This document shows positions 1 through 64,000 of a stretch of DNA of 64,000 nt, piece by piece (within the stretch, counting starts at the first letter, position 1; each line of letters begins with the position of its first letter). Below the pieces are notes generated by a model. It was not told the DNA's origin. It did no database searches and was given only the letters and a program-made list of their open reading frames with translations. Source of the DNA: an uncultured Roseburia sp. (GTDB lineage: Bacteria > Bacillota > Clostridia > Lachnospirales > Lachnospiraceae); NCBI GenBank assembly GCA_947642555.1, contig CANRSX010000014.1, positions 1 to 64,000 on the forward strand, given 5' to 3'. A program made the translations under genes and the position numbers.

Positions 1-127
1 GTCTTTGGAATCAGCCACACATTGCTGATTCGCATTACATCGGGGATTCGGTTTGCAGCGCATAATACCTGTATCCTCCGTTCGGACAATCCCCATTTCT
101 GATTCCATGAATAAGAATCGTTCCTCA

Positions 128-169
128 TTAAAAAACGGCAGGATTTTTGATTTTGATATCCTACCGTTT
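128..169 (-). terminator. Intrinsic terminator, minus strand
   Basis: Read on the minus strand, a 12-bp stem (AAACGGTAGGAT with ATCCTGCCGTTT, one G-U pair) closes a 13-nt AT-rich loop and runs into six T residues. It lies downstream of the YgiT-like remnant and the DinJ-type antitoxin gene, so it probably once ended that operon. Positions 1-127 show no gene I can support. Confidence 0.7.
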
Positions 170-257
170 CTTCACTAATTATAAATGATTTCCTCGTTCA
201 CAATCTTCCTTGCACAAGCCCTTATGTTATTCATTCTTCCTGTCCATTTGCGTAGCT

Positions 258-480
258 TTATGCGGCTTTGGAATAATCAATAACAGCAATTTCCTGCATA
301 AGCTGTTTCGCCATATTCACAAGAGATTCCACCTGCTCCGCAACCACATCCGAATAATATTTCTCCCCGCATTGCTCACACTCTTCACAGGGTACATTTT
401 TAAAATAAGTTTACCGACCTCTTACGGAAGATTGCAGACACCCTGTAGACAGTGTGCATTCCTCCTTGATTTTATGGGCT
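258..480 (-). pseudogene. Remnant of a YgiT-type zinc-finger antitoxin
   Basis: On the minus strand, positions 398 to 258 encode an open stretch beginning NVPCEECEQCGEKYYSD and ending AVIDYSKAA followed by TAA. The paired CxxC motifs and the following helix are typical of the C-terminal part of YgiT/MqsA-type zinc-finger proteins, which act as antitoxins. Upstream the frame is closed by a stop at about position 408, and no N-terminal CxxC module can be read, so the gene is truncated. A GGAGG followed by ATG sits near 455, but that ATG opens another frame. Family assignment is by eye. No partner toxin is recognisable nearby. Confidence 0.6.
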
Positions 481-524
481 TTTGGGACAAAATAAAGTTC
501 GAGTCCCGTCTCGCGCTTTTCCAG

Positions 525-794
525 TCAGACCTCATTTATCATTTCATCGAATGATTTATAATGCCTGTACTTCTCCGGATTTTTTTTCATCTCTTCATAT
601 TCATCCAGCGCTGCTTTTGTCTCCGCATTCGGTATCTGACGCTTTATTTCAAATGGAATACCATCATGTATAATTGCGGAACGCAGAAACATATTAATTG
701 CTGCAGACATGCTTAGGCCGAGGTCATTGAAAAGCGCTTCTGCCTCCTGCTTTAGAACAGAATCCACGCGCACATTTATATTTGTAGTAGCCAT
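525..794 (-). CDS. RelB/DinJ-family antitoxin
   Basis: An 89-residue protein starting MATTNINVRVDSVLK with a ribbon-helix-helix profile (ALFNDLGLSMSAAINMFLRS) followed by a short segment that would embrace a toxin. This is the architecture of the DinJ/RelB antitoxins of type II toxin-antitoxin modules, which bind their own promoter and neutralise an RNase of the RelE/YafQ class. The start is set by a GAGGATGG ribosome site about 7 bases upstream. Normally the toxin gene follows or overlaps. Here the bases after the stop encode no recognisable toxin, only the YgiT-like remnant. It is therefore an orphan antitoxin or the survivor of a decayed module. Confidence 0.8.
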   Translation of the reverse strand: MATTNINVRVDSVLKQEAEALFNDLGLSMSAAINMFLRSAIIHDGIPFEIKRQIPNAETKAALDEYEEMKKNPEKYRHYKSFDEMINEV

Positions 795-939
795 ATTTGC
801 ACCATCCTCTTTTTTCTTTTATTATATGGCCAGGCGCAAACAATGTCAACATATCATCTGTATTTGTTTTACATTGTTTTACTTGAAATTTCCTTTCACA
901 CCATATCTGCCAATAAAAGCAGGAAAAAAATCCCCCATT

Positions 940-1321
940 TCTACAGCTACAAGGTATTCAAACGAAAAATCCTGGATAAGCTGCGCATCGTGGAGCGCGC
1001 CGAACCGGATTCCTTTGATCCGGACACACCTGCTGAGGTTGAGAATAAACCCGTTCATTGCCGGCGGATCAGAGGTTCTGCCGGCAATGGAAAACCGTTT
1101 TTCTGGTATACCTGCAATCATAGAAGAGATGAAAAAAGCAGGGCTTCCTCCGACAGTATTTGAGAGCAGGCGCGGTGTATTCAAAGTCACACTATATAAC
1201 CGGCAGATCCCCCCGTCAGAAAAAGCGTCCCCTGATCGAGGCAGGAAAACTGAAGCGGACAATACCGGATGCCCCAAAAAGCAGGCGTCAGAAATACGTT
1301 GCGGCTTCAGCGGCGGAGTAA
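940..1321 (+). pseudogene. Frameshifted 3' end of an AlbA_2/RecG-like ATP-binding protein gene
   Basis: One frame contains INPFIAGGSEVLPAMENRFS and GIPAIIEEMKKAGLPPTVFE, the late HATPase-like and pre-wHTH segment of the Schlafen AlbA_2 / 'RecG-like C-terminal' family. After about position 1200 the homology moves to another frame that reads LIEAGKLKRTIPDAPKSRRQ KYVAAS and stops at 1321. An internal deletion and at least one frameshift separate the two. The intact homologue at 11.5-12.9 kb ends in the same way (LLKTGKLLRTIPEKPSSKNQ). The remnant overlaps the 3' end of ogt on the opposite strand. It is evidence for an old mobile-element insertion here. Confidence 0.65.
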
Positions 1322-1819
1322 CCGGGCTTTACACCCCTCCAGCTCCAGCAGCCTCTCCTTTTTATCCGTCCCCCCTGCGTATCCGGTCAGGCTCCCGTCC
1401 GTCCCCAGCACCCTGTGGCAGGGGATGATCACGGATATTTTATTGTGCCCCACCGCCCCGCCGACAGCCTGCGCGGACATGCTGGCAAGCCCCTTCTGCC
1501 GCGCGATCTCCTCCGCGATCTCCCCGTAGGTCGTTGTCGTCCCGTAGGGAATCTTCTGCAATATCTCCCATACCATATGCTGAAACGGCGTGCCCGCCGG
1601 ATGAAGCGGCGGCAGAAAATCCGGCTCCCTGCCCGAAAAATAGACGTCCAGCCAGTCTTTTGTCCGCCGAAGGGCGGGCGTCTCTTTTTCTTCCCGTTCT
1701 GGCATAAGACCGGCCGCAAAATATTTCTGCCCCTCAAACCACAGCCCGGTCAGCCCGGCGTCGTCCGCGGCCAGGAGAATATCGCCGAGGGGTGAATGAT
1801 AATGGCTGATATACTGCAT
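1307..1819 (-). CDS. ogt: Methylated-DNA--[protein]-cysteine S-methyltransferase
   Basis: This 170-residue suicide DNA-repair enzyme transfers the methyl group from O6-methylguanine (or O4-methylthymine) to its own cysteine. The active-site motif IIPCHRV is present with Cys at residue 134, preceded by the wing/helix segment typical of the family (PYGTTTTYGEIA, AVGGAVGHNK). Length matches the Ogt class without an AdaA domain. I chose the ATG at 1819 because a GAGAGGAAT ribosome site lies 7 bases before it. An upstream in-frame ATG at 1885 would add an Arg-rich tail not expected for the family. The gene stands alone, and its 3' end overlaps the AlbA-type remnant on the other strand. Confidence 0.93.
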   Translation of the reverse strand: MQYISHYHSPLGDILLAADDAGLTGLWFEGQKYFAAGLMPEREEKETPALRRTKDWLDVYFSGREPDFLPPLHPAGTPFQHMVWEILQKIPYGTTTTYGEIAEEIARQKGLASMSAQAVGGAVGHNKISVIIPCHRVLGTDGSLTGYAGGTDKKERLLELEGCKARLLRR

Positions 1820-1997
1820 TTGTAATTCCTCTCTGTCTGTAAAAATATTCCGCCTGCGCCTTCGCGAAAAACGCGCTTCTGGCACCTTCCGAAGAAAAGG
1901 CTGAGCTCTTCCTCATACTACCACATCCGGCTTCCGGCGTCAAAAGCTGACGGCCTCCGGCATCAAAAAACATGGAATTCCGATCGCAGGATAAATC

Positions 1998-2031
1998 TGA
2001 GACTTTTTTGAGATTTCTGTGGTAAGATAAT
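1998..2031 (+). promoter_or_regulatory. Promoter region with 11-bp-spaced TGAGA direct repeats
   Basis: TGAGA at 1998 and again at 2009 are spaced 11 bases, one helical turn, followed by an AT-rich element and a possible -10 GATAAT at 2026. The same arrangement recurs at 4025 in front of the ABC transporter genes. Such direct repeats are the usual binding pattern of OmpR/PhoB-family regulators, so this is inferred to be the autoregulatory site of the downstream response regulator. Confidence 0.55.
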
Positions 2032-2051
2032 CCCGGAAGGAGGCGATCGCT

Positions 2052-2726
2052 TTGAAGGAAACCATACTGCTGGTGGATGACGAGCCCGGCGTCATCGAGA
2101 TCATGAAACGCTATTTTGAACTGTCGGGCTACCGCATCGTCACCGCATACAGCGGGCAGGAAGCCTTATCAAAACTGTCCTGCCAGCCGGATCTGATTCT
2201 GCTGGATATCAGTATGCCGGACATGGACGGGCTTGCCCTCTGTGAGCGGATCCGGGATCATATCAGCTGCCCGATCCTGTTTCTGACCGCCCGCAACGAG
2301 ACTGCCGACCGGATAAAGGGGCTGGCCACCGGAGCGGACGATTATATCGGAAAGCCTTTTGACTTAGACGAGCTCGGCGCAAGAGTCGCCGCACATCTCC
2401 GCCGGGAAAAGCGGAGGCAGGAGCAGTCCGTCCTGCGGTTTTTTCAGGATATGGTCATCGACTACGCCGGTCGGCAGGTCTCCGTGGGAGGAACCCCCGT
2501 CCCGCTGTCCAAAAAAGAATTTGACATCGTGGAGCTGCTGTCAGTCAACGCGGGGCAGGTCTTTGACCGGGAGAGGATCTACGAGACGATATGGGGATAT
2601 GACGGCGACGGCAGCAGCGACACCATCATGGAGCATATCCGGAAGATACGGGCAAAATTTTCCGCGTTATCTTCTCATAGCTATATTGAAACCGTGTGGG
2701 GGGTGGGCTATAAATGGAATGGTTAA
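2052..2726 (+). CDS. OmpR-family response regulator
   Basis: This 224-residue transcription factor has a receiver domain at residues 1-115 (acidic pair D9-D10, phosphoacceptor D52 in LLDISMPDMDG, conserved K101 in YIGKPFD) and a C-terminal winged-helix DNA-binding domain at about 130-222 (LSKKEFDIVELL, TVWGVGYKW). The start is a TTG, supported by an AAGGAGG ribosome site 8 bases upstream. Its 3' end overlaps the histidine kinase gene by 13 bases, so the two are translationally coupled. By analogy with Bce/Vra-type modules, it probably controls the ABC exporter genes that follow the kinase. Confidence 0.93.
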   Translation: MKETILLVDDEPGVIEIMKRYFELSGYRIVTAYSGQEALSKLSCQPDLILLDISMPDMDGLALCERIRDHISCPILFLTARNETADRIKGLATGADDYIGKPFDLDELGARVAAHLRREKRRQEQSVLRFFQDMVIDYAGRQVSVGGTPVPLSKKEFDIVELLSVNAGQVFDRERIYETIWGYDGDGSSDTIMEHIRKIRAKFSALSSHSYIETVWGVGYKWNG

Positions 2727-4027
2727 AACAGATGAGTCTGAAAAAATCCCTGTTTGTCATCGCCCTGATTCACATCGCGGCTGCGCTCCTGCTGTCCGCC
2801 GCCGCATTCTGGGGATGCGTGGAAGCAGTCTCGCGGATCGCCCCGCAGGGCAGCATATTCGTGATCCCCTACCAGGCGTCCGGGCAGGCTGCAAAGGTCG
2901 GGGAAACCGGAGCGCAGATGCCGGACACGGCGGCAGAGACAGGGGAGACCGGAGCGCAGATGCCGGACACGGCGGCACAAGCAGGAGAGACCGGGACGCC
3001 GGCATCTGGCACGGCAGCAGAGGCCCGGGCGCGGACTACCGGCACCGCTGCGGAGACCGGGGCAGCAGCGTCAGCGGCCGGCACCGCCCGGACCACCTGG
3101 TTCCTCTCCCTCCTCCAGCTGGCGCTGCCGGTGCTGATCTGCATCCTGGCACTGATTTCAACTACATTTACCTTTTACAGGTTAAAGCTGAAAACCCCTC
3201 TTGCGGCGCTTTCTGACGGGGCGACCCGCATAATCGAAAACGACCTCGATTTTACCATCGAAGCAGGTTCGGCGGACGAGCTCGGACTGCTGTGCACCGC
3301 CTTTGAGACCATGCGTGCCACGCTGCTGGAAAATAACCGTAAGCTGTGGCGGCAGGCGGAAGAGCGCCGGCGCTTAAACGCAGCCTTTGCCCACAATCTG
3401 CAAAATCCCGTCACCGTCCTTCTGGGCGCGGCGAAGCTGTCCAGAAAGGAGTTGGAAAGCGGTTCAGCGGATCCGGCGCAGCTTGCCGGACAGCTCTCCC
3501 TGATGGAACATTACACGAAGCGGATTCAGGATTACATCGGGACCATGAGCAGTGTCCAGCGGCTGGAGGAAATCCCGCTGGCCAGAAAGGGCACTGACTG
3601 GAACGGGATTGTCCGCGAATTAAATGACATGATGCAGTTTCTCGGTTCCGGCTCGAAAATTCAACCGAAGCTTGAAACCGTCTTAGACACAAATACTATT
3701 TTTGTCGATTCCTCGGTCCTGTTTCAGATCGCGGAAAACCTGGTATCCAACGCTTTCCGTTTCGCAAGGCAGCGTGTTCTGATCTCCTGCTCTGTCACGG
3801 ATGGAATTCTGCTTTTGTCTGTCACGGACGACGGCGGCGGCTTTCCCGACCTGCTGATCCGGGAGGGAATCCGTCCCTTTCAGAAGGGGAAGGAGGAGGC
3901 CGGGCACTTCGGGATGGGATTATACATCTCTTCCCTTCTCGCGAAAAAACACGGCGGCAGCCTCACGATCCAGAACATCCCCACCGGCGCCGTCGTCACG
4001 GCCACCTTAAAAACCGGTAAATCCTGA
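2714..4027 (+). CDS. Sensor histidine kinase with repeat-bearing extracytoplasmic loop
   Basis: The 437-residue membrane kinase has a first membrane segment at about residues 13-35, an external loop to about 128, a second membrane segment at 129-153, HAMP at about 157-205, a dimerisation/phosphoacceptor helix with H227, and a HATPase domain with an N box (ENLVSNAFRFA, 341-351), G1 (DDGGGF, 372-377) and G2 (GMGLYIS). The loop holds three 14-residue tandem units beginning GETG (residues 63-104), rich in Ala, Thr, Gly and Glu. The residue after the phosphoacceptor His is Asn (FAHNLQNPV) where Glu or Asp is usual, which may affect phosphotransfer or phosphatase activity. It pairs with the upstream regulator and precedes an ABC exporter. 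The ligand is unknown. Confidence 0.9.
   Translation: MEWLKQMSLKKSLFVIALIHIAAALLLSAAAFWGCVEAVSRIAPQGSIFVIPYQASGQAAKVGETGAQMPDTAAETGETGAQMPDTAAQAGETGTPASGTAAEARARTTGTAAETGAAASAAGTARTTWFLSLLQLALPVLICILALISTTFTFYRLKLKTPLAALSDGATRIIENDLDFTIEAGSADELGLLCTAFETMRATLLENNRKLWRQAEERRRLNAAFAHNLQNPVTVLLGAAKLSRKELESGSADPAQLAGQLSLMEHYTKRIQDYIGTMSSVQRLEEIPLARKGTDWNGIVRELNDMMQFLGSGSKIQPKLETVLDTNTIFVDSSVLFQIAENLVSNAFRFARQRVLISCSVTDGILLLSVTDDGGGFPDLLIREGIRPFQKGKEEAGHFGMGLYISSLLAKKHGGSLTIQNIPTGAVVTATLKTGKS
2900..3025 (+). repeat. 42-bp tandem repeat, three units, inside the histidine kinase gene
   Basis: Units of 42 bases encode GETGAQMPDTAAET, GETGAQMPDTAAQA and GETGTPASGTAAEA. The first two are nearly identical in DNA and the third has diverged. 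Because the unit length is a multiple of three, copy-number changes would keep the reading frame and only lengthen the external linker of the kinase. Confidence 0.85.
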
Positions 4028-4055
4028 GAGAATTTTGAGATTTTCCCTGTATGCT
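4025..4055 (+). promoter_or_regulatory. TGAGA direct repeat upstream of the ABC transporter genes
   Basis: TGAGA occurs at 4025 and 4036, again 11 bases apart and again followed by a T-rich run, as in front of the response regulator at 1998. A possible -10 (TATGCT) begins at 4050. The shared pattern suggests that the regulator activates the transporter operon from this site. Confidence 0.5.
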
Positions 4056-4094
4056 CTTATCTGACAGCGAAACAGCGTCAGAATGGAGGTATTT

Positions 4095-4766
4095 ATGAAG
4101 ATACAGGTAAAGGATCTCTCAAAAATTTACGGCACAAAAGAAAACCGGGTCGTCGCCTTGGATCACGCGTCCATAACGATACGCGAAGGCGATTTTATCT
4201 CGATCATGGGGCCCTCCGGCAGCGGAAAAAGCACCCTGCTGCATCTGGTCAGCGGGCTGGATACGCCGACCTCCGGCAGCGTGCTCTACGGGGACACCGA
4301 CATCCATCACGGCAGCGACCGGATGCTCTCCGCCTTCCGCCGCCAGAAAATCGGCTTTATCTTCCAGCAGTTTCATCTGCTGCCGGTGCTGACCGCCCGG
4401 GAAAACATCATCATGCCCCTGCTGCTGGACAAAAAACAGCCTGATGAAGCCTATCTTGACCAGCTCGTCTCGCTCCTTGGCATAAAGCAGCGCCTTTCCC
4501 ATCTGCCCCACGAACTCTCCGGCGGGCAGCAGCAGCGGGTGGCCATCGCCCGGGCTCTCATCGCAGAACCGGACATTATCTTTGCGGATGAGCCCACGGG
4601 AAATCTCGACAGCAAAAGCGGCGGTGAGGTGATGCGCATGCTCTGCGAGATCCGGGAAAAATTAAACAAGACGCTTGTAGTCATCACTCATGACCCGCAC
4701 ATCGCCGGGCTGGCGGAGCGGCGCTTTACCATCACGGACGGCGTGTTACAGGAGGTGACGGCATGA
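4095..4766 (+). CDS. ABC transporter ATP-binding protein (MacB/LolD/BceA type)
   Basis: This 223-residue ATPase has the Walker A motif GPSGSGKST, signature [15 protein letters not shown], Walker [13 protein letters not shown] and an H-loop histidine in VITHDP. The signature and GNLD form place it with ATPases that serve FtsX-type permeases (lipoprotein release, antimicrobial-peptide export or sensing). I chose the ATG at 4095, because a GGAGG lies 5 bases before it and inside the alternative start at 4083. Its stop overlaps the permease start by four bases, so the two are translated together. Expression probably depends on the two-component system just upstream. Confidence 0.93.
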
Positions 4767-7276
4767 AATCCTATTTATCCTTTTCCGTAAAAGAATTAAA
4801 GGCCCAGAAGCTGATGTCCGCCCTGATCCTTATCGCCGTGATGCTCTCCTGCATGATGACAACCGCCCTGGGCGGGTCTCTCGGCATTTTGCAGACGCTG
4901 CGTATCCGGCAGGCCGCCTCCTTAAACGGGGACCGCTATGCCACCTTCCACCAGCTCACAGAAGAACAGATGCGGCAGTTAGAAACGGATCCCCGGCTTT
5001 CCTCCGTGGGCAGCATGGTCACAGTGGGACACACGGAGCTGGGCAGCAGCGGTCTGACGCTCTTTGCCCGCGAATATCTGGGGAATGCCCTGGACGCCTA
5101 TCCTGGTAACGGAATCATCCTCGAGGGACGTCTGCCCGCCTCCCCGCTGGAAATCGCGCTCCCCGAAAATGCCCTGCCGTACCTTGAAGGAGAGATTCAG
5201 ATCGGCGATACCGTTTCCCTGCAGATGGAAATTTCCCGCATGGACGGATCCCTGCCCGCATATGAGTTTACCGCGGATTATCTGATTACGGGTATACTGA
5301 AAAGCAACTACATCAGCCTCACCTCGGGCACCCTGGATGCTGTGCTCGGATGCGGCAGCGCCTCCGCCCTGCTGCCGGAGGACTATCTGTTGTACTCCAC
5401 CGATTTTAAAACAGAAGACCTCGCGGATTTTCAGTCCGTCGTCGACGACCTGGCGGCGCGCCTTTCCGTGGAGCCGGCCATGATTCAGTACAACTGGATT
5501 CTCCTTGATGCCCTTGGGATCGCCTATGACGAAGCCGGCTCCTCCGACACGGATACCGGTTTTTCCTTCATGGCCCTCTCCTGCGTGCTGGTGGGCGCCC
5601 TGGTGCTGCTGGCTGCGGGGCTTGTCATTTACAACATTTTAAAAATCTCTGTGACAAAACGGATCACGGAATACGGCACGCTGCGCGCCATCGGCGGGGA
5701 GCGACGCCAGATTTACCGGCTCGTCGCCCTTCAGCTGCTGATTTTATGCGGGATCGGCATCCCTGTGGGGCTTTTTGCCGGCGCGATGTCCGCCAGAAGC
5801 ATCTTAGCCGCCGCCACCGGTATTTTAAATCCCGACCTGTTTCTGGCGGAAAGCTCCACGGCCTTAAATGAGACCATCCGCGGGACGGACTCCGGCGGGA
5901 TCGCCCCTTACCTGGTCAGCGCAGCCGTAACCACCTGCTTCGCCATGCTGGCGGCATTTCCCGCGGCGCGCTATGCCTCCCGCGTCTCCCCGACCCTCGC
6001 CATGACCGGCCAGCGCGCCATCGTACGACGACGCAGACAGCGGACCGCAGGCTTCCCAAACCGCTCTTCTGTGAAAGAAAAGCCGATCCGGCATTTTGAG
6101 GCCTGGTATGCCTGGCTGAATTTAAAACGGGGCCGCGGCAGGACGGTCATCACGATCCTGTCTCTTGTCATGAGCATCACGGTATTCGTGGCGTTACAGA
6201 GCTTTACCGCCCTGCTCGACACAGGTACTGATGTGAAAAACATGCATCTGGGAGATTATTCGATTACAAATGAAGTGAACGGATTTTCGCAGGATGACCT
6301 CCCGAAGCTCCGGGAGCAGGAGGCGGTGGAAGATTTGGCGGAAACCATGCTTTCCACTTACACGCAGGATGAAAACGGTATGCTCCCGGTCGAACTGGAT
6401 CTCTCCCTGCAGTCCTGGGAGGCGTTTCACATCGCGGGAGTGGACAATGCGCGCCTGACCTCTTACGCGGAGGGGCTCACGGAGGAGGATTTCACGGAGC
6501 TTCGGTCCGGGGCCGCCTGTATCGTGAAAAATCCCATTCCCTTTTCCTATGAGGGACAGAAGGTGGAAACCACCCGCCTTCGCGTGAACGACACCGTCAC
6601 CGTAAACGGGCATCCCCTGCGTGTGGCCGGCATCACCGAAGCGACTGTCACCGTCAACAACGGCGATTATATCAACGGCGTGCAGATCATGGTAAACGAG
6701 GAGCTGTATCAGAAGCTGACCGGGGAAAACCGTTACCAGGAGGTTTATCCCACCTTAAAGCAGGGTGCAAACCGGGAGGCCTTCGAGACCTGGCTTAACG
6801 ATTTCTGCAAAGAAAATCCCGGCAGCCACTGGCTGTCCTACGAGGAAACCGACGCACAGCTGGCCGAAAGCTTCGAACAGATCCGTCTGCTCAGCTGGGG
6901 GCTGATCCTCTTCATCGGGCTGATCGGGATTTTAAACATCATCAATACTGTGTACAGCAACATCCACACCCGGATCTCCGAGATCGGGATCCAGCGCGCC
7001 ATCGGCATGAGCGCCGCCAGCCTGTACCGGACATTTTTATGGGAAGGGGCGTACTACGGGCTCCTCGCCTCCGCCGCAGGAGGGCTGCTGGGATATCTCT
7101 GTACGATATTTGTAAATGCAGCGGCATCGGACGCTCTCGCCGTCACTGCGGTTCCGGTCCTCTCCATCCTGGAAGCCGCCGTGATCTCCGTCGCCGCCTG
7201 TCTGCTGGCGACGGCCGCTCCCCTCGGCGCCATCGCGAAGCTGGATATCGTGCCGTCGATGGAAGGGGCGGAGTAG
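4763..7276 (+). CDS. ABC transporter permease with two FtsX domains
   Basis: An 837-residue permease. A membrane helix near residues 14-36 is followed by a large extracytoplasmic region, a first FtsX domain at about 268-405, another membrane segment near 450-475 opening the second half, a second extracytoplasmic domain, and a second FtsX domain at about 700-830. The segments TEYGTLRAIGGERRQIYR and SEIGIQRAIGMSAASLYR are the coupling loops expected in each half. This is the arrangement of MacB-superfamily permeases that use ATP to move periplasmic or outer-leaflet substrates, or to relay peptide sensing. The start overlaps the ATPase stop. The substrate cannot be told from the sequence. Confidence 0.9.
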   Translation: MKSYLSFSVKELKAQKLMSALILIAVMLSCMMTTALGGSLGILQTLRIRQAASLNGDRYATFHQLTEEQMRQLETDPRLSSVGSMVTVGHTELGSSGLTLFAREYLGNALDAYPGNGIILEGRLPASPLEIALPENALPYLEGEIQIGDTVSLQMEISRMDGSLPAYEFTADYLITGILKSNYISLTSGTLDAVLGCGSASALLPEDYLLYSTDFKTEDLADFQSVVDDLAARLSVEPAMIQYNWILLDALGIAYDEAGSSDTDTGFSFMALSCVLVGALVLLAAGLVIYNILKISVTKRITEYGTLRAIGGERRQIYRLVALQLLILCGIGIPVGLFAGAMSARSILAAATGILNPDLFLAESSTALNETIRGTDSGGIAPYLVSAAVTTCFAMLAAFPAARYASRVSPTLAMTGQRAIVRRRRQRTAGFPNRSSVKEKPIRHFEAWYAWLNLKRGRGRTVITILSLVMSITVFVALQSFTALLDTGTDVKNMHLGDYSITNEVNGFSQDDLPKLREQEAVEDLAETMLSTYTQDENGMLPVELDLSLQSWEAFHIAGVDNARLTSYAEGLTEEDFTELRSGAACIVKNPIPFSYEGQKVETTRLRVNDTVTVNGHPLRVAGITEATVTVNNGDYINGVQIMVNEELYQKLTGENRYQEVYPTLKQGANREAFETWLNDFCKENPGSHWLSYEETDAQLAESFEQIRLLSWGLILFIGLIGILNIINTVYSNIHTRISEIGIQRAIGMSAASLYRTFLWEGAYYGLLASAAGGLLGYLCTIFVNAAASDALAVTAVPVLSILEAAVISVAACLLATAAPLGAIAKLDIVPSMEGAE

Positions 7277-7317
7277 ACGCCAAAAGATCTGCTGCCGGGC
7301 GGCGACCGCCGTCCGGA

Positions 7318-8796
7318 TTACAGCCCCATGCGTTCATACAGCTCCTCTGGGGCGTCATGCTCCTCCAGAAGCCGGCGCATCGCCTGCGTCAGCCGCTCCT
7401 CCTGCACCGCATCGTGAATCGGATGCTCCTGCTTGGGATCCTTCTCCAGATCAAACAGCTGTGTGCCGTACGCTGCCGTCACCGCGGACATATCCACCGA
7501 CATCGGAATCTTCAGTACAGGCATTCCTTTTGTAAAGGAAAAAGGCTCCGCCAGTACGGCCTCTTTCAGCACTTCGCTCATTCGTTTATTCATGTAGTTA
7601 GGCATCAGCGTGTATTCATATAAGGGTACCTCCGGATGAACGGCATTGCGCATGTAGACATATCGTCCGTCCGTGATATTGAGCTGATTGCCATGGTATC
7701 CGAACAGCGCATACTCCCGCACAGGTGCATCCGAACGAATCGTCCCGCACAGGCTTTTTCCCGTCATATCTTTCGGAACCGGACATCCGAAATACTCCAG
7801 CAGCGTGGGCGCCAGATCAATGGTCTGCACCAGGCTCTCCCGCCGCTCTCCGCAGATCCCGCTGCGCGGATCCCAAATAAAGAGCGGAATATGTACGATC
7901 TCGTCGTAGCAGGGCATTATGTTTTTTGCCCACCAGCCGTGTTCTCCGAGCAGGTAGCCATGATCCGTATTGACGATCAGCATGGTATCCTTCCACATGT
8001 CATACCGGTCCATCAGATCCAGCACACGGCCCAGATTCTCATCACACATCGAGATCATCGCCGCATATTTTTTCCGCAGATACTCCACCTCATCCGGCGT
8101 CTCCTTCACCCTGTCATAGGGCGGCCAGTCTAGATCCCTCCCGATCTCTGGCAGCTGGTATCGCTCCAGATATTCCTCAAAGGTATAAAACGGCTCGTGC
8201 GGATCAAAGGATTCGATCTGTAAAAACCAGTTGTCGTACCCATGATTGGTCTCCATAAATTCCAGCCCGCCGTCAAAGGTCTGCCGCTGACAGCTGTGGA
8301 GACTGTCCTTCCGGTAACTGCGGTTAACCGCCTCCTGACGGTATCCTTTCTGCCTGCGTGCCACGACAGCCGGATCGTGATCCAGGTTTGTCTCAAGCCG
8401 GATCCCGGGGTCAAGATTTCCCTTCCAGTGATCGCCCTCCTGCCCCCGCACACACTCCCAGGTGGAATATCTCGTGTGATATGTCGCGCCGCCATCCTCC
8501 CAGTAATGGCCGTGGTCGCTGATCAGATGCGTGTGGATCCCCGCCTCATCCAGAAGCTGCGGCATGGAATCATCAAAGGGCTCCAGCGGCGACCAATAGC
8601 GGTGCAGGAAATTATACCGCCCGGTGTGCAGTTCTCTGCGCGCCGGCATACAGGGCAGGCTCCCCGCGTACGCGTTGGAAAAACATACCGTTCGCTCCGC
8701 CAGTCTGCGAAAATTCGGGGCATCCACCCAGTCGCACCCATAGGGCGGGAGAAATCTCCGGTTTAACGAGTCAAACATCACCATTATTGCCTTCAT
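7318..8796 (-). CDS. Cysteine-type sulfatase, S1 family
   Basis: A 492-residue alkaline-phosphatase-superfamily hydrolase. The signature LPCMPARRELHTGR (Cys49) fits the C-x-P-[SA]-x-R pattern whose cysteine is converted to formylglycine. An early metal-ligand aspartate is seen at D9 (MVMFDS) and a later metal site in NTDHGYLLGEHG. No signal peptide is visible, so it should act in the cytoplasm. Its ribosome site AAAGGAAAT precedes the ATG. It converges with the ABC permease and stands next to a TSUP-type exporter on the same strand, which suggests that sulfur oxyanions released from substrates are handled here. The natural sulfate ester is unknown. Confidence 0.92.
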   Translation of the reverse strand: MKAIMVMFDSLNRRFLPPYGCDWVDAPNFRRLAERTVCFSNAYAGSLPCMPARRELHTGRYNFLHRYWSPLEPFDDSMPQLLDEAGIHTHLISDHGHYWEDGGATYHTRYSTWECVRGQEGDHWKGNLDPGIRLETNLDHDPAVVARRQKGYRQEAVNRSYRKDSLHSCQRQTFDGGLEFMETNHGYDNWFLQIESFDPHEPFYTFEEYLERYQLPEIGRDLDWPPYDRVKETPDEVEYLRKKYAAMISMCDENLGRVLDLMDRYDMWKDTMLIVNTDHGYLLGEHGWWAKNIMPCYDEIVHIPLFIWDPRSGICGERRESLVQTIDLAPTLLEYFGCPVPKDMTGKSLCGTIRSDAPVREYALFGYHGNQLNITDGRYVYMRNAVHPEVPLYEYTLMPNYMNKRMSEVLKEAVLAEPFSFTKGMPVLKIPMSVDMSAVTAAYGTQLFDLEKDPKQEHPIHDAVQEERLTQAMRRLLEEHDAPEELYERMGL

Positions 8797-8909
8797 ACTA
8801 TTTCCTTTCTCTGTGAAATAAGCCTATTGTAGCATACCCCTTCCCCGGCTGTCCATTCCTTCCGCCGAAGACCTGTGGATAACATCCGCCGTCTCTCACA
8901 TTTATAGTT

Positions 8910-9692
8910 TTACAGAAACTTCACGATATTGTACGCATTGATCCCGATCATTAAGACCATCAGGCCGATAAACAGATGATCCACCGTTTGATCCGAAAGC
9001 CGCTTCGTCACCGCCCGCCCGGCGATCCCTCCGGCAATCCCCCCGACCACCATCACGACCAGCGTGCCCACCGCAAAGGAAGGAACCGTCTGCGTCACAA
9101 TGCTCTGCAGCAGCCCGGTAATCTGTGAAAATAATATGATATAGAGGGAATTCTCCGCCGCCGTTTTCGTGCCCATCGAGAAAAAGTAAAACAGGAGCAC
9201 CAGGTTCACCGGCCCGCCGCCAATTCCCAGGAAAGAAGACATCACCCCGAGGGCCAGGCCGATCACAAGGCAGACCAGGCGGTTTCTCACCCGATGCGTC
9301 TTAATTTTATGCTTTAACAGCGTATAAACAAGTGTCCCCACCGTCACCGCGAGAAGGCATCCGGCCTGTACGGCCCCCACGCAGTCCGGATCCGCACTCA
9401 TATTCTTTACCATCTGAAACAGCCATTTGCCGAGTACTCCGCCTGCCGCAGCCCCGACGGCCAGTGGAAATGAAATATGTAAATCCAGCCGCGATTCCCC
9501 GCCGAGCTTACTTCTCGCCACGGAATACGCCGTCATGGATAATACCGTGCAGCCGGATAAAAAACTGACCGTCGATACGTCCAGCACCCCTGTAGCGTCC
9601 AGCACCGGTTTGATGATCACACCCCCGCCGATCCCGCAAATCGCCCCCACAATGGATGCGAGAAAACAGATGATAAAAAAGAAAAATGACAT
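8910..9692 (-). CDS. TSUP-family (TauE/SafE) membrane transporter
   Basis: A 260-residue polytopic membrane protein with the paired Gly-rich repeats of the TSUP family: GAICGIGGGVIIKP near the N-terminus and FLGIGGGPVNLVLL at about two thirds. Members move sulfite, sulfoacetate or other organosulfur anions out of the cell. The ATG at 9692 has a GGGAGGGG ribosome site 3-8 bases before it. A longer reading from 9779 would add a hydrophilic leader the family lacks. It lies beside a sulfatase and is divergent from a LysR gene, a common regulator arrangement. A 29-base piece of its 3' end recurs exactly at 15110-15138. Confidence 0.9.
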   Translation of the reverse strand: MSFFFFIICFLASIVGAICGIGGGVIIKPVLDATGVLDVSTVSFLSGCTVLSMTAYSVARSKLGGESRLDLHISFPLAVGAAAGGVLGKWLFQMVKNMSADPDCVGAVQAGCLLAVTVGTLVYTLLKHKIKTHRVRNRLVCLVIGLALGVMSSFLGIGGGPVNLVLLFYFFSMGTKTAAENSLYIILFSQITGLLQSIVTQTVPSFAVGTLVVMVVGGIAGGIAGRAVTKRLSDQTVDHLFIGLMVLMIGINAYNIVKFL

Positions 9693-9750
9693 AAGCCCCT
9701 CCCTGCATATACCGATGGATCGATCCTGCTGATCTATAACCACTTCTTTC

Positions 9751-9779
9751 AGTATAAACAGGGACTTTTCATTCTTCAA
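9751..9779 (-). promoter_or_regulatory. Sigma-A-type promoter for the TSUP transporter gene
   Basis: On the minus strand TTGAAG (9779-9774) and TATACT (9756-9751) are separated by 17 bases. The AT-rich stretch at 9780-9835 between it and the divergent LysR gene is where a LysR operator would be expected. Confidence 0.5.
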
Positions 9780-9883
9780 TTCTTATGTTATTATAGAATA
9801 CATATGATTTTACTTATACATTAAAGTTACGACTGACAGAAAAAGACAGGCTCCATACAGACAGAGCCAGAAAGGACTTTGCC

Positions 9884-10786
9884 ATGACTCTCCGCCATCT
9901 GACCATTTTTTCCGAGGTATGCCATCAGTTGAGCATCACAAAAGCTGCGGACCGTCTGAACATGTCGCAGCCTGCGGTCAGCACCGCCATCCGGGAACTG
10001 GAGTCCTATTATCAGACCAGACTGTTCGAGCGAATGAACCGCAGGCTCTATCTCACGCAGGCAGGGGAATATCTGCTGCATCACGCGGACGCCGTCCTGG
10101 CGGAGCTTGACGAGACGAAAAAGCACCTGGCAGACGCCGCTTCCGCCGCGCAGATCCGGATCGGCAGCAATGTCTCCTTCGGTCAGAGCTATCTAGCGGA
10201 TATCATCACATCGTTTCGTCAGAAATATCCGGATATCCCGGTTCTGGTCACGATTCAGAATTCCGGCAGCGTCGAAGAACTGCTGCTGCGCAATCAGCTT
10301 GATTTTGCCATCGCGGACGACCTTTCGGATTCGGAATCCTTTCACCGCCGGCTGCTGTTGTCGGAGGACGTCGTCGCGGCCTGCAGCCCGGACTGCGCGT
10401 TTCTGCCGGATATAATTCCCCCGGAATCCCTCTCCCGCATCCCTCTGCTGCTGCGCGAGAAAGGCAGCGGCTCCCGAACCGTGACCGACCAGCTGCTCCG
10501 GGCATATGGAGTGAACGCCACCATCGCGGCGGAGAGTATCAGCACGCAGATTCTCATCGAGTTCGCCCTGCGCGGCCACGGGCTGCTGCTGCTTCCGCGC
10601 GCTGTTCTTGCACCCTATTTTTCCGCCGGAGCGCTCGTGCCCGTCGCTATCGCCGGGGTCTCCTTAAGCAGAAGCTATTACCTGGTTTACCACAGGAGTA
10701 AATTTCTCACGCAGAGTATGCGGCGGTTTCTTGCACATCTGGATAAGCAGTGGGACACTGACACTAATGCCGCCTTCCCGAAATAA
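9884..10786 (+). CDS. LysR-family transcriptional regulator
   Basis: A 300-residue regulator with an N-terminal winged HTH at about residues 1-60 (TLRHLTIFSEVCHQLSITKA, MSQPAVSTAIRELE) and a LysR substrate-binding domain from about 88 to the end, where IRIGSNVSFGQSYLADI opens the first lobe. The ATG has an AGAAAGGA ribosome site 8-9 bases upstream. It is transcribed away from the TSUP transporter and probably controls it and itself in response to a small effector, in the manner of CysB/CysL-like regulators. That link is inferred only from position. Confidence 0.92.
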   Translation: MTLRHLTIFSEVCHQLSITKAADRLNMSQPAVSTAIRELESYYQTRLFERMNRRLYLTQAGEYLLHHADAVLAELDETKKHLADAASAAQIRIGSNVSFGQSYLADIITSFRQKYPDIPVLVTIQNSGSVEELLLRNQLDFAIADDLSDSESFHRRLLLSEDVVAACSPDCAFLPDIIPPESLSRIPLLLREKGSGSRTVTDQLLRAYGVNATIAAESISTQILIEFALRGHGLLLLPRAVLAPYFSAGALVPVAIAGVSLSRSYYLVYHRSKFLTQSMRRFLAHLDKQWDTDTNAAFPK

Positions 10787-11056
10787 AATAAAATCAGATC
10801 CCAACTGTATGTTCCACCAGCCTTCTGCCAATATCCGAAGCGCTGTAAAGTACATTCGAAACAATTACCCTGTCATCCTCAATCACGTAAAAAAACAGAA
10901 AAATAATCAATCAGGAGTTAATATGTAAGGGTGGTTTTTGCCACCTAATACATATGACTGCGGCTCATTTGTGGAGAACGGAAAAGCAGTTGTAAGAAAG
11001 GAGTCAAAAAAGTCTTATAACCGCTGAAACTCAACACAAAAAGGAGCTGATATTCT
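10787..11056 (+). other. Non-coding left edge of the mobile island
   Basis: No convincing gene. A GGTGG-loop-CCACC hairpin lies near 10930, and a short open stretch ending KKQKNNQSGVNM stops at 10928 and could be the tail of a lost gene. Base composition becomes AT-richer here, so the left boundary of the island is probably between about 10790 and 10880. Confidence 0.35.
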
Positions 11057-11428
11057 ATGAAATCTATCTTTGAAGAAATGGGCGGCACATACCGTCGAGT
11101 GGGCGATTATTTCGTCCCCAACCTTGTCCTGCCAGATACAGAAAACTATCAGATTGGCAAATATGGGCGTATGCGCCGCAGCTATCTGAAAGAACATCGT
11201 AAAATCCTTTATACAAATTATGTGATGGAAGGTACACTGTTCATGCATTTGGCTGAAATCGACCAAGCCTGCAACGAGCGTATGGAAATCATCGTTTCCG
11301 CTATGGCAAAGCAAGAGGGCGTGACCGAAGCACTTAAAGCGGCTGATCAAATGGAATGGGTACGCCGTATCAATTCCATCCACAACCGTGCGGAGGAAAT
11401 CATTTTGACCGAAATTGTATATGCTTAA
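11057..11428 (+). CDS. tnpV: TnpV-like transposon-encoded protein
   Basis: A 123-residue protein starting MKSIFEEMGGTYRRVGDYFV with the central GKYGRMRRSYLKEHRK segment characteristic of TnpV, a small protein carried by clostridial mobilizable transposons of the Tn4451 type and related conjugative elements. Its role is not established; it is usually found near recombinase genes. An AAAGGAG ribosome site lies 8 bases before the ATG. No large serine recombinase (TnpX) or relaxase is present nearby, so it is a marker of a degraded mobile element and not part of a working one. Confidence 0.8.
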   Translation: MKSIFEEMGGTYRRVGDYFVPNLVLPDTENYQIGKYGRMRRSYLKEHRKILYTNYVMEGTLFMHLAEIDQACNERMEIIVSAMAKQEGVTEALKAADQMEWVRRINSIHNRAEEIILTEIVYA

Positions 11429-11476
11429 TCGAATGCCCGTTATCGAACGTATGGCTGATAACGGGCATCAACTTTT

Positions 11477-12853
11477 TTAGGAACGGACATACTTTTGATT
11501 TTTGCTGCTTGGTTTTTCGGGAATCGTTCTAAGCAATTTCCCTGTTTTGAGCAAGGGATTCAAGTATGTGCGTGTAAAATATGTCAGATTACGAAAGCCG
11601 AGATGTTCACATATTTCACGTTTGCTTCTTGGATCTACGCAAAATTCAAGAATCGTCTTAGTCACAACCTGGTCAGTATCTTGGTCACTGAGTGACTGAG
11701 ATGAATAGTTGACATTCTTCAGGGTTACAAAAAACGATGAATGAGTGGAATGGAATGTAGGTTTCAATTCCTCCGTATATCCGGGCAGTTTTGCAGTTTC
11801 GTCCAAAATCTTCTTGATGCCGCTTCCGCGTCGCTCCATAAACTTCATGCGATGGAATAAATCAGCGATTACAGGATTGCGGCGCACGGAATCAATTTCA
11901 TCCAAGCCGCACTCCTGAATCGGCTTTCCACGATACATTCCGCCGGGGGAGTAAATTTCCAAGCGATCATCGTACATATCAATGTGAACTTCACTGCCCA
12001 TAACAAGGTAATCCCTATGAATAAGAGCATTTACAAGCGCCTCCGTAACAGCTCTTTCAGAATAATCGGGTTTATCCACTCTGTATTGTGCTTTCTTTTC
12101 AAACCGCACCTTTGAATTATTGCGGACAAATTCTGTGCCGCTTTTGAGCAGATAAATCAGATTACCCTCATATTCCTTGTCGTCCACAGCATCGTCAAAA
12201 ATTGATCCCTTGTCAAGCCCATTCCAACGGGTACAGAAAATCCTTGAATTATATACGATATGCTGATCGGTCAGCAAGCGACCAGCATTTGTTAGAAAGC
12301 CTTCTTTGTCCGCAAGTCCAAAGGATACATAATTCGTAGGCTCAAAACGCAATTTTGCTCTTTCCAAATATGTTGCTTCAAGCAATGTAAAGCTATAATC
12401 TGATTTCTTGCTGTCAGTAATCAGAGAATCGAAAGTGCGATTTGTACCTTTTAGTATAAGCTCCCGCAGCATATAATCTGGCGCTACCATACTCTCATTG
12501 CCAATACGAATATAGGCTTCGGTTGCACCGTCCGCTTTATAAAAGTACGGTGTAGCGGGACCGGAATTTACAGTCAATGAAAGCAGATTTTTTCCTTGCT
12601 CCTGCATTGGAGCTAACAAAAATTCCGGCAGTGGCGTAATGCGTTCTTTAATCAAGCGGCTAATATCTTCTGCATCTGACTGTACATCAGATAAACCAAC
12701 GGTGTTTCTGTTATCATCTATACCGAAAAAGAGTGTACCGCCGATACCGTTGGCAAAGGCACTGACACTTTTGAGCCAGCTTTTCGGCTTTTTAACTTCC
12801 AAAACAACTTTGAAATCGCATTCTGTTGCTTCTGCGATCCATCTGTCTATCAT
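11477..12853 (-). CDS. AlbA_2 / Schlafen-type ATP-binding putative transcriptional regulator
   Basis: A 459-residue protein with an N-terminal AlbA_2 domain (about 1-120: LEVKKPKSWLKSVSAFANG, GGTLFFGIDD), a central HATPase-like 'RecG C-terminal' region (VTEALVNALIHRDYLVMG, YDDRLEIYSPGG) and a C-terminal winged-helix segment ending LLRTIPEKPSSKNQKYVRS. Proteins of this kind are often annotated as RecG-like helicases but lack helicase motifs. They are common in mobile elements, and some belong to phage-defence islands. I chose the ATG at 12853 because GGAAAGGAAG lies 8 bases before it. It begins 21 bases after the stop of the broken DUF6076 gene, so it belonged to one operon with DUF6429 and DUF6076. 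Confidence 0.85.
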   Translation of the reverse strand: MIDRWIAEATECDFKVVLEVKKPKSWLKSVSAFANGIGGTLFFGIDDNRNTVGLSDVQSDAEDISRLIKERITPLPEFLLAPMQEQGKNLLSLTVNSGPATPYFYKADGATEAYIRIGNESMVAPDYMLRELILKGTNRTFDSLITDSKKSDYSFTLLEATYLERAKLRFEPTNYVSFGLADKEGFLTNAGRLLTDQHIVYNSRIFCTRWNGLDKGSIFDDAVDDKEYEGNLIYLLKSGTEFVRNNSKVRFEKKAQYRVDKPDYSERAVTEALVNALIHRDYLVMGSEVHIDMYDDRLEIYSPGGMYRGKPIQECGLDEIDSVRRNPVIADLFHRMKFMERRGSGIKKILDETAKLPGYTEELKPTFHSTHSSFFVTLKNVNYSSQSLSDQDTDQVVTKTILEFCVDPRSKREICEHLGFRNLTYFTRTYLNPLLKTGKLLRTIPEKPSSKNQKYVRS

Positions 12854-12873
12854 AAATTTTTCTTCCTTTCCCA

Positions 12874-13662
12874 TCATTCCTTTTTATCCTTCGATCTGCT
12901 TTTATACACATTATACTTATTCTTGCACCAGGGGCTGCAAAATACCGCACTCGGTCTGTTTGCCACAAATGCCTTGGTGCAATGTCTGCATAGGCGGATC
13001 GGGTTGTCGTTATCTGTCAGCATGAAGCTGAGCATCATCTGAATACCCAGCAATAAGGAATGGAAATCCCAAACTCTTCATAATAAAGGGAGCTGCTCAC
13101 ATGAGTAAATGACCAGTCAATGAATTGCTGTTTCATCCACTCATACGGCTCGGCATGGTTCCTTTGGAAGCTCATATTGACCACCATCGGCTTGTCGGTT
13201 ATGGTCATAGCAAGCGCCATCATTACACGGTCATTCTGAATATTCCACATAGATTCTACGCCACGCTTAATGACTTCTAAACTGTCAAAAGGGAAAAATA
13301 TATTCAGGTAGTCCTCGGTGGACATCGTTTCTTCTTTGATAAAGTGGTTTTTCGGCAAGTACACCGCCTCATAGTCCATAAAACTCGGCGTGGTCGGAAG
13401 TGCAGTCATCAAGCCGAACAGACCGTATTTCACGGCGAATTGTTGGATCACCTTTTGAATTTCGGCGTCTGGTTTATGTTTCATTCCCAGCCGTCCTATG
13501 TCAATGGCATCTAATACAATCCGCTGATACTCGCTTAACGGATCGTAAATACTGGGCTGTCTTTGTTGGCGTGAGGTACAGAGTCCCGTCCGCTGCCGCC
13601 CTCCACTCGTATTCGCTATATCGCACCCAATGAGAACTGGTGCGTTCAAATAAATTTTTCAT
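12874..13662 (-). pseudogene. DUF6076-type protein gene with frameshift and internal deletion
   Basis: The 5' part reads MKNLFERTSSHWVRYSEYEW up to about 13550. Homology then moves frame and continues YDPLSEYQRIVLDAIDIGRL, MTALPTTPSFMDYEAVYLPK, VNMSFQRNHAEPYEWMKQQF. Near 13045 the middle of the protein is missing and the frame changes again to MMLSFMLTDNDNPIRLC and a zinc-finger-like C-x2-C tail (CRHCTKAF, FCSPWCKNKYNVYKSR) ending at 12874. So two lesions inactivate it. The family has no known function and is carried by clostridial mobile islands. The ATG lies just after the stop of the DUF6429 gene. Confidence 0.75.
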
Positions 13663-13666
13663 ATTC

Positions 13667-13945
13667 TCATCTGCGCTTCCAATCATCTATTCCATATTTG
13701 CTTAACAGTTCCCGTGCCTGTTCCATCCCATTTTCGGTTATGTAAACGGATTTGGAACGGGATGGATGACTTCCTTGCCTTATATAATCTGCATCGTCCA
13801 ATTCATTCAGAATATCGAAGTCATATCCTTTCCAAGCGTAAAAATCAGTTGCCTCGTCAAATTTCTCTCCCCGTGCAGATCGGGAAAGGTATATCAGCAT
13901 CATTGTCAATTCACGCATTGCGTCATTCGCATTGATATTAGCCAT
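13667..13945 (-). CDS. DUF6429-like small protein
   Basis: A 92-residue protein starting MANINANDAMRELTMMLIYL and containing AWKGYDFDILNELDDADYI and SVYITENGMEQARELL. The pattern is that of a small winged-helix-like protein assigned by eye to DUF6429, which is frequent beside DUF6076 genes in Lachnospiraceae. I chose the ATG at 13945 because a GGAGG lies 7 bases before it; an in-frame ATG at 13963 has no such site. It appears intact and heads the run DUF6429, DUF6076 (broken), AlbA_2. Function unknown. Confidence 0.65.
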   Translation of the reverse strand: MANINANDAMRELTMMLIYLSRSARGEKFDEATDFYAWKGYDFDILNELDDADYIRQGSHPSRSKSVYITENGMEQARELLSKYGIDDWKRR

Positions 13946-13993
13946 ATTTTTGTCCTCCGCCATGTGTTGTAACCGATATTATCTGTAATTATA

Positions 13994-14557
13994 TTACGCC
14001 TTGCTGTTATTCTCAATATCTATGCCATTTTCAATTAGAAAATCTTTTTCAGGCAAGGTCAGGGGCTACTGTGCCTGCACTTTTTCGGTAAGTGCGGCAA
14101 GCAGCTTTTTTCGTATCTTCCTCAGCATCGTGTTCCGCACCTTGCAGATATTGCGGTCAGACCGCCCACGTCCCACGGATAGCGGCAATTCTGACAGAAC
14201 TGTATTGCCGTAATGCCCAAAGGAACAACAGAAATTTGTTATCTTCGGTCAGCCCTCGCAGGATATTGGATATATCCCCGTCCGTTACAAGCTCGTGTAT
14301 ATCGTAAGGGCAATAGAAAATGGAATCTATGAAATCTCCCTTGCGTTCCAGTTTTGAAAGCACATCATTGAGCGTATTGGGAAAAGATAATCCGTCCTCG
14401 ACTGCACCGTAATCAAGTGGAACATCATCACCGCTTCGGAACAGCTCGTGATAGCGTTCCTTGCGCTGACGGTTGGCGTCCAGACGGTCATACCACGCAA
14501 CAGTACCCCTTCCAGGGGTCGGCAAGTACTGACCCCTCTGGGGTATGTGCGAACCAC
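13994..14557 (-). pseudogene. Frameshifted sigma-70-like protein gene of mobile-element type
   Basis: From a GTG at 14557 the reading starts VVRTYPRG, must jump one frame to YLPTPGRGTVAWYDRLDANR, and continues through GDDVPLDYGAVEDGLSFPN and FIDSIFYCPYDIHELVTDGD to VRIAAIRG. It then jumps again to RSDRNICKVRNTMLRKIRKK LLAALTEKVQAQ, hits TAG, and after it PLTLPEKDFLIENGIDIEN to a final stop at 13994. The late segment is a sigma-region-4-like HTH (IAAIRGRSDRNICKV). Such proteins are conserved cargo in clostridial integrative elements. Two frameshifts and a stop make it non-functional. Confidence 0.7.
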
Positions 14558-14573
14558 TAGTTTACTAGTGGTT
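14552..14573. terminator. 9-bp perfect hairpin
   Basis: AACCACTAG and CTAGTGGTT pair around a 4-base loop. On the plus strand the hairpin is followed by TTGATTTTT, so it could end transcription in that direction. On the minus strand it lies directly before the sigma-like pseudogene start, where it could have acted as a leader hairpin. Confidence 0.45.
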
Positions 14574-14601
14574 TTGATTTTTCACAGAATCATCAGCAAA
14601 T

Positions 14602-14864
14602 TTATTTATCTTTACAATATGGGAAAAATACCCTTGACAAATCGCTTTCCAAGAGCTGTCGAAGTTTCATTCTATGCTCCGGTTCGGATTCCATTATGTG
14701 TATCCGTTCGGGAAATACAGTTAAACTCTGTATTGCTTCCGCGATACGAGATTGTACTGCCCCATCGCATTTTCAGGTGACATGAGCTCTTCTGCGATAT
14801 ATGTGTAGATCTCTTCCATATCCGATAATGCTTTGTTTGTAATCTGTACCGTATATTGCATCAT
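14602..14864 (-). pseudogene. Frameshifted RelE/ParE-family toxin gene
   Basis: Starts MMQYTVQITNKALSDMEEIY with the helical hairpin TYIAEELMSPENAMGQYN typical of RelE/ParE toxins. After QYN the frame shifts near 14750. The expected continuation RIAEAIQSLTVFPERIHIME, EPEHRMKLRQLL is readable in another frame and degenerates before a stop at 14602. The intact protein would have been an mRNA interferase or gyrase poison. It starts 1-2 bases after the antitoxin remnant stop, so the two formed one module. Confidence 0.75.
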
Positions 14865-14865
14865 A

Positions 14866-15072
14866 TCAGTGTCTCTCCGTGAACTTTGCAAATGCTGCCG
14901 CTGCATCCTGCACCCTGCCGGCCTTCACATCCTCATAGCCTTCCTGCAGTTTTGTATGAATTTCTTCCACAGACATCAGATCCGCATTCACCGATTGCGG
15001 TGCTTTGGGCAGTGACACCGCAAATGGTATTCCGCCAGTCAGCGAAATCTGATTCAGATACATATCTTTCAT
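14866..15072 (-). pseudogene. C-terminal half of a RelB/DinJ-family antitoxin
   Basis: The stretch MYLNQISLTGGIPFAVSLPK followed by SVEEIHTKLQEGYEDV and AAAAFAKFTERH is the C-terminal part of DinJ-type antitoxins that neutralises the toxin. The ribbon-helix-helix N-terminal half is missing. In its place the frame runs back into a fragment of the TSUP transporter 3' end (VLMIGINAYNIVK). The junction lies near 15100. Without the DNA-binding half it cannot autoregulate, and its toxin is frameshifted. Confidence 0.65.
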
Positions 15073-15109
15073 TGCCGGCACCCCGCTTCCGGTTTCGCGG
15101 TTTAATTTT

Positions 15110-15147
15110 ACGATATTGTACGCATTGATCCCGATCATCAGGACCAT
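15110..15147 (-). repeat. Duplicated fragment of the TSUP transporter 3' end
   Basis: Positions 15110-15138 are identical to 8923-8951, and similarity continues a few bases further with mismatches. In both places the minus strand encodes MVLMIGINAYNIVK. The two copies are direct repeats about 6.2 kb apart and flank the LysR gene and the mobile island. Confidence 0.8.
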
Positions 15148-15159
15148 GGAAAGCAAATG

Positions 15160-15335
15160 CTCACAATCCATTTCAAAATTTATTGCACTGAAGCAATGAA
15201 AGCCATTATTGATTTTGTGCACAAAGAACCTGGCGTAAATAAAATCTGCTCAGATCATGCAGCAGACAATCCGCGTTCGGGTAAAGTTATGGAAAAATGC
15301 GGTCTGAAATTTGACCATTACAGAGTCTTCCCATA
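15160..15335 (+). pseudogene. Fragment of a GNAT N-acetyltransferase gene
   Basis: The plus strand encodes YCTEAMKAIIDFVHKEPGVN and KICSDHAADNPRSGKVMEKC GLKFDHY, the C-terminal acetyl-CoA-binding half of Rim-type GNAT acetyltransferases (the NPRSGKVMEKCG motif). No N-terminal half or start is attached, and the homology ends after DHY. Confidence 0.7.
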
Positions 15336-15394
15336 TGCCAGGAACTTGTATTTCCGTTCCGTTAACATTTAGTTTCCCCATGCGGCAGTTTCTC

Positions 15395-15513
15395 CTTCGT
15401 GCATTAAACAGTAGATCACGAATGATGACACAGACACAGGAAGATACGATTTTCCTATTTTCTTCCGCAACAATCACATGATGGTTTTTATCATAAAACC
15501 CCCGGGATGCCAA
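15395..15513 (-). pseudogene. Fragment of a second GNAT acetyltransferase gene
   Basis: The minus strand encodes GFYDKNHHVIVAEENRKIVS SCVCVII, the central beta-strand region of a GNAT acetyltransferase, then loses similarity. It has no usable start, and its 5' end merges with the terminator of the sugar isomerase operon. It is in opposite orientation to the neighbouring fragment, so the two do not come from one simply truncated gene. Confidence 0.5.
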
Positions 15514-15529
15514 AAGACACCCCGGGGGT
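15495..15529 (-). terminator. Terminator of the sugar isomerase operon
   Basis: On the minus strand CCCCCGGGGTG pairs with CATCCCGGGGG (one G-U pair) around a 7-8 base loop and runs into TTTTATG. It lies about 25 bases downstream of the isomerase stop. Confidence 0.8.
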
Positions 15530-15551
15530 CTCTCTGCTGCCGCAGCCTTAT

Positions 15552-17036
15552 TTACGCAAACGGATTCTCCGTCGGATACGGCAGGGAAGCCGGCTGGTTG
15601 TAGTTGATATCCTCCACCGGCACGCCGATGTACTTAAACACCTCAAACAGCGCTTTTCCGTAATGGCCGAACGCCACCGCGCCGTGATGCGGATAGTTCT
15701 TCTCGATCAGCACGTGGCGGTAGAATCTGCCCATCTCCTTAATCGCGAACACGCCGATGCCGCCGAAGGAACGGGTGGCCACCGGAAGCACCTCGCCCTG
15801 TGCCACGTAGGCCCGCAGCTTGCAGTCAGCCGTGGACTGCAGGCGGTAGAACGTGATCTCGCCCGGAGCGATATCGCCCTCTAAGGTTCCGTTGGTCACC
15901 TCCACCGGAAGGCTCCTGGCCATGATCATCTGGTACTTCATCTCGCAGGCGGAGAGCTTCTTCGAGCAGGTGTTGCCGCAGTGGAAGCCCATGAAGGTAT
16001 CCGTGTGCTTATAATCAAATTCGCCCTCGATGGACTCCTTATACATATCCTTCGGCACGGAGTTGTTGATGTCGAGCAGCGTCACGATATCCTCGCTCAC
16101 GCAGGTTCCGATAAACTCGCTTAACGCGCCGTAGATATCCACCTCGCAGGATACCGGAATTCCGCGGCCGGTCAGACGGCTGTTGACATAGCAGGGCACA
16201 AAGCCGAACTGTGTCTGGAAGGCCGGCCAGCACTTTCCGGCGATCGCCACGTATTTGCGGTAGCCTCTGTGCTCCTCCACCCAGTCGAGCAGGGTCAGCT
16301 CATACTGCGCCAGCTTCTCTAAGATCTCCGGCTTCTTATTTCCGTCGCCCAGCTCCGCCGCCATGTCGGCCACGACCTCCGGGATTCTCGCGTCCCCGGC
16401 GTGCTCATTGAATGCCTCGAAGAGATCCAGCTCGGAGTTCTCCTCGATCTCCACGCCAAGGTTATAAAGCTGCTTGATCGGCGCATTGCAGGCCAGGAAG
16501 TTAAGCGGTCTCGGTCCGAAAGAAATGATCTTTAAATCGGAAAGACCTGCGACGGCCCTTGCAACCGGCAGAAACTCATGGATCATATCCGCGCAGTCCC
16601 CCGCGTCGCCGACCGGATACTCGGGGATATAGGCGCCCACGTTGCGCAGCTTTAAGTTGTAGCTCGCGTTTAACATACCGCAGTATGCGTCCCCGCGGCC
16701 CTGCATCAGATCCTCCTGCGTCTCTTCCGCGGCAGCGACAAACATCTTCGGCCCGTCAAAGTGCTTTGCGAGCAGCGTCTCGGAAATCTCCGGCCCGAAA
16801 TTGCCTAAGTACACGCAGAGCGCATTGCAGCCCGCAGCCCTGATATCCTCTAACGCCTGTACCATATGGATCTCGCTCTCCACGATGCACACCGGGCACT
16901 CGTAGATGTCCGCCGCGTCATACTTTGCGGCATACGCCTCCACCAGCGCTTTTCTCCGGTTCACGGATAAGGATTCCGGGAAGCAGTCCCTGCTGACCGC
17001 CACGATACCGACTTTTACCTTTGGAATGTTGTTCAT
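15552..17036 (-). CDS. L-fucose/L-arabinose isomerase family protein
   Basis: A 494-residue cytoplasmic ketol isomerase of the FucI/AraA-like superfamily, recognised from overall sequence (VGIVAVSRDCFPESLSVNRR near the N-terminus, CEVDIYGALSEF, TFMGFHCGNTC, a His-containing C-terminal region FYRHVLIEKNYPHHGAVAFG). Such enzymes interconvert an aldose and ketose with a divalent metal. Genes for a DUF4867 protein and xylulokinase lie directly upstream in the same operon. The ketose is therefore probably phosphorylated by that kinase, pointing to D-xylose, D-arabinose or a related sugar and not fucose. The exact sugar is not determined. Confidence 0.85.
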   Translation of the reverse strand: MNNIPKVKVGIVAVSRDCFPESLSVNRRKALVEAYAAKYDAADIYECPVCIVESEIHMVQALEDIRAAGCNALCVYLGNFGPEISETLLAKHFDGPKMFVAAAEETQEDLMQGRGDAYCGMLNASYNLKLRNVGAYIPEYPVGDAGDCADMIHEFLPVARAVAGLSDLKIISFGPRPLNFLACNAPIKQLYNLGVEIEENSELDLFEAFNEHAGDARIPEVVADMAAELGDGNKKPEILEKLAQYELTLLDWVEEHRGYRKYVAIAGKCWPAFQTQFGFVPCYVNSRLTGRGIPVSCEVDIYGALSEFIGTCVSEDIVTLLDINNSVPKDMYKESIEGEFDYKHTDTFMGFHCGNTCSKKLSACEMKYQMIMARSLPVEVTNGTLEGDIAPGEITFYRLQSTADCKLRAYVAQGEVLPVATRSFGGIGVFAIKEMGRFYRHVLIEKNYPHHGAVAFGHYGKALFEVFKYIGVPVEDINYNQPASLPYPTENPFA

Positions 17037-17078
17037 GATTCGTTTCCTCCTGTTTTTTATAAAATGTAATGATGTATG

Positions 17079-17699
17079 TTATTCCGTAATATTTAAATTT
17101 TTCCCGAACAGACCGATAAAGCTTCCCTCCGGCAGACCGCCCTCCGGATGCCCGATCAGCCACTTGTTTTTCGCGGCCAGGATCGCGTCCTCCCCGTTGT
17201 CATGCGGCTCGTCAAGCGGATAATTCGTCCCGTCCTGTAAGATGACCGCCACCTGGAAGCCGCCCTCCGCCACATGGCAGGGCGCATAGTGCAGCGTCGT
17301 CGCAAAAAGCTCCACCGCACAGCCTGCCGGCACCAGAAACGCCTCCATCTTCGCCGTGTCATAGGTGCAGTTTTCCGTCACGTCCTGCTGCCGTCCGACG
17401 ATTAATACCGCGTCCGTCGCAGCCACATTCACCTCGGAGCATCTGTGATACTCGACTGCGTTTAACAGCACGTTGTGCCCGTTGCAGTAACCGATCTGCA
17501 CCGGCAGCTCGCCGTAAAAGACCCTGCGGATCTCCTCCGCCACCGGCAGCGTCATAAATGCCTCCACCTTCGGCTCATAGACCACGCCGTCCGGCACGAG
17601 AGTCTTTTTTAACTCCTCCACCAGCGGGGCAAAATCGATGTTTTTTACCACGCGCCCGTAGACGCGGAAGCGCTCGTCCGTCACATCATAAATCTTCAT
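17079..17699 (-). CDS. DUF4867 family protein
   Basis: A 206-residue protein starting MKIYDVTDERFRVYGRVVKN with a cupin-like pattern in its C-terminal half (AFLVPAGCAVELFATTLHYA, CHVAEGGFQVAVILQDGTNY). DUF4867 members are small cytoplasmic proteins found in sugar-utilisation operons beside isomerases and kinases; by fold resemblance they may be sugar epimerases or mutarotase-like enzymes, but no activity is established that I know of. It sits 42 bases after the kinase stop and 42 before the isomerase start, so the three genes form one transcript. Confidence 0.8.
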   Translation of the reverse strand: MKIYDVTDERFRVYGRVVKNIDFAPLVEELKKTLVPDGVVYEPKVEAFMTLPVAEEIRRVFYGELPVQIGYCNGHNVLLNAVEYHRCSEVNVAATDAVLIVGRQQDVTENCTYDTAKMEAFLVPAGCAVELFATTLHYAPCHVAEGGFQVAVILQDGTNYPLDEPHDNGEDAILAAKNKWLIGHPEGGLPEGSFIGLFGKNLNITE

Positions 17700-17741
17700 G
17701 CTATCCTCCTTGTTTTCTTTCCTTTCCTGCGCCCGGCCGCA

Positions 17742-19211
17742 TCATACAATTTTATCAAACAATTCCTTACATGCCGGATAGATCTGCTTAAACTGCTGAT
17801 AGCGCGCCTCGTACTTCGCCGCGAGCTCCGCCTCCGGCTCCACGGTATCGATCACCTTCACGGTCTGCGCCGCGGCCGCCTCCACGCTCTCATATTCCCC
17901 GCAGGCCACTGCCGCCAGCATCGCACCGCCCAAGGACGGGCCCTCCTCGGTCTCTAAGACGTCCACGCTGATATTTAACACATTCGCGATGATCTTCTTC
18001 CAGAGCGGGCTCTTCGCACCGCCGCCGCAGATCTTTGTCCGCGTGATCTTTATGCCCAGGGACCTCGCGACCTCGAAGGAATCGCGGAGCGCAAAGGCCA
18101 CGCCCTCTAAGACCGCCTGCGTCATATCCCCGCGGGTCGTATCCATCGTCATGCCGATAAAAGTCGCCCTGGCATTCGGATTGTTGTATGGGGACCGCTC
18201 TCCCATCAGATACGGCAGATAGTACACATGGTTCTCGCCGAGCTTTCCGATCTGCTCCTGCTCCTTCGCGTAGTCCTTTGTGCCGATGATCTCATCCATC
18301 CACCATTTATTGCAGGAGGCCGCGCTTAACATGCAGCCCATCAGGTGATAGGCCCCGTTCGCGTCGCAGAAGGCGTGCAGCGCATTGTTCTCATCCACCC
18401 GGAAGTCCTTTGACGAGATAAAGATCGTCCCGCTGGTCCCCAGGGAGATATTGCACTGCCCGTCGCCCACGGTTCCGGTCGCCACGGCCGCCGCCGCGTT
18501 GTCCCCGGCGCCTGCCGCCACCTTCACCGTCTCCGGGATGCCCAGCTCCGACGCGATCTCCGGCAGCACCGTCCCCACGCTCTCATAGCTCTCAAACACC
18601 CGCGGCAGCATCTCCTCCGTGATATGACAGATGTCGCACATCTCCTTCGACCAGCGGCGGTTCTTTACATCCAGAAGCAGCATGCCCGACGCATCCGACA
18701 CATCCGTGCAGTGCACGCCGGTCAGCCGGTACGCGATATAATCCTTCGGCAGCATGATTTTACGGATCCGCGCGAAATTCTCCGGCTCGTTGTTTTTCAC
18801 CCACAGGATCTTCGGCGCGGTAAATCCGGTGAAGGAGATATTCGCCGTATACGCGGAGAGCCGCTCCTTCCCGATCTCCTGATTCAGATAGTCACACTCC
18901 TTCGCGGTCCTGCCGTCGTTCCACAGAAGCGCGGGACGGATCACCTGATCCTCCTCATCTAAGATCACCAGCCCGTGCATCTGCCCGCCAAAGCTGATGC
19001 CGGCCACCTGGCTTTTATCAAATCCCTCCAGAAGCTCCTTTACCCCCTGCATGGTCTCCCGGTACCAGTCCTCCGGCTTTTGCTCCGACCAGCCCGGATG
19101 CGGGAAATACAGCGGATATTCCCTGGAGACAATATGTTTCACCCTGCCGTCTGCGTCCATTAAAAGCAGCTTGACCGCAGAGGTGCCCAGATCAATTCCT
19201 ATGTACAACAT
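17742..19211 (-). CDS. xylB: Xylulokinase, FGGY family
   Basis: This 489-residue carbohydrate kinase phosphorylates D-xylulose (or a close ketose) with ATP. The N-terminal phosphate-binding motif YIGIDLGTSAVKLLLMDADG and the substrate segment ISFGGQMHGLV are those of XylB. The second FGGY ATPase half has GTSGTIFIS and CGGGAKSPLWKKIIANVL. It is the first gene of the operon with DUF4867 and the isomerase. A GGAG ribosome site lies upstream of the ATG, and a promoter at 19255-19283 points toward it. The divergent LacI regulator gene probably represses it in the absence of the sugar. Confidence 0.92.
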   Translation of the reverse strand: MLYIGIDLGTSAVKLLLMDADGRVKHIVSREYPLYFPHPGWSEQKPEDWYRETMQGVKELLEGFDKSQVAGISFGGQMHGLVILDEEDQVIRPALLWNDGRTAKECDYLNQEIGKERLSAYTANISFTGFTAPKILWVKNNEPENFARIRKIMLPKDYIAYRLTGVHCTDVSDASGMLLLDVKNRRWSKEMCDICHITEEMLPRVFESYESVGTVLPEIASELGIPETVKVAAGAGDNAAAAVATGTVGDGQCNISLGTSGTIFISSKDFRVDENNALHAFCDANGAYHLMGCMLSAASCNKWWMDEIIGTKDYAKEQEQIGKLGENHVYYLPYLMGERSPYNNPNARATFIGMTMDTTRGDMTQAVLEGVAFALRDSFEVARSLGIKITRTKICGGGAKSPLWKKIIANVLNISVDVLETEEGPSLGGAMLAAVACGEYESVEAAAAQTVKVIDTVEPEAELAAKYEARYQQFKQIYPACKELFDKIV

Positions 19212-19254
19212 TTACTCGTCCCACTCCTTTCCGTGCCCGTGCACGTTTTCTTAT

Positions 19255-19283
19255 ATCATATACCGATACCGGACAATGTGCAA
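19255..19283 (-). promoter_or_regulatory. Promoter of the xylulokinase operon
   Basis: On the minus strand TTGCAC and TATGAT are separated by 17 bases. Just downstream, at 19228-19246, the GC-rich motif ACGTGCACGGGCACGG could serve as an operator. Confidence 0.6.
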
Positions 19284-19342
19284 TATACGTTTTTCACAGT
19301 TTTTGCCTCTGCTTTCTGGTGCATTTTACCGGGCACGTAAAA

Positions 19343-19372
19343 TTGACTTACCGGGCAGATATGCTTTATAAT
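19343..19372 (+). promoter_or_regulatory. Promoter of the LacI gene with overlapping direct repeats
   Basis: TTGACT (19343-19348) and TATAAT (19367-19372) are separated by 18 bases. The decamer TTACCGGGCA occurs at 19326-19335 and again at 19348-19357, 22 bases apart (about two helical turns), overlapping the promoter. It is a plausible regulator-binding site. Confidence 0.6.
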
Positions 19373-19439
19373 GGTTCCATGGACGAAGGATTCGCCAGAC
19401 GAAAGAAGTGTTCTGTATCAGGAAAGGCAGGTATACGCC

Positions 19440-20459
19440 ATGGCAACCATCAAAGAAATCGCAGAGCTTGCGGGCGTCTCCCGCGGAACGGTAGACCGCG
19501 TGCTCAATCATCGCGGCTTCGTAAGCCCGGACACGGAGCGAAAGGTGTTAGAGATCGCCTCCCTGCTGCATTATCAGCCCAACAAGGCCGGCATGGCGCT
19601 CGCCGCGCAGAAGAAAAAATATCACATCGGCGTGCTGCTCTTCGGGGAAGAAAACCCGTTCTTCGACGAGGTGATCGACGGATTAAATTTCCGTCAGGGA
19701 GAGCTCTCCATCTATGGCTGCACGATGACCATACGGCGGATTCCGTTTGACCTTGCCACACAGCTTGACGCCATGGAGGAGCTGCGCGCGGACGGGATTC
19801 ACGGCCTGATCCTCTCCCCCTACAACGCGCCGGAGATCCGGCAGAAAATCGACGCGTTCTGGGACGACGGCATCCCGTGCGTGACCGTCAATACCGACAT
19901 CCCGAATTCCCGCCGGATCGCCTATGTGGGAAGCGACTACTACAAATGCGGTCAGGTTGCCGCGGGGCTGCTCTGTCTGATGACCCATGGCGAGACAAAA
20001 GTCGGGATCATCACCGGCTCTCACAATGTCCTCTGCCATGAAGAACGGATCAGCGGATTTTCCGATTATATCACCGCGCATCACGCGCCGGTGCACACGG
20101 TCGATATCGCGGTAAACGGGGATGATGATTACCGCAGCTACGGCGCTGTCTCCTCCCTGCTTGCCGCGCACCCGGATATCGGCGCGCTGTACTTTACGGC
20201 GGCCGGCGTCTACGGCGGCTGCCGGGCGATCTTAGACGCGGAGCTTCCCCGGATGCCGGTAGTCATTACATTTGACGCTGTTCCGACCACCAAAAAAATG
20301 CTGCAAAAGGGCGTGATCACCGCCACGATCTGTCAGCATCCGAAGGAGCAGGGCGTCCGCTCGCTCTCCCTGCTGGTCGATTATCTGCTCACCGGGGAGC
20401 TGCCGGAGCAGACGTTCTGGCACATGAACCTAGACATCAAAATACGCGAAAGCCTGTGA
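19440..20459 (+). CDS. LacI-family transcriptional regulator
   Basis: A 339-residue repressor with an N-terminal LacI HTH (ATIKEIAELAGVSRGTVDRV, hinge ending LHYQPNKAGMAL) and a periplasmic-binding-protein-like effector domain (IGVLLFGEENPFFDEV, GSDYYKCGQVAAGLL, VKIVTFDAVP-like segment VVITFDAVPTTKKM). The ATG at 19440 is chosen because the HTH begins immediately; the reading upstream to 19371 has no ribosome site and would run through the promoter. It is divergent from the xylulokinase operon, which it presumably controls in response to a sugar. Confidence 0.92.
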   Translation: MATIKEIAELAGVSRGTVDRVLNHRGFVSPDTERKVLEIASLLHYQPNKAGMALAAQKKKYHIGVLLFGEENPFFDEVIDGLNFRQGELSIYGCTMTIRRIPFDLATQLDAMEELRADGIHGLILSPYNAPEIRQKIDAFWDDGIPCVTVNTDIPNSRRIAYVGSDYYKCGQVAAGLLCLMTHGETKVGIITGSHNVLCHEERISGFSDYITAHHAPVHTVDIAVNGDDDYRSYGAVSSLLAAHPDIGALYFTAAGVYGGCRAILDAELPRMPVVITFDAVPTTKKMLQKGVITATICQHPKEQGVRSLSLLVDYLLTGELPEQTFWHMNLDIKIRESL

Positions 20460-20481
20460 CGTTTTCCGTCACAGGCTTTCG
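20447..20481. terminator. Bidirectional terminator between the LacI gene and an SGNH-like gene
   Basis: CGAAAGCCTGTGAC pairs perfectly with GTCACAGGCTTTCG around a 7-base loop. It includes the LacI gene stop and serves convergent genes. The T run is short. Confidence 0.65.
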
Positions 20482-20517
20482 CTGCCAAACCAGCCCGGGA
20501 TGCCGGCCCTGACCGGT

Positions 20518-21606
20518 TCACCCGGTTTTCACCTCAAACAAAAAACCGACGCCCTCCGCGTCCACACGCGCCTTAAACCGCCACAGGATCTCATCGAGCT
20601 TTGCAATCTCATCCTCATAGTTCTCCATCGTGATCTCCATGGACAAATCCCCGATATCCCGGGCCAGCTGGTCCGTTACCGCCGTAGAACCGTGTACCAC
20701 GTCCACATACTGATACATGTCCGTGATCAGATGCTCCTCATTAAAACGTGTCGTATATATCTTCACATTCTCATATGCCAGCAGCCGCTTCAGGCAGACC
20801 CTTAACGTCTGCTCATAAGAGTCGAGAAGTCCCTGGTTATATGCCCGGTCCCACCACACAATGGGATACGGCGGCAGGAAGAAGAGAAATTCCGTCTCCG
20901 GATGTTCTGCGACAATCGTCTCAATCCGGTTCAGATTCTCCTCCACCCGGCCGGCCTCCTCCTCCCAGGGCTGCTGCTTTACTTCCGCAAGGCCGGTGGG
21001 GTAATAGCCGGCCAGCACCTGATCCGGCCCGGCCGGCATGGCGTCATTAAAGCTGTAGGCCTTCCCCCAGGAGTAATCCTCCGCCGCGGGATTTGCCAGA
21101 AACCCCGGGACTTCATTCGTCAGGATCTCACCGTTCCAGAGATACCTCACATCGTCGAAGGGATTCCGGTTCGCCAGATATGCCACATCCTCCGAAAAAA
21201 CCTCCATATCCGGGTCCGAATAAAAGGAAAAGACGTCCAGCCCGTAAAACACGCGTGTCAGCGATCGATGCAGAAATGCCCGCCCCAGATATTCCGTCAG
21301 CACCGGAGCCGGCGCCGCATCCGCCACCGCCTTGACCACAGTGCCGCCAAACCGCTCCTCCAGCACATCGGTATTCATGCTGATCACGACCGACGAGCCA
21401 CAGAGCACACTGTCATAGTCCACATGGGCAAGCACCCCCGGAATCTGATACTCCTTCTGATCCTGCACGGCTGCCAGCCCGAACCAGGGCTTATGATAAT
21501 GAAAAAACGGATCCACACATATTACAACCGCCGCCGTCACTGCCAGGATAAGGGCGGACGCCGCGAGAAACTGAAGCGTCCGCCGTTTTGCGTCTTGTTC
21601 TGCCAT
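20518..21606 (-). CDS. SGNH-like membrane-anchored partner of the MBOAT acyltransferase (copy 2)
   Basis: A 362-residue protein with an N-terminal membrane anchor at about residues 12-30 and an extracytoplasmic domain. CGSSVV (S71) occupies the nucleophile position and VDVVHG (D302-x-x-H305) the catalytic Asp/His block of SGNH hydrolases or AlgJ/DltD-like acyl-transfer proteins. It is a close paralogue of the preceding gene over its whole length. Its ATG overlaps the stop region of that gene, with GAGGTG upstream, so both are translated from the MBOAT transcript. A role in O-acylation of a surface polymer is inferred from this context. Confidence 0.75.
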   Translation of the reverse strand: MAEQDAKRRTLQFLAASALILAVTAAVVICVDPFFHYHKPWFGLAAVQDQKEYQIPGVLAHVDYDSVLCGSSVVISMNTDVLEERFGGTVVKAVADAAPAPVLTEYLGRAFLHRSLTRVFYGLDVFSFYSDPDMEVFSEDVAYLANRNPFDDVRYLWNGEILTNEVPGFLANPAAEDYSWGKAYSFNDAMPAGPDQVLAGYYPTGLAEVKQQPWEEEAGRVEENLNRIETIVAEHPETEFLFFLPPYPIVWWDRAYNQGLLDSYEQTLRVCLKRLLAYENVKIYTTRFNEEHLITDMYQYVDVVHGSTAVTDQLARDIGDLSMEITMENYEDEIAKLDEILWRFKARVDAEGVGFLFEVKTG

Positions 21607-22689
21607 CTACTGTTTCACCTCATACATAAACCCGGTACCCTCCGCGTCCACACGCGCCTTAAACCGCCACAGGATCTCATCCAGCTTTGCGATCTCCTCC
21701 TCACAGTTTTCCATCGTAATCTCCATCGACGGATCCCCGATATCCCAGGCCAGCTGATCCGTTACCGCAGCAGCGCCATGGATATCATCCATATACTGAT
21801 ACATGTCCGTGATCAGACTCTCCTCATTAAAACGCGTTGCATACACCTTTGCATTCCCGTATTTCAGCAGCTCCGTAATACAGACTCTTAACGTCTGCTC
21901 ATAGGAGTCGAGAAGTCCCCGGTTGTATGCCCGGTCCCAGTACACAATCGGGTACGGCGGCAGGAAAAAAATAAACTCGGTCTCTGGATGAGCCTCAATA
22001 ATTTCCCCCAGATAATTCAGATTCTTCATGACCAGTCCTGACGCATTCTCCCATGGCTCCTGCTCCACTTCCACAAGTCCGGTCGGCTCATATCGGGCCA
22101 GCACCAGATCGGGCCCGGCCGGCTCTCCCTCATTAAAACTGTATGCCTTCCCCCAGGTATACGCTCCGTTGGACATGCGCAGCATATTCGGTATCTTTTC
22201 TACAAGGATCTGCCCGTTCCATAAATACCAGACGTCATCAAACGGATTCTCATTCTCCAGGTATTCTACATCTGACGGCGTTCCTTCATTGTCCGGGTCA
22301 CTGTAAAACGAAAACACGTCCATTCCGTAAAATACATAATCCAGATCATGACTTTTAAAGGCGCGTCTCAGATATTCCGCAAGCACCGGCGCCGGCGCGG
22401 TATTTGCAACCGCCTTCACGGTTCCGCTGGCATAGCGCGCCTCGAGCACCCCGGTATCCACACTCATGACCACCGAAGACCCGAGCAGCACACTGCCGTA
22501 ATCAAGGTTGTCGAGCACGCCCGGAATCTGATATTCTTTATCATTCTGATACGCCGCAAGTCCAAACCACGGCTTATGAAAATGAAAAAAAGGATCGATC
22601 AGAAACACGGACAGCGCTGACGCCGTAAGGAGAAAGCCCGCCACAAAAAAGAAAAGAACCGCCATTTGTTTTGCTTTTTTCTCTGTCAT
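21607..22689 (-). CDS. SGNH-like membrane-anchored partner of the MBOAT acyltransferase (copy 1)
   Basis: A 360-residue protein with one N-terminal membrane segment (about residues 9-31) followed by an external domain. LGSSVV (S71) and DDIHG (D301-x-x-H304) match the Ser and Asp-x-x-His blocks of SGNH acyl-transfer or esterase folds. The motif IDPFFHFHKPWFGLAA just after the membrane segment is shared with the paralogue downstream. It starts 11 bases after the MBOAT stop with a perfect AGGAG ribosome site. Tandem duplication of this partner suggests two acceptor or donor specificities, but none can be named. Confidence 0.75.
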   Translation of the reverse strand: MTEKKAKQMAVLFFFVAGFLLTASALSVFLIDPFFHFHKPWFGLAAYQNDKEYQIPGVLDNLDYGSVLLGSSVVMSVDTGVLEARYASGTVKAVANTAPAPVLAEYLRRAFKSHDLDYVFYGMDVFSFYSDPDNEGTPSDVEYLENENPFDDVWYLWNGQILVEKIPNMLRMSNGAYTWGKAYSFNEGEPAGPDLVLARYEPTGLVEVEQEPWENASGLVMKNLNYLGEIIEAHPETEFIFFLPPYPIVYWDRAYNRGLLDSYEQTLRVCITELLKYGNAKVYATRFNEESLITDMYQYMDDIHGAAAVTDQLAWDIGDPSMEITMENCEEEIAKLDEILWRFKARVDAEGTGFMYEVKQ

Positions 22690-22699
22690 TCACAATCTC

Positions 22700-24220
22700 C
22701 TAAAAGTTAAAATATAAAAAGACAGTCAGCCCCGAAAACGAAAGCACGCACAGACAGAACAAAACTGCCAGTCCGCACATCTGGATGCACCCCGCCGGTT
22801 TTTTCTTTGCCCACTCATACAGGTCAGACCCCTTACACAGCGCCGCCGCCAGGCCAAAAATCAGCAGCATCCACGCAATACACAGCGCACGGCCCGCCGT
22901 ATAGCCGCCTATTTTATCCGCCAGCTGATAGAGCAGGTCATTTCGCCAGTTTTTCATTGCCTGCCCGAATCTCCATATCGTACCGTTATAGGTGAAGGAG
23001 ACCAGGCGTTTATAAAAGAGTACCGCTGTCCCCAGCGAATCGCTGCGGAACAGCACCCACCCAAGATTGACAAAACCAAACGTCACCAGCCATCTTCCCA
23101 AACTTCTCTTTTTCACCTGTCCGGCTGGTCTGTCTTCACATATGCCTGACAGTGCGGTATCATCTTTATCCGGCTGTTTCCGCCAGCCCCATATATTTTC
23201 CAGCGATATCATCACACCGTGCAGAAGCCCCCACAGCACAAACGTCCAGTCCGCTCCATGCCACAGGCCGCTTAAGAAAAAGACGATCATCGTATTTCGG
23301 ATCAGCCGCACTTTTCCCACACGGTTTCCCCCAAGAGGAATGTAAACATATTTTGTAAAAAAAGCGCTCAGCGTAATATGCCACCTTCTCCAGAATTCCC
23401 GCACGCTTCGCGCTTTATACGGAGACCTGAAATTAACCGGCAGCGAGATCCCCATCATTTTTGCCAGACCCATCGCCATATCCGAATACGCGCTGAAGTC
23501 TAGATAAATCTGAAAGGTATACCCAAGCATCACAAGAAACGCGCCCGGCGTATCCAGCGCGGCCACATTTTCATAACCGGCATCCACAAGCGCTCCCAGC
23601 TCGTCCGCAAGCAGAATCTTCTTCGCCAGCCCCGCGGTAAAAAGCCGGATGCCGTACAGCAGGTTCTCCCATCGGAATTTCCGACACTCCTCACCCTGAA
23701 ACTGCGGGATCAGATCGCTGTGGCTCACAATCGGCCCTGCGATCAGCTGTGGAAAATACACCACATAGCTCATATATTCTATCATGGAATAATGAGGCGC
23801 CTCGCCCCGCATGCGGTCCGCAACAAAAGAAATCTGCTGAAAGGTAAAAAAGCTGATTCCAAGCGGAAGCATTATATTTCTGATCACCCAGTCCGTTTTG
23901 AAAACCGAATTTATGTTCTGAACAAAGAAATCGTAATATTTATAATAGAATAAAATTCCCAGATGAAACAGAATGCCCAGCCATCCAAAGAGCTTTCGTT
24001 TTCCGGTTTTCTCCATACACAGACTTACCAGCCAGCTTCCGGATATGCTAAACAGGATCAGAATCACATATGCCGGATGATAGTATCCGTAAAACCATAA
24101 CGACATCAGCAGTAAAAACAGCTGCGCAGACCGATACCGCCCAAAATGATTCAGCCCGTACCATCCGCAGAGAACAATCGGCAAAAAACAAAAAATAAAT
24201 ATGTAGGAATTAAAAAGCAT
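22700..24220 (-). CDS. MBOAT-family O-acyltransferase
   Basis: A 506-residue polytopic membrane protein (around ten hydrophobic segments). It carries the MBOAT hallmark RSVREFWRRWHITLSAFFTK followed by a conserved histidine in LSGLWHGADW at around residue 320. DltB, AlgI and PatA proteins of this class move acyl groups across the membrane for transfer to teichoic acid, alginate or peptidoglycan. I chose the ATG at 24220 because of the AAGGAG site 7 bases before it. It heads a three-gene operon with two SGNH-like partners. No dltA/dltC-type genes are present, so D-alanylation is unlikely and O-acetylation of a surface glycan is the better guess. Confidence 0.88.
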   Translation of the reverse strand: MLFNSYIFIFCFLPIVLCGWYGLNHFGRYRSAQLFLLLMSLWFYGYYHPAYVILILFSISGSWLVSLCMEKTGKRKLFGWLGILFHLGILFYYKYYDFFVQNINSVFKTDWVIRNIMLPLGISFFTFQQISFVADRMRGEAPHYSMIEYMSYVVYFPQLIAGPIVSHSDLIPQFQGEECRKFRWENLLYGIRLFTAGLAKKILLADELGALVDAGYENVAALDTPGAFLVMLGYTFQIYLDFSAYSDMAMGLAKMMGISLPVNFRSPYKARSVREFWRRWHITLSAFFTKYVYIPLGGNRVGKVRLIRNTMIVFFLSGLWHGADWTFVLWGLLHGVMISLENIWGWRKQPDKDDTALSGICEDRPAGQVKKRSLGRWLVTFGFVNLGWVLFRSDSLGTAVLFYKRLVSFTYNGTIWRFGQAMKNWRNDLLYQLADKIGGYTAGRALCIAWMLLIFGLAAALCKGSDLYEWAKKKPAGCIQMCGLAVLFCLCVLSFSGLTVFLYFNF

Positions 24221-24275
24221 TTGTAATCTCCTTATCTGCTGTCGTGCAGTTTTTCTCATTTTTCCGCCGTTTGTC

Positions 24276-24304
24276 ATCATACATCAGACTCCAGAAATTG
24301 TCAA
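24276..24304 (-). promoter_or_regulatory. Promoter of the MBOAT operon
   Basis: On the minus strand TTGACA and TATGAT are separated by exactly 17 bases, about 55 bases upstream of the MBOAT start. Confidence 0.7.
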
Positions 24305-24333
24305 ACACCCTCTCTCACACCGGCAAATGCTTC

Positions 24334-24362
24334 TTGCACCCGCTTCCGTTTCCCGCTATAAT
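24334..24362 (+). promoter_or_regulatory. Promoter of the DUF4317 gene
   Basis: TTGCAC (24334-24339) and TATAAT (24357-24362) are separated by 17 bases and point toward the DUF4317 gene. It is back-to-back with the MBOAT promoter. Confidence 0.7.
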
Positions 24363-24438
24363 AAAGCAACGGGTGAACAGCGGATGCCGGCGGCACCGGC
24401 GCACCCCTCCCATATCCGCACACAGAAAGGAACATACG

Positions 24439-25701
24439 ATGAACAAAAAAGATATTCTGGAATTAAAACGCCGCATGAAAAAGGAGGCCTGCACCTTTAC
24501 CAGACTCTGCGGCTGCTATGTGGACGCTGACCGCAACAAGGTAACCACCTTCGGCGAGACCTTTTTAAATTTAGAGGACGAGGAATTTTTCAAATACTTG
24601 GACATCGCGAAAAAAGTGCTTTCCGGGACCGTCGGCAACAACATTTTAGAGCTGGAATTCCCCACCGCGGAGGAAGCGCCCGGCGGCAGACAGCAGTTTC
24701 TGATGGGCCTGCGCGAAAGCGCTTTAAAAAACGACGAGCTGATGGAAACCTTTTATGATCTCGTAATTGACAATTATAGTTATGTCGGCAATTACCTGAT
24801 CCTCATCTTCCACGACGCCTATGATGTGATGACCAGAACCTCAGACCACAATAAGCTCGACGAATCCGAGGAGGTCTACGAATACTTACTCTGCGCGATC
24901 TGCCCGGTCACGCTCACCAAACCGGGGCTCGGCTACCGCGAGGACGAAAACCGCATCGGACCGCGCATCCGCGACTGGGTGGTCGGCGTGCCGGATACCG
25001 GTTTTGTGTTCCCGGCCTTTTCTGACCGCAGCAGCGATATCCATGCGCTGATGTTCTACACGCGCGACACAAAGCTTCCGCACACGGAATTTATGGAATC
25101 CGGCCTTGGCTGCGGCTCAAAGCTGACCGCCACGGAAAAGAAGCTGACCTTCCAGAGCATTGTAAAAGAAGTGATCGGCGAGGAGGAAGAGGAGAGCGAG
25201 GCGATGTTTTTAAACATCCAGGGCAATCTGAATGATATGATCCCCGTCACGGCGGACGAGGAGGCCGAGCCGGAACCCATGCCGCTCACCACCGCCGATA
25301 TCGCCGAAGTGCTCGCGGACAGCGGCGTTCCGGAGGAGCAGGCCGCCATCATCGGAAAAACCTATGAGGAAGCGTTTGCCGACGAACTCCCGGAGGCGGA
25401 GCAGCTCGTCGACCCGAAGCTGGTGGAGGCGAACGGCAGACGCATGGAAAAGCTCGGCCTGATACAGCAGGTAGCGAATCTGACGCAGCAGTTAAACGAG
25501 ACGCGCTCGCTCCCGGTCACGGAATCCGAAGACGGCGGTGATGACGCGCCCGCGGTAAAAACCTACGACGTGATCCTGCGCGTAAAACCGGAGAAGGTCG
25601 GACAGATCCACTCCCAGATCATCGACGGGAAAAAATGCCTCGTCATCCCGATGGAGGAGGACGAGCATGCCGCGGTAAACGGGGTCAATACGACGGTGTA
25701 A
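24439..25701 (+). CDS. DUF4317 domain-containing protein
   Basis: A 420-residue cytoplasmic protein, starting MNKKDILELKRRMKKEACTF and assigned to DUF4317, a family largely restricted to clostridia. Recognisable stretches are CGCYVDADRNKVTTFGETFL and FVFPAFSDRSSDIHALMFYT. An acidic segment (GEEEEESEAMF, then DEEAEPEPMP) links the conserved N-terminal part to a helical and C-terminal domain ending near VKTYDVILRVKPEKVGQIHS. No enzymatic motif is visible and no function is known to me. The ATG has AGAAAGGA upstream, and the gene has its own promoter and a hairpin after the stop. Confidence 0.85.
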   Translation: MNKKDILELKRRMKKEACTFTRLCGCYVDADRNKVTTFGETFLNLEDEEFFKYLDIAKKVLSGTVGNNILELEFPTAEEAPGGRQQFLMGLRESALKNDELMETFYDLVIDNYSYVGNYLILIFHDAYDVMTRTSDHNKLDESEEVYEYLLCAICPVTLTKPGLGYREDENRIGPRIRDWVVGVPDTGFVFPAFSDRSSDIHALMFYTRDTKLPHTEFMESGLGCGSKLTATEKKLTFQSIVKEVIGEEEEESEAMFLNIQGNLNDMIPVTADEEAEPEPMPLTTADIAEVLADSGVPEEQAAIIGKTYEEAFADELPEAEQLVDPKLVEANGRRMEKLGLIQQVANLTQQLNETRSLPVTESEDGGDDAPAVKTYDVILRVKPEKVGQIHSQIIDGKKCLVIPMEEDEHAAVNGVNTTV

Positions 25702-25715
25702 CGTGCCGTTCACAT

Positions 25716-25746
25716 GGCTGAACTTTTCGCTATAAAAAGTTCAGCC
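25716..25746 (+). terminator. Hairpin after the DUF4317 gene, fused to the 161-bp repeat
   Basis: GGCTGAACTTTT pairs with AAAAGTTCAGCC around a short loop, 15 bases after the stop. The right arm is the left terminal repeat of the 161-bp element, so the element appears to be joined to an inverted piece of its own end. Confidence 0.6.
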
Positions 25747-25895
25747 CGCGCCATTCGCAAAACCGTGCCTGACGGCACTCTCCGCCGTTTCACGGCTACT
25801 TTTGCTCATAATCGGGCGCTCCGCTCATGCTCCGCAGAATGTGCTCATTCATGCGAGCATGATTCGCCCATTTTGCGAACCATGGCTGAACTTTT
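25735..25895. repeat. 161-bp structured palindromic repeat, copy 1
   Basis: The element begins AAAAGTTCAGCC and ends with its reverse complement GGCTGAACTTTT. Inside, TTCGCAAAA near the left end pairs with TTTTGCGAA near the right end. Three inner hairpins can be drawn: GTGCC/GGCAC, GCCG/CGGC, and a long arm with GGGCG/CGCCC and CATGCTC/GAGCATG. Copy 2 at 33774-33934 has the same length and nearly the same sequence. In the first inner hairpin a C-G pair here is T-A there. No protein is encoded. Confidence 0.85.
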
Positions 25896-25900
25896 GAAAT

Positions 25901-25935
25901 AAAAAAAAGACAGCCTGTCGATCAGCTGTCTTTTT
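25901..25935. terminator. Bidirectional terminator
   Basis: AAAAAGACAGC and GCTGTCTTTTT form a stem with A-run and T-run flanks that work on either strand. It separates the DUF4317 region from sigH. The following stretch 25936-26157 is AT-rich and holds no gene I can support. Confidence 0.75.
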
Positions 25936-26157
25936 AGGAGAAGGTATTTTTACTATGGGGTATAGCAAAAATTATATAATGTATTGGGGGGTTTTTACGT
26001 TAATTATAATACCATGATTCTCAAAATCAGTGTTCACAAACTTCAAAAAAATTTGCAAAAAGAATTGTGCATTTTTAACATCCGTCTGTCACAGACATCT
26101 GTTTTTCGCAAAAATTTTCAACAAACGGCCGCCGGATTTTGCTCATTTTCTCTGGCA

Positions 26158-26745
26158 TCACCGGATTTTCGCCCGGATCCTGCCGAGCGCATTGTCAATC
26201 GCCTTCGGGCTTTTTCCCATCCGCTCTGCGATCTGCCGGTAATGGAAGCCGGCCAGATACTGGTCGAGCACCTCCCGCTCCATACTGCTTAAACGGCCGC
26301 GCAGATCCGTCCAGAACCGCTGCATCGTCTCCTGACTGATCACAAGCTGCTCCGGATCATTGCTGGCATCCGTCGGGAGCGTCTCCGCGAGCGGCCGGCC
26401 CTCCTCGTCCTGCTGGGAATAAAAAGAAATATAGGTATTGAGCGGCACATGTTTTTTCCGGTTCGAAGCTTCCACCGCATGATACAGCTGCCTGGTGATA
26501 CAGAGCTCCGCAAAGTGAAAAAAGGAACTCTCCCTGTCCTCCCGGTAATCGCGGATCGCCTTGAACAGGCCGATCATCCCCTCCTGGATCAGATCGTCCG
26601 TATCGCCGCCGATCAGAAACATCGCATTTGCTTTTCCCAGCACCAGCGGCTTATACTTGTCCATGATATAGTCCATTATTTTTTTGTCGCCGCCGCGCAG
26701 ACGCGCGATCAGCTCTTCATCCGACAGGTTCTGATACCCCTCCAC
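26158..26745 (-). CDS. sigH: RNA polymerase sporulation sigma factor SigH
   Basis: This 195-residue sigma-70-family factor directs early sporulation and transition-state genes. Region 2 is clear (DYIMDKYKPLVLGKANAMFL, GGDTDDLIQEGMIGLFKAIR) and region 4 HTH is at the C-terminus (LAGFHYRQIAERMGKSPKAI). The start is a GTG with GGAGG 5 bases before it, 11 bases after the rlmB stop. The order cysS-mrnC-rlmB-sigH is the standard Firmicute arrangement, which supports the assignment. No anti-sigma gene accompanies it, as expected for SigH. Confidence 0.93.
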   Translation of the reverse strand: MEGYQNLSDEELIARLRGGDKKIMDYIMDKYKPLVLGKANAMFLIGGDTDDLIQEGMIGLFKAIRDYREDRESSFFHFAELCITRQLYHAVEASNRKKHVPLNTYISFYSQQDEEGRPLAETLPTDASNDPEQLVISQETMQRFWTDLRGRLSSMEREVLDQYLAGFHYRQIAERMGKSPKAIDNALGRIRAKIR

Positions 26746-26756
26746 CGTTTCCTCCG

Positions 26757-27509
26757 TTATCTGCCTGCTTTTGTCAGCCGCTGCCGCACGATCTCATAGG
26801 CGAGCACCCCCGCCGCGACAGACGCGTTCAGCGAACCGATCTCCCCCTTCATCGGGATCGACGCCACAAAATCACATTCCTTCTGCACGAGCCGGCTGAC
26901 TCCCTCGCCCTCGCTGCCGATCACAAGGCCGATCGGCCCGGTCAGGTCCAGGTCATACATCTGTTCGCCGTCCATATCCGCACAGACAAACCAGATCCCG
27001 CGCTCCTTCAGTTCCTTTATCGTGGCGGTCAGGTTCGTCACCTTTGCCACCGGCGTGTAGCTTAACGCGCCCGCCGAGGTCTTCGCCACCACCGCGGTAA
27101 GCCCCGCCGCACGGCGTTTCGGGATAATCACGCCATGCGCGCCCGCCAGATTCGCCGTGCGGATGATCGCCCCGAGATTATGCGGATCCTCGATTCCGTC
27201 CAGCAGAAACAGAAACGGCTGCTCGCCTTTTCTCTCCGCCGCCGCAAGAATCTCATCCACCGTGGCGTAATCATATGCCGCCGCGACCGCGACCACCCCC
27301 TGATGCTTTTTCGTCTCAGAAAGCGCATCCAGGCGCTCCCGCTCCACAAAGCTTATGACCGCATCCGTCTTTTTGGCCTCGCGCACAATGGTCTGCACCG
27401 GCCCGTCCTGACATCCCTTTAACACATATAATTTATCGACCGTTTTTCCGGAACGGAACGCCTCAAGCACCGCATTTCTTCCCTCGATCTTCGATTCCTC
27501 GTAACTCAT
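26757..27509 (-). CDS. rlmB: 23S rRNA (guanosine(2251)-2'-O)-methyltransferase RlmB
   Basis: A 250-residue SpoU/TrmH-type knotted methyltransferase. It has an N-terminal substrate-binding domain (SKIEGRNAVLEAFRSGKTVD) and the three SPOUT motifs: DGIEDPHNLGAIIRTANLAG, GPIGLVIGSEGEGVSRL and IPMKGEIGSLNASVAAGVLA. It modifies G2251 in the peptidyl-transferase P loop. The ATG at 27509 is preceded by AAGGATAGCGG; an upstream in-frame start at 27578 would lie inside the mrnC 3' region. It is the fourth gene of the cysE-cysS-mrnC-rlmB-sigH run. Confidence 0.93.
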   Translation of the reverse strand: MSYEESKIEGRNAVLEAFRSGKTVDKLYVLKGCQDGPVQTIVREAKKTDAVISFVERERLDALSETKKHQGVVAVAAAYDYATVDEILAAAERKGEQPFLFLLDGIEDPHNLGAIIRTANLAGAHGVIIPKRRAAGLTAVVAKTSAGALSYTPVAKVTNLTATIKELKERGIWFVCADMDGEQMYDLDLTGPIGLVIGSEGEGVSRLVQKECDFVASIPMKGEIGSLNASVAAGVLAYEIVRQRLTKAGR

Positions 27510-27559
27510 GTCCGCTATCCTTTCCTTTTGCCGGACCGGCAGCAGCCCGGCCGTACCTT

Positions 27560-28018
27560 TTACAGCTTCAGGCCGCACGCTTTTACGCCTTCCTTTACCA
27601 GCGCAATGATCCTGGGAAATTCATCCTTCACATACAGCCAGCCAATAAGCGCCTCAAAGCCGGTCGCCTTCCGGTAATCCGACATCGTCGCGTTTTTTGC
27701 CATGGTCGGCGATTTCGCGTTGCGTCCGCGGCGGTAGATATCCGCTTCCTCCTCCGTGAGGGACGGCAGCAGGCTCTCGATCATATGCGCCTGCGTACGG
27801 GCTTTTACGATGTGGCTCGTGTGGCGGTGCAGCGTGCCGGCTCCCGCGTTGCCCTTCGCGACCACCACGGAGCGGATGATCAGGTCAAACACACCGTCCC
27901 CGATATAGGCCAGGGTCAGCGGCGAGTAGGTCCTGATGTCCACATCCGGGACCTCAAACTGTTCCTTTATATACGCATCGATTCCTTTTTCCAACTCTGC
28001 CGTTCCTCCTGCTGTCAT
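27560..28018 (-). CDS. mrnC: Mini-ribonuclease 3
   Basis: A 152-residue RNase III-like enzyme without a double-stranded RNA-binding domain, which matures 23S rRNA ends in Firmicutes. The catalytic signature TLAYIGDGVFDLIIRS and the later acidic helix FEALIGWLYVKDEFPRI are present. The ATG at 28018 directly follows the cysS stop (TGAC ATG). A TTG at 27994 has a better GGAGG site 10 bases upstream and would give 144 residues, so the true start is uncertain by eight codons. Its place between cysS and rlmB is the conserved one. Confidence 0.9.
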   Translation of the reverse strand: MTAGGTAELEKGIDAYIKEQFEVPDVDIRTYSPLTLAYIGDGVFDLIIRSVVVAKGNAGAGTLHRHTSHIVKARTQAHMIESLLPSLTEEEADIYRRGRNAKSPTMAKNATMSDYRKATGFEALIGWLYVKDEFPRIIALVKEGVKACGLKL

Positions 28019-28019
28019 G

Positions 28020-29459
28020 TCAGCCCTGCAGCTCCCAGACGGTTCCTTCCCTGGTATCCTTAATCGCGATCCCTTTTGCCGCAAGCTCCTCGCGGATCGC
28101 ATCCGCCTTTGCAAAATCTTTTGCCTTTTTCGCCTGTCTGCGCTCCTCGATTTTTTCGGCAATATATGCCTCCAGCTCTTCGTCCACCCCCGGCGCAGCC
28201 TCCGCCGCCGTCTGTGCCGTCAGAAGGTTTAGGGAGAGCACGGTATCAAACTCCGCGAGCAGCGTGCGTTTTGTCTGGCCGCTCACCGGCTCCTTCAGCA
28301 GGTCGTAGACAATTGTAATCGCCATGGAAGTATTTAAGTCGCTGCAAAGCGCCTCCGCAAACCGCGCGCGGTAAGACGCGGCGCACGCCTCATCCACGCC
28401 GCCCTCGTCCTTTAATTCCGCGATCCGCCGGATCAGCTTGGCGTAGGCCGCGCTCATATTGTCGAGCACTTCATAGGAAAACTCCAGCGGCTTTCTGTAA
28501 TGGGACTGCAGGCAGAACATGCGGTACACAATCGGATCGTACCCCTTTTCCTGCAGCAGGGACACCGTCAGAAAGTCACCCTTTGACTTGCTCATCTTCC
28601 CGGATTTATCATTTAAGTGATTCACATGGAACCAGTAATTGCACCACTTATGCCCCAGATAGCTCTCCGACTGGGCGATCTCGTTTGTGTGGTGCGGGAA
28701 AATATTGTCCACGCCGCCGCAGTGGATATCCATGTATTCGCCCAGATGCTTTAAGCTGATGCACGAGCACTCGATGTGCCACCCTGGATAGCCGGTTCCC
28801 CAGGGGCTCTCCCATTTCAGCGCCTGATCCTCAAACTTTGACTTCGTAAACCACAGCACAAAGTCATTTTTGTTGCGCTTGTTGACATCCTCCTCCACGT
28901 CATCGCGGACGCCGACCAAAAGCTCTTTCTCGCTCTGCGAGGAAAACACGTAATAATCGTCCAGCTTTGAGGTGTCAAAATAGACGTTTCCGCCCGCCGT
29001 GTAGGCGTAGCCCTTTTCCAGCAGCACTTCAATCATGTGAACAAATTCCGGGATGCAGTTCGTCGCAGGCTCCACGACGTCAGGCGTCTTAATATTTAAT
29101 TTGCGGCAGTCCTCAAAAAAAGCGTCCGTATAAAATTTCGCGATCTCCATCACGGTCTTGTGCTCCCGCTTCGCGCCTGAGAGCATTTTATCCTCCCCGG
29201 TGTCCGCGTCGGAGGCCAGGTGTCCTACATCTGTAATATTCATCACGCGCTTTACGTCGTATCCGACATAGCGAAGCGCCTTTTCCAGTACATCCTCCAT
29301 GATATAGCTGCGCAGGTTTCCGATGTGCGCAAAATGATACACGGTCGGCCCGCAGGTATACATGGCGATCTTTCCGTCCTCATGCGGGATCACCGTCTCC
29401 ACGGTTCTTGTGAGTGTGTTAAAAAAACGAAATCTGTTTTCCACCTTTGTATTCTCCAT
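28020..29459 (-). CDS. cysS: Cysteinyl-tRNA synthetase
   Basis: This 479-residue class I synthetase charges tRNA-Cys. It has MYTCGPTVYHFAHIGN (zinc-binding Cys and HIGH-like motif), zinc ligands in HIECSCISLKHLG and HCGGVDNIFPHHTNE, and the KMSKS loop in LNDKSGKMSKSKGDF. The C-terminal helical domain ends AIREELAAKGIAIKDTREGT. The ATG at 29459 lies 34 bases after the cysE stop with only a weak ribosome site; the reading upstream to 29525 would overlap cysE. It is transcribed with cysE behind a T-box leader, so expression should rise when tRNA-Cys is uncharged. Confidence 0.95.
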   Translation of the reverse strand: MENTKVENRFRFFNTLTRTVETVIPHEDGKIAMYTCGPTVYHFAHIGNLRSYIMEDVLEKALRYVGYDVKRVMNITDVGHLASDADTGEDKMLSGAKREHKTVMEIAKFYTDAFFEDCRKLNIKTPDVVEPATNCIPEFVHMIEVLLEKGYAYTAGGNVYFDTSKLDDYYVFSSQSEKELLVGVRDDVEEDVNKRNKNDFVLWFTKSKFEDQALKWESPWGTGYPGWHIECSCISLKHLGEYMDIHCGGVDNIFPHHTNEIAQSESYLGHKWCNYWFHVNHLNDKSGKMSKSKGDFLTVSLLQEKGYDPIVYRMFCLQSHYRKPLEFSYEVLDNMSAAYAKLIRRIAELKDEGGVDEACAASYRARFAEALCSDLNTSMAITIVYDLLKEPVSGQTKRTLLAEFDTVLSLNLLTAQTAAEAAPGVDEELEAYIAEKIEERRQAKKAKDFAKADAIREELAAKGIAIKDTREGTVWELQG

Positions 29460-29493
29460 TTCTATCAGTTTTGTCAGAGCCCCGGGCTTTGTT

Positions 29494-30177
29494 TCAGCTC
29501 TCCGCCGCGGTATTTCCCGACGCAAGCACGCGCACGGTGCGCTCTAACTCCGTCACGCGGTTGACAAGCTCCGTATTTTCATGCTGCAGCACCGTGATGT
29601 CCTCTTTGACCGGATCCGGCAGATGCACCTGATCCATATCGCTGCGCGGGATTTTGACATTGTCCCGCTTTACGATCCGTCCCGGTACGCCGACCACCGT
29701 ACAGTTCGGAGGAACCTCCCCGATCACGACGCTCCCCGCGCCGATCTTGGAATTCTCCCCCACCGTAAAGGAGCCGATGACCTTTGCGCCCGCACTGATC
29801 ATGACGTTGTCGCCGATCGTCGGGTGACGCTTTCCGGTCTCTTTTCCGGTACCGCCTAAGGTCACGCCCTGATAGAGCGTCACGTTATCCCCGATGACCG
29901 TCGTCTCGCCGATGATCACGCCGCTCCCGTGGTCGATAAAAAATCCTTTCCCGATCTGCGCGCCCGGATGTATCTCAATCCCGGTCTTCCTCGCAGCGCG
30001 CTGTGAAATCAGCCTCGCCATAAAAAAGTGCCCTTTCTCGTACAGACGGTGCGCTCTCCTGTAACTTAGCATAACATGAAACGTCGGATAAAGCAAAACC
30101 TCCATCGGGGATTTGATCGCGGGATCGCGCTCCCGGATCACCTCAAATTCTTCTCTGATATGTTTCATCATTCCCAT
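29494..30177 (-). CDS. cysE: Serine O-acetyltransferase
   Basis: This 227-residue left-handed beta-helix enzyme acetylates L-serine with acetyl-CoA, the first step of cysteine synthesis. The N-terminal helices (YPTFHVMLSYRRAHRLYEKG) are followed by hexapeptide repeats with catalytic His in IGKGFFIDHGSGVIIGET and NVTLYQGVTLGGTG. The tail carries a coiled-coil-like stretch (LQHENTELVNRVTELERTV), longer than in short clostridial CysE proteins. I chose the ATG at 30177 because GGAGG is 10 bases away; the ATG at 30186 overlaps that site. The T-box leader upstream makes it responsive to cysteine starvation. Confidence 0.93.
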   Translation of the reverse strand: MGMMKHIREEFEVIRERDPAIKSPMEVLLYPTFHVMLSYRRAHRLYEKGHFFMARLISQRAARKTGIEIHPGAQIGKGFFIDHGSGVIIGETTVIGDNVTLYQGVTLGGTGKETGKRHPTIGDNVMISAGAKVIGSFTVGENSKIGAGSVVIGEVPPNCTVVGVPGRIVKRDNVKIPRSDMDQVHLPDPVKEDITVLQHENTELVNRVTELERTVRVLASGNTAAES

Positions 30178-30194
30178 ATCAATCATTCCTCCAT

Positions 30195-30500
30195 AAAAAA
30201 GATCATTTCATTCCCGTCACATACCTAGTGTATGCATGCAGGAGACGAAATGATCCGCGGTTCCACTCTGCTTAAAATCAGATGATTTTCACTCAAAGCA
30301 CGTAACGTGTGCGAAACGTGTCCGGCTATCAGACCCCGCGGCCCACTGGCCGCACAGTCGTTCACCCGACCGGCTTGCGGAGGCACTTCGGAACCCTCTC
30401 CCCGAAGACCGCTTGCAGCCGGCGGCGGTCTCTCTCTGACAGGTCGTGATGTCCCTACTCTTTCCGTTCATTGCCTTTTTCTGATATCAGTACTCTGCTT
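30195..30500 (-). promoter_or_regulatory. Cysteine-type T-box riboswitch leader of cysE-cysS
   Basis: On the minus strand the T-box TGGAACCGCGG (30265-30255) is followed by a terminator, GATCATTTC paired with GAAATGATC and a T run (30255-30195). Upstream lies a Stem I-like region with AACGGAAAGAGTA and a GC-rich hairpin; a UGC triplet at about 30417-30415 is a candidate Cys specifier. Uncharged tRNA-Cys would favour the antiterminator. The genes controlled, cysE and cysS, fit. Confidence 0.85.
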
Positions 30501-30506
30501 CTCTAT

Positions 30507-30535
30507 AGTTTATGCAGGCAGGGAGGATTTGTCAA
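30507..30535 (-). promoter_or_regulatory. Promoter of the T-box/cysE operon
   Basis: On the minus strand TTGACA and TAAACT are separated by 17 bases, placing the transcript start near 30500. Between 30536 and 30748 I see no gene. Confidence 0.65.
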
Positions 30536-30748
30536 CCGTTTTTGGAAAATCATAAAGAACTGTGGTGAAACTTCCTGGAACATGAAAAGAACGCTCCATG
30601 TCAAAAGTCTGATTTTCAATTACTTTCATACTCAGCTCTCATTTAGACATACAAAAAGATGTCGGTAGCACCATGTAAAATCTCTATAAAGAGAAACTAT
30701 TTGCTCTTACCATTTCTAAAGCAATAAACAACGAAGGGATTTTTATAA

Positions 30749-31696
30749 TCACAAATGTATAATTCGCTCATCAATCCTCCGAACTACACTGTTAGTGTAT
30801 GCAGTAAAATATTTTAACCAAAATCCGCGAGCTGCTGGATTAAAACTTTCAAAATCCACTCCAAGTTTGCTATAGCCTTCTCTTTTCAACACAGATATGG
30901 TAAAGTTCAGTAAATTTTGATATAATCCCTTACCCCTGTGTTTTGGCAGACAGTATGCACCTCTGATATGACGATAGGTGTCACCCGCTGCAACAAACGT
31001 TTCGCCGGGAACCGAAATTTTTACAAACGCACATATTTTTCCGTTCTGCTTTGCCACAAAGTAACGTGCCCCTTCCTGCATTGAAGATACTACAAACTCC
31101 TCTCGTGTTTCGGGCTCACGATTCATAAAGAAAGGGCTCTCTCGGTAATGTTGATATAACGCTAAATGAAGCGGATAGATAAAATGAAATTCGTCTTTTG
31201 ACAATTCGGCTAAATCATATCCGGCACAAAGTTCACAATTAATCAATTCCATCGGACGGATAGCATCTAAACAACGCAAACCGAAACCATAACGGAAAAA
31301 CTGTTGTTGAAGTTCTTCATCATGGGCGTACAGGCAGATTGCATGGGAAACTGCCCCGGTCTTTATCCATTTTTCTCCTGCCGCCTGATACATGGCTGCA
31401 TAAATTTGGGGGCGGTTTTTAGAAACGGCGGCATTTGCACCCATAGGCGAAAAAATCCCTCTCACATCGGTGGCACGAAACGCATTGTCAAAAGGTTCAC
31501 AACAGCACAGGAATCCTATCATCTTTTCATTTTCAAATGCAGTAACGCCCAATCCATTTTCGGCAAAACCGTATAAGTCAGGAATATCACACACTTGTGG
31601 CAATTCTTTTACATATTGCCGCTCATCATTATAATTTGCAAGGGCAATCTCCGTTGCTTCCTTAACATGTTTTCTTCCAAAATTTATTATATTCAT
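30749..31696 (-). CDS. GNAT-family N-acetyltransferase
   Basis: A 315-residue protein with two GNAT-like halves. The clear acetyl-CoA-binding motif A lies in the C-terminal half (RGAYCLPKHRGKGLYQNLLN), followed by the motif B helix (LGVDFESFNPAARGFWLKYF). The N-terminal half (IALANYNDERQYVKELPQVC, GIFSPMGANAAV) resembles a degenerate acetyltransferase domain. It is visibly AT-richer than the housekeeping genes on either side, suggesting a later arrival. The substrate is unknown, and no partner gene is adjacent on the same transcript. Confidence 0.8.
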   Translation of the reverse strand: MNIINFGRKHVKEATEIALANYNDERQYVKELPQVCDIPDLYGFAENGLGVTAFENEKMIGFLCCCEPFDNAFRATDVRGIFSPMGANAAVSKNRPQIYAAMYQAAGEKWIKTGAVSHAICLYAHDEELQQQFFRYGFGLRCLDAIRPMELINCELCAGYDLAELSKDEFHFIYPLHLALYQHYRESPFFMNREPETREEFVVSSMQEGARYFVAKQNGKICAFVKISVPGETFVAAGDTYRHIRGAYCLPKHRGKGLYQNLLNFTISVLKREGYSKLGVDFESFNPAARGFWLKYFTAYTNSVVRRIDERIIHL

Positions 31697-31963
31697 TAAT
31701 CTCTCCCTATTGTCTACGGAGAGCTAAATTATAGTCACCCTCCGTGTTTGACAACAACCATTATTTTTCATATCACATCATCTCCTTTACATGAAAATAT
31801 CTATATAAACACAAGAAAATCTTGTGATAAATATCACTTAGTCATCCCACTCTTAAAATGGTTCTTTTCCTCTGGCTTAAACCGTTTCGCAAAGTCTTTT
31901 GCATATTCAGCGCAAAATCGATACCGTACTTTCTGGCGGTAAAATCCCTTCTCAAAAGTTCAC
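31697..31963 (-). other. Gap with an unassigned 38-codon coding fragment
   Basis: On the minus strand from about 31950 to 31834 there is an open stretch containing FYRQKVRYRFCAEYAKDFAK and RFKPEEKNHFKSGMTK before TGA. It has no start codon and begins just after the ispF stop. The residues look protein-like, but I do not recognise the family. The remainder is AT-rich and shows nothing else. Confidence 0.35.
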
Positions 31964-32506
31964 CTACGAAGCATGACAGCCCTCACAGCCTGCGCAGGTT
32001 CGCGCCGAATCCGCCACCGTGACGCTGCTCTCATAGAGCGTCGTCAGCGCGCAGATCGCCTGGGCGGAAATTCCCTCCTCCGTCCCGGTAAAGCCCAGCC
32101 CTTCCTCTGTCGTCGCCTTGACATTCACCTGATCCGCCGCAACCCCGAGAACCGCTGCGATATTTTCCTCCATCTGCGCGATGTACGGACGCAGCTTCGG
32201 GCGCTGCGCGATGATCGTGGCGTCGATGTTTTCCACGATATAGCCTTTTTCCCGGATCAGCCCGGCGACATGCTCCAGAAGCTTCATGCTGGAAATCCCC
32301 CGATACTGCATGTCCGTGTCCGGAAAATGCTTCCCGATATCCCCAAGGGCAGCGGCGCCGAGCAGCGCGTCCATCACCGCGTGCAGCAGCACATCCGCGT
32401 CAGAATGCCCCAGAAGCCCGGTTGTGTGCGGAATCTTTACTCCTCCGAGGATCAGATCCCTGCCCTCCGTGAGCCTGTGTACATCATATCCCATTCCTAC
32501 TCTCAT
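31964..32506 (-). CDS. ispF: 2-C-methyl-D-erythritol 2,4-cyclodiphosphate synthase
   Basis: This enzyme of the MEP isoprenoid pathway forms the cyclic diphosphate from CDP-ME 2-phosphate. Metal ligands D8 and H10 (GYDVHRL) and H42 ([14 protein letters not shown]) and the [12 protein letters not shown] segment are present. At 180 residues it is about 20 longer than usual: the extra C-terminus after ALTTLYES carries Ala/Ser/Thr and three cysteines ([11 protein letters not shown]). The ATG at 32506 has GGAGGGATC upstream. It stands alone, without ispD. Confidence 0.92.
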
Positions 32507-32681
32507 ATGATCCCTCCCCCTGGTCATATTATCCTATTCAAACTTTATATATTCCATAATTATATGTCAATGCGTATCTGTTTGTCATTCTTTTATCGCT
32601 ATATTCTTTTCAATTTTATCGTCCAGCGCAGAAAGTATAGAAGCAATCCTCCACTGTTCCTGCATGACCCCCGCCACCAGT

Positions 32682-32834
32682 TCATTCTGCCCATGCAATC
32701 TCCGTCAGCCCATTGGAATACCATGCTGGTACGGGATTACGCATATTGTCATACCACGAAAGTTCTTCCCGCGGATCGCCGTAATCATTACGATTAAAGT
32801 CGATAACATGCAGCCTGCCGTTCCGGTCAATCAT
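32682..32834 (-). pseudogene. Fragment of a phosphotransferase (APH-type) gene
   Basis: Reads MIDRNGRLHVIDFNRNDYGD PREELSWYDNM and stops after IAWAE. The VIDF-N-x-D-YGDP-x-E-E pattern is the metal-binding and following loop of aminoglycoside/choline-type phosphotransferases. The neighbouring intact gene has the equivalent VIDWHTVDFENYGDPWYEF. The catalytic HGD loop and N-lobe are absent. It is a decayed second copy next to the intact one, on the same strand. Confidence 0.6.
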
Positions 32835-32854
32835 CCTATTTGCAGGTTATATGC

Positions 32855-33751
32855 TCATTTTGCCTGTGTGTACCATGTTGGAGTATCACTATTCATATTA
32901 TCAAACCATTTCAGGATGTCTTTATTCAGGTTTATAATTGAAGTCAATCTGTCTGGGGCAAAATATTTAGACCATACAATCGAAGTAATTGCACTGACAG
33001 AAAGATAATATGCAAGTAGCTTCCAAAAATCATCAGGGACATTGCCCTCAAAATAGCCATCAATCTGGCCTGATGCAAAATAAGGATATTCAATACCGAT
33101 TCGATTAAACTCGTACCATGGGTCTCCGTAATTCTCAAAATCAACAGTATGCCAATCAATAACAAAAAGCCTCCCGCTTTTTGATTGAATTAAATTACCC
33201 ATATGATAGTCGCCATGATGATAGCACTGTGGACGATTCCTGAGCATATGCCTATTGGTATCAATGTAGTTTAAAACAATATCGCTTCCCTCAAACATGA
33301 TACCTTCTCTGCGAAATGCTTCCAGTCTTTCGTCGATGGTTGAAAAATATCGTGTTTCCCAGTCAGCAGTATTTTCTGGTGCATTAAGGGTATGGATTCT
33401 CCGTAGTATCCTCCCCGATTCTTCCCCTAATTCATATTGTTTGTTTTTTAATAATTTTGGTATGGCAATTTCTGCTTCTTCTCCATCTATCCAGGACAAC
33501 AGAGTATATACACTCGCTCCGTTATTACAAACTCCAAAGTCAATTGGCGACGGCATTGGAACATTCAAACGGAAAAGCTTTTTCACCAATTCGTATTCCG
33601 CTTTTTTTCTATCAAATTCTTTATATTCTGCTATCCGCAACAAAAAATGCTCTCCGTTTTTGGCAGTGACGAAGTATTTTTCATCGCCTGACATACCTTT
33701 ATTAATGGGCTGAATGTCTTTAAACTCAGCTGCCATTGGAATATCTTTCAA
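32855..33751 (-). CDS. Aminoglycoside/choline-type phosphotransferase family protein
   Basis: A 298-residue kinase-fold protein. The catalytic loop CYHHGDYHMGNLIQ and metal-binding VIDWHTVDFENYGDP are intact, and the N-lobe starts FKDIQPINKGMSGDEKYFVT with a lysine-containing strand. Such proteins phosphorylate small hydroxylated molecules; some give aminoglycoside or macrolide resistance, others act on metabolites, and the sequence does not decide which. I place the start at a TTG (33751) with AAAGGAG 8 bases upstream. A longer reading would start inside the 161-bp repeat. It is AT-richer than its neighbours, and a decayed paralogue follows it. Confidence 0.8.
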   Translation of the reverse strand: MKDIPMAAEFKDIQPINKGMSGDEKYFVTAKNGEHFLLRIAEYKEFDRKKAEYELVKKLFRLNVPMPSPIDFGVCNNGASVYTLLSWIDGEEAEIAIPKLLKNKQYELGEESGRILRRIHTLNAPENTADWETRYFSTIDERLEAFRREGIMFEGSDIVLNYIDTNRHMLRNRPQCYHHGDYHMGNLIQSKSGRLFVIDWHTVDFENYGDPWYEFNRIGIEYPYFASGQIDGYFEGNVPDDFWKLLAYYLSVSAITSIVWSKYFAPDRLTSIINLNKDILKWFDNMNSDTPTWYTQAK

Positions 33752-33773
33752 ATTTCTCACTCCTTTATAAAAC

Positions 33774-33934
33774 AAAAGTTCAGCCCGCGCCATTCGCAAA
33801 ACCGTGTCTTCGACACTCTCCGCCGTTTCACGGCTGATTTTTGCTCATATACGGGCGCTCCCCTCATGCTTCGCAGAATGTGCTCATTCATGCGAGCATG
33901 ATTCGCCCATTTTGCAAAGCATGGCTGAACTTTT
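33774..33934. repeat. 161-bp structured palindromic repeat, copy 2
   Basis: Same ends (AAAAGTTCAGCC and GGCTGAACTTTT), same length and same internal arms as copy 1, in the same orientation. Differences concentrate in loops. The first inner hairpin reads GTGTC-TTC-GACAC here against GTGCC-TGAC-GGCAC in copy 1, a compensatory pair change. It lies between the APH-type gene start and the tRNA terminator. Confidence 0.85.
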
Positions 33935-33935
33935 A

Positions 33936-33970
33936 AAATAAAATCCCGAAAGCTCTCTGCTCTCGGGATT
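33936..33970 (-). terminator. Terminator of the tRNA-Met transcript
   Basis: On the minus strand AATCCCGAGAGC pairs with GCTTTCGGGATT and runs into TTATTTT, 8 bases after the tRNA 3' end. Confidence 0.8.
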
Positions 33971-33977
33971 CCGTAAG

Positions 33978-34051
33978 TAGCGGAAGGGAGACTTGAACTC
34001 TCGACACCACGGGTATGAACCGTGTGCTCTAGCCAGCTGAGCTATTCCGCC
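33978..34051 (-). tRNA. tRNA-Met (anticodon CAU)
   Basis: A 74-nt cloverleaf on the minus strand: acceptor GGCGGAA with TTCCGCT (first pair G-U), D arm GCTCAGCTGGCTAGAGC, anticodon stem CACGG/CCGTG with loop TTCATAC (CAU), and T arm with GTTCAAGTC. The 3' CCA is not encoded. The D-loop and the G-U first acceptor pair do not look like the initiator, so elongator Met is favoured, though a tRNA-Ile with modified CAU cannot be excluded. Confidence 0.95.
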
Positions 34052-34152
34052 ATAATCATATTTATTGGGACAGGCAGTGATGCCAGCCCTGTCGCAATCG
34101 ACTTGATTAGTATACTACCTGTCCCATAAAATGTCAATACCCTTTTTTCATT

Positions 34153-37100
34153 TTATTTATCTGGCCGAACCGGATCCCCGGACTTTTTCGCCAGCACCTT
34201 CCGGTAAAACCGGATGAATTCCACGCCCGTCATGGTCTCCCGCTTCACCACTTCCGCTGCCAGCGTCTCGATGAGCTCCTTCCTGCCCGCCAGAAGGCCT
34301 CTTGTCTCCTGGTACAGCTGTTTTAACAGCTCGTTTACCGCCTGGTCACTCTGCTCGCGGAAGGCGTCGGAGCAGCTGTACGCGCTTACGCCAAGATGCT
34401 GCGCCGTGTCCCGCTTTAAGGTCATGAACCCGAATTTCTCCGTAAAGCCCAGCTGCTCCACCATCGCCCGGGCCCAGTAGGTGGCGTTCGCCATGTCCGA
34501 GGAAGCGCCTGTGGAGATATTATCCCTGCCATAGACGATCTCCTCGGCGATCCTTCCGCCCATGGCGGCGCGGATGCGGATCTCGAAATCCCGCTTCGTC
34601 AGCAGGATCCTCTGGCTGGGCCGCACATATCCCAGGGCGTCGCCTCTGGGCAGGGAGGTGATCTTCTCGAAGGGCTCGCGGCCGTACAGAATCTCCACCA
34701 GCGCGTGTCCCACCTCATGGACGGAGACGGCGAAGCGTCCCCCATCGTTGCTGCCTGTGCTGGCGCCGCTGTCCCTGTCCGCCGGATGCGGATCGCCCAC
34801 CGTAAACCGCTCCACGGCTTCGTAAATATTGCGGTAGAGGAACCCCAGCTCCACGTTGTTCCCGAACCGCGGTTCCTTCCCCTTTAACGGCTTCCTGTCC
34901 GGGGACATCGCCTCCTGGTCGTACATGATAAAGGCGGTGTTGATGATGTTTTCGATATCGCCGGGCGCGCGCCCTGCGGTGATCCTGGCAGTCTCCTCCG
35001 CCAGCTTTTTCACGCCGCGCAGCTCCGCCGCAGAGAGGATCTGTTCTCCCTTTTCGTCGGGCCCGCTGCCAAACTGCGCCAGTGCCCCACATCGCCTGAG
35101 AATGTATCGTTCCGCCAGCGCACGGCGGGCCTTTTGGTCAGGCAGCGTGAAAAACAGTTTCTTGTCGATCCTGCCGGAGCGGGTAAAGGCGGGGTCCAGG
35201 AACTCATAGGCGTTGGTGGCGGCAAGGATGAACACATTGGTGCGCTGCTCGATGCCGTCCATCTGCCGGATCAGCTCGATAAAATGGGAATAGTTCTCGT
35301 TCTGAAACCGGTTCCTGGCGATAGCATCCACCTCATCGATGAAAATCACGCAGACATCATACTCCTCGGCCCTGTCAAAAATGCTGGCAATAAAGCTGAC
35401 CGGCTTTGTCGTGATCTCCGGGGCCGACAGGGACATGAAGCCCACCCGCTTATTTGCCGTTTCAGCGTCAGCCTCAAATCTCGCCTGAAGCTCCCCCGCC
35501 ATGGCCCGGGCGATAAAGGTCTTGCCCACCCCCGGCGGTCCCATCAGCAGAGCTCCTTTGGGGACGGTAATGTGATACCGGTCATACCGGACCCTCTCCG
35601 CCAGCATATCGATGATGCTCTGCATATACCCCGTCTGATTTTCACAGCCCTCCAGATCGTCAAAGCGGGTGTCGATGTCAGTAATCATCTGGATGCGGTC
35701 CGAATCAGCGGTGCCGGCGGCGTAAATGTTTCCTCCCCTGCGCCTTACGGTGTCCAGCTGGCGCTTCACATCCCGCTTGATGGAGGTCATGATGGCCTCG
35801 ATCTGCCCGGTGATGCCGTTTCCCTCGGTGCAGTCGAAATCAATGCCGTCCATGCAGCGCCCAAGGAAGCTCTCGACGCCTGCGTAGTTGGCGAAATAGG
35901 GCGAATTCTGAGGCTGCGCACCCCACATGAAAAACCTTGTGAGCATTGCCTTCTGGGTCTGGAACTGCTTTTTTAAGATATCGTATTTCTTAAACGCCAC
36001 ATTGTCCCGCTGATGCTCCAGTTCCCTGCAGAGCTTGTCGTACAGCTGGTCCTTTGTGGGCGGTGTCAGCGGAATCCGTTTCAGACGTCTGTAGAGGCCC
36101 TTGTTCTGGTTTAACATCAGGCGGATCTCATCCTCGTATCCGGCGATCCAGATGGGAGGGACGCCCGGTTTGATATATCTCGCGCCCCCGTTTACCGCCC
36201 CTGTCTCAAAATCCACTGACAGGGTACGCCGGCTTCCCCCGCTGTCGCCGGTCGACGCGTCGACTTTTGTCCGGCCTGTCATTAAGGGCAGCAGAAGGGA
36301 CACCGCCTCCCGGCCAAAGCCGTCCGACATCAGCTCATACGCTTCGTCCACAAAGAGGATCGCGTTGTTCTCCGCCGCTTCCAGCAGTTTGCTTAAGACC
36401 TCATATTTTGTCCAGCCCTCATACGCGCCCTTTAAGTCCGGCGGCGCGACCTCCTGCACCTCCCGGTCAAACACGCACTTCCCCAGTTTTTTCGCCAGTT
36501 CGGTCTTCCCTGTGCCCGCCTCGCCCATCAGCGCGACATTCGGGATCTTTCCGTTCCTGTTGAACTCATTTTTCATCTCGGTCGCAAGAGCGATGACGCC
36601 CTGATCCGCCACCATGTCCTCACCGTACAGCCTCTCCTTCATCTCCTCACGGCTGATCTCATTCAGTCTCGCGGGATCCAGAAACAGCCGGTTTACGCCA
36701 AAGTTTATGACAGCCCTTCTGATGCTCTGCCAAAGCGTCCCGTTCTTCAGAAAGTCTTCAAAATCCGGGTCGAGCCGCATGGTCTCGGGAAGCTCCTCAC
36801 CGGGGAAGGAGCTGCGCTCCCGCAGGCTGTTCAGATCGCCGGTAAAGGTTTTATTCTGCCCGCGGACCGACGCTCTGATCCCAGGAGCGGAGTATCCTCT
36901 CGGCAGGAAGGCGATCCTGGTCTCACCTTCATAAAAGACCGCCTCCAGCACGTCGATCCTGGCAGAGGCTTCAAAGCTGCCGTACCCGCCAGGGTACCCC
37001 GAAATCGAATTCTTTAAAATCCGGGGCGGGATCCACTGCGCCGTCAGGTCAAAGGTCTCTGTTTTCAGAAAATACTGATCCTTTGTGCCGTCGATATGCC

Positions 37101-38118
37101 GGAAGACATACCCGTTTGCCTCGTAAGTCTTCGCACCGGAAAACGCGGAACCGAGGGCGCGGATATAAGCAGTACACAGGTCGTGTGCAGACTCTGTAGT
37201 CAGGCTGTGGGGATCCGGCAGCTCCGGGGGGATATAAACAACCCCCGTATATCTGTTTTTTCCGCTGTCCCGGTTTTCGGCAGTATACCGGTATTCCCCG
37301 TTTATATTCTGAAAAACCACGTCCCTCCTGCTTTCGTTCTGCTCAAATCCACAGGCCAGCAGATCATAGCTGTCCGGCGTATCATAAAAGATGACCGCAT
37401 CCTTCGTCCTGCTGATCTTCTGGTACAGCCTTCCGCCAGACAGCAGACTGAAGGTCACATGATCTCCGTCCGTATCCAGAAAAGTATGGAGCTGTACATC
37501 GTAGTTATAGCTTTCCGATTCGTCCACGCCGGCCTCATTGATCCAGGAATTCTCCCATTCCACATTATAGGAAAATACGCCCGCATACTGCCGTTTCCCG
37601 TCCGCCTCCACGATACCGTTCGATAACACATAGTAATATCCGCCATCCGCACCCGTGAAAGGCCCGAAGAAATAGACCGTTACATCGCGGCCGTCCCGTT
37701 TCGCAAAGCACTGCAGCGGGCGCATCGTGTAGAAGGATCCCTCATCATCGTCCGTCACCATATCCAAAGCTGTGACAGCCGTGATATCCGTGTAAACCGC
37801 TCCCGGACAGCACAGCTTTCTGACCGCGATCCCCGGATCCGCACAGTAATCCAGCAGCGTGATCAGAATCGTCCTCTCATCGCAGCTGACCACCAAATCC
37901 TCACCCAGCCCGTCGCTGATCCGGCATTCGCAGAGCTCCCGGCTGTCGCCACGGGGATACACCGGCTGGGAACAGAGCCTCTCCTTCCACTCCTTTATAT
38001 TTTCGCAAAATTCTTCATAGTCACCGCTGATCTCCATATGTACCGCAGCGCCCGGGGCGTCGCCCTCCTCCGGACGGGGATAAATCAGAACGCTGTACTG
38101 CCTTGCTTCTCCATCCAT
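34153..38118 (-). CDS. Double AAA+ ATPase with C-terminal FtsH-type (M41) zinc protease domain
   Basis: A 1321-residue protein. Residues 1 to about 480 have no family I recognise and are rich in beta-prone, Tyr/Asp-containing segments. A first AAA+ module of CbxX/CfqX-like type follows (Walker A GEAGTGKT 532-539, Walker B ILFVDEA around 587-593). The second, at about 815-1065, is FtsH-like (GPPGVGKT 860-867, VIFIDE 924-929, AATNAYEFLDPAFTRSGRID). The M41 domain has HEVGH (1134-1138) and STGASSD, whose D1208 is at the spacing of the third zinc ligand. All catalytic residues look intact, and no membrane helix or signal peptide is visible, unlike true FtsH. It is monocistronic with GGAGGG before the ATG. 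A cytoplasmic unfoldase-protease is inferred; substrates are unknown. Confidence 0.88.
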   Translation of the reverse strand: MDGEARQYSVLIYPRPEEGDAPGAAVHMEISGDYEEFCENIKEWKERLCSQPVYPRGDSRELCECRISDGLGEDLVVSCDERTILITLLDYCADPGIAVRKLCCPGAVYTDITAVTALDMVTDDDEGSFYTMRPLQCFAKRDGRDVTVYFFGPFTGADGGYYYVLSNGIVEADGKRQYAGVFSYNVEWENSWINEAGVDESESYNYDVQLHTFLDTDGDHVTFSLLSGGRLYQKISRTKDAVIFYDTPDSYDLLACGFEQNESRRDVVFQNINGEYRYTAENRDSGKNRYTGVVYIPPELPDPHSLTTESAHDLCTAYIRALGSAFSGAKTYEANGYVFRHIDGTKDQYFLKTETFDLTAQWIPPRILKNSISGYPGGYGSFEASARIDVLEAVFYEGETRIAFLPRGYSAPGIRASVRGQNKTFTGDLNSLRERSSFPGEELPETMRLDPDFEDFLKNGTLWQSIRRAVINFGVNRLFLDPARLNEISREEMKERLYGEDMVADQGVIALATEMKNEFNRNGKIPNVALMGEAGTGKTELAKKLGKCVFDREVQEVAPPDLKGAYEGWTKYEVLSKLLEAAENNAILFVDEAYELMSDGFGREAVSLLLPLMTGRTKVDASTGDSGGSRRTLSVDFETGAVNGGARYIKPGVPPIWIAGYEDEIRLMLNQNKGLYRRLKRIPLTPPTKDQLYDKLCRELEHQRDNVAFKKYDILKKQFQTQKAMLTRFFMWGAQPQNSPYFANYAGVESFLGRCMDGIDFDCTEGNGITGQIEAIMTSIKRDVKRQLDTVRRRGGNIYAAGTADSDRIQMITDIDTRFDDLEGCENQTGYMQSIIDMLAERVRYDRYHITVPKGALLMGPPGVGKTFIARAMAGELQARFEADAETANKRVGFMSLSAPEITTKPVSFIASIFDRAEEYDVCVIFIDEVDAIARNRFQNENYSHFIELIRQMDGIEQRTNVFILAATNAYEFLDPAFTRSGRIDKKLFFTLPDQKARRALAERYILRRCGALAQFGSGPDEKGEQILSAAELRGVKKLAEETARITAGRAPGDIENIINTAFIMYDQEAMSPDRKPLKGKEPRFGNNVELGFLYRNIYEAVERFTVGDPHPADRDSGASTGSNDGGRFAVSVHEVGHALVEILYGREPFEKITSLPRGDALGYVRPSQRILLTKRDFEIRIRAAMGGRIAEEIVYGRDNISTGASSDMANATYWARAMVEQLGFTEKFGFMTLKRDTAQHLGVSAYSCSDAFREQSDQAVNELLKQLYQETRGLLAGRKELIETLAAEVVKRETMTGVEFIRFYRKVLAKKSGDPVRPDK

Positions 38119-38224
38119 GTGTTTTTCCCTCCTTAGCCGTTGTGTCCTGCCCTCGCATTCCTGCCCGCAAACGTTTCTTTCAGCATGGTATCACAGCGGA
38201 TGAAACGGTGTCAATAGCGGCGCG

Positions 38225-39769
38225 TCAGCACTCCGCACGGAACGGAATGGCCGGGATCCCCGCCTCGTTAAACAGGTTCACCTGATACCAGTCCCCCTGT
38301 GCAAAGGCGACCCTCACCCTGCCCTCCGCCGGCTCATGAAGCAGGATCTTAAGGCAGTCTCCCGCTGTCTGCGCCGTATACGGAATCTCTTTTTCCCCGC
38401 AGGAGACGGTGAGCGCATTTACGGTCTCCCCCGCGACTGTCATCCCGGCTCCGGCATTTTTGAAGACAATTGTAATCTCATTTCCCTCACGCCGCACCGC
38501 GTCCGCTGCCGGCGCATCGGAGAGCAGCTCCTCCCCGTAGACGTGATTTCTCGCCAGAAGCGCCAGCCGGTGCCCCACCGTCCGCTTGTCCTTCGGGTGG
38601 ATATCAAGCTCCTCCCCCACATCCGAGACTGACGCTAAGTACACCTCTTTCACGTTCTCCGCCACCTCCTGCTGGCACCGGCGGATCGTGGTGTAATCGT
38701 CATTTATAATATCCAGCCAGGAACGCCAGCCGGGCAGCTGCACGATCAGGAAGGGCAGCGTCTCTTCTCTCCAGAGCGCTCTCCAGTCCGCGATCAGTCC
38801 GCCAAGCATCGCCGTATAGAGGGACTGCAGCCCCGGCATATCGTCGCTCTCCCCCTGATACCAGAGAACTCCCCTTGCCGCGAAGGGCGCTGTCTTTGTC
38901 ACCATGTGCTCATACAGGCAGCCCGGCCGCGTCTTCGCGTCCACCACCTCATCAAACGCCGGAATCCCGCCGGGGGCTTCGCCCTCCGGCTCCATCTGGC
39001 CGCCCATCTGTGCAAAAAAGTCCTGCACCTCCTGCGCGGAAGGCGTGCGCGGCAGAATGAACGCCTCGAAGGGATTTGTACCCTGACTGCCCCGGTCGTT
39101 CATCGGGTTCGTCCGCTGCTCCTTCCAGTACTGCTCCATGTCAAGATCTGCCACCGACTCCTCATACAGACGGATCCAGGGTTCTCCAACCCGCCGTATG
39201 GTCTCCTCCTTCATCCAGGCACAGGAACGGGAGCCTCCCCAGTTTAAGCCCACAATCCCCACCGGCACGGAGAGCTCCACCGCGATCTCTTTCTGAAAAT
39301 AATAGCCCACCGCGGAAAAATACGCCAGGTCCTCCCCCTCGGCTTTTCTCCAGATCCCCACACTGCTGTAGTCAAAATCCTGATCCTGCCCCTCATAACA
39401 GATCTCAGGCACATCGTAAAATCTCAGGTTCGTATTTACCGTTCCAAACTCCCCGTCCCGGTATTTCTCATAGCGCAGCGGAAATTCCATATTGGACTGG
39501 CCTCCGGCGATCCAGACCTCCCCCACCGCCACGTCCCGGATACAGATCTCCTCATGGTCTGTTTTTATTACAAGTGTCTCCTTCTCCGACGCCAGAAGGG
39601 GCTCCAGCGCTGCCTCAAAGCTTCCGTCCTCCCCCGCCGTGGTCGTCACACACTGCCCCTGAATGCTGACGCTGACCGTCGTGCCGGGATCCGCGCTGCC
39701 CCACACCGGGACCTTCTTCTCCCGCTGCAGGATCATTCCCTCCGAAAAAATCGCTGCTGACTGTAACAT
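38225..39769 (-). CDS. Sialate O-acetylesterase family protein
   Basis: A 514-residue SGNH-type carbohydrate esterase of the SASA class, which removes O-acetyl groups from sialic acids or other sugars. The nucleophile motif is VWIAGGQSNMEFPLR. Further blocks are NWGGSRSCAWM, GVLWYQGESDD and the late Asp/His block DIHPKDKRTVGHRLALL. N- and C-terminal beta-sandwich segments (KVPVWGSADPGTTVSVSIQG and GETVNALTVSCG) flank the catalytic part. No signal peptide is seen. It is divergent from a TetR gene, and its promoter overlaps a 31-bp dyad, suggesting direct control by that repressor. Confidence 0.92.
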   Translation of the reverse strand: MLQSAAIFSEGMILQREKKVPVWGSADPGTTVSVSIQGQCVTTTAGEDGSFEAALEPLLASEKETLVIKTDHEEICIRDVAVGEVWIAGGQSNMEFPLRYEKYRDGEFGTVNTNLRFYDVPEICYEGQDQDFDYSSVGIWRKAEGEDLAYFSAVGYYFQKEIAVELSVPVGIVGLNWGGSRSCAWMKEETIRRVGEPWIRLYEESVADLDMEQYWKEQRTNPMNDRGSQGTNPFEAFILPRTPSAQEVQDFFAQMGGQMEPEGEAPGGIPAFDEVVDAKTRPGCLYEHMVTKTAPFAARGVLWYQGESDDMPGLQSLYTAMLGGLIADWRALWREETLPFLIVQLPGWRSWLDIINDDYTTIRRCQQEVAENVKEVYLASVSDVGEELDIHPKDKRTVGHRLALLARNHVYGEELLSDAPAADAVRREGNEITIVFKNAGAGMTVAGETVNALTVSCGEKEIPYTAQTAGDCLKILLHEPAEGRVRVAFAQGDWYQVNLFNEAGIPAIPFRAEC

Positions 39770-39840
39770 GTCATTCTCCTTTCTTCCCGGGCCCCTTCAT
39801 GCCGTATGGGCCGGGATATAAAATTCCATACAATATGTAT

Positions 39841-39871
39841 AAAATGAATTAATAGTATATTAACTCATTTT
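39841..39871. promoter_or_regulatory. 31-bp operator-like dyad overlapping the esterase promoter
   Basis: AAAATGAATTAATAG and its right arm ATATTAACTCATTTT match as a palindrome in 13 of 15 pairs. On the minus strand a promoter with -35 TTGTAT (39885-39880) and -10 TAATAT (39862-39857), 17-base spacer, overlaps it. Its position between a TetR gene and the divergent esterase gene makes it the likely TetR operator. Confidence 0.65.
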
Positions 39872-39989
39872 GCAGGAAAATACAAGGTATTCCTTTACAA
39901 AAGGTTACCGTTCATCCCACATCCGGCAGGATTTGCGCATTCCGGGAAAAAATGGTACAATGGATTTCATCAGAGAAAGGCGGAAACTT

Positions 39990-40631
39990 ATGGATCAGAC
40001 GGCATATTTTGAACAGATGCGGACAAAACGGCGGACGGAGATCCTCCTTGCTGCCAGAGAGCTCATACTCGGATACGGACTGCACGCCTTCACGATGCAG
40101 CAGCTGGCCCGCACCCTGGATATCTCTACCGTGACACTTTATAAATATTTTAAAAACAGTGAGGACGTGATGGAGGCGCTCCGGCAGCATGCCCTTTTAA
40201 ACTGCTCAGTATCCGGCATGCTGCTCCCCTCCTCCGGGGACGCGTTAAAAGATTTTCTGGAGATTTATCTTTACTGCTATGAGGAGCTGGCAGCGCACCG
40301 CTCCGACGTCTCGTTAATCGCGCTGACCGGCAGCCATTTAAGGAGCCGGGATCCGGCGGACGCCATGCCGCCGCTGCCGTATCCTCACGGTTTTTACGGA
40401 CGGCAGCTGGCGCTGCTCACGACCGCACAGCAGGAGGGGCAGCTTGGTCCCGGTATCGAGGCGGCCGACGCGCTGAACCTGATGAACGGGATCTGCGAGA
40501 GCGTCCTCCTGCAGCTGGCGCTGATGACGGAGGAAGCGTTTCAGACAAAGGAGGCAGATTTCAGACGGCAGTTTACGGAGATGACGGCCATGTTCCGCGC
40601 GTATCTGACCGGATCCGCCAAAACCGGCTGA
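39990..40631 (+). CDS. TetR-family transcriptional regulator
   Basis: A 213-residue repressor with the N-terminal TetR HTH (RRTEILLAARELILGYGLHA, FTMQQLARTLDISTVTLYKY FKN) and an all-helical ligand domain rich in Leu and Ala. I start it at the ATG at 39990, with AAAGGCGG upstream; earlier in-frame codons run through the promoter region. It faces the SASA esterase gene across a 31-bp dyad and ends 4 bases from the convergent sulfatase stop. The inducer is unknown, perhaps a sugar released by the esterase. Confidence 0.9.
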   Translation: MDQTAYFEQMRTKRRTEILLAARELILGYGLHAFTMQQLARTLDISTVTLYKYFKNSEDVMEALRQHALLNCSVSGMLLPSSGDALKDFLEIYLYCYEELAAHRSDVSLIALTGSHLRSRDPADAMPPLPYPHGFYGRQLALLTTAQQEGQLGPGIEAADALNLMNGICESVLLQLALMTEEAFQTKEADFRRQFTEMTAMFRAYLTGSAKTG

Positions 40632-40634
40632 CCC

Positions 40635-42101
40635 TCATTCCTCCCGTTCCACCCACCGGATGGTCTCCCAGACAGCCTGCCCGTCATTTTTCTGCTCTGA
40701 ACCGGGCGTACTTCTTCCACGGAAAATATGTTCTTTGAGCGTTTTCCTTAAAACAGCTGCCTCTCCGGGATAAAGCTCTATGACATTGCACTGCTCCCCG
40801 ATGTCCTCCAGAAGGTCATACAGCTGAAACGCCGGGTCCTCCGGATTTTCTTCGCCCGGCTTCGGATCCGACCAGCCGCCGGAACCGGGGCACATCTCAA
40901 GCTTCCACTTTCCCTTCCGAATGGACAGGGAACCGTCGATGCTCTGATGGATCAGGTCTTCCCGTACCTGTGGTGCATCCGGGTTTTTCCACAGCGGCAG
41001 ATTGCTGACGCTGTCCACCCCGTCGCTTTCCCCCATCTTAATTCCCAGTATATCGCACATGGTGGCCATCAGGTCGCTTAAGCACACGATCCGGTCACAG
41101 GTACTGCCCGCAGGCACCACCCCGGGCCAGCGGACGATGAGCGGAATCCGGTGTCCTCCCTCGTAGATATCCGCCTTTGTGCCGCGGAAGATATAGCTGG
41201 GATTATGCCCCTTCGCGAGCAGCTCCGGATAATCCGCCATGGGCGAGCACCCGTTATCGGAAGTGTACACTACGATTGTATTCTCATCCAGCCCTTCTTC
41301 CTTCAGTTTCCGGCTGATCCGTCCCACCACATCGTCCACATGAAGCACAAAATCCCCGTACGCATTCGTCCCGGACGCTCCCCGGAAACGCTCGCCCGGA
41401 AGGATCGGCGTGTGCGGCGCAGGCATCGGGAAGTAAATAAAAAATGGTCCGTCCTTCATCTCTTCCACCTGCTCTAACACCTTATCCGTCAGCTCATCGA
41501 GCACATGCTCATGGACAAATCCGGGCGCCGTGGGGCCTTTGCGGAAAAATCCCTTCCCCGTCCCCTCCGTCACATGGTCCGGCAGTGCGGTAAAATGATC
41601 GTTTTCAATGTAAATATAGGGCGGCATATCCAGGGATGCACTGATGCCGAAGTAATAGTCAAATCCGTTTGTCACCGGCGAGCGCTCAATCTTCCCGCTG
41701 TAGTCCACATGGTCGCAGGCCTCAAAATCCGGCGTTTCCGAAAATCCCGGCTCCTTCGCAAAATTCATGCCCAGATGCCATTTCCCAATGATCGCCGTGC
41801 GGTAGCCCGCCGATTTTAACAGGTCGGCGACGGTTTTTCTGCCCTCCTCGATCAGGGCCTCCGAATAACCTCCCATCACATGGGATTTTAAACGCGAGCG
41901 CCAGTTATAGCGCCCGGTTAAAATCCCGTACCGGGACGGGGTGCACACCGCCGAGGTGGCGTGGGCATCGGTAAAGCACATGCCCTCCGCCGCCATCCGG
42001 TCAAAATTCGGCGTGCAGAACCCGCAGTTTTCATTCAGTGCGGAGATATCGCCATATCCCATATCATCCGCCAAGATATAGATCAGATTAGGTTTCTTCA
42101 T
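40635..42101 (-). CDS. Cysteine-type sulfatase, S1 family
   Basis: A 488-residue arylsulfatase-like enzyme starting MKKPNLIYILADDMGYGDIS, with metal ligands D12-D13 and the formylglycine motif AVCTPSRYGILTGRYNW (Cys53). Later metal and active-site blocks include IIGKWHLGM and VVYTSDNGCSPM. No signal peptide is visible. It is the last gene of an operon with a PLP C-S lyase-like enzyme and a sugar-type ABC importer. It therefore probably desulfates an imported sulfated carbohydrate. It shares little sequence with the sulfatase at 7.3 kb beyond the family motifs. Confidence 0.93.
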   Translation of the reverse strand: MKKPNLIYILADDMGYGDISALNENCGFCTPNFDRMAAEGMCFTDAHATSAVCTPSRYGILTGRYNWRSRLKSHVMGGYSEALIEEGRKTVADLLKSAGYRTAIIGKWHLGMNFAKEPGFSETPDFEACDHVDYSGKIERSPVTNGFDYYFGISASLDMPPYIYIENDHFTALPDHVTEGTGKGFFRKGPTAPGFVHEHVLDELTDKVLEQVEEMKDGPFFIYFPMPAPHTPILPGERFRGASGTNAYGDFVLHVDDVVGRISRKLKEEGLDENTIVVYTSDNGCSPMADYPELLAKGHNPSYIFRGTKADIYEGGHRIPLIVRWPGVVPAGSTCDRIVCLSDLMATMCDILGIKMGESDGVDSVSNLPLWKNPDAPQVREDLIHQSIDGSLSIRKGKWKLEMCPGSGGWSDPKPGEENPEDPAFQLYDLLEDIGEQCNVIELYPGEAAVLRKTLKEHIFRGRSTPGSEQKNDGQAVWETIRWVEREE

Positions 42102-42124
42102 CTCTTTTTTCCTTCTTCCCGGTA

Positions 42125-43645
42125 TTATTCCAGTCCGTAATTATTCTCCTCGCTCCAGCCGTTTTCCAGCTTAATGGTCTCAAGCACGGTCGCAAAGGAT
42201 TCCTGAACATACTGCGCATATTCGTCGGTGCTGTAGCTTCCCTCCAGATACAGCTGGCCGCCGCGGCAGAAGAAATCTCTCAGCTCCCCGCTGACGCCGG
42301 TATAATACGGCACACGCAGGGCATCCTCCGTGATGATAAATCCGGCCAGATGCTCCGGCAGCTCGTTGCTGGTGGCCAGCGGAATCCGGTTGATCGTCTC
42401 CGCATACTTTGTCTGTACCTCCGGTGAGGACATGTACTGCGCAAAATCAATCGCTGCGGCAAGCTTTTGGGGATCCGATTCCAGGGCCTTATTGACACCG
42501 TAAATGATATTCGGCTGGCCGCCTAAGATCACCGACTGGCCCATGGCGTATTCCGACGTCTCTGTGGTGATGACCGGAACCGGCATCACGCCGTATTCAA
42601 AGCTGTCTCCCACATTCGTCGATATTCCTGTCAGATCCGTCGACATCGCCTGCACCATGGCAACCTCGCCGCGGATAAACATGTCGATCGCGGACGCCTG
42701 ATCCAGCCCATTATAATCAGAGGTCCAGTACTGTGAAAAATCTTTCATCAGCTCATAGGCAGCCTTCATCTGGTCGCTGGTAAAATCAAGCTTTCCCTCG
42801 TCAAATCCCTTTGCCATCTCGTTTAATTCCACATATCCGTTTCCAGACGCGTCAAGCGCTTCCACCATCTGGCCGTTTAACTGGCTGCACACCGAATTGT
42901 TAAACCACAGCCAGGACAGATCATTCTGTGAAGCATTGGGGAATCCGAACGGAATCGTCCCCGCGGCTTTCAGCTTCTCACAGGCCTCCATAAATTCCGC
43001 CCAGGTCTCCGGCACTTTTGCTCCTGCCGCGTCAAAGAGCGTCTTGTTGTAGAAAATGCGCACTACACTCGTCGCCGACGGATAGCCCGGCACATCGTCC
43101 GGCGTGATATACATACGCTCCAGAATCGATTCCGGCAGCGTGTCCTTCCACGGTTTTCCCGGATCATAGGGGCTTTCCTGCTCGTAAAGATCCTTAAAAT
43201 TATACAGATACCCGGCTTCATAATCCTTGGTCATATTGTAAATAATGCCGCTGTAGACATCCGGTCCCTGGTTTGCGGTAAACTGCGTGGTAAGCCAGGT
43301 GACATAATCCGCTTCCGTCGCCTGATTCTCAAACTGGATCGTGACGCCGGTCCGGTCCATATACTCCTGCAAAATCTCACTGGTCACATTATTTGCGGCC
43401 TCATCCGTCCCCAGATCCTGCGCAAATACCAGCGTAATGCCGGAAAAATCACCGCCGGCAGCCGTTTCACCGGCATTGTCTCCCTCACCGGCATCGTCCT
43501 TTGGCGCCTCCTGCTCCGTGGAGGGCGCGTCACCGCCGGCCGGCTCTTCTGGCGTCTCACCGCCCCCTCCGCCGCATCCCGCAAACAGCATGGACGATGT
43601 CACCGTGCACATCAGCAGCATACCTGTCAGTTTTTTCTTCATCAT
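42125..43645 (-). CDS. Extracellular solute-binding lipoprotein of a sugar-type ABC importer
   Basis: A 506-residue family 1-type binding protein. A signal peptide ends in a lipobox (SSMLFAGC), followed by a Gly/Glu/Pro-rich linker to about residue 70. The mature domain then begins (ITLVFAQDLGTDEAANNVTS) and continues through blocks typical of MalE-like proteins (QFTANQGPDVYSGIIYNMTK, GAKVPETWAEFMEACEKL, RGEVAMVQAMSTDLTG). It would capture the substrate outside the membrane for the two permeases upstream. No ATPase gene is in the operon, so a shared MsmX-type ATPase is probably used. The GAGGAGG site precedes the first ATG. Confidence 0.93.
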   Translation of the reverse strand: MMKKKLTGMLLMCTVTSSMLFAGCGGGGGETPEEPAGGDAPSTEQEAPKDDAGEGDNAGETAAGGDFSGITLVFAQDLGTDEAANNVTSEILQEYMDRTGVTIQFENQATEADYVTWLTTQFTANQGPDVYSGIIYNMTKDYEAGYLYNFKDLYEQESPYDPGKPWKDTLPESILERMYITPDDVPGYPSATSVVRIFYNKTLFDAAGAKVPETWAEFMEACEKLKAAGTIPFGFPNASQNDLSWLWFNNSVCSQLNGQMVEALDASGNGYVELNEMAKGFDEGKLDFTSDQMKAAYELMKDFSQYWTSDYNGLDQASAIDMFIRGEVAMVQAMSTDLTGISTNVGDSFEYGVMPVPVITTETSEYAMGQSVILGGQPNIIYGVNKALESDPQKLAAAIDFAQYMSSPEVQTKYAETINRIPLATSNELPEHLAGFIITEDALRVPYYTGVSGELRDFFCRGGQLYLEGSYSTDEYAQYVQESFATVLETIKLENGWSEENNYGLE

Positions 43646-43685
43646 AGAATCCTCCTCTTGATTTATATTATTTTAAAAAAATACC

Positions 43686-44504
43686 TTATCCCTTTACAGC
43701 GCCTGACGTCAGTCCCTCGACAAAATATTTGCTCGCAAAGCAGAACAGAATGATCAGCGGCAGGGATGCGATGATATATGCCGCGAACTCAACGCCTTTT
43801 CCGTCCGACACCGAGACGACGATTTTCGTCAGCGCCACCGCGATCTGCTGCGTCTTTTCACCGGACGAGGAGACCAGCGGCCAGATGTAATTATTCCAGG
43901 CGTTCAATCCTGTCATGATCGTCACGGTGGCCATGATGGGCTTTGACAGCGGGACCACTACCCGCATGAGAATATCCATATCATTTGCCCCCTCGATCTC
44001 CGCCGCCTCAAACAGGCTTTTCGGGATCGCATCCATGGACGTCCTCGTCAGAAAGGTCCCCATGGCCACCTGATAGGCCGCCGGCGGCAGGATCAGCCCC
44101 AGAAACGTATTATAAAGCCCCAGCTTCGTGATCTGCACAAACTGAGGAATCAGCATGACAAATCCCGGGATCATCAGAAGGGCTACGATTCCGAAATACA
44201 GAATCTCCCTGCCGAAAAACCGCTCATACCGGACAAAGGCATAGCTGGCCAGCATCGATACCAGAAGGGTAATCCCGATGACTGCAACTGTGACGAATAG
44301 CGTGTTAGCCATAGGCCGGTATATCTGCGGCGCTGCCTTCGCAAAATTCTGAAACTGCCACGTTCCTGCAAACCGGAAAGGATTTAAGATAATCTCGGTC
44401 TGCGACTTAAACGCGTTGATTAACAGCAGATAAAACGGAAGCAGCGTGAGGACCAGCAGCAGCCCCAGCAGCACACGGCTGAACACACTTACAACTTTAC
44501 TCAT
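43686..44504 (-). CDS. Carbohydrate ABC transporter permease (MalG type)
   Basis: A 272-residue permease with six predicted membrane helices. It has the EAA loop KSLFEAAEIEGANDMDILMR, the coupling helix to the ATPase, in the order expected for the CUT1 family. The N-terminus begins with a helix (VLLGLLLVLTLLPFYLLLIN) and the protein ends in the typical YFVEGLTSGAVKG. The ATG has a GGGGGAGG site 7 bases upstream and lies 13 bases after the preceding permease. It works with that permease and the binding protein. Confidence 0.93.
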   Translation of the reverse strand: MSKVVSVFSRVLLGLLLVLTLLPFYLLLINAFKSQTEIILNPFRFAGTWQFQNFAKAAPQIYRPMANTLFVTVAVIGITLLVSMLASYAFVRYERFFGREILYFGIVALLMIPGFVMLIPQFVQITKLGLYNTFLGLILPPAAYQVAMGTFLTRTSMDAIPKSLFEAAEIEGANDMDILMRVVVPLSKPIMATVTIMTGLNAWNNYIWPLVSSSGEKTQQIAVALTKIVVSVSDGKGVEFAAYIIASLPLIILFCFASKYFVEGLTSGAVKG

Positions 44505-44517
44505 ATTCTGCCTCCCC

Positions 44518-45426
44518 CTAATCCATCTTTTCCGTATTCTTCATCATCGTCTGATTGATCACGGTCAGTACCATGATGATCGCAAACATGATCACACCCA
44601 CCGCGGAAGAATACCCCATTTTTTTGTACGTAAATCCCTGTTCATAGAGCACCACCGATGGCGTGATCGTCGCCGTCCCGGGGCCTCCCTTTGTCAGGAT
44701 AAACACCGTGTCAAACACCTGCACCGCGTTGATGATGGCAAGCGTGACCGCAAGCTTCATCTGGCTGGCCAGTATGGGAAGATCGATCCGGAAAAACCGC
44801 TGTAGGATATTCGCCCCGTCGATCTCTGCTGCCTCGAACAGATCGGAGGATGTGCTCTGCAGCGCCCCGTAATAGAGCAGGAACTGCAGGCCTCCCAGGG
44901 TCGCGCTCCCCAGCCACGGAAATCCCACAGCAATGACTGCACCCAGCGCCGTTTTTGTACTGCCCAGCCAGGGTGTTACCATATGTTCCAGCCCTGCCGC
45001 CATCAGAACACTGTTTACCACCCCGTTATCCCCTGCCAGCAGCCATTTCCACAAAAGAATGATGACAACGCCCGGGACCACCATCGGAAACGTGAACGCC
45101 GTCCGGATCACATACTGTTTTCTCCCCGAGCGGACCGCGTACAAAAGCTCCGCCGCCAGGATCGGGATTGTCAGCACGATCAGCACATACGCAATGGCGA
45201 TGATCCCGACATTTTTTAAGCTGTCCAGAAATACCGGATCCCGAAATGCCTGCATGTAATTTGCAAGCCCTGTAAACTGGTTTACATTGGTTCCGTTCCA
45301 GGTAAAAAATGATTTTTCCACCGCCATACCGAACGGAATATACTTAAATGTCACCATCAGAACATAAATCGGCAGTAAAAAAAGATATGGTTTTGCATAC
45401 TGCCATGGTGTTTTCTTTTTTCTCAC
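44518..45426 (-). CDS. Sugar ABC transporter permease (MalF type)
   Basis: A 302-residue CUT1 permease with six membrane helices and the EAA loop SSDLFEAAEIDGANILQRFF. The start is a GTG with GGAGGGGTAA just before it. It follows the PLP enzyme gene by 44 bases. Together with the MalG-type permease and the lipoprotein it forms an importer without a dedicated ATPase. The transported compound is probably a sulfated sugar, given the terminal sulfatase gene. Confidence 0.93.
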   Translation of the reverse strand: MRKKKTPWQYAKPYLFLLPIYVLMVTFKYIPFGMAVEKSFFTWNGTNVNQFTGLANYMQAFRDPVFLDSLKNVGIIAIAYVLIVLTIPILAAELLYAVRSGRKQYVIRTAFTFPMVVPGVVIILLWKWLLAGDNGVVNSVLMAAGLEHMVTPWLGSTKTALGAVIAVGFPWLGSATLGGLQFLLYYGALQSTSSDLFEAAEIDGANILQRFFRIDLPILASQMKLAVTLAIINAVQVFDTVFILTKGGPGTATITPSVVLYEQGFTYKKMGYSSAVGVIMFAIIMVLTVINQTMMKNTEKMD

Positions 45427-45470
45427 CTTACCCCTCCTCTCTTTCTCACCGGATGCCGGGCCAGACCGCC

Positions 45471-46652
45471 CTACATTCCACGAAACGCATTCTCCAGATC
45501 CTCAATCAGATTATCGCTGCCCTCCAGGCCGCAGTACAGCCGGATCATTCCCCGTTCTGCCTGTAGGAAATCGATCTCCTCTGGCTTTGCAGCATACAGC
45601 GGAACAAGCGCCAGGCTTTCATATCCTCCCCAGGAGCAGCCCTTCCCGAACAGACGCAGGCGGTTGATAAACGCTACCGCTGCATCCGCATCCGCGTCCA
45701 GCTCCACGCTCATCAGGCTGGTGTGTCCTTTCTGCTGTCGTCTGATCAGATCCGCCTGCGGATGTGACGCAAGCCCCGTGTAATGGACCCGTTTTACTTT
45801 GGGATGCTGCTCCAGCCATTGCGCCACCGCCATGCCAGTGCGCTGATGTTCCATCACACGAACCGGCAGCGTCCGAAGCCCCCGGATCGCCAGCCACGCT
45901 TCCATTGGTCCCAGAATACTCGCGTACCACTCCCGGACTGTCGTGATGATCCTGCACATCAGCTCCTCATCCTTTGAGACGAGCACGCCCCCGATCAGAT
46001 CGCTGTGTCCGCCGATGTATTTTGACATGGTGTGCATGACGATATCGATGCCCATATCAAGAGGCTTCTGAAACAGCGGCGTCAGGCAGGTGTTGTCGAT
46101 GTAGGTCTTAACACCATACCGGTGTGCCAGCTTTGCGATTTCCTCAAGGTCCACCACACGGAAGACAAATGTCGCCGGACTTTCCAGGATCACCAGCGAG
46201 GATCCTGGTTTTTTCATGGCTGTCTCCATCTCATCCAGATCATTGCCTGAGACATAAGTCACCGTCATTCCGAACCGCGGAACGCAGAACTGGTTTAAAA
46301 AACGCTTCACGGGCTGATACACATCCCTCATGCAGATCACATGGCTCCCCGACCGGCAGGTGGCCATAATCGCCGCCGCGGCTGCCCCCATGCCCGATGC
46401 AAACACAACCGCCCGTGCACCGTGTTCTAACTCTGCCATCTTCCGCTCTAAGATATGTACCGTCGGGTTGCCGTCGCGCCCGTATACAAACTTCCCCTCC
46501 TGACACGGGTCGTCCGCCGCCGCCCGGTAATCCTCAAACCGGTCGTACACATGCAGGGAATTTAAGAAGACCGGCGGCACCACGGCATTTAAGTATTTAT
46601 CATATTCGTCCGCCGTATGTGTGATTGTGATGCGTTCTTCCCTGAAATTCAT
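45471..46652 (-). CDS. Trans-sulfuration PLP enzyme (Cys/Met metabolism family)
   Basis: A 393-residue fold-type I enzyme of the cystathionine gamma-synthase / methionine gamma-lyase group. The PLP lysine is K211 in MHTMSKYIGGHSDLIGG. Phosphate-binding Ser/Gly residues are in AVVFASGMGAAAAAI, and Tyr112 sits in RDVYQPVKRF at the PLP-stacking position. A full AGGAGGGG ribosome site precedes the ATG. It is the first gene of the operon containing a sugar-type importer and a sulfatase, an odd partner for these unless the substrate carries a thioether or the operon is a general sulfur-scavenging one. The precise reaction (lyase or synthase) cannot be read from sequence. Confidence 0.85.
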   Translation of the reverse strand: MNFREERITITHTADEYDKYLNAVVPPVFLNSLHVYDRFEDYRAAADDPCQEGKFVYGRDGNPTVHILERKMAELEHGARAVVFASGMGAAAAAIMATCRSGSHVICMRDVYQPVKRFLNQFCVPRFGMTVTYVSGNDLDEMETAMKKPGSSLVILESPATFVFRVVDLEEIAKLAHRYGVKTYIDNTCLTPLFQKPLDMGIDIVMHTMSKYIGGHSDLIGGVLVSKDEELMCRIITTVREWYASILGPMEAWLAIRGLRTLPVRVMEHQRTGMAVAQWLEQHPKVKRVHYTGLASHPQADLIRRQQKGHTSLMSVELDADADAAVAFINRLRLFGKGCSWGGYESLALVPLYAAKPEEIDFLQAERGMIRLYCGLEGSDNLIEDLENAFRGM

Positions 46653-46816
46653 TTTGTCTCCCCTCCTTTCCGTTTTTCGTCAAAACATAAAATACCGTGC
46701 GTTTTGTTTCATATGTCTTTGTTATTTTCTTCAATATACCGGTTTTCTCACCGGAAATCAGTGGACAATTTTAACAATAATAGTGGAGGATTTTAACGAT
46801 CGAACTGAAATAATAC

Positions 46817-46848
46817 AAAAAAATGCCCGTGCCTGTCATGGCACGGAC
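46817..46848 (-). terminator. Terminator of the YesMN-type operon
   Basis: On the minus strand CCGTGCC pairs with GGCACGG around 6 bases and runs into seven T residues. It follows the histidine kinase stop by about 47 bases. The stretch 46653-46816 upstream of the PLP enzyme gene is AT-rich and presumably holds the promoter of that operon. Confidence 0.85.
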
Positions 46849-46894
46849 AAGGTATACCGTATCACCGCGGTTAGTCTTTTTTTCGAAATCCAGT

Positions 46895-48739
46895 TCAGCT
46901 TTCCTTTTTCGCCACAGGTTCTGTCTCTCCCCGATACCGCCTCATCCTTACCACCACCAGGCAGCCGCCCTCCTCCCCCGGATACAGACGCACGCCGTAG
47001 CCCTCGCCGTCCTCTAACATGATCCGGTTGTTCACATTCCGCAGCGCGATGCCGGATCCGCTCTCCGAGACTGTGGTGTCATAGCAGATCTCCTGCATCG
47101 CCAGGTTCAGCTCGTCGGATTTTTCGGGGGAAATGCCGATCCCGTCATCCTCCACCCGGATCAGGCAGTCCTCCCCCTCCACGGAAACCTGAAAGCGGAT
47201 GACGCCCCGGTGCCCGGCCTTGGGGAGGATCCCGTGGTTCCAGGCATTTTCCGCCAGCGGCTGGAGGGACAGCTTCGGGAGCAGGATCTCCTTCGCCTCC
47301 TCATCCACCCGGATCTGCAGGGTGATGGAATCGTCAAAGCGGACGTTTAAGATATCCACATAGCTTTTCACATGCTCTAACTCCCGGACCAGCGGCACAT
47401 AGTGATCCTTCATGCTCATGCTGTAGCGCATCATATTCGAAAGATTCTCCGTCAGGCGGATGATATCCTCGCTGCCCTCGAGCTGGGCGATACAGTAGAT
47501 ATTATCTAACGTATTATAGAGGAAATGCGGATTGATCTGCGCCTGGAGCGCGCTGATCTGCGCTTCTTTTTCCTGCATCACGCTTAAGTACATCTTTTCC
47601 GCCATCTCCTGCATCCGCCGCTTCATCCGGTTAAAGCGCGCTCCGATCTGCCCCAGCTCGTCCTGGCTTTTCACATCCAGATAGACGTCCTTCTCCTCGA
47701 TCTGATCCATCATCCGGTTCAGATCGGCCAGGGGCATGATGATTTTCCTGGTCAGATACAGCGCCAGAAGGATTGCCGCTGCGCCGGCGGTAAGGATGAT
47801 CAGGTAAATATTGCGGATCAGCCGGTTCATATCCCGAAAGGTATCCCTGGTGGATTCCGCGGAGCAGATCTCCCATCCGAATTTTTCATTTCTCATCCTG
47901 GTGATGGCCCACCGCTTGTTAAACCACGCTCCCTGCTCCTCCAGCTCCTGTTTATGTGCTTTCATCAGCGCCAGTATCTCTTCCCCGGTATCCTCCTCCA
48001 TATTGACGGAAAAGATAACGTTTCCCTCCCCGTCCATGGCCAGCACGGTCTTGGTGTCGCCGGAAAACTGCCGGAAGATATCGATAAAAACGCTGCTTTT
48101 GATACTGAACAGGATAAACGGGCTCTCACCCGTGGAAACGCCGCTGTTCTGCGGAATATGCCATCTGCGCATAAAGTAAAACACTTCGTTTTTCCGGATG
48201 TTGGCCGCCTTAAAATCCTCCACCAGAGGCCCGTAGATCAGCCGTCCCGTACTGCTGTCCCTAAGGCGCCCGTACCAGTCGGCGGAGGCGATGTCAAAAT
48301 CCCGGTTTACGTTTCCCGCCCCCACGCAGGTCCAGGTATCCGTATTCACGGAAAGCAGCGTCCCGTCCACGTATTTCTGGAGGTTGTTGGTGTTGATCAG
48401 ATCCCTGACCATATTTTTATACTGCAGTTCTTTTTGAATCACCTGAAAATCCGTGGCCGCATCGTCCTCCGGTTTTAAAAAAATCCGGTACAGCTCCTGA
48501 TTGCTGATGGAAATGTATACCTGGTCGATTTTATCGTAAATACTGTTAAATTCCGCATCCATTTCCTGCATCATCTGCCGGTTTTTTTCCAGGACCATAT
48601 TCTGAATAAAACGCTGGTTATAAAAACGGAGAGAAACGGTGATGCCCACCGCGATCACAAGGATCAGAAACAAAAATGTCAAGAGTAGTTTGTTTCGGAT
48701 CGAAAGCTTCCCGATCATCCCCGTCACCTTTTTAATCAT
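46895..48739 (-). CDS. YesM-type sensor histidine kinase
   Basis: A 614-residue membrane kinase. A first membrane helix (about 16-37) is followed by an extracytoplasmic Cache-like domain to about 305, a second helix, HAMP (ITRKIIMPLADLNRMMDQIE region), and a His_kinase domain with the phosphoacceptor in QAQINPHFLYNTLDNIYCIA at around residue 403. The HATPase has VEDDGIGISPEKSD and GSGIALRNVNNRI. These kinases usually sense carbohydrates. Its start overlaps the response-regulator gene, so the two are coupled. It lies beside the importer-sulfatase operon, which it may control. Confidence 0.93.
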   Translation of the reverse strand: MIKKVTGMIGKLSIRNKLLLTFLFLILVIAVGITVSLRFYNQRFIQNMVLEKNRQMMQEMDAEFNSIYDKIDQVYISISNQELYRIFLKPEDDAATDFQVIQKELQYKNMVRDLINTNNLQKYVDGTLLSVNTDTWTCVGAGNVNRDFDIASADWYGRLRDSSTGRLIYGPLVEDFKAANIRKNEVFYFMRRWHIPQNSGVSTGESPFILFSIKSSVFIDIFRQFSGDTKTVLAMDGEGNVIFSVNMEEDTGEEILALMKAHKQELEEQGAWFNKRWAITRMRNEKFGWEICSAESTRDTFRDMNRLIRNIYLIILTAGAAAILLALYLTRKIIMPLADLNRMMDQIEEKDVYLDVKSQDELGQIGARFNRMKRRMQEMAEKMYLSVMQEKEAQISALQAQINPHFLYNTLDNIYCIAQLEGSEDIIRLTENLSNMMRYSMSMKDHYVPLVRELEHVKSYVDILNVRFDDSITLQIRVDEEAKEILLPKLSLQPLAENAWNHGILPKAGHRGVIRFQVSVEGEDCLIRVEDDGIGISPEKSDELNLAMQEICYDTTVSESGSGIALRNVNNRIMLEDGEGYGVRLYPGEEGGCLVVVRMRRYRGETEPVAKKES

Positions 48740-49520
48740 CCCCGTACTCCTTCTGAAGCGTCTCCTTATACTCCCCGGGCGTCTGTCCTGTCGCTTTCTT
48801 AAATACCTTGGTGAAATACTGGTAATCCGTATATCCGACCGACTGCGCGATCTTTACCAGCTTCCAGTCGGTGGAGGCGATCCGCTCCTTTGCCTTTTCC
48901 ATCCGCACGGAGGTGATGAAGCTGGTGGGCGACATGCCCGATACCTTTTTAAAGAGATTGGAAAAATAGACCTCGGAGAGGCAGCACTCCGCCGCCATAT
49001 CGGCCAGCGTGTACCGCTCGGCCGGGTTGTTCCGGATGTATTTCATCATATCTTTGATCTGCTCCCTGGAAGTCTCCTCCCCTTCCCCCTGGACCTCCTC
49101 CGCCGGCAGGGCGCTTTTTTCCCTTATATCATCAGCGTTCCGGTTCTTTTCGATCTGTTCGATGCACTGACGCAGCACCTGGTTTAACTGTTCTTTGCTC
49201 ACAGGTTTTAACAGATAATCCACTGCCTGGAATTTGATGCTCCTTCTCGCAAACTCAAAGCTGTCGTGCGCCGATATCATCACAATCCTGGTTTCCGGCT
49301 TTACCGAAAAGACCTGCTCGCAGAAGCTGCACCCGTTTTCCGCCGGAAACATCACATCCGATAAAATAATATCCGGCTCGTGAAGCCCGAATTCCTCAAG
49401 CGCCGCCGTCACGCTGTCAGCCTCATAGATTTCACCGATTCCCAGCGCCTCCCTGTCGATCATTTTTACAATCCCCTTCCGGATCCAGCGCTCATCATCC
49501 GCCACCAGTACACGATACAT
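48732..49520 (-). CDS. YesN-type response regulator with AraC DNA-binding domain
   Basis: A 262-residue regulator with a receiver domain (acidic pair at residues 8-9, phosphoacceptor D55 in IILSDVMFPAENG, conserved K in LLKPVSKEQL) and two AraC-type HTH motifs at the C-terminus (YTLADMAAECCLSEVYFSNL and VKIAQSVGYTDYQYFTKVFK). The ATG at 49520 follows a GGGGGAAA site; extending upstream would read through a mini-copy of the palindromic repeat. It is the first gene of a two-gene operon with the YesM-type kinase and probably activates the sugar/sulfatase operon. Confidence 0.93.
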   Translation of the reverse strand: MYRVLVADDERWIRKGIVKMIDREALGIGEIYEADSVTAALEEFGLHEPDIILSDVMFPAENGCSFCEQVFSVKPETRIVMISAHDSFEFARRSIKFQAVDYLLKPVSKEQLNQVLRQCIEQIEKNRNADDIREKSALPAEEVQGEGEETSREQIKDMMKYIRNNPAERYTLADMAAECCLSEVYFSNLFKKVSGMSPTSFITSVRMEKAKERIASTDWKLVKIAQSVGYTDYQYFTKVFKKATGQTPGEYKETLQKEYGDD

Positions 49521-49539
49521 TTGTTTTTCCCCCAAAGAT

Positions 49540-49571
49540 AAGTTCAGCACGCAGAAGATGGCTGAACTTTT
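49540..49571. repeat. 32-bp mini-copy of the palindromic repeat
   Basis: AAGTTCAGC and GGCTGAACTTTT, the ends of the 161-bp element, are joined by only about 11 bases. It looks like an internally deleted derivative. It lies just before the YesN-type gene start and just after the purD terminator. Confidence 0.7.
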
Positions 49572-49580
49572 ACGCATAAA

Positions 49581-49613
49581 TGCGGCAGGAACGTTTTAAT
49601 GTCTCCTGCCGCA
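49581..49613 (-). terminator. Stem-loop near the purD 3' end
   Basis: TGCGGCAGGA pairs perfectly with TCCTGCCGCA around 13 bases. It lies upstream (lower coordinate) of the purD stop on the minus strand, so it can end the purMND transcript, though only a short T-rich tail follows. Confidence 0.55.
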
Positions 49614-49630
49614 TCATGTCCTGATCCTTT

Positions 49631-50905
49631 TTATGCCTCGTCAATCGCGCGGCCGATATCATGCCTCATATATTTATTGGCAAACCCGACCCACTCCGTC
49701 GCCTCATATGCTTTCGCGCGGGCCTCCTTTAAATCCGCACCCATTGCCGTGATCCCGAGCACACGGCCGCCGTTTGTCAGGATCCTGCCGTCCTCCCCGG
49801 CCTTTGTCCCGGCGTGGAAGCAGAAATAATCGCTCTTTCCCTCAAACCGCTCCAGCCCGTCGATGGGCAGGCCCTTTTCATAGGAGAGCGGGTAGCCGTC
49901 CGATGCGAGCACCACGCAGACCGCGGCGTTATCCATGAAAGACAGCTCCACCTCGTCAAGCCTTCCGTCCACACAGGCTTCCATAACCTCAATCATGTCA
50001 TTTTCCATGCGGGGCAGCACCACCTGCGCCTCCGGGTCGCCAAACCTGGCATTATATTCCAGTACCTTCGGCCCGTCCTCTGTGAGCATCAGACCGAAGA
50101 AAATCACCCCGGTAAACGGGCGTCCCTCCGCCGCCATCGCGTCCACTGTAGCCTGATAAATATGCTCCTTACAGAAGGCGTCCACCTCGTCCGTATAGAA
50201 GGGGCTCGGGGAAAACGTGCCCATACCGCCGGTATTTAACCCTTCGTTTCCGTCCTTCGCGCGCTTGTGGTCCTGGGCGGAGGACATGATGCGGATCGTC
50301 TTTCCATCCACAAAGGAGAGGACGGAGACCTCGCGGCCCGTCATGAACTCTTCCACTACAATTGTATTCCCCGCGTCGCCGAACTTTTTGTCTTCCATCA
50401 GCTCCTTCACGCCCGCCTTCGCCTCGTCTAACGTATTGCAGATCAGGACGCCTTTTCCGAGGGCCAGCCCGTCTGCCTTTAACACGATGGGCATCTTCGC
50501 CGTCTCAAGGTAGGCCAGGGCAGCCTCCGGCGAATGGAATTTCTCATAGGCCGCTGTCGGGATCCCGTATTTTTTCATCAGATCCTTGGAAAACGCCTTC
50601 GAGCCCTCCAGGATCGCCGCATTTTTGCGCGGCCCGAACACACGCAGGCCCTCCGCCTCAAACGCGTCCACGATACCGCCCACCAGCGGGTCGTCCATGC
50701 CGATGATCGTAAAATCGATCTGCCGCTCCTTCGCGAATGCGACCAGCTTCTCAAACTCCATCGCACCGATGGGCACGCACTCCGCCAGCGCTGCAATCCC
50801 CGCGTTGCCCGGCGCGCACCAGATCTTCTCCACGCGCGGACTCTTCGCCGCCGCTGTCACGATGGCGTGCTCTCTTCCGCCGCTTCCCACTACCAGTACT
50901 TTCAT
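49631..50905 (-). CDS. purD: Phosphoribosylamine--glycine ligase
   Basis: This 424-residue ATP-grasp enzyme makes GAR in step 2 of purine synthesis. The N-terminal motif is MKVLVVGSGGREHAIVTAAA, the substrate site GPRKNAAILEGSKAFSKDLM, the ATP-grasp glycine loop KADGLALGKGVLIC, and a C-terminal metal site EYNARFGDPEAQVVLPRM. The ATG at 50905 has GGAGGAGACGG upstream; the in-frame ATG at 50950 is not supported. It is the last gene of purM-purN-purD. Confidence 0.96.
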   Translation of the reverse strand: MKVLVVGSGGREHAIVTAAAKSPRVEKIWCAPGNAGIAALAECVPIGAMEFEKLVAFAKERQIDFTIIGMDDPLVGGIVDAFEAEGLRVFGPRKNAAILEGSKAFSKDLMKKYGIPTAAYEKFHSPEAALAYLETAKMPIVLKADGLALGKGVLICNTLDEAKAGVKELMEDKKFGDAGNTIVVEEFMTGREVSVLSFVDGKTIRIMSSAQDHKRAKDGNEGLNTGGMGTFSPSPFYTDEVDAFCKEHIYQATVDAMAAEGRPFTGVIFFGLMLTEDGPKVLEYNARFGDPEAQVVLPRMENDMIEVMEACVDGRLDEVELSFMDNAAVCVVLASDGYPLSYEKGLPIDGLERFEGKSDYFCFHAGTKAGEDGRILTNGGRVLGITAMGADLKEARAKAYEATEWVGFANKYMRHDIGRAIDEA

Positions 50906-50989
50906 TGCCGTCTCCTCCATTCTGCTGTCTGAGCGCTTCTCACGCTGCATGCTGCCCGGCTGCTCTGCCCTTCTGCCTGCACCGCTGCG

Positions 50990-51616
50990 CTACGCCCGGA
51001 CCGTCGCATGTCCGTCTGCCACGGACACTTTTCCGTTTGCAATCAGATCAATCGCCCGGGGCAGGATCACCCACTCGGCCTCCTCCATCACGCGGCGCTG
51101 TAACACCTCCGGGGTATCCCCCTCGCGCACCTCCACCGCCTTCTGTAAGATGATCGGCCCGGTATCCGTGCCCTCGTCCACAAAGTGCACCGTCGCCCCC
51201 GTGACCTTCACCCCGCGGGCGAGCGCGGCCTCATGCACCTTTAAGCCGTAAAAGCCTGTCCCGCAGAAGGAGGGGATTAACGACGGATGGATGTTGATGA
51301 TCCGGTTCGGGTATTTCTTTATCATCTGCTCCGGCAGCACCACGAGAAAGCCAGCCAGCACGATGAGATCCGCCTGAAACGAATCCAGCTTCGCGAGAAA
51401 CGCCTCATTAAACGCTTCCCTGCTCTCATACTCCTTCGGTGAGATGCAGACCGCCCCGATTCCCCGCTCCCTCGCCCGGGTGAGGGCGTAGGCGTTTTTA
51501 TTGTTGCTGATGACCACGGCGATCTCCGCCCCCGTGATCTTCCCGCTGTCAATGGCGTCCATGATGGCCTGCAGATTGGTTCCGCCGCCGGACACCAGCA
51601 CCGCTAATCTTAACAT
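50990..51616 (-). CDS. purN: Phosphoribosylglycinamide formyltransferase
   Basis: This 208-residue enzyme transfers a formyl group from 10-formyl-THF to GAR, step 3 of purine synthesis. Phosphate-binding [20 protein letters not shown] starts the protein, and the catalytic Asn-His-Asp set lies in [20 protein letters not shown] and [16 protein letters not shown]. It overlaps the purM 3' end by a few bases and precedes purD. Confidence 0.96.
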
Positions 51617-52635
51617 AACGACACTCCTTTTTCCCCGTCCGCGATCTCGCCGATCATATAGGGCGTCTCGCCGGCTGCCCGGATGGCCTCCATCGTCTTC
51701 TGGGCATCGCTTAAATCCACGGCGAGCACCATGCCGATGCCCATGTTGTAGGTGTTGTACATCACATGCTCCTCCACCTGGCCGTCCCGTGCCAGCATGC
51801 CAAAGATCGGCGGCACCTCATAGCTGTTCTTCATGATCAGCGCCTGCTTTCCCTCCGGCAGCATCCGCGGGATATTCTCATAAAATCCGCCGCCCGTGAT
51901 GTGGCTGCACGCTTTGATGCGGACACCCGCCTCCTTAATCTGCCGCAGCGCCTTCACATAGATCTTCGTCGGCGCCAGCAGGGCTTCGCCAAGTGTCGTT
52001 CCAAGCGCTTCGTAATGCTTTCCAAGGGCCTCTGCTTCCATCGGGAAAATCTGTCTCACCAGGGAAAATCCGTTTGAGTGCACGCCGGAGGACGCCATGC
52101 CGATCAGCACATCCCCCACCTTCACATCCGCCCCGGTGATGATGTCCTTCTCGTCCACCACGCCCACCGCGAAGCCCGCAAGGTCATACTCATCCTCCGG
52201 GTAAAAGCCCGGCATCTCCGCCGTCTCGCCGCCGATTAACGCCGCGCCGGCCTGCTTACAGCCCTCCGCCACGCCGCTGACAATCGACGCGATCTTCTCC
52301 GGGTAATTCTTCCCGCAGGCAATATAATCCAGGAAAAACAACGGCTCACCGCCGGCGCACGCGATATCATTGACGCACATGGCGACACAGTCGATGCCCA
52401 CCGTATCGTGACGGTCCAGAAGAAACGCCAGCTTTAACTTCGTTCCGACCCCGTCCGTTCCCGACACCAGTGTCGGCTTTTCCATTGACTTAAACGCTTC
52501 CATGGAAAACGCACCGGAAAATCCGCCGAGTCCGGTCAGCACCTCCGGACGCATCGTCCCCTGCACGTGTTTTTTCATCAGCTCCACGGACCGGTAGCCC
52601 GCCTCAATGTCCACGCCTGACTTCTTGTAATCCAT
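51610..52635 (-). CDS. purM: Phosphoribosylformylglycinamidine cyclo-ligase
   Basis: This 341-residue AIR synthetase carries out step 5 of purine synthesis. Signature segments are [60 protein letters not shown] and [16 protein letters not shown] chose the ATG at 52635, with GGAGGAAAA upstream; the first residues [20 protein letters not shown] match family N-termini. A promoter lies at 52693-52722. The order purM-purN-purD with a short overlap is a common partial pur operon. Confidence 0.96.
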
Positions 52636-52692
52636 AGTTTTCCTCCATTCTATCCTTCGCCATGACAGGAGCCCTCCGCCCTGTCTGTGTAT

Positions 52693-52722
52693 AGTATATA
52701 TGGAAAGCAGCGGAATTTCCAA
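52693..52722 (-). promoter_or_regulatory. Promoter of purMND
   Basis: On the minus strand TTGGAA and TATACT are separated by 18 bases, about 58 bases before the purM start. Confidence 0.5.
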
Positions 52723-52767
52723 TTATATATTGTAATTCTGTTTATTAGTATTTCTAATAAGTCGCCT

Positions 52768-53397
52768 TTAAATTGTAAGTGTTTCTTCTAAAACCTCACT
52801 CACCGGATTTCGCTTCATTTTTACTTTATTGTGCAAAAGCTCCAGTTCTGTCCCAACATTCAATATGATTCTATTCTTTTTCCATTCATCTTCATATGGG
52901 TCCCGCGCCGCACATCCCAGGCGCGGAATCATTGTTTTTGGATTTGTCCCCTGATTTACCATATTGAATTTTTCATTTTCATAGGTGGTGTATACTATAC
53001 ATTCACAGATCCGGATTCCCAAAAATTCCGCTATCGCTAATGCCGTAAAATAACTTGTTCTCACCTTGGGCTTTATACTCTCCTGCCATGTTTTATATCC
53101 CACACCACTTTTCATTTCAAACAGATGGAGGCGCCACCCGGCTTCCATGTGCTCAAACAATACGTGATCCACACTTTTCTGGAGACCATATTTCTTTTCC
53201 TGCCGTAAGAAATTACATTTTCCTTTTTGGGGGCCGTCAAAATTGCAGATACATAAATTTTCATTCTGTACATGGACGATCAGTTCGCTCCTGCCAGAAT
53301 CCTCTTTTTCGATCAGGTGATATGTATCACTTACAGGCAGAAAATAATCTTCTTTTATAAACTGATCCAGCGCAAACCGGACTCTCGCGTTAAACAT
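52768..53397 (-). CDS. Predicted PD-(D/E)xK-type nuclease partner of an ABC-type ATPase
   Basis: A 209-residue protein with no family I can name. SVDHVLFEHMEAGWRLHLFE MKSG has D77 and, 17 residues on, E94-x-K96, the Asp...Glu-x-Lys pattern of PD-(D/E)xK nucleases. The following helix (QESIKPKVRTSYFTALAIAE) is placed as in that fold. The start has a perfect AGGAGG site and lies two bases after the ATPase stop, so the two proteins are almost certainly made together. The pair is AT-richer than purM and the lipoprotein operon on its sides. Function in phage defence is an inference from the ATPase-plus-nuclease layout. Confidence 0.6.
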   Translation of the reverse strand: MFNARVRFALDQFIKEDYFLPVSDTYHLIEKEDSGRSELIVHVQNENLCICNFDGPQKGKCNFLRQEKKYGLQKSVDHVLFEHMEAGWRLHLFEMKSGVGYKTWQESIKPKVRTSYFTALAIAEFLGIRICECIVYTTYENEKFNMVNQGTNPKTMIPRLGCAARDPYEDEWKKNRIILNVGTELELLHNKVKMKRNPVSEVLEETLTI

Positions 53398-53399
53398 TT

Positions 53400-54728
53400 T
53401 TAGTCCTCCTGAAACGCATAAACTTCTCTCAGTATTTTTTCAAGCGCATCATTCAGCGTAGGTACTACAAAACCATACTGTGTCCGTTCGAGTGCTTCCA
53501 GCCTCGTTTTCCCATTTTCGCACGGAACAAACTGATACATGGAAACGTCTCTTCCATCCAGCAGGTCATTTTTGCCGTAGCCATATTCCGCCATCAGTTC
53601 CGATACGTTTTCATGATTTTTAAGCTTCAGCATATTATTCATATGCTGAAGTATCGTCTCACTGTGGGTAGTGATCCATACCGGAATCCCCATATTCACC
53701 AGATTGATAATCAGCCGGGACATCTTCTGCTGTAGCTCCGGATGCAGATGTGCCTCAGGCTCTTCTATAATCAGTGTCTTAAAATTGATATCGGATTGAA
53801 ACAACAGGAGTATCGGCGAGAGTTCCGTAATAATAGAAGATGCCACATACAGCGGAATCTCTTTTTGAATATCATCCGGACAATACCGGATCAGCGGAAT
53901 CATCTCCTTTTTTATAGTCAGGTTTCCTTTCATCATATGGTTTTCAATATAACTGACGATTTCTCTTTTCTTTTTGCCAGGCTTCCCATTTGCGTCAAAT
54001 TTTGTAAGCAGCTGCAAAAAATCAACATAAGGCAGTGTAAGCATACTGGAATTTTCCTGTGCGGCCGAACCGTAGCTAATCTGTAAAGAATTCTCAATCA
54101 TCTGAGGATATGTCAGCATAAATCCGGTTCTGGATGCCGGAAGATATACCGGCTCACCCATACGTCTTCCTTTTATCATCGGCGTATAAAGAGGCGCTGC
54201 GATTCCTTCCATTAATAAATTCCAGCATATATATGCATTCATCCGGAAAAGTTCTTCTCTGGTGCAAACGTCATATTGAGGAAATTTGATATAAGTTTCT
54301 GTGGCAGAATAGCGTTCTGCTGTCCTTTCCCAGCGGATTTCCAGTCCAAATTTTCGCTTGTAGTTTTTTATTTCAATCTTTTCCGCTTCCACCTCATAGT
54401 TAAACAGCTTCTTTAGCAAACCTTTTTTTCTGGCATTTAACATTTCATTAAACCAGGAAATATAATTTTCTGTCATTTCATCTGTCAGCACGATATTCCT
54501 GTTCAGATTCTCTTCCAGCCAGGATTCGCAGCGTTTATATACACCTGATCCCGAGGGCGCTTTGGGAAATATTTCCTTTCCCATTGTCAGAATCCCCCAC
54601 ATCAGGCACATCAGGTAGCTTTTTCCGCTGTTGTTATCTCCTACAAAACACATTAACGGTGATATTCGGATTGATGCTGATTCAATTTTGGCAAACTTTT
54701 TTACATATAATGTCCATTCTTTATTCAT
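53400..54728 (-). CDS. AAA_15/AAA_21-type (ABC-like) ATPase
   Basis: A 442-residue ATPase of the OLD/SMC-like class. Walker A is GDNNSGKS (30-37), a signature-like ASSIITELSPI precedes the Walker B LIIEEPEAHLHP with the tandem E322-E323, and the H-loop is VWITTHSETIL (H355). The LPASRTGFML segment is common in AAA_15 proteins of defence islands. There is no C-terminal Toprim nuclease domain, so any nuclease activity would come from the partner gene that follows two bases later. GGAGGGG precedes the ATG. Related layouts include PARIS and other ATPase-effector pairs, but the partner here is different. Confidence 0.8.
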   Translation of the reverse strand: MNKEWTLYVKKFAKIESASIRISPLMCFVGDNNSGKSYLMCLMWGILTMGKEIFPKAPSGSGVYKRCESWLEENLNRNIVLTDEMTENYISWFNEMLNARKKGLLKKLFNYEVEAEKIEIKNYKRKFGLEIRWERTAERYSATETYIKFPQYDVCTREELFRMNAYICWNLLMEGIAAPLYTPMIKGRRMGEPVYLPASRTGFMLTYPQMIENSLQISYGSAAQENSSMLTLPYVDFLQLLTKFDANGKPGKKKREIVSYIENHMMKGNLTIKKEMIPLIRYCPDDIQKEIPLYVASSIITELSPILLLFQSDINFKTLIIEEPEAHLHPELQQKMSRLIINLVNMGIPVWITTHSETILQHMNNMLKLKNHENVSELMAEYGYGKNDLLDGRDVSMYQFVPCENGKTRLEALERTQYGFVVPTLNDALEKILREVYAFQED

Positions 54729-54863
54729 GCCGCCCCTCCATCCCGGGATCTGCTCCAGATTGTTTCTTCCAGAATAAAATTAAATTTGTCTTTATTATAC
54801 ACAGAACCTGATCTTAATTCAACAGCCTGGCCGTATTTCTTCTTGCTCTCAGACAAAACAGAA

Positions 54864-54905
54864 ACCGGTGAAAAGAACATGACTGTCATTGTTCTTCTCA
54901 CCGGT
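54864..54905. terminator. Strong bidirectional hairpin after the lipoprotein gene
   Basis: ACCGGTGAaAAGAACA pairs with TGTTCTTcTCACCGGT around a 10-base loop. It lies 17 bases past the lipoprotein stop and separates that operon from the ATPase-nuclease cassette. Confidence 0.75.
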
Positions 54906-54921
54906 CCTATAAAAACATCCC

Positions 54922-56556
54922 TTATTCCTCTCTCCCCGCCGTAAAAAACACGCCGTCCCGGCACACCAGAAGCGTCTTCTGATCGATCAGGAAAAATCCC
55001 GGCTCCACCAGCGTCCCGCCGAATTCCACGGTCTGAATCTCTAAGATGTGATCCGCGTCAGTCCCGAGCTCTGAAAGCGGCGTCTGATACCATTCGCGAA
55101 ACGCCTCTGCGGTAATCTCCTCACGGGAGTAGCCGTTCACCCACGTCTCCTCATAAAAGGCATCCCCCTCCTTCCCCCACAGATAGCGGTCCCTCTCAAA
55201 GGAAAGCCGTCTTCCGATCCAGCTGTCGATCTCCTCCTGCGACATCGCGCAGACATCCGCGGTTCCCGCACAGGCGGCAATCCTCCACGTCCCGTAAAAG
55301 GAGCCCTCTGTCAGCAGATCATTTACTGTGTCAATTGTAGGTTCTTTTAAATTCTCATTGACATACCGCGACAGTTCCTTCTCATAATAAAAATAGCCGT
55401 ATTCATTTCCCGTATAGACCCTTGTCTCAGAAAAACCGTTTCCCGCATCCGGCCCCTGGATATAGGAGTAGGAGGCGATCGTGATCAGATCCTTCACCCC
55501 GTCCCCGTTGTAATCCGGGAAACTGACCGCCTGCACCGAATCAAAGCACTCCGTGTCTGCCCGGAGGTTATTCTCACAGGAACCGATCAGCGTCTGGAGC
55601 ACCCGTCCGTCGGGATACAGCAGCAGAAATGTCACGTCGCTCTGGGGATTCTGATCCTCCCCGGGCGCGTAGGATGCAAATACGGCTTCTCCCAGCTCCG
55701 GCAGCGTGACCGGGAAGGTCTGCGCGTCGATCCGGTCCGCCTCCGTCACCATGCGGTTTGAGAGGAAACGCCAGCCATCCTCCTGTTTTTCCAGCACGGT
55801 CTCGCAGTCCAGGCTATGATAGCCGCTGCCGATTTCGTTTCCGCTATATTCCTCATCTGTCCGAAACCGGAGTGTAAAGGTCTTTTCATCCGCCGTGCTG
55901 CCCGCGATACAGGTAAACGACTGGTAGTTCGTGTCCCCGTGCTCCATACAGTACAGATCGTAATCCTCCAGGTAAACCCATTCCAGCGGATGCTTCATCT
56001 GCGCGCAGGTGAGTCCCGTCTTTTTCAGGAGAAACGCATCCAGCTGCGCCGTGCCAAGGGAGGTGACGTCCGTATAGATTTCATCTCCTCCCGTCGCCGC
56101 CAGGTACGCTGCCTTCTGCTCCTCATTCAGCGGCTTTACCTCCAGCCCTGCCCCGCTGTAAAACACCTCATGCAGATTAAGCTCGGACGGGTCATCGTAG
56201 ACCGAGAGCAGGAACCCGTAGTTTCCGTAATTGTCCGATTTGCTTATATATGTAGTGAATTCTGCCAGCTCCTGTGCGTCAAGGTTTCGTCCCTGCTGCA
56301 CGGCGCCGCCTGCCTGACCTCCCGCGCCGGATCCCTTCCCGGCGTCCGCATCATTTCCTGCGCCTGTGTCATTTCCGGTATCGGCGTCATTTCCTGCGTC
56401 GGAAACAGCACCGCCGGAACCGGCGCTGCCGTCCGCTGCGCTTCCACCACCGCCTTTTTCCGTCCCGCCGTTTTTCTCTCCGGTCCCGCATGCCCCTGTC
56501 ACAACGCAGGCTGCCGCTAGCAGTACCGCCAGTATCACTGTCCGTCTTTTTTTCAT
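54922..56556 (-). CDS. Lipoprotein with FG-GAP-like calcium motif
   Basis: A 544-residue secreted lipoprotein. The signal peptide is followed by a lipobox (VVTGAC), then a long Gly/Asp/Ala-rich linker with ...AGNDADTGNDTGAGNDADAG... type repeats (about residues 35-90). The folded part contains FPDYNGDGVKDLITIASYSY, an FG-GAP/VCBS-like DxNGDGxxD loop, and a late two-Cys segment (IAACAGTADVC). No catalytic motif is seen. It lies in the same orientation just downstream of the BlaR1-like gene, which has the same kind of loop. A substrate or stress-sensing role at the surface is possible but unproven. Confidence 0.65.
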   Translation of the reverse strand: MKKRRTVILAVLLAAACVVTGACGTGEKNGGTEKGGGGSAADGSAGSGGAVSDAGNDADTGNDTGAGNDADAGKGSGAGGQAGGAVQQGRNLDAQELAEFTTYISKSDNYGNYGFLLSVYDDPSELNLHEVFYSGAGLEVKPLNEEQKAAYLAATGGDEIYTDVTSLGTAQLDAFLLKKTGLTCAQMKHPLEWVYLEDYDLYCMEHGDTNYQSFTCIAGSTADEKTFTLRFRTDEEYSGNEIGSGYHSLDCETVLEKQEDGWRFLSNRMVTEADRIDAQTFPVTLPELGEAVFASYAPGEDQNPQSDVTFLLLYPDGRVLQTLIGSCENNLRADTECFDSVQAVSFPDYNGDGVKDLITIASYSYIQGPDAGNGFSETRVYTGNEYGYFYYEKELSRYVNENLKEPTIDTVNDLLTEGSFYGTWRIAACAGTADVCAMSQEEIDSWIGRRLSFERDRYLWGKEGDAFYEETWVNGYSREEITAEAFREWYQTPLSELGTDADHILEIQTVEFGGTLVEPGFFLIDQKTLLVCRDGVFFTAGREE

Positions 56557-56631
56557 CGCTTCCTCTTTTCTGCCCGGGATTCGTCCCCTCCGGGCTGACT
56601 GTTCCTGCCGTATGCCTCCTCCGGCCGGCTT

Positions 56632-59019
56632 TCAGTGCCGGATATCGCTGTCCGGGTACGGCCCTGTCAGATTCGTCACCGCATCGATCTTCATATCCAG
56701 TGTCAGCTCATACGCCGTGTCGTCATCCATAATGATCCGCCAGGTCTTTGGCATATCGTCATAGGGCCGGAAACACTGCTGTATCTGCCGCCCGTTATAT
56801 GCCCCGCTGTTTGTCAGAAACCATACTGCCTTCTCTTCCTCGTCATAGGTATCAAAATCCGCCGGCAGATCATACTGATACACCGGGGAATACCAGACTC
56901 GTCTCGCATAGCTGATATCCATGGACTCAATTCCCCAGAACTTCCCGTCCACACGCTCGCTGTAGCATCTCATGTAAAACTCCCGTCCCCGGTCCATATC
57001 GTCCTTTGTCAGCGCAAACACATAGCCGCCGTTATCATAATAAAAATAATAACATTCCTCCATCTGCGTCCCGGTCAGATCGTAAAGCTCCCGCAGCGCC
57101 TGCACCGCGTAGACCTCGTACTCCTCCTGCGGCATCCCGGTCAGATCCACATACCCGGTCGCCATCACACTCTCCGGCACATACAGATGGAGAACCGGCT
57201 CAATAAAACCAGGCCGGTGTTCCCCTGCTGCCTGAGCGGCTGTCTCTGCCGCCGTCCGGCCGGACCATTCTGCCGCGCCCGCAGCAGCATCCGTCTCCGG
57301 CAGCCTTGCCGCACCGGCTGTGCCTTCCTCCACATACCGGCCTGTGCTCTCGTTCCAGCAGTAGCGCAGGATCCGCGTCTCCCCCGTCACGTCATCCCGC
57401 AGATACGTCACAAAAGGCTTTCCCTTTGTCTCTGTATCATGGCGGAATACCATGGAAAACTCCTCCGTCTCCTGGGACGGGATCTTCGTCTCACACAGCG
57501 GCTCAATCACGCCGTCCTCACGGACCGTCAGCAGCAGAAACAGATGCTGTGAGGCCTCCCCCGCCTGTCCGACGGTAAAATCTAGGCACCCGTCTCCGTT
57601 ATAGTCCGCGCAGTTTAGCGCAAATCCCTTTGGAAAACAAAGGGGATCCGCCTCCCCCGCCTCCTCTCCCCACAGCCCGTTCAGCCCGCAGGAAAATACC
57701 GTCTCTCCCTGTTCGTCTATCACCCGAAGCTCACAGCTGCCCGCATACATCTTTTCTGCACTGTCGCAGGTCCCTTCTGTCAGCCACAGCTCCGGCAGAA
57801 GCTGCCTGCCGTCCGCCGTCCGTATCGTCATATCCGCCGCTGCCAGCCGGATCTCTGCATCGATGGGTGTCCCGGCGCCTCTCTCATCCGCCTTCGCCAC
57901 CGGGTTTAAGGACAGCCCGGCAAGTACCGCTGCCAGCAGTACCGCCAGCAGCGTACCGGCTTTTCCTTTCGGTCTGCGGTAGGTAAGCACATTGGTAATC
58001 CTCGCCCGGATTCCTCCTTCCCCGAAGGCCAGCGGACCTCCCGCCAGGATCTGCCGGCCGGAGGCCAGGGACAGAAGCGACGCGGAATATTCCCGCTTCG
58101 CCTCTCCCCCCATCTCCCGGATCACACACTCGTCGCAGGACATCTCCATGTCACGGCACATCAGGTAAAAGGCCAGCCATATCAGCGGGTGAAACCAGTA
58201 GACACAGGCCAGGGCAAACGCCCCCTGCTTCACCAGATAATCCCGTCTGTGGATGTGCGTCCTCTCATGCGCGAGCACATACCGCCGCTCCCGCCCGGGA
58301 ATCGATTCCGGGAGATAAATACGCGGCTCCAGGACGCCGGCCACAAATGCAGTCTGCAGATTCTCCGCCTCATAAATACCGTCCCCCACTGCCCTCGCAG
58401 AGGCCAGCTGCCGCTTCAGCCGAAGCAGCTGCCAGAGATGGTAGAAAAGCAGCGTCGCCGCGACCGTGATCCAGATCCACCCCCCTGCCGACAGCAGAAG
58501 CTGTGCCGGGGAAACCCCCGCGCCGGATGGCTGTGACGCCGGCTCCACCAGTGCACCGTCAGCTGCCGTTACAGCCGGCTGCACCCTTTCCCCGCCGGAT
58601 GTCCCGGGCGTCGCCCTCACCGGATTCCCGCCGGACGCTGTGTCCGGTCGCAGCTTCACGTCCTCCAGCGCCGTCACGCCGTACGGCAGCGCCGTATCCT
58701 CCGACTCCGTCATGCCATACCGCCACAGCGCCGCATCCTCCTGCAGTGCCGCAGAATACCCGGACGGCTCCGCAGCATCGCCCCGCTTTTCCTCCCCGGC
58801 AATCAGTTTCGGGGATATCACCTGCGGGTCGATCCGCACCAGGCTGAACGGACTTTGAAGCGACACCGGGCACACCAGCCGGAAGCAGACCACCGACCAA
58901 AGGACATAGGAATAGATCTTCGGAAATTTTCTTAAGAACAGGCGGAACAGAAGAATCACCAGCACACAGTATCCCGCTGTCATCGCCATATTAAGGACCC
59001 GTAAAAACAGTTCCGCCAT
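56632..59019 (-). CDS. BlaR1-like M56 membrane metalloprotease with FG-GAP-like sensor region
   Basis: A 795-residue membrane protein. N-terminal helices surround the M56 zinc protease signature YVLAHERTHIHRRDYLVKQG (H251, E252, H255), with a distal acidic helix RDMEMSCDECVIREMGGEAK. After a further membrane helix near residue 360, a large extracytoplasmic region carries LNCADYNGDGCLDFTVGQAG. The penicillin-binding STxK-type sensor of classical BlaR1/MecR1 is not seen, so the inducer is probably not a beta-lactam. It overlaps the BlaI-like gene stop at its start and cleaves that repressor by analogy. Confidence 0.8.
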   Translation of the reverse strand: MAELFLRVLNMAMTAGYCVLVILLFRLFLRKFPKIYSYVLWSVVCFRLVCPVSLQSPFSLVRIDPQVISPKLIAGEEKRGDAAEPSGYSAALQEDAALWRYGMTESEDTALPYGVTALEDVKLRPDTASGGNPVRATPGTSGGERVQPAVTAADGALVEPASQPSGAGVSPAQLLLSAGGWIWITVAATLLFYHLWQLLRLKRQLASARAVGDGIYEAENLQTAFVAGVLEPRIYLPESIPGRERRYVLAHERTHIHRRDYLVKQGAFALACVYWFHPLIWLAFYLMCRDMEMSCDECVIREMGGEAKREYSASLLSLASGRQILAGGPLAFGEGGIRARITNVLTYRRPKGKAGTLLAVLLAAVLAGLSLNPVAKADERGAGTPIDAEIRLAAADMTIRTADGRQLLPELWLTEGTCDSAEKMYAGSCELRVIDEQGETVFSCGLNGLWGEEAGEADPLCFPKGFALNCADYNGDGCLDFTVGQAGEASQHLFLLLTVREDGVIEPLCETKIPSQETEEFSMVFRHDTETKGKPFVTYLRDDVTGETRILRYCWNESTGRYVEEGTAGAARLPETDAAAGAAEWSGRTAAETAAQAAGEHRPGFIEPVLHLYVPESVMATGYVDLTGMPQEEYEVYAVQALRELYDLTGTQMEECYYFYYDNGGYVFALTKDDMDRGREFYMRCYSERVDGKFWGIESMDISYARRVWYSPVYQYDLPADFDTYDEEEKAVWFLTNSGAYNGRQIQQCFRPYDDMPKTWRIIMDDDTAYELTLDMKIDAVTNLTGPYPDSDIRH

Positions 59020-59384
59020 CAGTCCACCTCCCTGTAGCTCTCGATCAGCCGTTTCATCTCCTCCACCTGCTCGTCCGAAAGCTTTTCCTTTCCGATAAAC
59101 GCCGTCAGAAACTTTGGAAGGGATCCGCCGAAGGTCTCCTCCACAAACTGTCGGCTCCTCCCGCCGTAGAACTCCTCCCGCGACATTAACGCCGTCACCA
59201 CCGCGTCCCGATTCTGAAAAATTCCCCGTTCACAGAGCTTTTTTAACACCGTATAGGTCGTCGACTTCTTCCAGCCAAAGCGCGCTTCACACAGCCGCAC
59301 CAGCTCCGTGGACCCCACCGGCTCCCGCTCCCAGATCAGTTCCGCAAATCTAGCTTCCCCCTCCGCCAGACGATACTCCGCCAT
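59019..59384 (-). CDS. BlaI/MecI/CopY-family transcriptional repressor
   Basis: This 121-residue winged-helix repressor has the HTH segment WEREPVGSTELVRLCEARFG followed by KKSTTYTVLKKLCERGIFQN and a C-terminal dimerisation helix (KLSDEQVEEMKRLIESYREV). I start it at the ATG at 59384; an in-frame ATG at 59435 lies inside the operator region. Its stop overlaps the BlaR1-like gene start. Two 17-bp dyads upstream (59439-59485) are likely its binding sites, giving autoregulation. Proteolysis by the M56 partner would relieve repression. Confidence 0.92.
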   Translation of the reverse strand: MAEYRLAEGEARFAELIWEREPVGSTELVRLCEARFGWKKSTTYTVLKKLCERGIFQNRDAVVTALMSREEFYGGRSRQFVEETFGGSLPKFLTAFIGKEKLSDEQVEEMKRLIESYREVD

Positions 59385-59438
59385 TCTCCCGCACCCCCGC
59401 TCTTTCTTCTCTGATACGCCGCTCTTTCCCATCACAGA

Positions 59439-59485
59439 GTCTATCTGTTATAGACCTTTCTTTTTTCAGTCTATCTCCTGTAGAC
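59439..59485 (-). promoter_or_regulatory. Two BlaI-type operator dyads
   Basis: GTCTA-N7-TAGAC occurs at 59439-59455 and again at 59469-59485, centres 30 bases apart (about three helical turns). These are spaced just upstream of the BlaI-like gene and probably bind two repressor dimers. Confidence 0.75.
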
Positions 59486-59498
59486 CGATTTGTCAACA

Positions 59499-59535
59499 CA
59501 AAAAAACGGGCCGAAGAAAACCCATGCCCGTTTTT
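59499..59535 (-). terminator. Terminator of the LarA-like/esterase/glycerate kinase operon
   Basis: On the minus strand ACGGGC pairs with GCCCGT across a 22-base loop and ends in seven T residues. It lies about 10 bases after the glycerate 2-kinase stop. Confidence 0.7.
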
Positions 59536-59544
59536 CTGCTACAT

Positions 59545-60774
59545 TTAACCGATCAGCACCACCGCCACATCATTAACATTCGTCCCGGTCGCTCCCGTGA
59601 CGATCAGGCCGCCGCACTGCGCAAGCGCGTGGTAGGAATCATTTTCCCGCAGAACGGAAAAGATGTCGATCCCCTTATCCCTTAAAATCCCCGCCGTGTT
59701 CCCGTCCACGCAGCCCCCGGCCGCATCCGTGACGCCGTCCGTCCCGTCGCTGCCGACGCTGAAAATCGCGACATTCTGATACCCGGCGATCCCGGGCGCC
59801 GCGGCCAGGGCCAGCTCCTGGTTCCTCCCGCCCTTCCCCTTCCCGGTCAGGTGAACCGTGGTCTCGCCCCCCGCGATAAACGCCCTTTTTTTCTGAGCGG
59901 AAGCATGGCTGGCCGCGATATTGGACAGAAACACTCCCGCCTCCCTCGCCTCGCAGCTCAAGCGGTCGGTGAGGATCACGGTCTCATAGCCAAGCCTTCT
60001 GCACTCCTCTGCCGCCGCGTCACAGAGCATGGACACGCTGCCGATCACGATATTTTCCACATTGGAGAGGGTTTTGGGCGTCTCCCGCTTCAGACAGGCC
60101 TTCGCCTTTTCGCTCATCGTGAGCCCATATTTTTCTACAATTGTCTCCGCCTCCCGGCAGGTGGAGGAATCCGGGCAGGTCGGGCCGGAGGCGATGGTGT
60201 CCAGCCGGTCCCCCAGCACGTCGGAGAGCACGATGCCGTACACCTTTGCCGGGGCGCAGAGGGCGGCGAACCGGCCTCCCTTCACGGCGCTTAAGCGCTT
60301 GCGGATCATGTTGATCTCGACGATGTCCGCCCCGCAGGCTAACAGCTGCCCGGTGATGTCCGTCAGCTCCTCCTTATCGATCAGCGGCTGCTCGAAGAGC
60401 GCGCTTCCGCCCCCGGACAGGAGAAAAAGAACCGTATCCTCCTCCTTTAAATCCCGGACGGCGTCAAGCGCTGCCTGCGTGCCGGCGAAACTGTTGTCGT
60501 CCGGGTAGGGATGGCCGCCCTCATAGCAGGTGATCCCCTCCAGCGGCCCTTTCACATGATTGTATTTTGTGACTGCCACACCGTGGGAGATCCGATCCCC
60601 CAGCAGGTCGCAGGCGGCTTTCGCCATCTGCCAGGCCCCTTTTCCCACCGCAATCAGGACGATCCGCCCGTCCCCGAAGTTTTTATCTTTTAACGCCGCA
60701 TATACCGCGTGATCCGGCAGGGACGCCCTGATCGCTGTCTGGATAATATGTTCCGCCTGCTCATGTAATGTCAT
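59545..60774 (-). CDS. Glycerate 2-kinase (MOFRL/GckA family)
   Basis: A 409-residue type II glycerate kinase (DUF4147 plus MOFRL domains) that makes 2-phosphoglycerate from D-glycerate and ATP. Recognised from ALKDKNFGDGRIVLIAVGKG, LFLLSGGGSALFEQPLIDKE, NMIRKRLSAVKGGRFAAL and the MOFRL end AFIAGGETTVHLTGKGKGGR NQELAL and VGSDGTDGVTDAAGGCVDG. It is the last gene after the LarA-like and carboxylesterase genes, so it probably captures the hydroxy-acid product of that pathway. GGAGAGTGACAC precedes the ATG. Confidence 0.9.
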   Translation of the reverse strand: MTLHEQAEHIIQTAIRASLPDHAVYAALKDKNFGDGRIVLIAVGKGAWQMAKAACDLLGDRISHGVAVTKYNHVKGPLEGITCYEGGHPYPDDNSFAGTQAALDAVRDLKEEDTVLFLLSGGGSALFEQPLIDKEELTDITGQLLACGADIVEINMIRKRLSAVKGGRFAALCAPAKVYGIVLSDVLGDRLDTIASGPTCPDSSTCREAETIVEKYGLTMSEKAKACLKRETPKTLSNVENIVIGSVSMLCDAAAEECRRLGYETVILTDRLSCEAREAGVFLSNIAASHASAQKKRAFIAGGETTVHLTGKGKGGRNQELALAAAPGIAGYQNVAIFSVGSDGTDGVTDAAGGCVDGNTAGILRDKGIDIFSVLRENDSYHALAQCGGLIVTGATGTNVNDVAVVLIG

Positions 60775-60823
60775 TGTGTCACTCTCCTGTCCATGCCTCT
60801 TCCCGGGAAACTGTCACAGCCCC

Positions 60824-62350
60824 TTATTCCGCTGCCTTTACCAGCTGGTCACGCAGATGATAATAGTCCTTTCTGGCAGCGGAAAGATCCTCCATCTGAT
60901 ACGCGTCCGCATCCAGAATCATGGTCTTTCTGCTCTCATGCGTGTACGGTTCCCAAAGCGGAAGTCCCTCCCCGTTGGGATCGCCGGTCTTTGTAAAATT
61001 CGCCCAGTACTGATTCATATGATGCTCCAGCTCGAAATCCGCCTCCGTGAAGGGCCGACTGCAGTTGTGAAGATTGCCGAACATGTACCAGATACAGGCC
61101 GAGTGGAAGGGTCCCGGCTGATCGCTTCCCGGCACCTCCCGCTGGAAGGAATAGCTGTACGCCTTTTTGTGGGATACATGATCCATAAAATCACAGAGCG
61201 CCAGCGAACCGTTGTTCATATACCAGGCAAACCAGCTGTTAAACACGCGCTCCGCATCCGCATCGTCCGCCACACAAATCTCAGCCATCGGCGCAAATTC
61301 CGGATCCAGCTTCTGAACCATCTCTTTATAATTTTCCTTTGTCACGCCGGGCGCCCACGGCATAATCATGCTCTCCCGCGAAGTCGCTCCCGCAAGCAGC
61401 GCTTCGATGTGGGCCTCCCCCGCCGCAAAGGCCGCCAGCGGATTTTTGTGGTATACATATCCGTCCTCACAGGGGAAGTTAAAATCCGGATTTCCCGCCC
61501 CGACCCAGGCCACATAGGCGTCCATCAGCTCCTGCGTACTCATCGCGCGAAGCTCCGCCAGGCTTTTCTTCCCAGCGGCTTCCATAAAGCGGGCGCCGTT
61601 TTCTTCCACAAAGCGCTGCGATTTATAAAACCATCCGGTCTGTCCGGTCAGCGCGAACGCGCCGCTCTGCATGATCCCGCGGCGAACCATCCCCTTTGTC
61701 TGCGGGATCACGGAAAGCGCCTGCACCGCAAAGGAACCCGCGGACTGACCGGCGATCGTGATGCGGTCCGGGTCGCCGCCAAACGCAGCGATATTCTCAC
61801 GAATCCAGCCGATGGCGGCAGCCTGGTCAAGCGTGGCGTAGTTCCCGCAGTGCCCGCCCTGCTCCGCCGCAAGCCCCGGGTGCCCGAAGAATCCAAAAAT
61901 ATTCAGCCGGTAATTGATGGAGACCACCACAATGCCCTGCGACGCCATCACCTCGCCGTTGGAGCGGGACTCATGGCTGTAGCCCTGGGTATATGCGCCC
62001 CCGTGAATCCACACAAAGACAGGGAGCTTATCTTCCGGCGTCTTCGCCGGCGTCCAGATATTTAAGTACAGGCAGTCCTCGCTCATCAGAGGCGGATAGG
62101 CATGAAACCTGTGCTCGTAAAACTCTTTCCGGTAAAAATTATCCTCTGCACGCTTTGTCTGCACCGCGATGGGCCCGTACTGGCTGCACTCCCGGACGCC
62201 CTTCCAGGGAAGGGGCGGCATAGGCTCCCGCCAGCGGTATTCCCCCACCGGTGCAGCCGCATAGGGAACACCGCGGAATTCCACGATTGATTCTGCTACA
62301 GACTGCACCCCTCTTACCATACCATAATTTGTCATTGCTTCATAGATCAT
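60824..62350 (-). CDS. Type B carboxylesterase
   Basis: A 508-residue alpha/beta-hydrolase esterase of the cholinesterase-like family. Oxyanion loop HGGA at 116-119, nucleophile S203 in ITIAGQSAGSFAVQ, and the usual N-terminal EFRGVPYAAAPVGEYRWR. A late segment DFELEHHMNQYWANFTKTGD PNGEGLPLW is also typical. The ATG overlaps the LarA-like gene stop and has GGAG 8 bases before it. No signal peptide is visible. It likely hydrolyses an ester of a hydroxy acid for the neighbouring racemase and kinase genes; the substrate is unproven. Confidence 0.9.
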   Translation of the reverse strand: MIYEAMTNYGMVRGVQSVAESIVEFRGVPYAAAPVGEYRWREPMPPLPWKGVRECSQYGPIAVQTKRAEDNFYRKEFYEHRFHAYPPLMSEDCLYLNIWTPAKTPEDKLPVFVWIHGGAYTQGYSHESRSNGEVMASQGIVVVSINYRLNIFGFFGHPGLAAEQGGHCGNYATLDQAAAIGWIRENIAAFGGDPDRITIAGQSAGSFAVQALSVIPQTKGMVRRGIMQSGAFALTGQTGWFYKSQRFVEENGARFMEAAGKKSLAELRAMSTQELMDAYVAWVGAGNPDFNFPCEDGYVYHKNPLAAFAAGEAHIEALLAGATSRESMIMPWAPGVTKENYKEMVQKLDPEFAPMAEICVADDADAERVFNSWFAWYMNNGSLALCDFMDHVSHKKAYSYSFQREVPGSDQPGPFHSACIWYMFGNLHNCSRPFTEADFELEHHMNQYWANFTKTGDPNGEGLPLWEPYTHESRKTMILDADAYQMEDLSAARKDYYHLRDQLVKAAE

Positions 62351-63753
62351 AATGTCATCTCCTTCCCGGGCAGATCCTCCCGCTCCTTCTGGTCCTCTTT
62401 TAAGACAATCGTCGATATTCCTTCTGGTATCACGGTAATATCGCAGTGCTTCAGACCGGTCATGGATATCGCCCGATCCACTGCTTCCTCCACCGTCTTC
62501 GCCGGTAACATGTGAAGCGCCCTCACCGTCTCCTCCTCCACGCCGCTGACCAGGATCACCGTATGCTTCTCTAAGATCCGTGCAAAGATATGGGACTGCC
62601 ACTGATCCGTGACCGTCTCCTCCGGCGGGGTTTCACGGAACTGCCGGAGGAGCTCCGTCACATCGGTGCAGTCGCGGAAGCTACAGAAAAATCCGTCCCC
62701 GCCCACGCCGTCCGCACATTCGCCGACCGCAATGATCACGCCGCCGTCCCGGCAGACCGCCTCCGCGGTGCACATTCCCTTTACCATCTGATAGATATTC
62801 TGATCCAGCGGGTATCCGTTGTTCGTCGTGATGACAATGTCCGCCGGCTGCGCCACACAGCCTGTCTGCCGCCGCACAAATTCCGCTCCCGCCCGGTGCG
62901 CCTCCTCACAGCTGCCCGCAAAGGACGCAGCCACGCGCCCCTCCCCGTCCAGCACGACATTTACGATATAGGCGAGCTTCGCGCACTGCGCCGCATATGC
63001 CATATCGCGGTGGATGGGATTTTCATCCAGAATTCCCATACGCGCATGGGGATCATCCATAAACCCGCTGTTGTGATTGTAATGCACACAGGCGCGCGAG
63101 GCGATGCCCGGGAGCACGCTCTTCCTCCCGCCCGAAAATCCGGCGAAGAAATGCGGCTCGATAAATCCCTCCGCCACCAGCAGATCCGCCTGTGCCGCGA
63201 TACGGCTGATCTCCAGACTGCCGCCGGAGGGCAGCGTGCCGATGCGGACAAGATTCTCCTGATCCTCACAGTCATGCACGACAATCGTCTCGTTTACAAC
63301 AATTTCCTCTCCGAATTTGCCGGTCAGCTCCTCCCGTGTCGTCTCCCGATGGCAGCCGGTCGCAATCAGAATTGTCACCTGTGCCTCAGGATTCCCCTCC
63401 CGGATCTCTGCCAGCATCTGCGGGACAATGATTCTGCTGGGCACCGGCCTGGTGTGGTCGCTGGCGATCAGCACAATATTCCGTTTTCCCGCGGCAAGCT
63501 CCGTCAGCCGGCGTCCGCCGTACGGGTGTTCCATGGAAGCGCGGACAATCTCCCACGGCGTCTGCTCTGCCGGATCTTCCTGCCTTCCCGCACGCACCCC
63601 TGCGTGCACACCTGCATGCACCCCTGCGTGCATCTCTGCATACACATCTGCATGCACACCTGCATGCAGCCTGTTACGCATTACGTGAATCTCATGCCCT
63701 TCTGGCAGAACTGCTTTTATCCCTGTTTTTCCATAGGGCAGTGTCAGTTTCAT
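62347..63753 (-). CDS. LarA-like nickel-dependent lactate/hydroxy-acid racemase homologue
   Basis: A 468-residue LarA-family protein. Residues corresponding to the nickel-pincer site are present: H100 in ASDHTRPVPS, H201 and K211 in EPHFFAGFSGGRKSVLPGI, and H227 in VHYNHNSG. These racemases act on 2-hydroxy acids with a nicotinic-acid-derived nickel cofactor made by LarBCE, which are not in this window. Residues 30-56 are a low-complexity HAGV-type repeat not found in typical members. The ATG has AGGGAGG upstream. It starts the operon with the esterase and glycerate kinase, so glycerate or a related hydroxy acid is a candidate substrate. Confidence 0.85.
   Translation of the reverse strand: MKLTLPYGKTGIKAVLPEGHEIHVMRNRLHAGVHADVYAEMHAGVHAGVHAGVRAGRQEDPAEQTPWEIVRASMEHPYGGRRLTELAAGKRNIVLIASDHTRPVPSRIIVPQMLAEIREGNPEAQVTILIATGCHRETTREELTGKFGEEIVVNETIVVHDCEDQENLVRIGTLPSGGSLEISRIAAQADLLVAEGFIEPHFFAGFSGGRKSVLPGIASRACVHYNHNSGFMDDPHARMGILDENPIHRDMAYAAQCAKLAYIVNVVLDGEGRVAASFAGSCEEAHRAGAEFVRRQTGCVAQPADIVITTNNGYPLDQNIYQMVKGMCTAEAVCRDGGVIIAVGECADGVGGDGFFCSFRDCTDVTELLRQFRETPPEETVTDQWQSHIFARILEKHTVILVSGVEEETVRALHMLPAKTVEEAVDRAISMTGLKHCDITVIPEGISTIVLKEDQKEREDLPGKEMTL
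63586..63666 (-). repeat. 12-bp tandem repeat encoding HAGV units inside the LarA-like gene
   Basis: About seven 12-base units encode HAGV HADV YAEM HAGV HAGV HAGV RAG. The unit is a multiple of three, so variation in number keeps the frame. Histidine occurs every four residues, spaced as on one face of a helix. Confidence 0.85.
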
Positions 63754-63798
63754 CGGATCGCCTCCCTCTTCTGTCTCTTCCGCTTCCTGCTTTATCCT

Positions 63799-63996
63799 TT
63801 ATTCCAGCTCAATCTTATCCTTTATCTCCACAGCGCCCATCCGTTTGCGGATCTGGGTGTAGAGAATGACAATCGCATATCCGCCGAAGGTCACGATGAG
63901 AATCACCGGCCGCAGCTCGCCGATCTGAATGTAGGCCGCATATAGAACGGCAATTGTAGAAATAACATTTATGAGATAAAACAGCCATTTGGGCAT
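63799..63996 (-). CDS. Small membrane protein, possibly incomplete at the window edge
   Basis: A 65-residue stretch starting MPKWLFYLINVISTIAVLYA with two hydrophobic segments (about residues 4-24 and 29-47) and a charged tail IRKRMGAVEIKDKIELE. It ends 45 bases before the LarA-like start and could be cotranscribed with it. The ATG lies only four bases from the window end, so no ribosome site can be seen and the protein may be longer. Function unknown; it could be a small partner of a transporter encoded further upstream. Confidence 0.5.
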   Translation of the reverse strand: MPKWLFYLINVISTIAVLYAAYIQIGELRPVILIVTFGGYAIVILYTQIRKRMGAVEIKDKIELE

Positions 63997-64000
63997 ATGC

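Follow-up and report, generated by a model that had tools for sequence, protein, structure and literature searches.

A predicted soluble protein joining two unlike AAA motors to an FtsH-type M41 protease in an uncultured Roseburia

The window analyzed here, a 64,000-nucleotide stretch of DNA from an uncultured Roseburia sp., carries a gene for a protein in which two AAA modules are followed by a peptidase M41 domain (Table 1). The frame opens with an ATG behind a probable ribosome-binding site, and many stop codons occur on the opposite (plus) strand across the same interval. The initial annotation had given exact coordinates without mentioning the minus strand, and the two Walker A/B sets, the second region of homology (SRH), the HEVGH motif and D1208 that it described could all be located in the sequence. 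In addition to the motifs in Table 1, we found ILFVDEA at residues 587-593, VIFIDE at 924-929 and the SRH at 966-986, with D1208 lying inside GASSDMANAT (1204-1213). Pfam searches detected AAA_5 (36.2 bits; cut-off 22), AAA (129.2; 21.2) and Peptidase_M41 (130.7; 29.9), and among the best 25 of 41 families (E up to 1) none had its best stretch before residue 480. No membrane helix was visible, the maximum 19-residue Kyte-Doolittle mean being 1.10; by the same measure, the three ordinary FtsH proteins of the same genome reach 2.26-2.87.

Table 1. Features of the tandem-AAA M41 gene and their positions in the window
Feature	Position	Strand	Evidence
Gene, 1321-residue tandem-AAA M41 protease	34153..38118	minus	ORF, profiles, motifs
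Probable ribosome-binding site, AAGGAGG	38128..38134	minus	9 nt before ATG
N-terminal region rich in beta structure (residues 1-480), putative recognition domain	36679..38118	minus	profiles, model
Residues 485-790, AAA1 and lid, CbbX/SpoVK/EccA type	35749..36666	minus	profiles, model
Walker A of AAA1, GEAGTGKT, 532-539	36502..36525	minus	motif search
Y566, pore-loop aromatic of AAA1	36421..36423	minus	alignments A1, A2
Residues 815-1060, AAA2, FtsH-type	34939..35676	minus	profiles, model
Walker A of AAA2, GPPGVGKT, 860-867	35518..35541	minus	motif search
Residues 898-910, site of the FtsH FVG pore loop, here SAPEITTKPVSFI	35389..35427	minus	alignments, model
Residues 1125-1305, peptidase M41 domain	34204..34746	minus	profiles, model
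HEVGH, 1134-1138, predicted zinc-binding and catalytic motif	34705..34719	minus	motif, alignments
D1208, presumed third zinc ligand	34495..34497	minus	motif, alignments

The protein belongs to a family of 82 different proteins including the query (81 homologues), collected in two alignments, A1 (46 rows) and A2 (37 rows), in both of which the query is present. No row of either alignment departs from the query at K538, D591, E592, R677, K866, D928, R980, R983, H1134, E1135, H1138 or D1208, while E929 and N969 each differ in one row of A1. Because all 82 proteins share the motors, the protease and near-invariant catalytic residues, a chance open reading frame or fusion is excluded; an assembly artefact was likewise ruled out, since P0002-P0047 in A1 match the query across most of its length. 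Six Bacteroidales proteins (L069-L074) with three or four P-loops and no HExGH in the open reading frame were not counted as relatives, and L075 and L076 (E values of 6e-5 and 6e-4) were dropped, their frames having no P-loop pattern.

The AAA2-M41 part matches FtsH-type structures in its fold and is FtsH-like in profiles as well. It resembles FtsH and the m-AAA and i-AAA proteases in having an AAA module with the SRH arginines and an M41 domain with HExxH and a distal Asp, arranged in the same AAA-protease order. According to the available text of one account (PMC9020784), FtsH family proteins have an N-terminal transmembrane helix or helices, and the Phe of their FVG pore motif binds substrate. 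Unlike FtsH, the family described here has no visible membrane helix, carries a CbbX-type AAA module and an N-terminus of about 480 residues, and has lost the FVG loop: the pore-loop site of AAA2 is shortened and the loop aromatic is absent in 82/82 proteins, whereas the same alignment segment shows the aromatic in the three FtsHs of the same genome (3/3). In 21/82 proteins an F-I-G-like triplet follows within a few residues after the site of this loop, and the model puts it at the start of a helix.

By profile searches, AAA1 is CbbX/SpoVK/EccA-like, with CbbX as the first and EccA1 as the second best PDB profile match; a single-sequence PDB search placed weak ClpC-type matches on top. The likeness to this clade includes an aromatic-x-Gly pore loop, the GY signature in sensor 1 (G660 and Y661, invariant in A1 and A2), an Asn before the presumed arginine finger (N672 and R677, both invariant, with four residues between them) and variable N-termini. 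R678, next to R677 and another candidate for an arginine finger, is nearly invariant (46/46 rows of A1 and 36/37 of A2), and the position of Y566 is aromatic (Y, F or W) in 44/46 A1 rows and 37/37 A2 rows. The difference from the clade is that the chain here continues from AAA1 into an FtsH-type AAA and then a protease. Two sister AAA families are thereby joined in one chain, and a protease is attached to a chaperone clade for which the defining paper, in its available text, reports no association with peptidase domains (PMC10659427). AAA1 gave no match among phage or plasmid records, and neither did the full protein in a viral collection; five weak viral matches to the AAA1 profile, among the matches listed, were dropped as they had no DEAY-type open frame of more than 250 residues.

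The N-terminal region, described as of unknown type in the initial annotation, kept this status: residues 1-500 were modelled with a mean pLDDT of 88, and Foldseek and VIA gave no convincing PDB match and no trustworthy fold for the modelled N-terminus, which is no proof that its fold is new. Among relatives the sequence identity of this region is half that of the core, and many dissimilar N-termini occur; this fast divergence makes it plausible that the N-terminus chooses targets. Searches for stand-alone or otherwise fused N-terminal domains either found no protein beyond the query and P0003 or gave no match at all. They must be considered weak, because P0002 escaped them although its N-terminus shares 46% identity with that of the query.

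Motifs, profiles, models and the 81 homologues agree with the earlier description of a soluble AAA-AAA-M41 protein without membrane anchor and with a CbxX-type first motor, and its reading as a predicted soluble unfoldase-protease is well supported. As the best explanation overall, which we regard as reasonably likely, we propose a soluble ATP-dependent zinc protease of three tiers that would recognize and thread one protein. Six copies would stack as an AAA1 ring, an AAA2 ring and an M41 ring, capped on the AAA1 side by the N-terminal domains; the hexamer and the tier order are assumed, because the model represents one chain in two pieces. The N-terminal domain would bind a particular protein, the AAA1 ring would grip and thread it, AAA2 would hydrolyze ATP and mainly relay and couple the ring to the protease, and the M41 ring would cut the threaded protein. 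Since AAA1 keeps its pore-loop aromatic and AAA2 has lost that of FtsH, AAA1 is probably the pulling ring, and other loops could also grip the substrate. We infer the hexamer, the division of labor between the rings, the recognition of a substrate and the biological role discussed below. Such a protein may provide a test case for motors that share work, in which one ring grips and the other is without a grip loop.

The gene is sporadic, being found in 3/392 genomes of the order (its own included), in a count that considered no more than the 6 best candidates of each genome (other scans considered 2, up to 6, 25 or 54), so that single copies could be missed. One relative is cargo of an element of ~22.7 kb at a tmRNA site that also carries a DRT2-like gene. 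Another, in L087, whose gene ends at the contig end before M41, adjoins candidates resembling PDC-M09, itself a candidate system only. Defence-like genes occur in 2/5 independent neighborhoods (a raw count); the other three, including that of the window, had no close defence gene among the genes scanned, and the three nearest scanned neighbors in the window gave no PADLOC match. The phage-defence role suggested in the initial annotation thus gains circumstantial support from two neighborhoods, neither of them the window's own, and no support was found here for the stress role or cargo processing that it also put forward. It had overlooked the loss of the AAA2 pore loop, as well as the sporadic distribution of the gene and the fact that one relative lies within a mobile element.

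The most likely role of the proposed machine would be that of accessory immune cargo destroying a phage or mobile-element protein. We regard the defence role, taken alone, as doubtful, and a full immune machine (a swappable N-terminal sensor, a CbbX-type pulling ring and an FtsH-derived chamber, carried among related bacteria as cargo of mobile islands) as rather unlikely; if the defence link is true, the protein would act against viruses as a protease complete in itself, with recognition domains that can be exchanged. A chaperone-protease devoted to one of the cell's own proteins, much as CbbX, SpoVK or EccA act, and serving for example envelope or surface-protein quality control with no phage link, would agree with the narrow action of the characterized members of the clade, one target each in the available text of PMC10659427. 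It would also agree with the sugar-related, sulfatase-like and housekeeping genes around the window copy (several labelled by eye) and with the BspA-type leucine-rich-repeat gene in L087, whose sequence overlaps the beginning of the gene for the relative. The very sporadic spread, the fast divergence of the N-terminus and the copy carried as mobile-element cargo argue against such a self-protein function, which we consider rather unlikely.

It is improbable, in our view, that the protein is a regulator or maintenance factor of a mobile element, acting as partner of a neighboring M78 (ImmA/IrrE-like) protease and not as an antiviral effector. The L066 and L067 neighborhoods do have a cassette in common, consisting of receiver-domain, small DNA-binding-like (by eye), zinc-ribbon, protease, M78 protease and MORN genes, of which the M78 and receiver genes are 86-87% identical between the two, and the G735 element contains a recombinase and a ParB-domain gene; however, the cassette is absent from the stretches examined around the window, L065 and L087 copies. 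An FtsH paralogue that lost its membrane anchor, gained domains and performs ordinary broad quality control would explain why AAA2-M41 is so clearly FtsH-like, but appears very improbable: the NCBIfam FtsH equivalog TIGR01241 scored 246.5 bits against a cut-off of 600, the tree splits AAA2-M41 of the family from the 12 FtsH-type rows used at 100/100, the FVG loop is lost, and three ordinary FtsH genes are already present in the genome.

In a limited literature search, with subscription papers mostly outside its scope, we found no published description of the AAA-AAA-M41 architecture and no mention of PDC-M09 by name. The 13 PADLOC models with matches each had their best stretch within part of one AAA module, none matching the whole protein. 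The idea of an AAA motor with a protease is shared with IetAS, in which IetS is a separate subtilisin-like partner; the IetA match (71 bits) covers residues 831-1007, the FtsH-type AAA only, and no IetS-type subtilisin-like gene was recognized by eye among the neighbors, selected ones of which were scanned with PADLOC. The protein differs from p97/CDC48 and other two-ring AAA+ unfoldases in having the protease in the same chain and AAA modules from different families. Some likeness is seen in the triple-AAA M41 proteins P0085, P0106, P0109 and P0111, which combine three Walker A motifs and HEAGH in one chain; these differ by hydrophobic N-terminal stretches (best 19-residue means of 2.2-2.9) and cluster with FtsH in the tree, outside the AAA-AAA-M41 family. 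P0109 and P0111 are named Acidimicrobiales.

The giant gene (1321 codons) has the sequence AAGGAGG ahead of its ATG. The initial annotation had described its product as a soluble, giant AAA-AAA-M41 protein, and this observation proved right: the two Walker A/B sets (residues 532-539 and 860-867), the FtsH-like second region of homology and the M41 site HEVGH with D1208 were each present at these residues. Pfam retrieved AAA_5, AAA and Peptidase_M41 above cut-off, with no match before residue 480 among the best 25 matches listed. Hydropathy did not exceed 1.10 in any 19-residue window, as compared to 2.26 to 2.87 in the three ordinary FtsHs encoded in the source genome, and 6 of 82 family proteins had a window of at least 1.6. 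The product is likely an AAA-AAA-M41 unfoldase-protease, an architecture of which we found no description in the open literature.

A search of 5.8 billion proteins, in which 7993 candidates were scored and the best 120 of 3168 matches listed, retrieved relatives that align with most of the query (P0002-P0047, 35-67% identity). These were aligned as A1 (46 rows including the query; the shorter P0026 was excluded), and a second alignment, A2, held 36 further relatives chosen from P0048-P0093, which cover 58-65% of the query, chiefly motors and protease. Matches P0077, P0082-P0086, P0089-P0092 and P0094-P0120, covering about 30-42% and chiefly the FtsH part, were left out of A2. The catalytic residues of AAA1, AAA2 and M41 are invariant or almost so in both alignments, and to judge from the sequences the gene product is neither a chance reading frame nor a fusion artefact.

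Searching the PDB with an AAA1 profile (built from alignment A3, 10 rows) ranked CbbX first (E 5.6e-19) and EccA1 second (2.3e-16); a search with the single sequence was weaker and placed ClpC first. NCBIfam matches to the AAA1 stretch all fell far under cut-off (EccA 43.7 bits, SpoVK 38.2, CbbX 20.5). A preprint on the SpoVK/CbbX/EccA clade gives as its signature a GY and an Asn before the arginine finger (PMC10659427); GY 660-661 of AAA1 agrees with this, and N672 ahead of R677 may do so as well. For AAA2 and M41, database searches point to FtsH. The family would unite AAA groups of the SpoVK/CbbX/EccA and FtsH types. When residues 471-1321 were modelled (pLDDT 87.6), both motors could be aligned with p97/CDC48, and the second part of the model with enzymes of the FtsH type; the zinc site of M41 is predicted from conserved ligands and fold.

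In an AAA2-M41 tree of 16 of the 46 A1 rows, 18 of the 36 A2 relatives and 12 FtsH-type rows (the three from the same genome and nine from the protein search), a branch supported at 100/100 parted all FtsH rows from the others, a separation to be read with midpoint rooting only, a differing residue composition in four FtsH-type rows and a narrow FtsH sample. The A1 group was likewise set apart (100/100), and A2 did not form a single group. Four of the FtsH-type rows, P0085, P0106, P0109 and P0111, are triple-AAA proteins whose N-termini are hydrophobic and which carry three Walker A motifs; they group with FtsH. The wider set of M41 proteins with a threefold Walker A motif and hydrophobic stretches (P0085, P0105-P0111, P0113-P0115; best 19-residue hydropathy means 1.95-2.9) includes some named Acidimicrobiales or Solirubrobacterales. 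Separately, Bacteroidales proteins of about 1110 aa (loci L069-L074) are related to AAA1 and carry three or four Walker A motifs without HExGH.

The two motors differ at the pore. FtsH binds substrate through a phenylalanine of its FVG motif, close to the pore (PMC9020784); all three FtsHs of the genome read FVEMFVG at this site. The stretch from F894 to F914 measures 19-24 residues in the family and 24 in these FtsHs. Once four residues at its beginning and seven at its end are set aside, an aromatic occurred in 0 of 82 family proteins, while the equivalent window has one in 3/3 of the FtsHs. Counting against loss of the loop aromatic, an F-I-G-like triplet follows downstream in 21/82 family proteins; an ungapped Walker B register read by eye and the model, in which a helix begins at residue 908, both place it at the start of the next helix. 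The AAA1 pore aromatic (Y/F/W) is kept in 44/46 rows of A1 and 37/37 of A2, and Tyr-Ile-Gly pore loops of CbbX are required for Rubisco remodelling (PMC5385338). Since AAA1 keeps its aromatic and the AAA2 loop lacks one, we infer that AAA1 grips the substrate and AAA2 relays.

The family is thinly spread. Among 98 genomes, a whole-length match appeared in the source genome only, and the best match elsewhere (E 8.6e-31) was a piece of FtsH, so that the giant protein was detected in none of the 59 other genomes searched from the genus. A whole-profile search of 397 family genomes, two candidates scored in each, likewise gave a full match in the source genome alone. AAA1 searches detected 1/397 genomes in the family sample, 3/392 in the order sample (the source genome, G735 and G709), 1/398 in the phylum sample (the source genome), 2/101 in the genus of G735 and 1/48 in the G709 family, the one being G709, with no match in phage and plasmid records. 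GTDB contigs yielded four clear relatives, L065-L068, among 12 loci; L065 equals L089 of genome G1217, and L066 sits on a G735 contig (its first 3000 bases are identical to part of L085).

In the window, the gene is flanked on one side by a gene for an APH-family kinase (90.1 bits) and on the other by one resembling sialic-acid acetylesterase (56.2 bits); neither these nor a GNAT-like gene, labelled by eye, matched PADLOC. Nine relatives from the genus (L113-L121; the L117 stretch is truncated) were compared over the 13-20 kb surrounding ispF. The genes sigH, rlmB and ispF stay together in 8/9. The giant, APH, GNAT, esterase, tetR, sulfatase and sugar-binding genes were found in none of the nine stretches at E 1e-10. 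Seven relatives were examined beyond ispF, and the contents there vary: L114 has a homocysteine methyltransferase gene, L118 has prophage tail genes. The site is therefore variable. No mobile element was demonstrated in the window.

Five independent neighbourhoods were available: the window, L065, L066 with L067, L068 and L087. L066 and L067 count as one, their proteases being 75.5% identical and their cassette the same. In G735 the protease gene lies inside a tmRNA-gene element: the tmRNA gene ends at a 17-bp direct repeat whose second copy follows after 22,688 bp, 69 bp beyond a gene that encodes Resolvase, Recombinase and recombinase zinc-ribbon domains, and no other exact 16-base repeat 8-30 kb apart was found in the 34 kb tested. 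About 2 kb upstream of the protease gene is a DRT2-like reverse transcriptase gene (PADLOC 453.7 bits); DRT systems have anti-phage activity (PMC12596737). An M78 protease gene (Pfam 52 bits, capP 64.6 bits) adjoins the relative's protease gene, and ParB-domain and MORN-repeat genes are also present. The other scanned genes there gave no clear PADLOC match, all below 20 bits save an HTH gene with weak matches (HTH_VI 27.0 bits, capH 22.3 bits). The L087 relative has both Walker A motifs and IIFIDE and ends before M41 at the contig end. Within 6 kb upstream, on the same strand, lie a WYL regulator and PDC-M09B-like (57.5 bits) and PDC-M09A-like (100.1 bits) genes, the PDC label denoting a candidate system only; the 181-aa gene among them has a sub-threshold TerB match, and the leucine-rich-repeat gene, of BspA type, overlaps the start of the relative's gene. 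No clear PADLOC match was found for two genes scanned at L065 (596 bases masked), nor any for two ORFs at L068, whose relative is broken and ends at the contig end. A defence role of the giant protein is possible.

Coordinates of the giant gene and of other features in the window, G735 and L087
Feature	Location	Strand	Remarks
Giant gene	window 38118 to 34153	minus	1321 codons
442-aa ATPase and adjacent 209-aa partner	window 52768-54728	-	PADLOC PD-T4-4_A 135 bits for ATPase, none for partner
466-aa protein	window 11477-12877	-	Schlafen/AlbA_2 (75 bits), HATPase_c_4 (94 bits), Fic-like C-terminal domain
Two similar neighbouring genes, ~360 aa	window 20518-22689	-	beside MBOAT acyltransferase gene
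tmRNA-gene element, ~22.7 kb	G735:C8:22242-44946		seen in loci L085 and L086
WYL, PDC-M09B-like, 181-aa and PDC-M09A-like genes, in this order, then leucine-rich-repeat gene	L087:2587-8566	-	

Elsewhere in the window, the ATPase and its partner, which lie some 15 kb away from the giant gene, are possibly a separate defence pair. PADLOC models linked to Argonaute match the 466-aa protein in part (59 bits). Both genes of the ~360-aa pair match a single gene of the relative L120, so the pair is probably a tandem duplicate.
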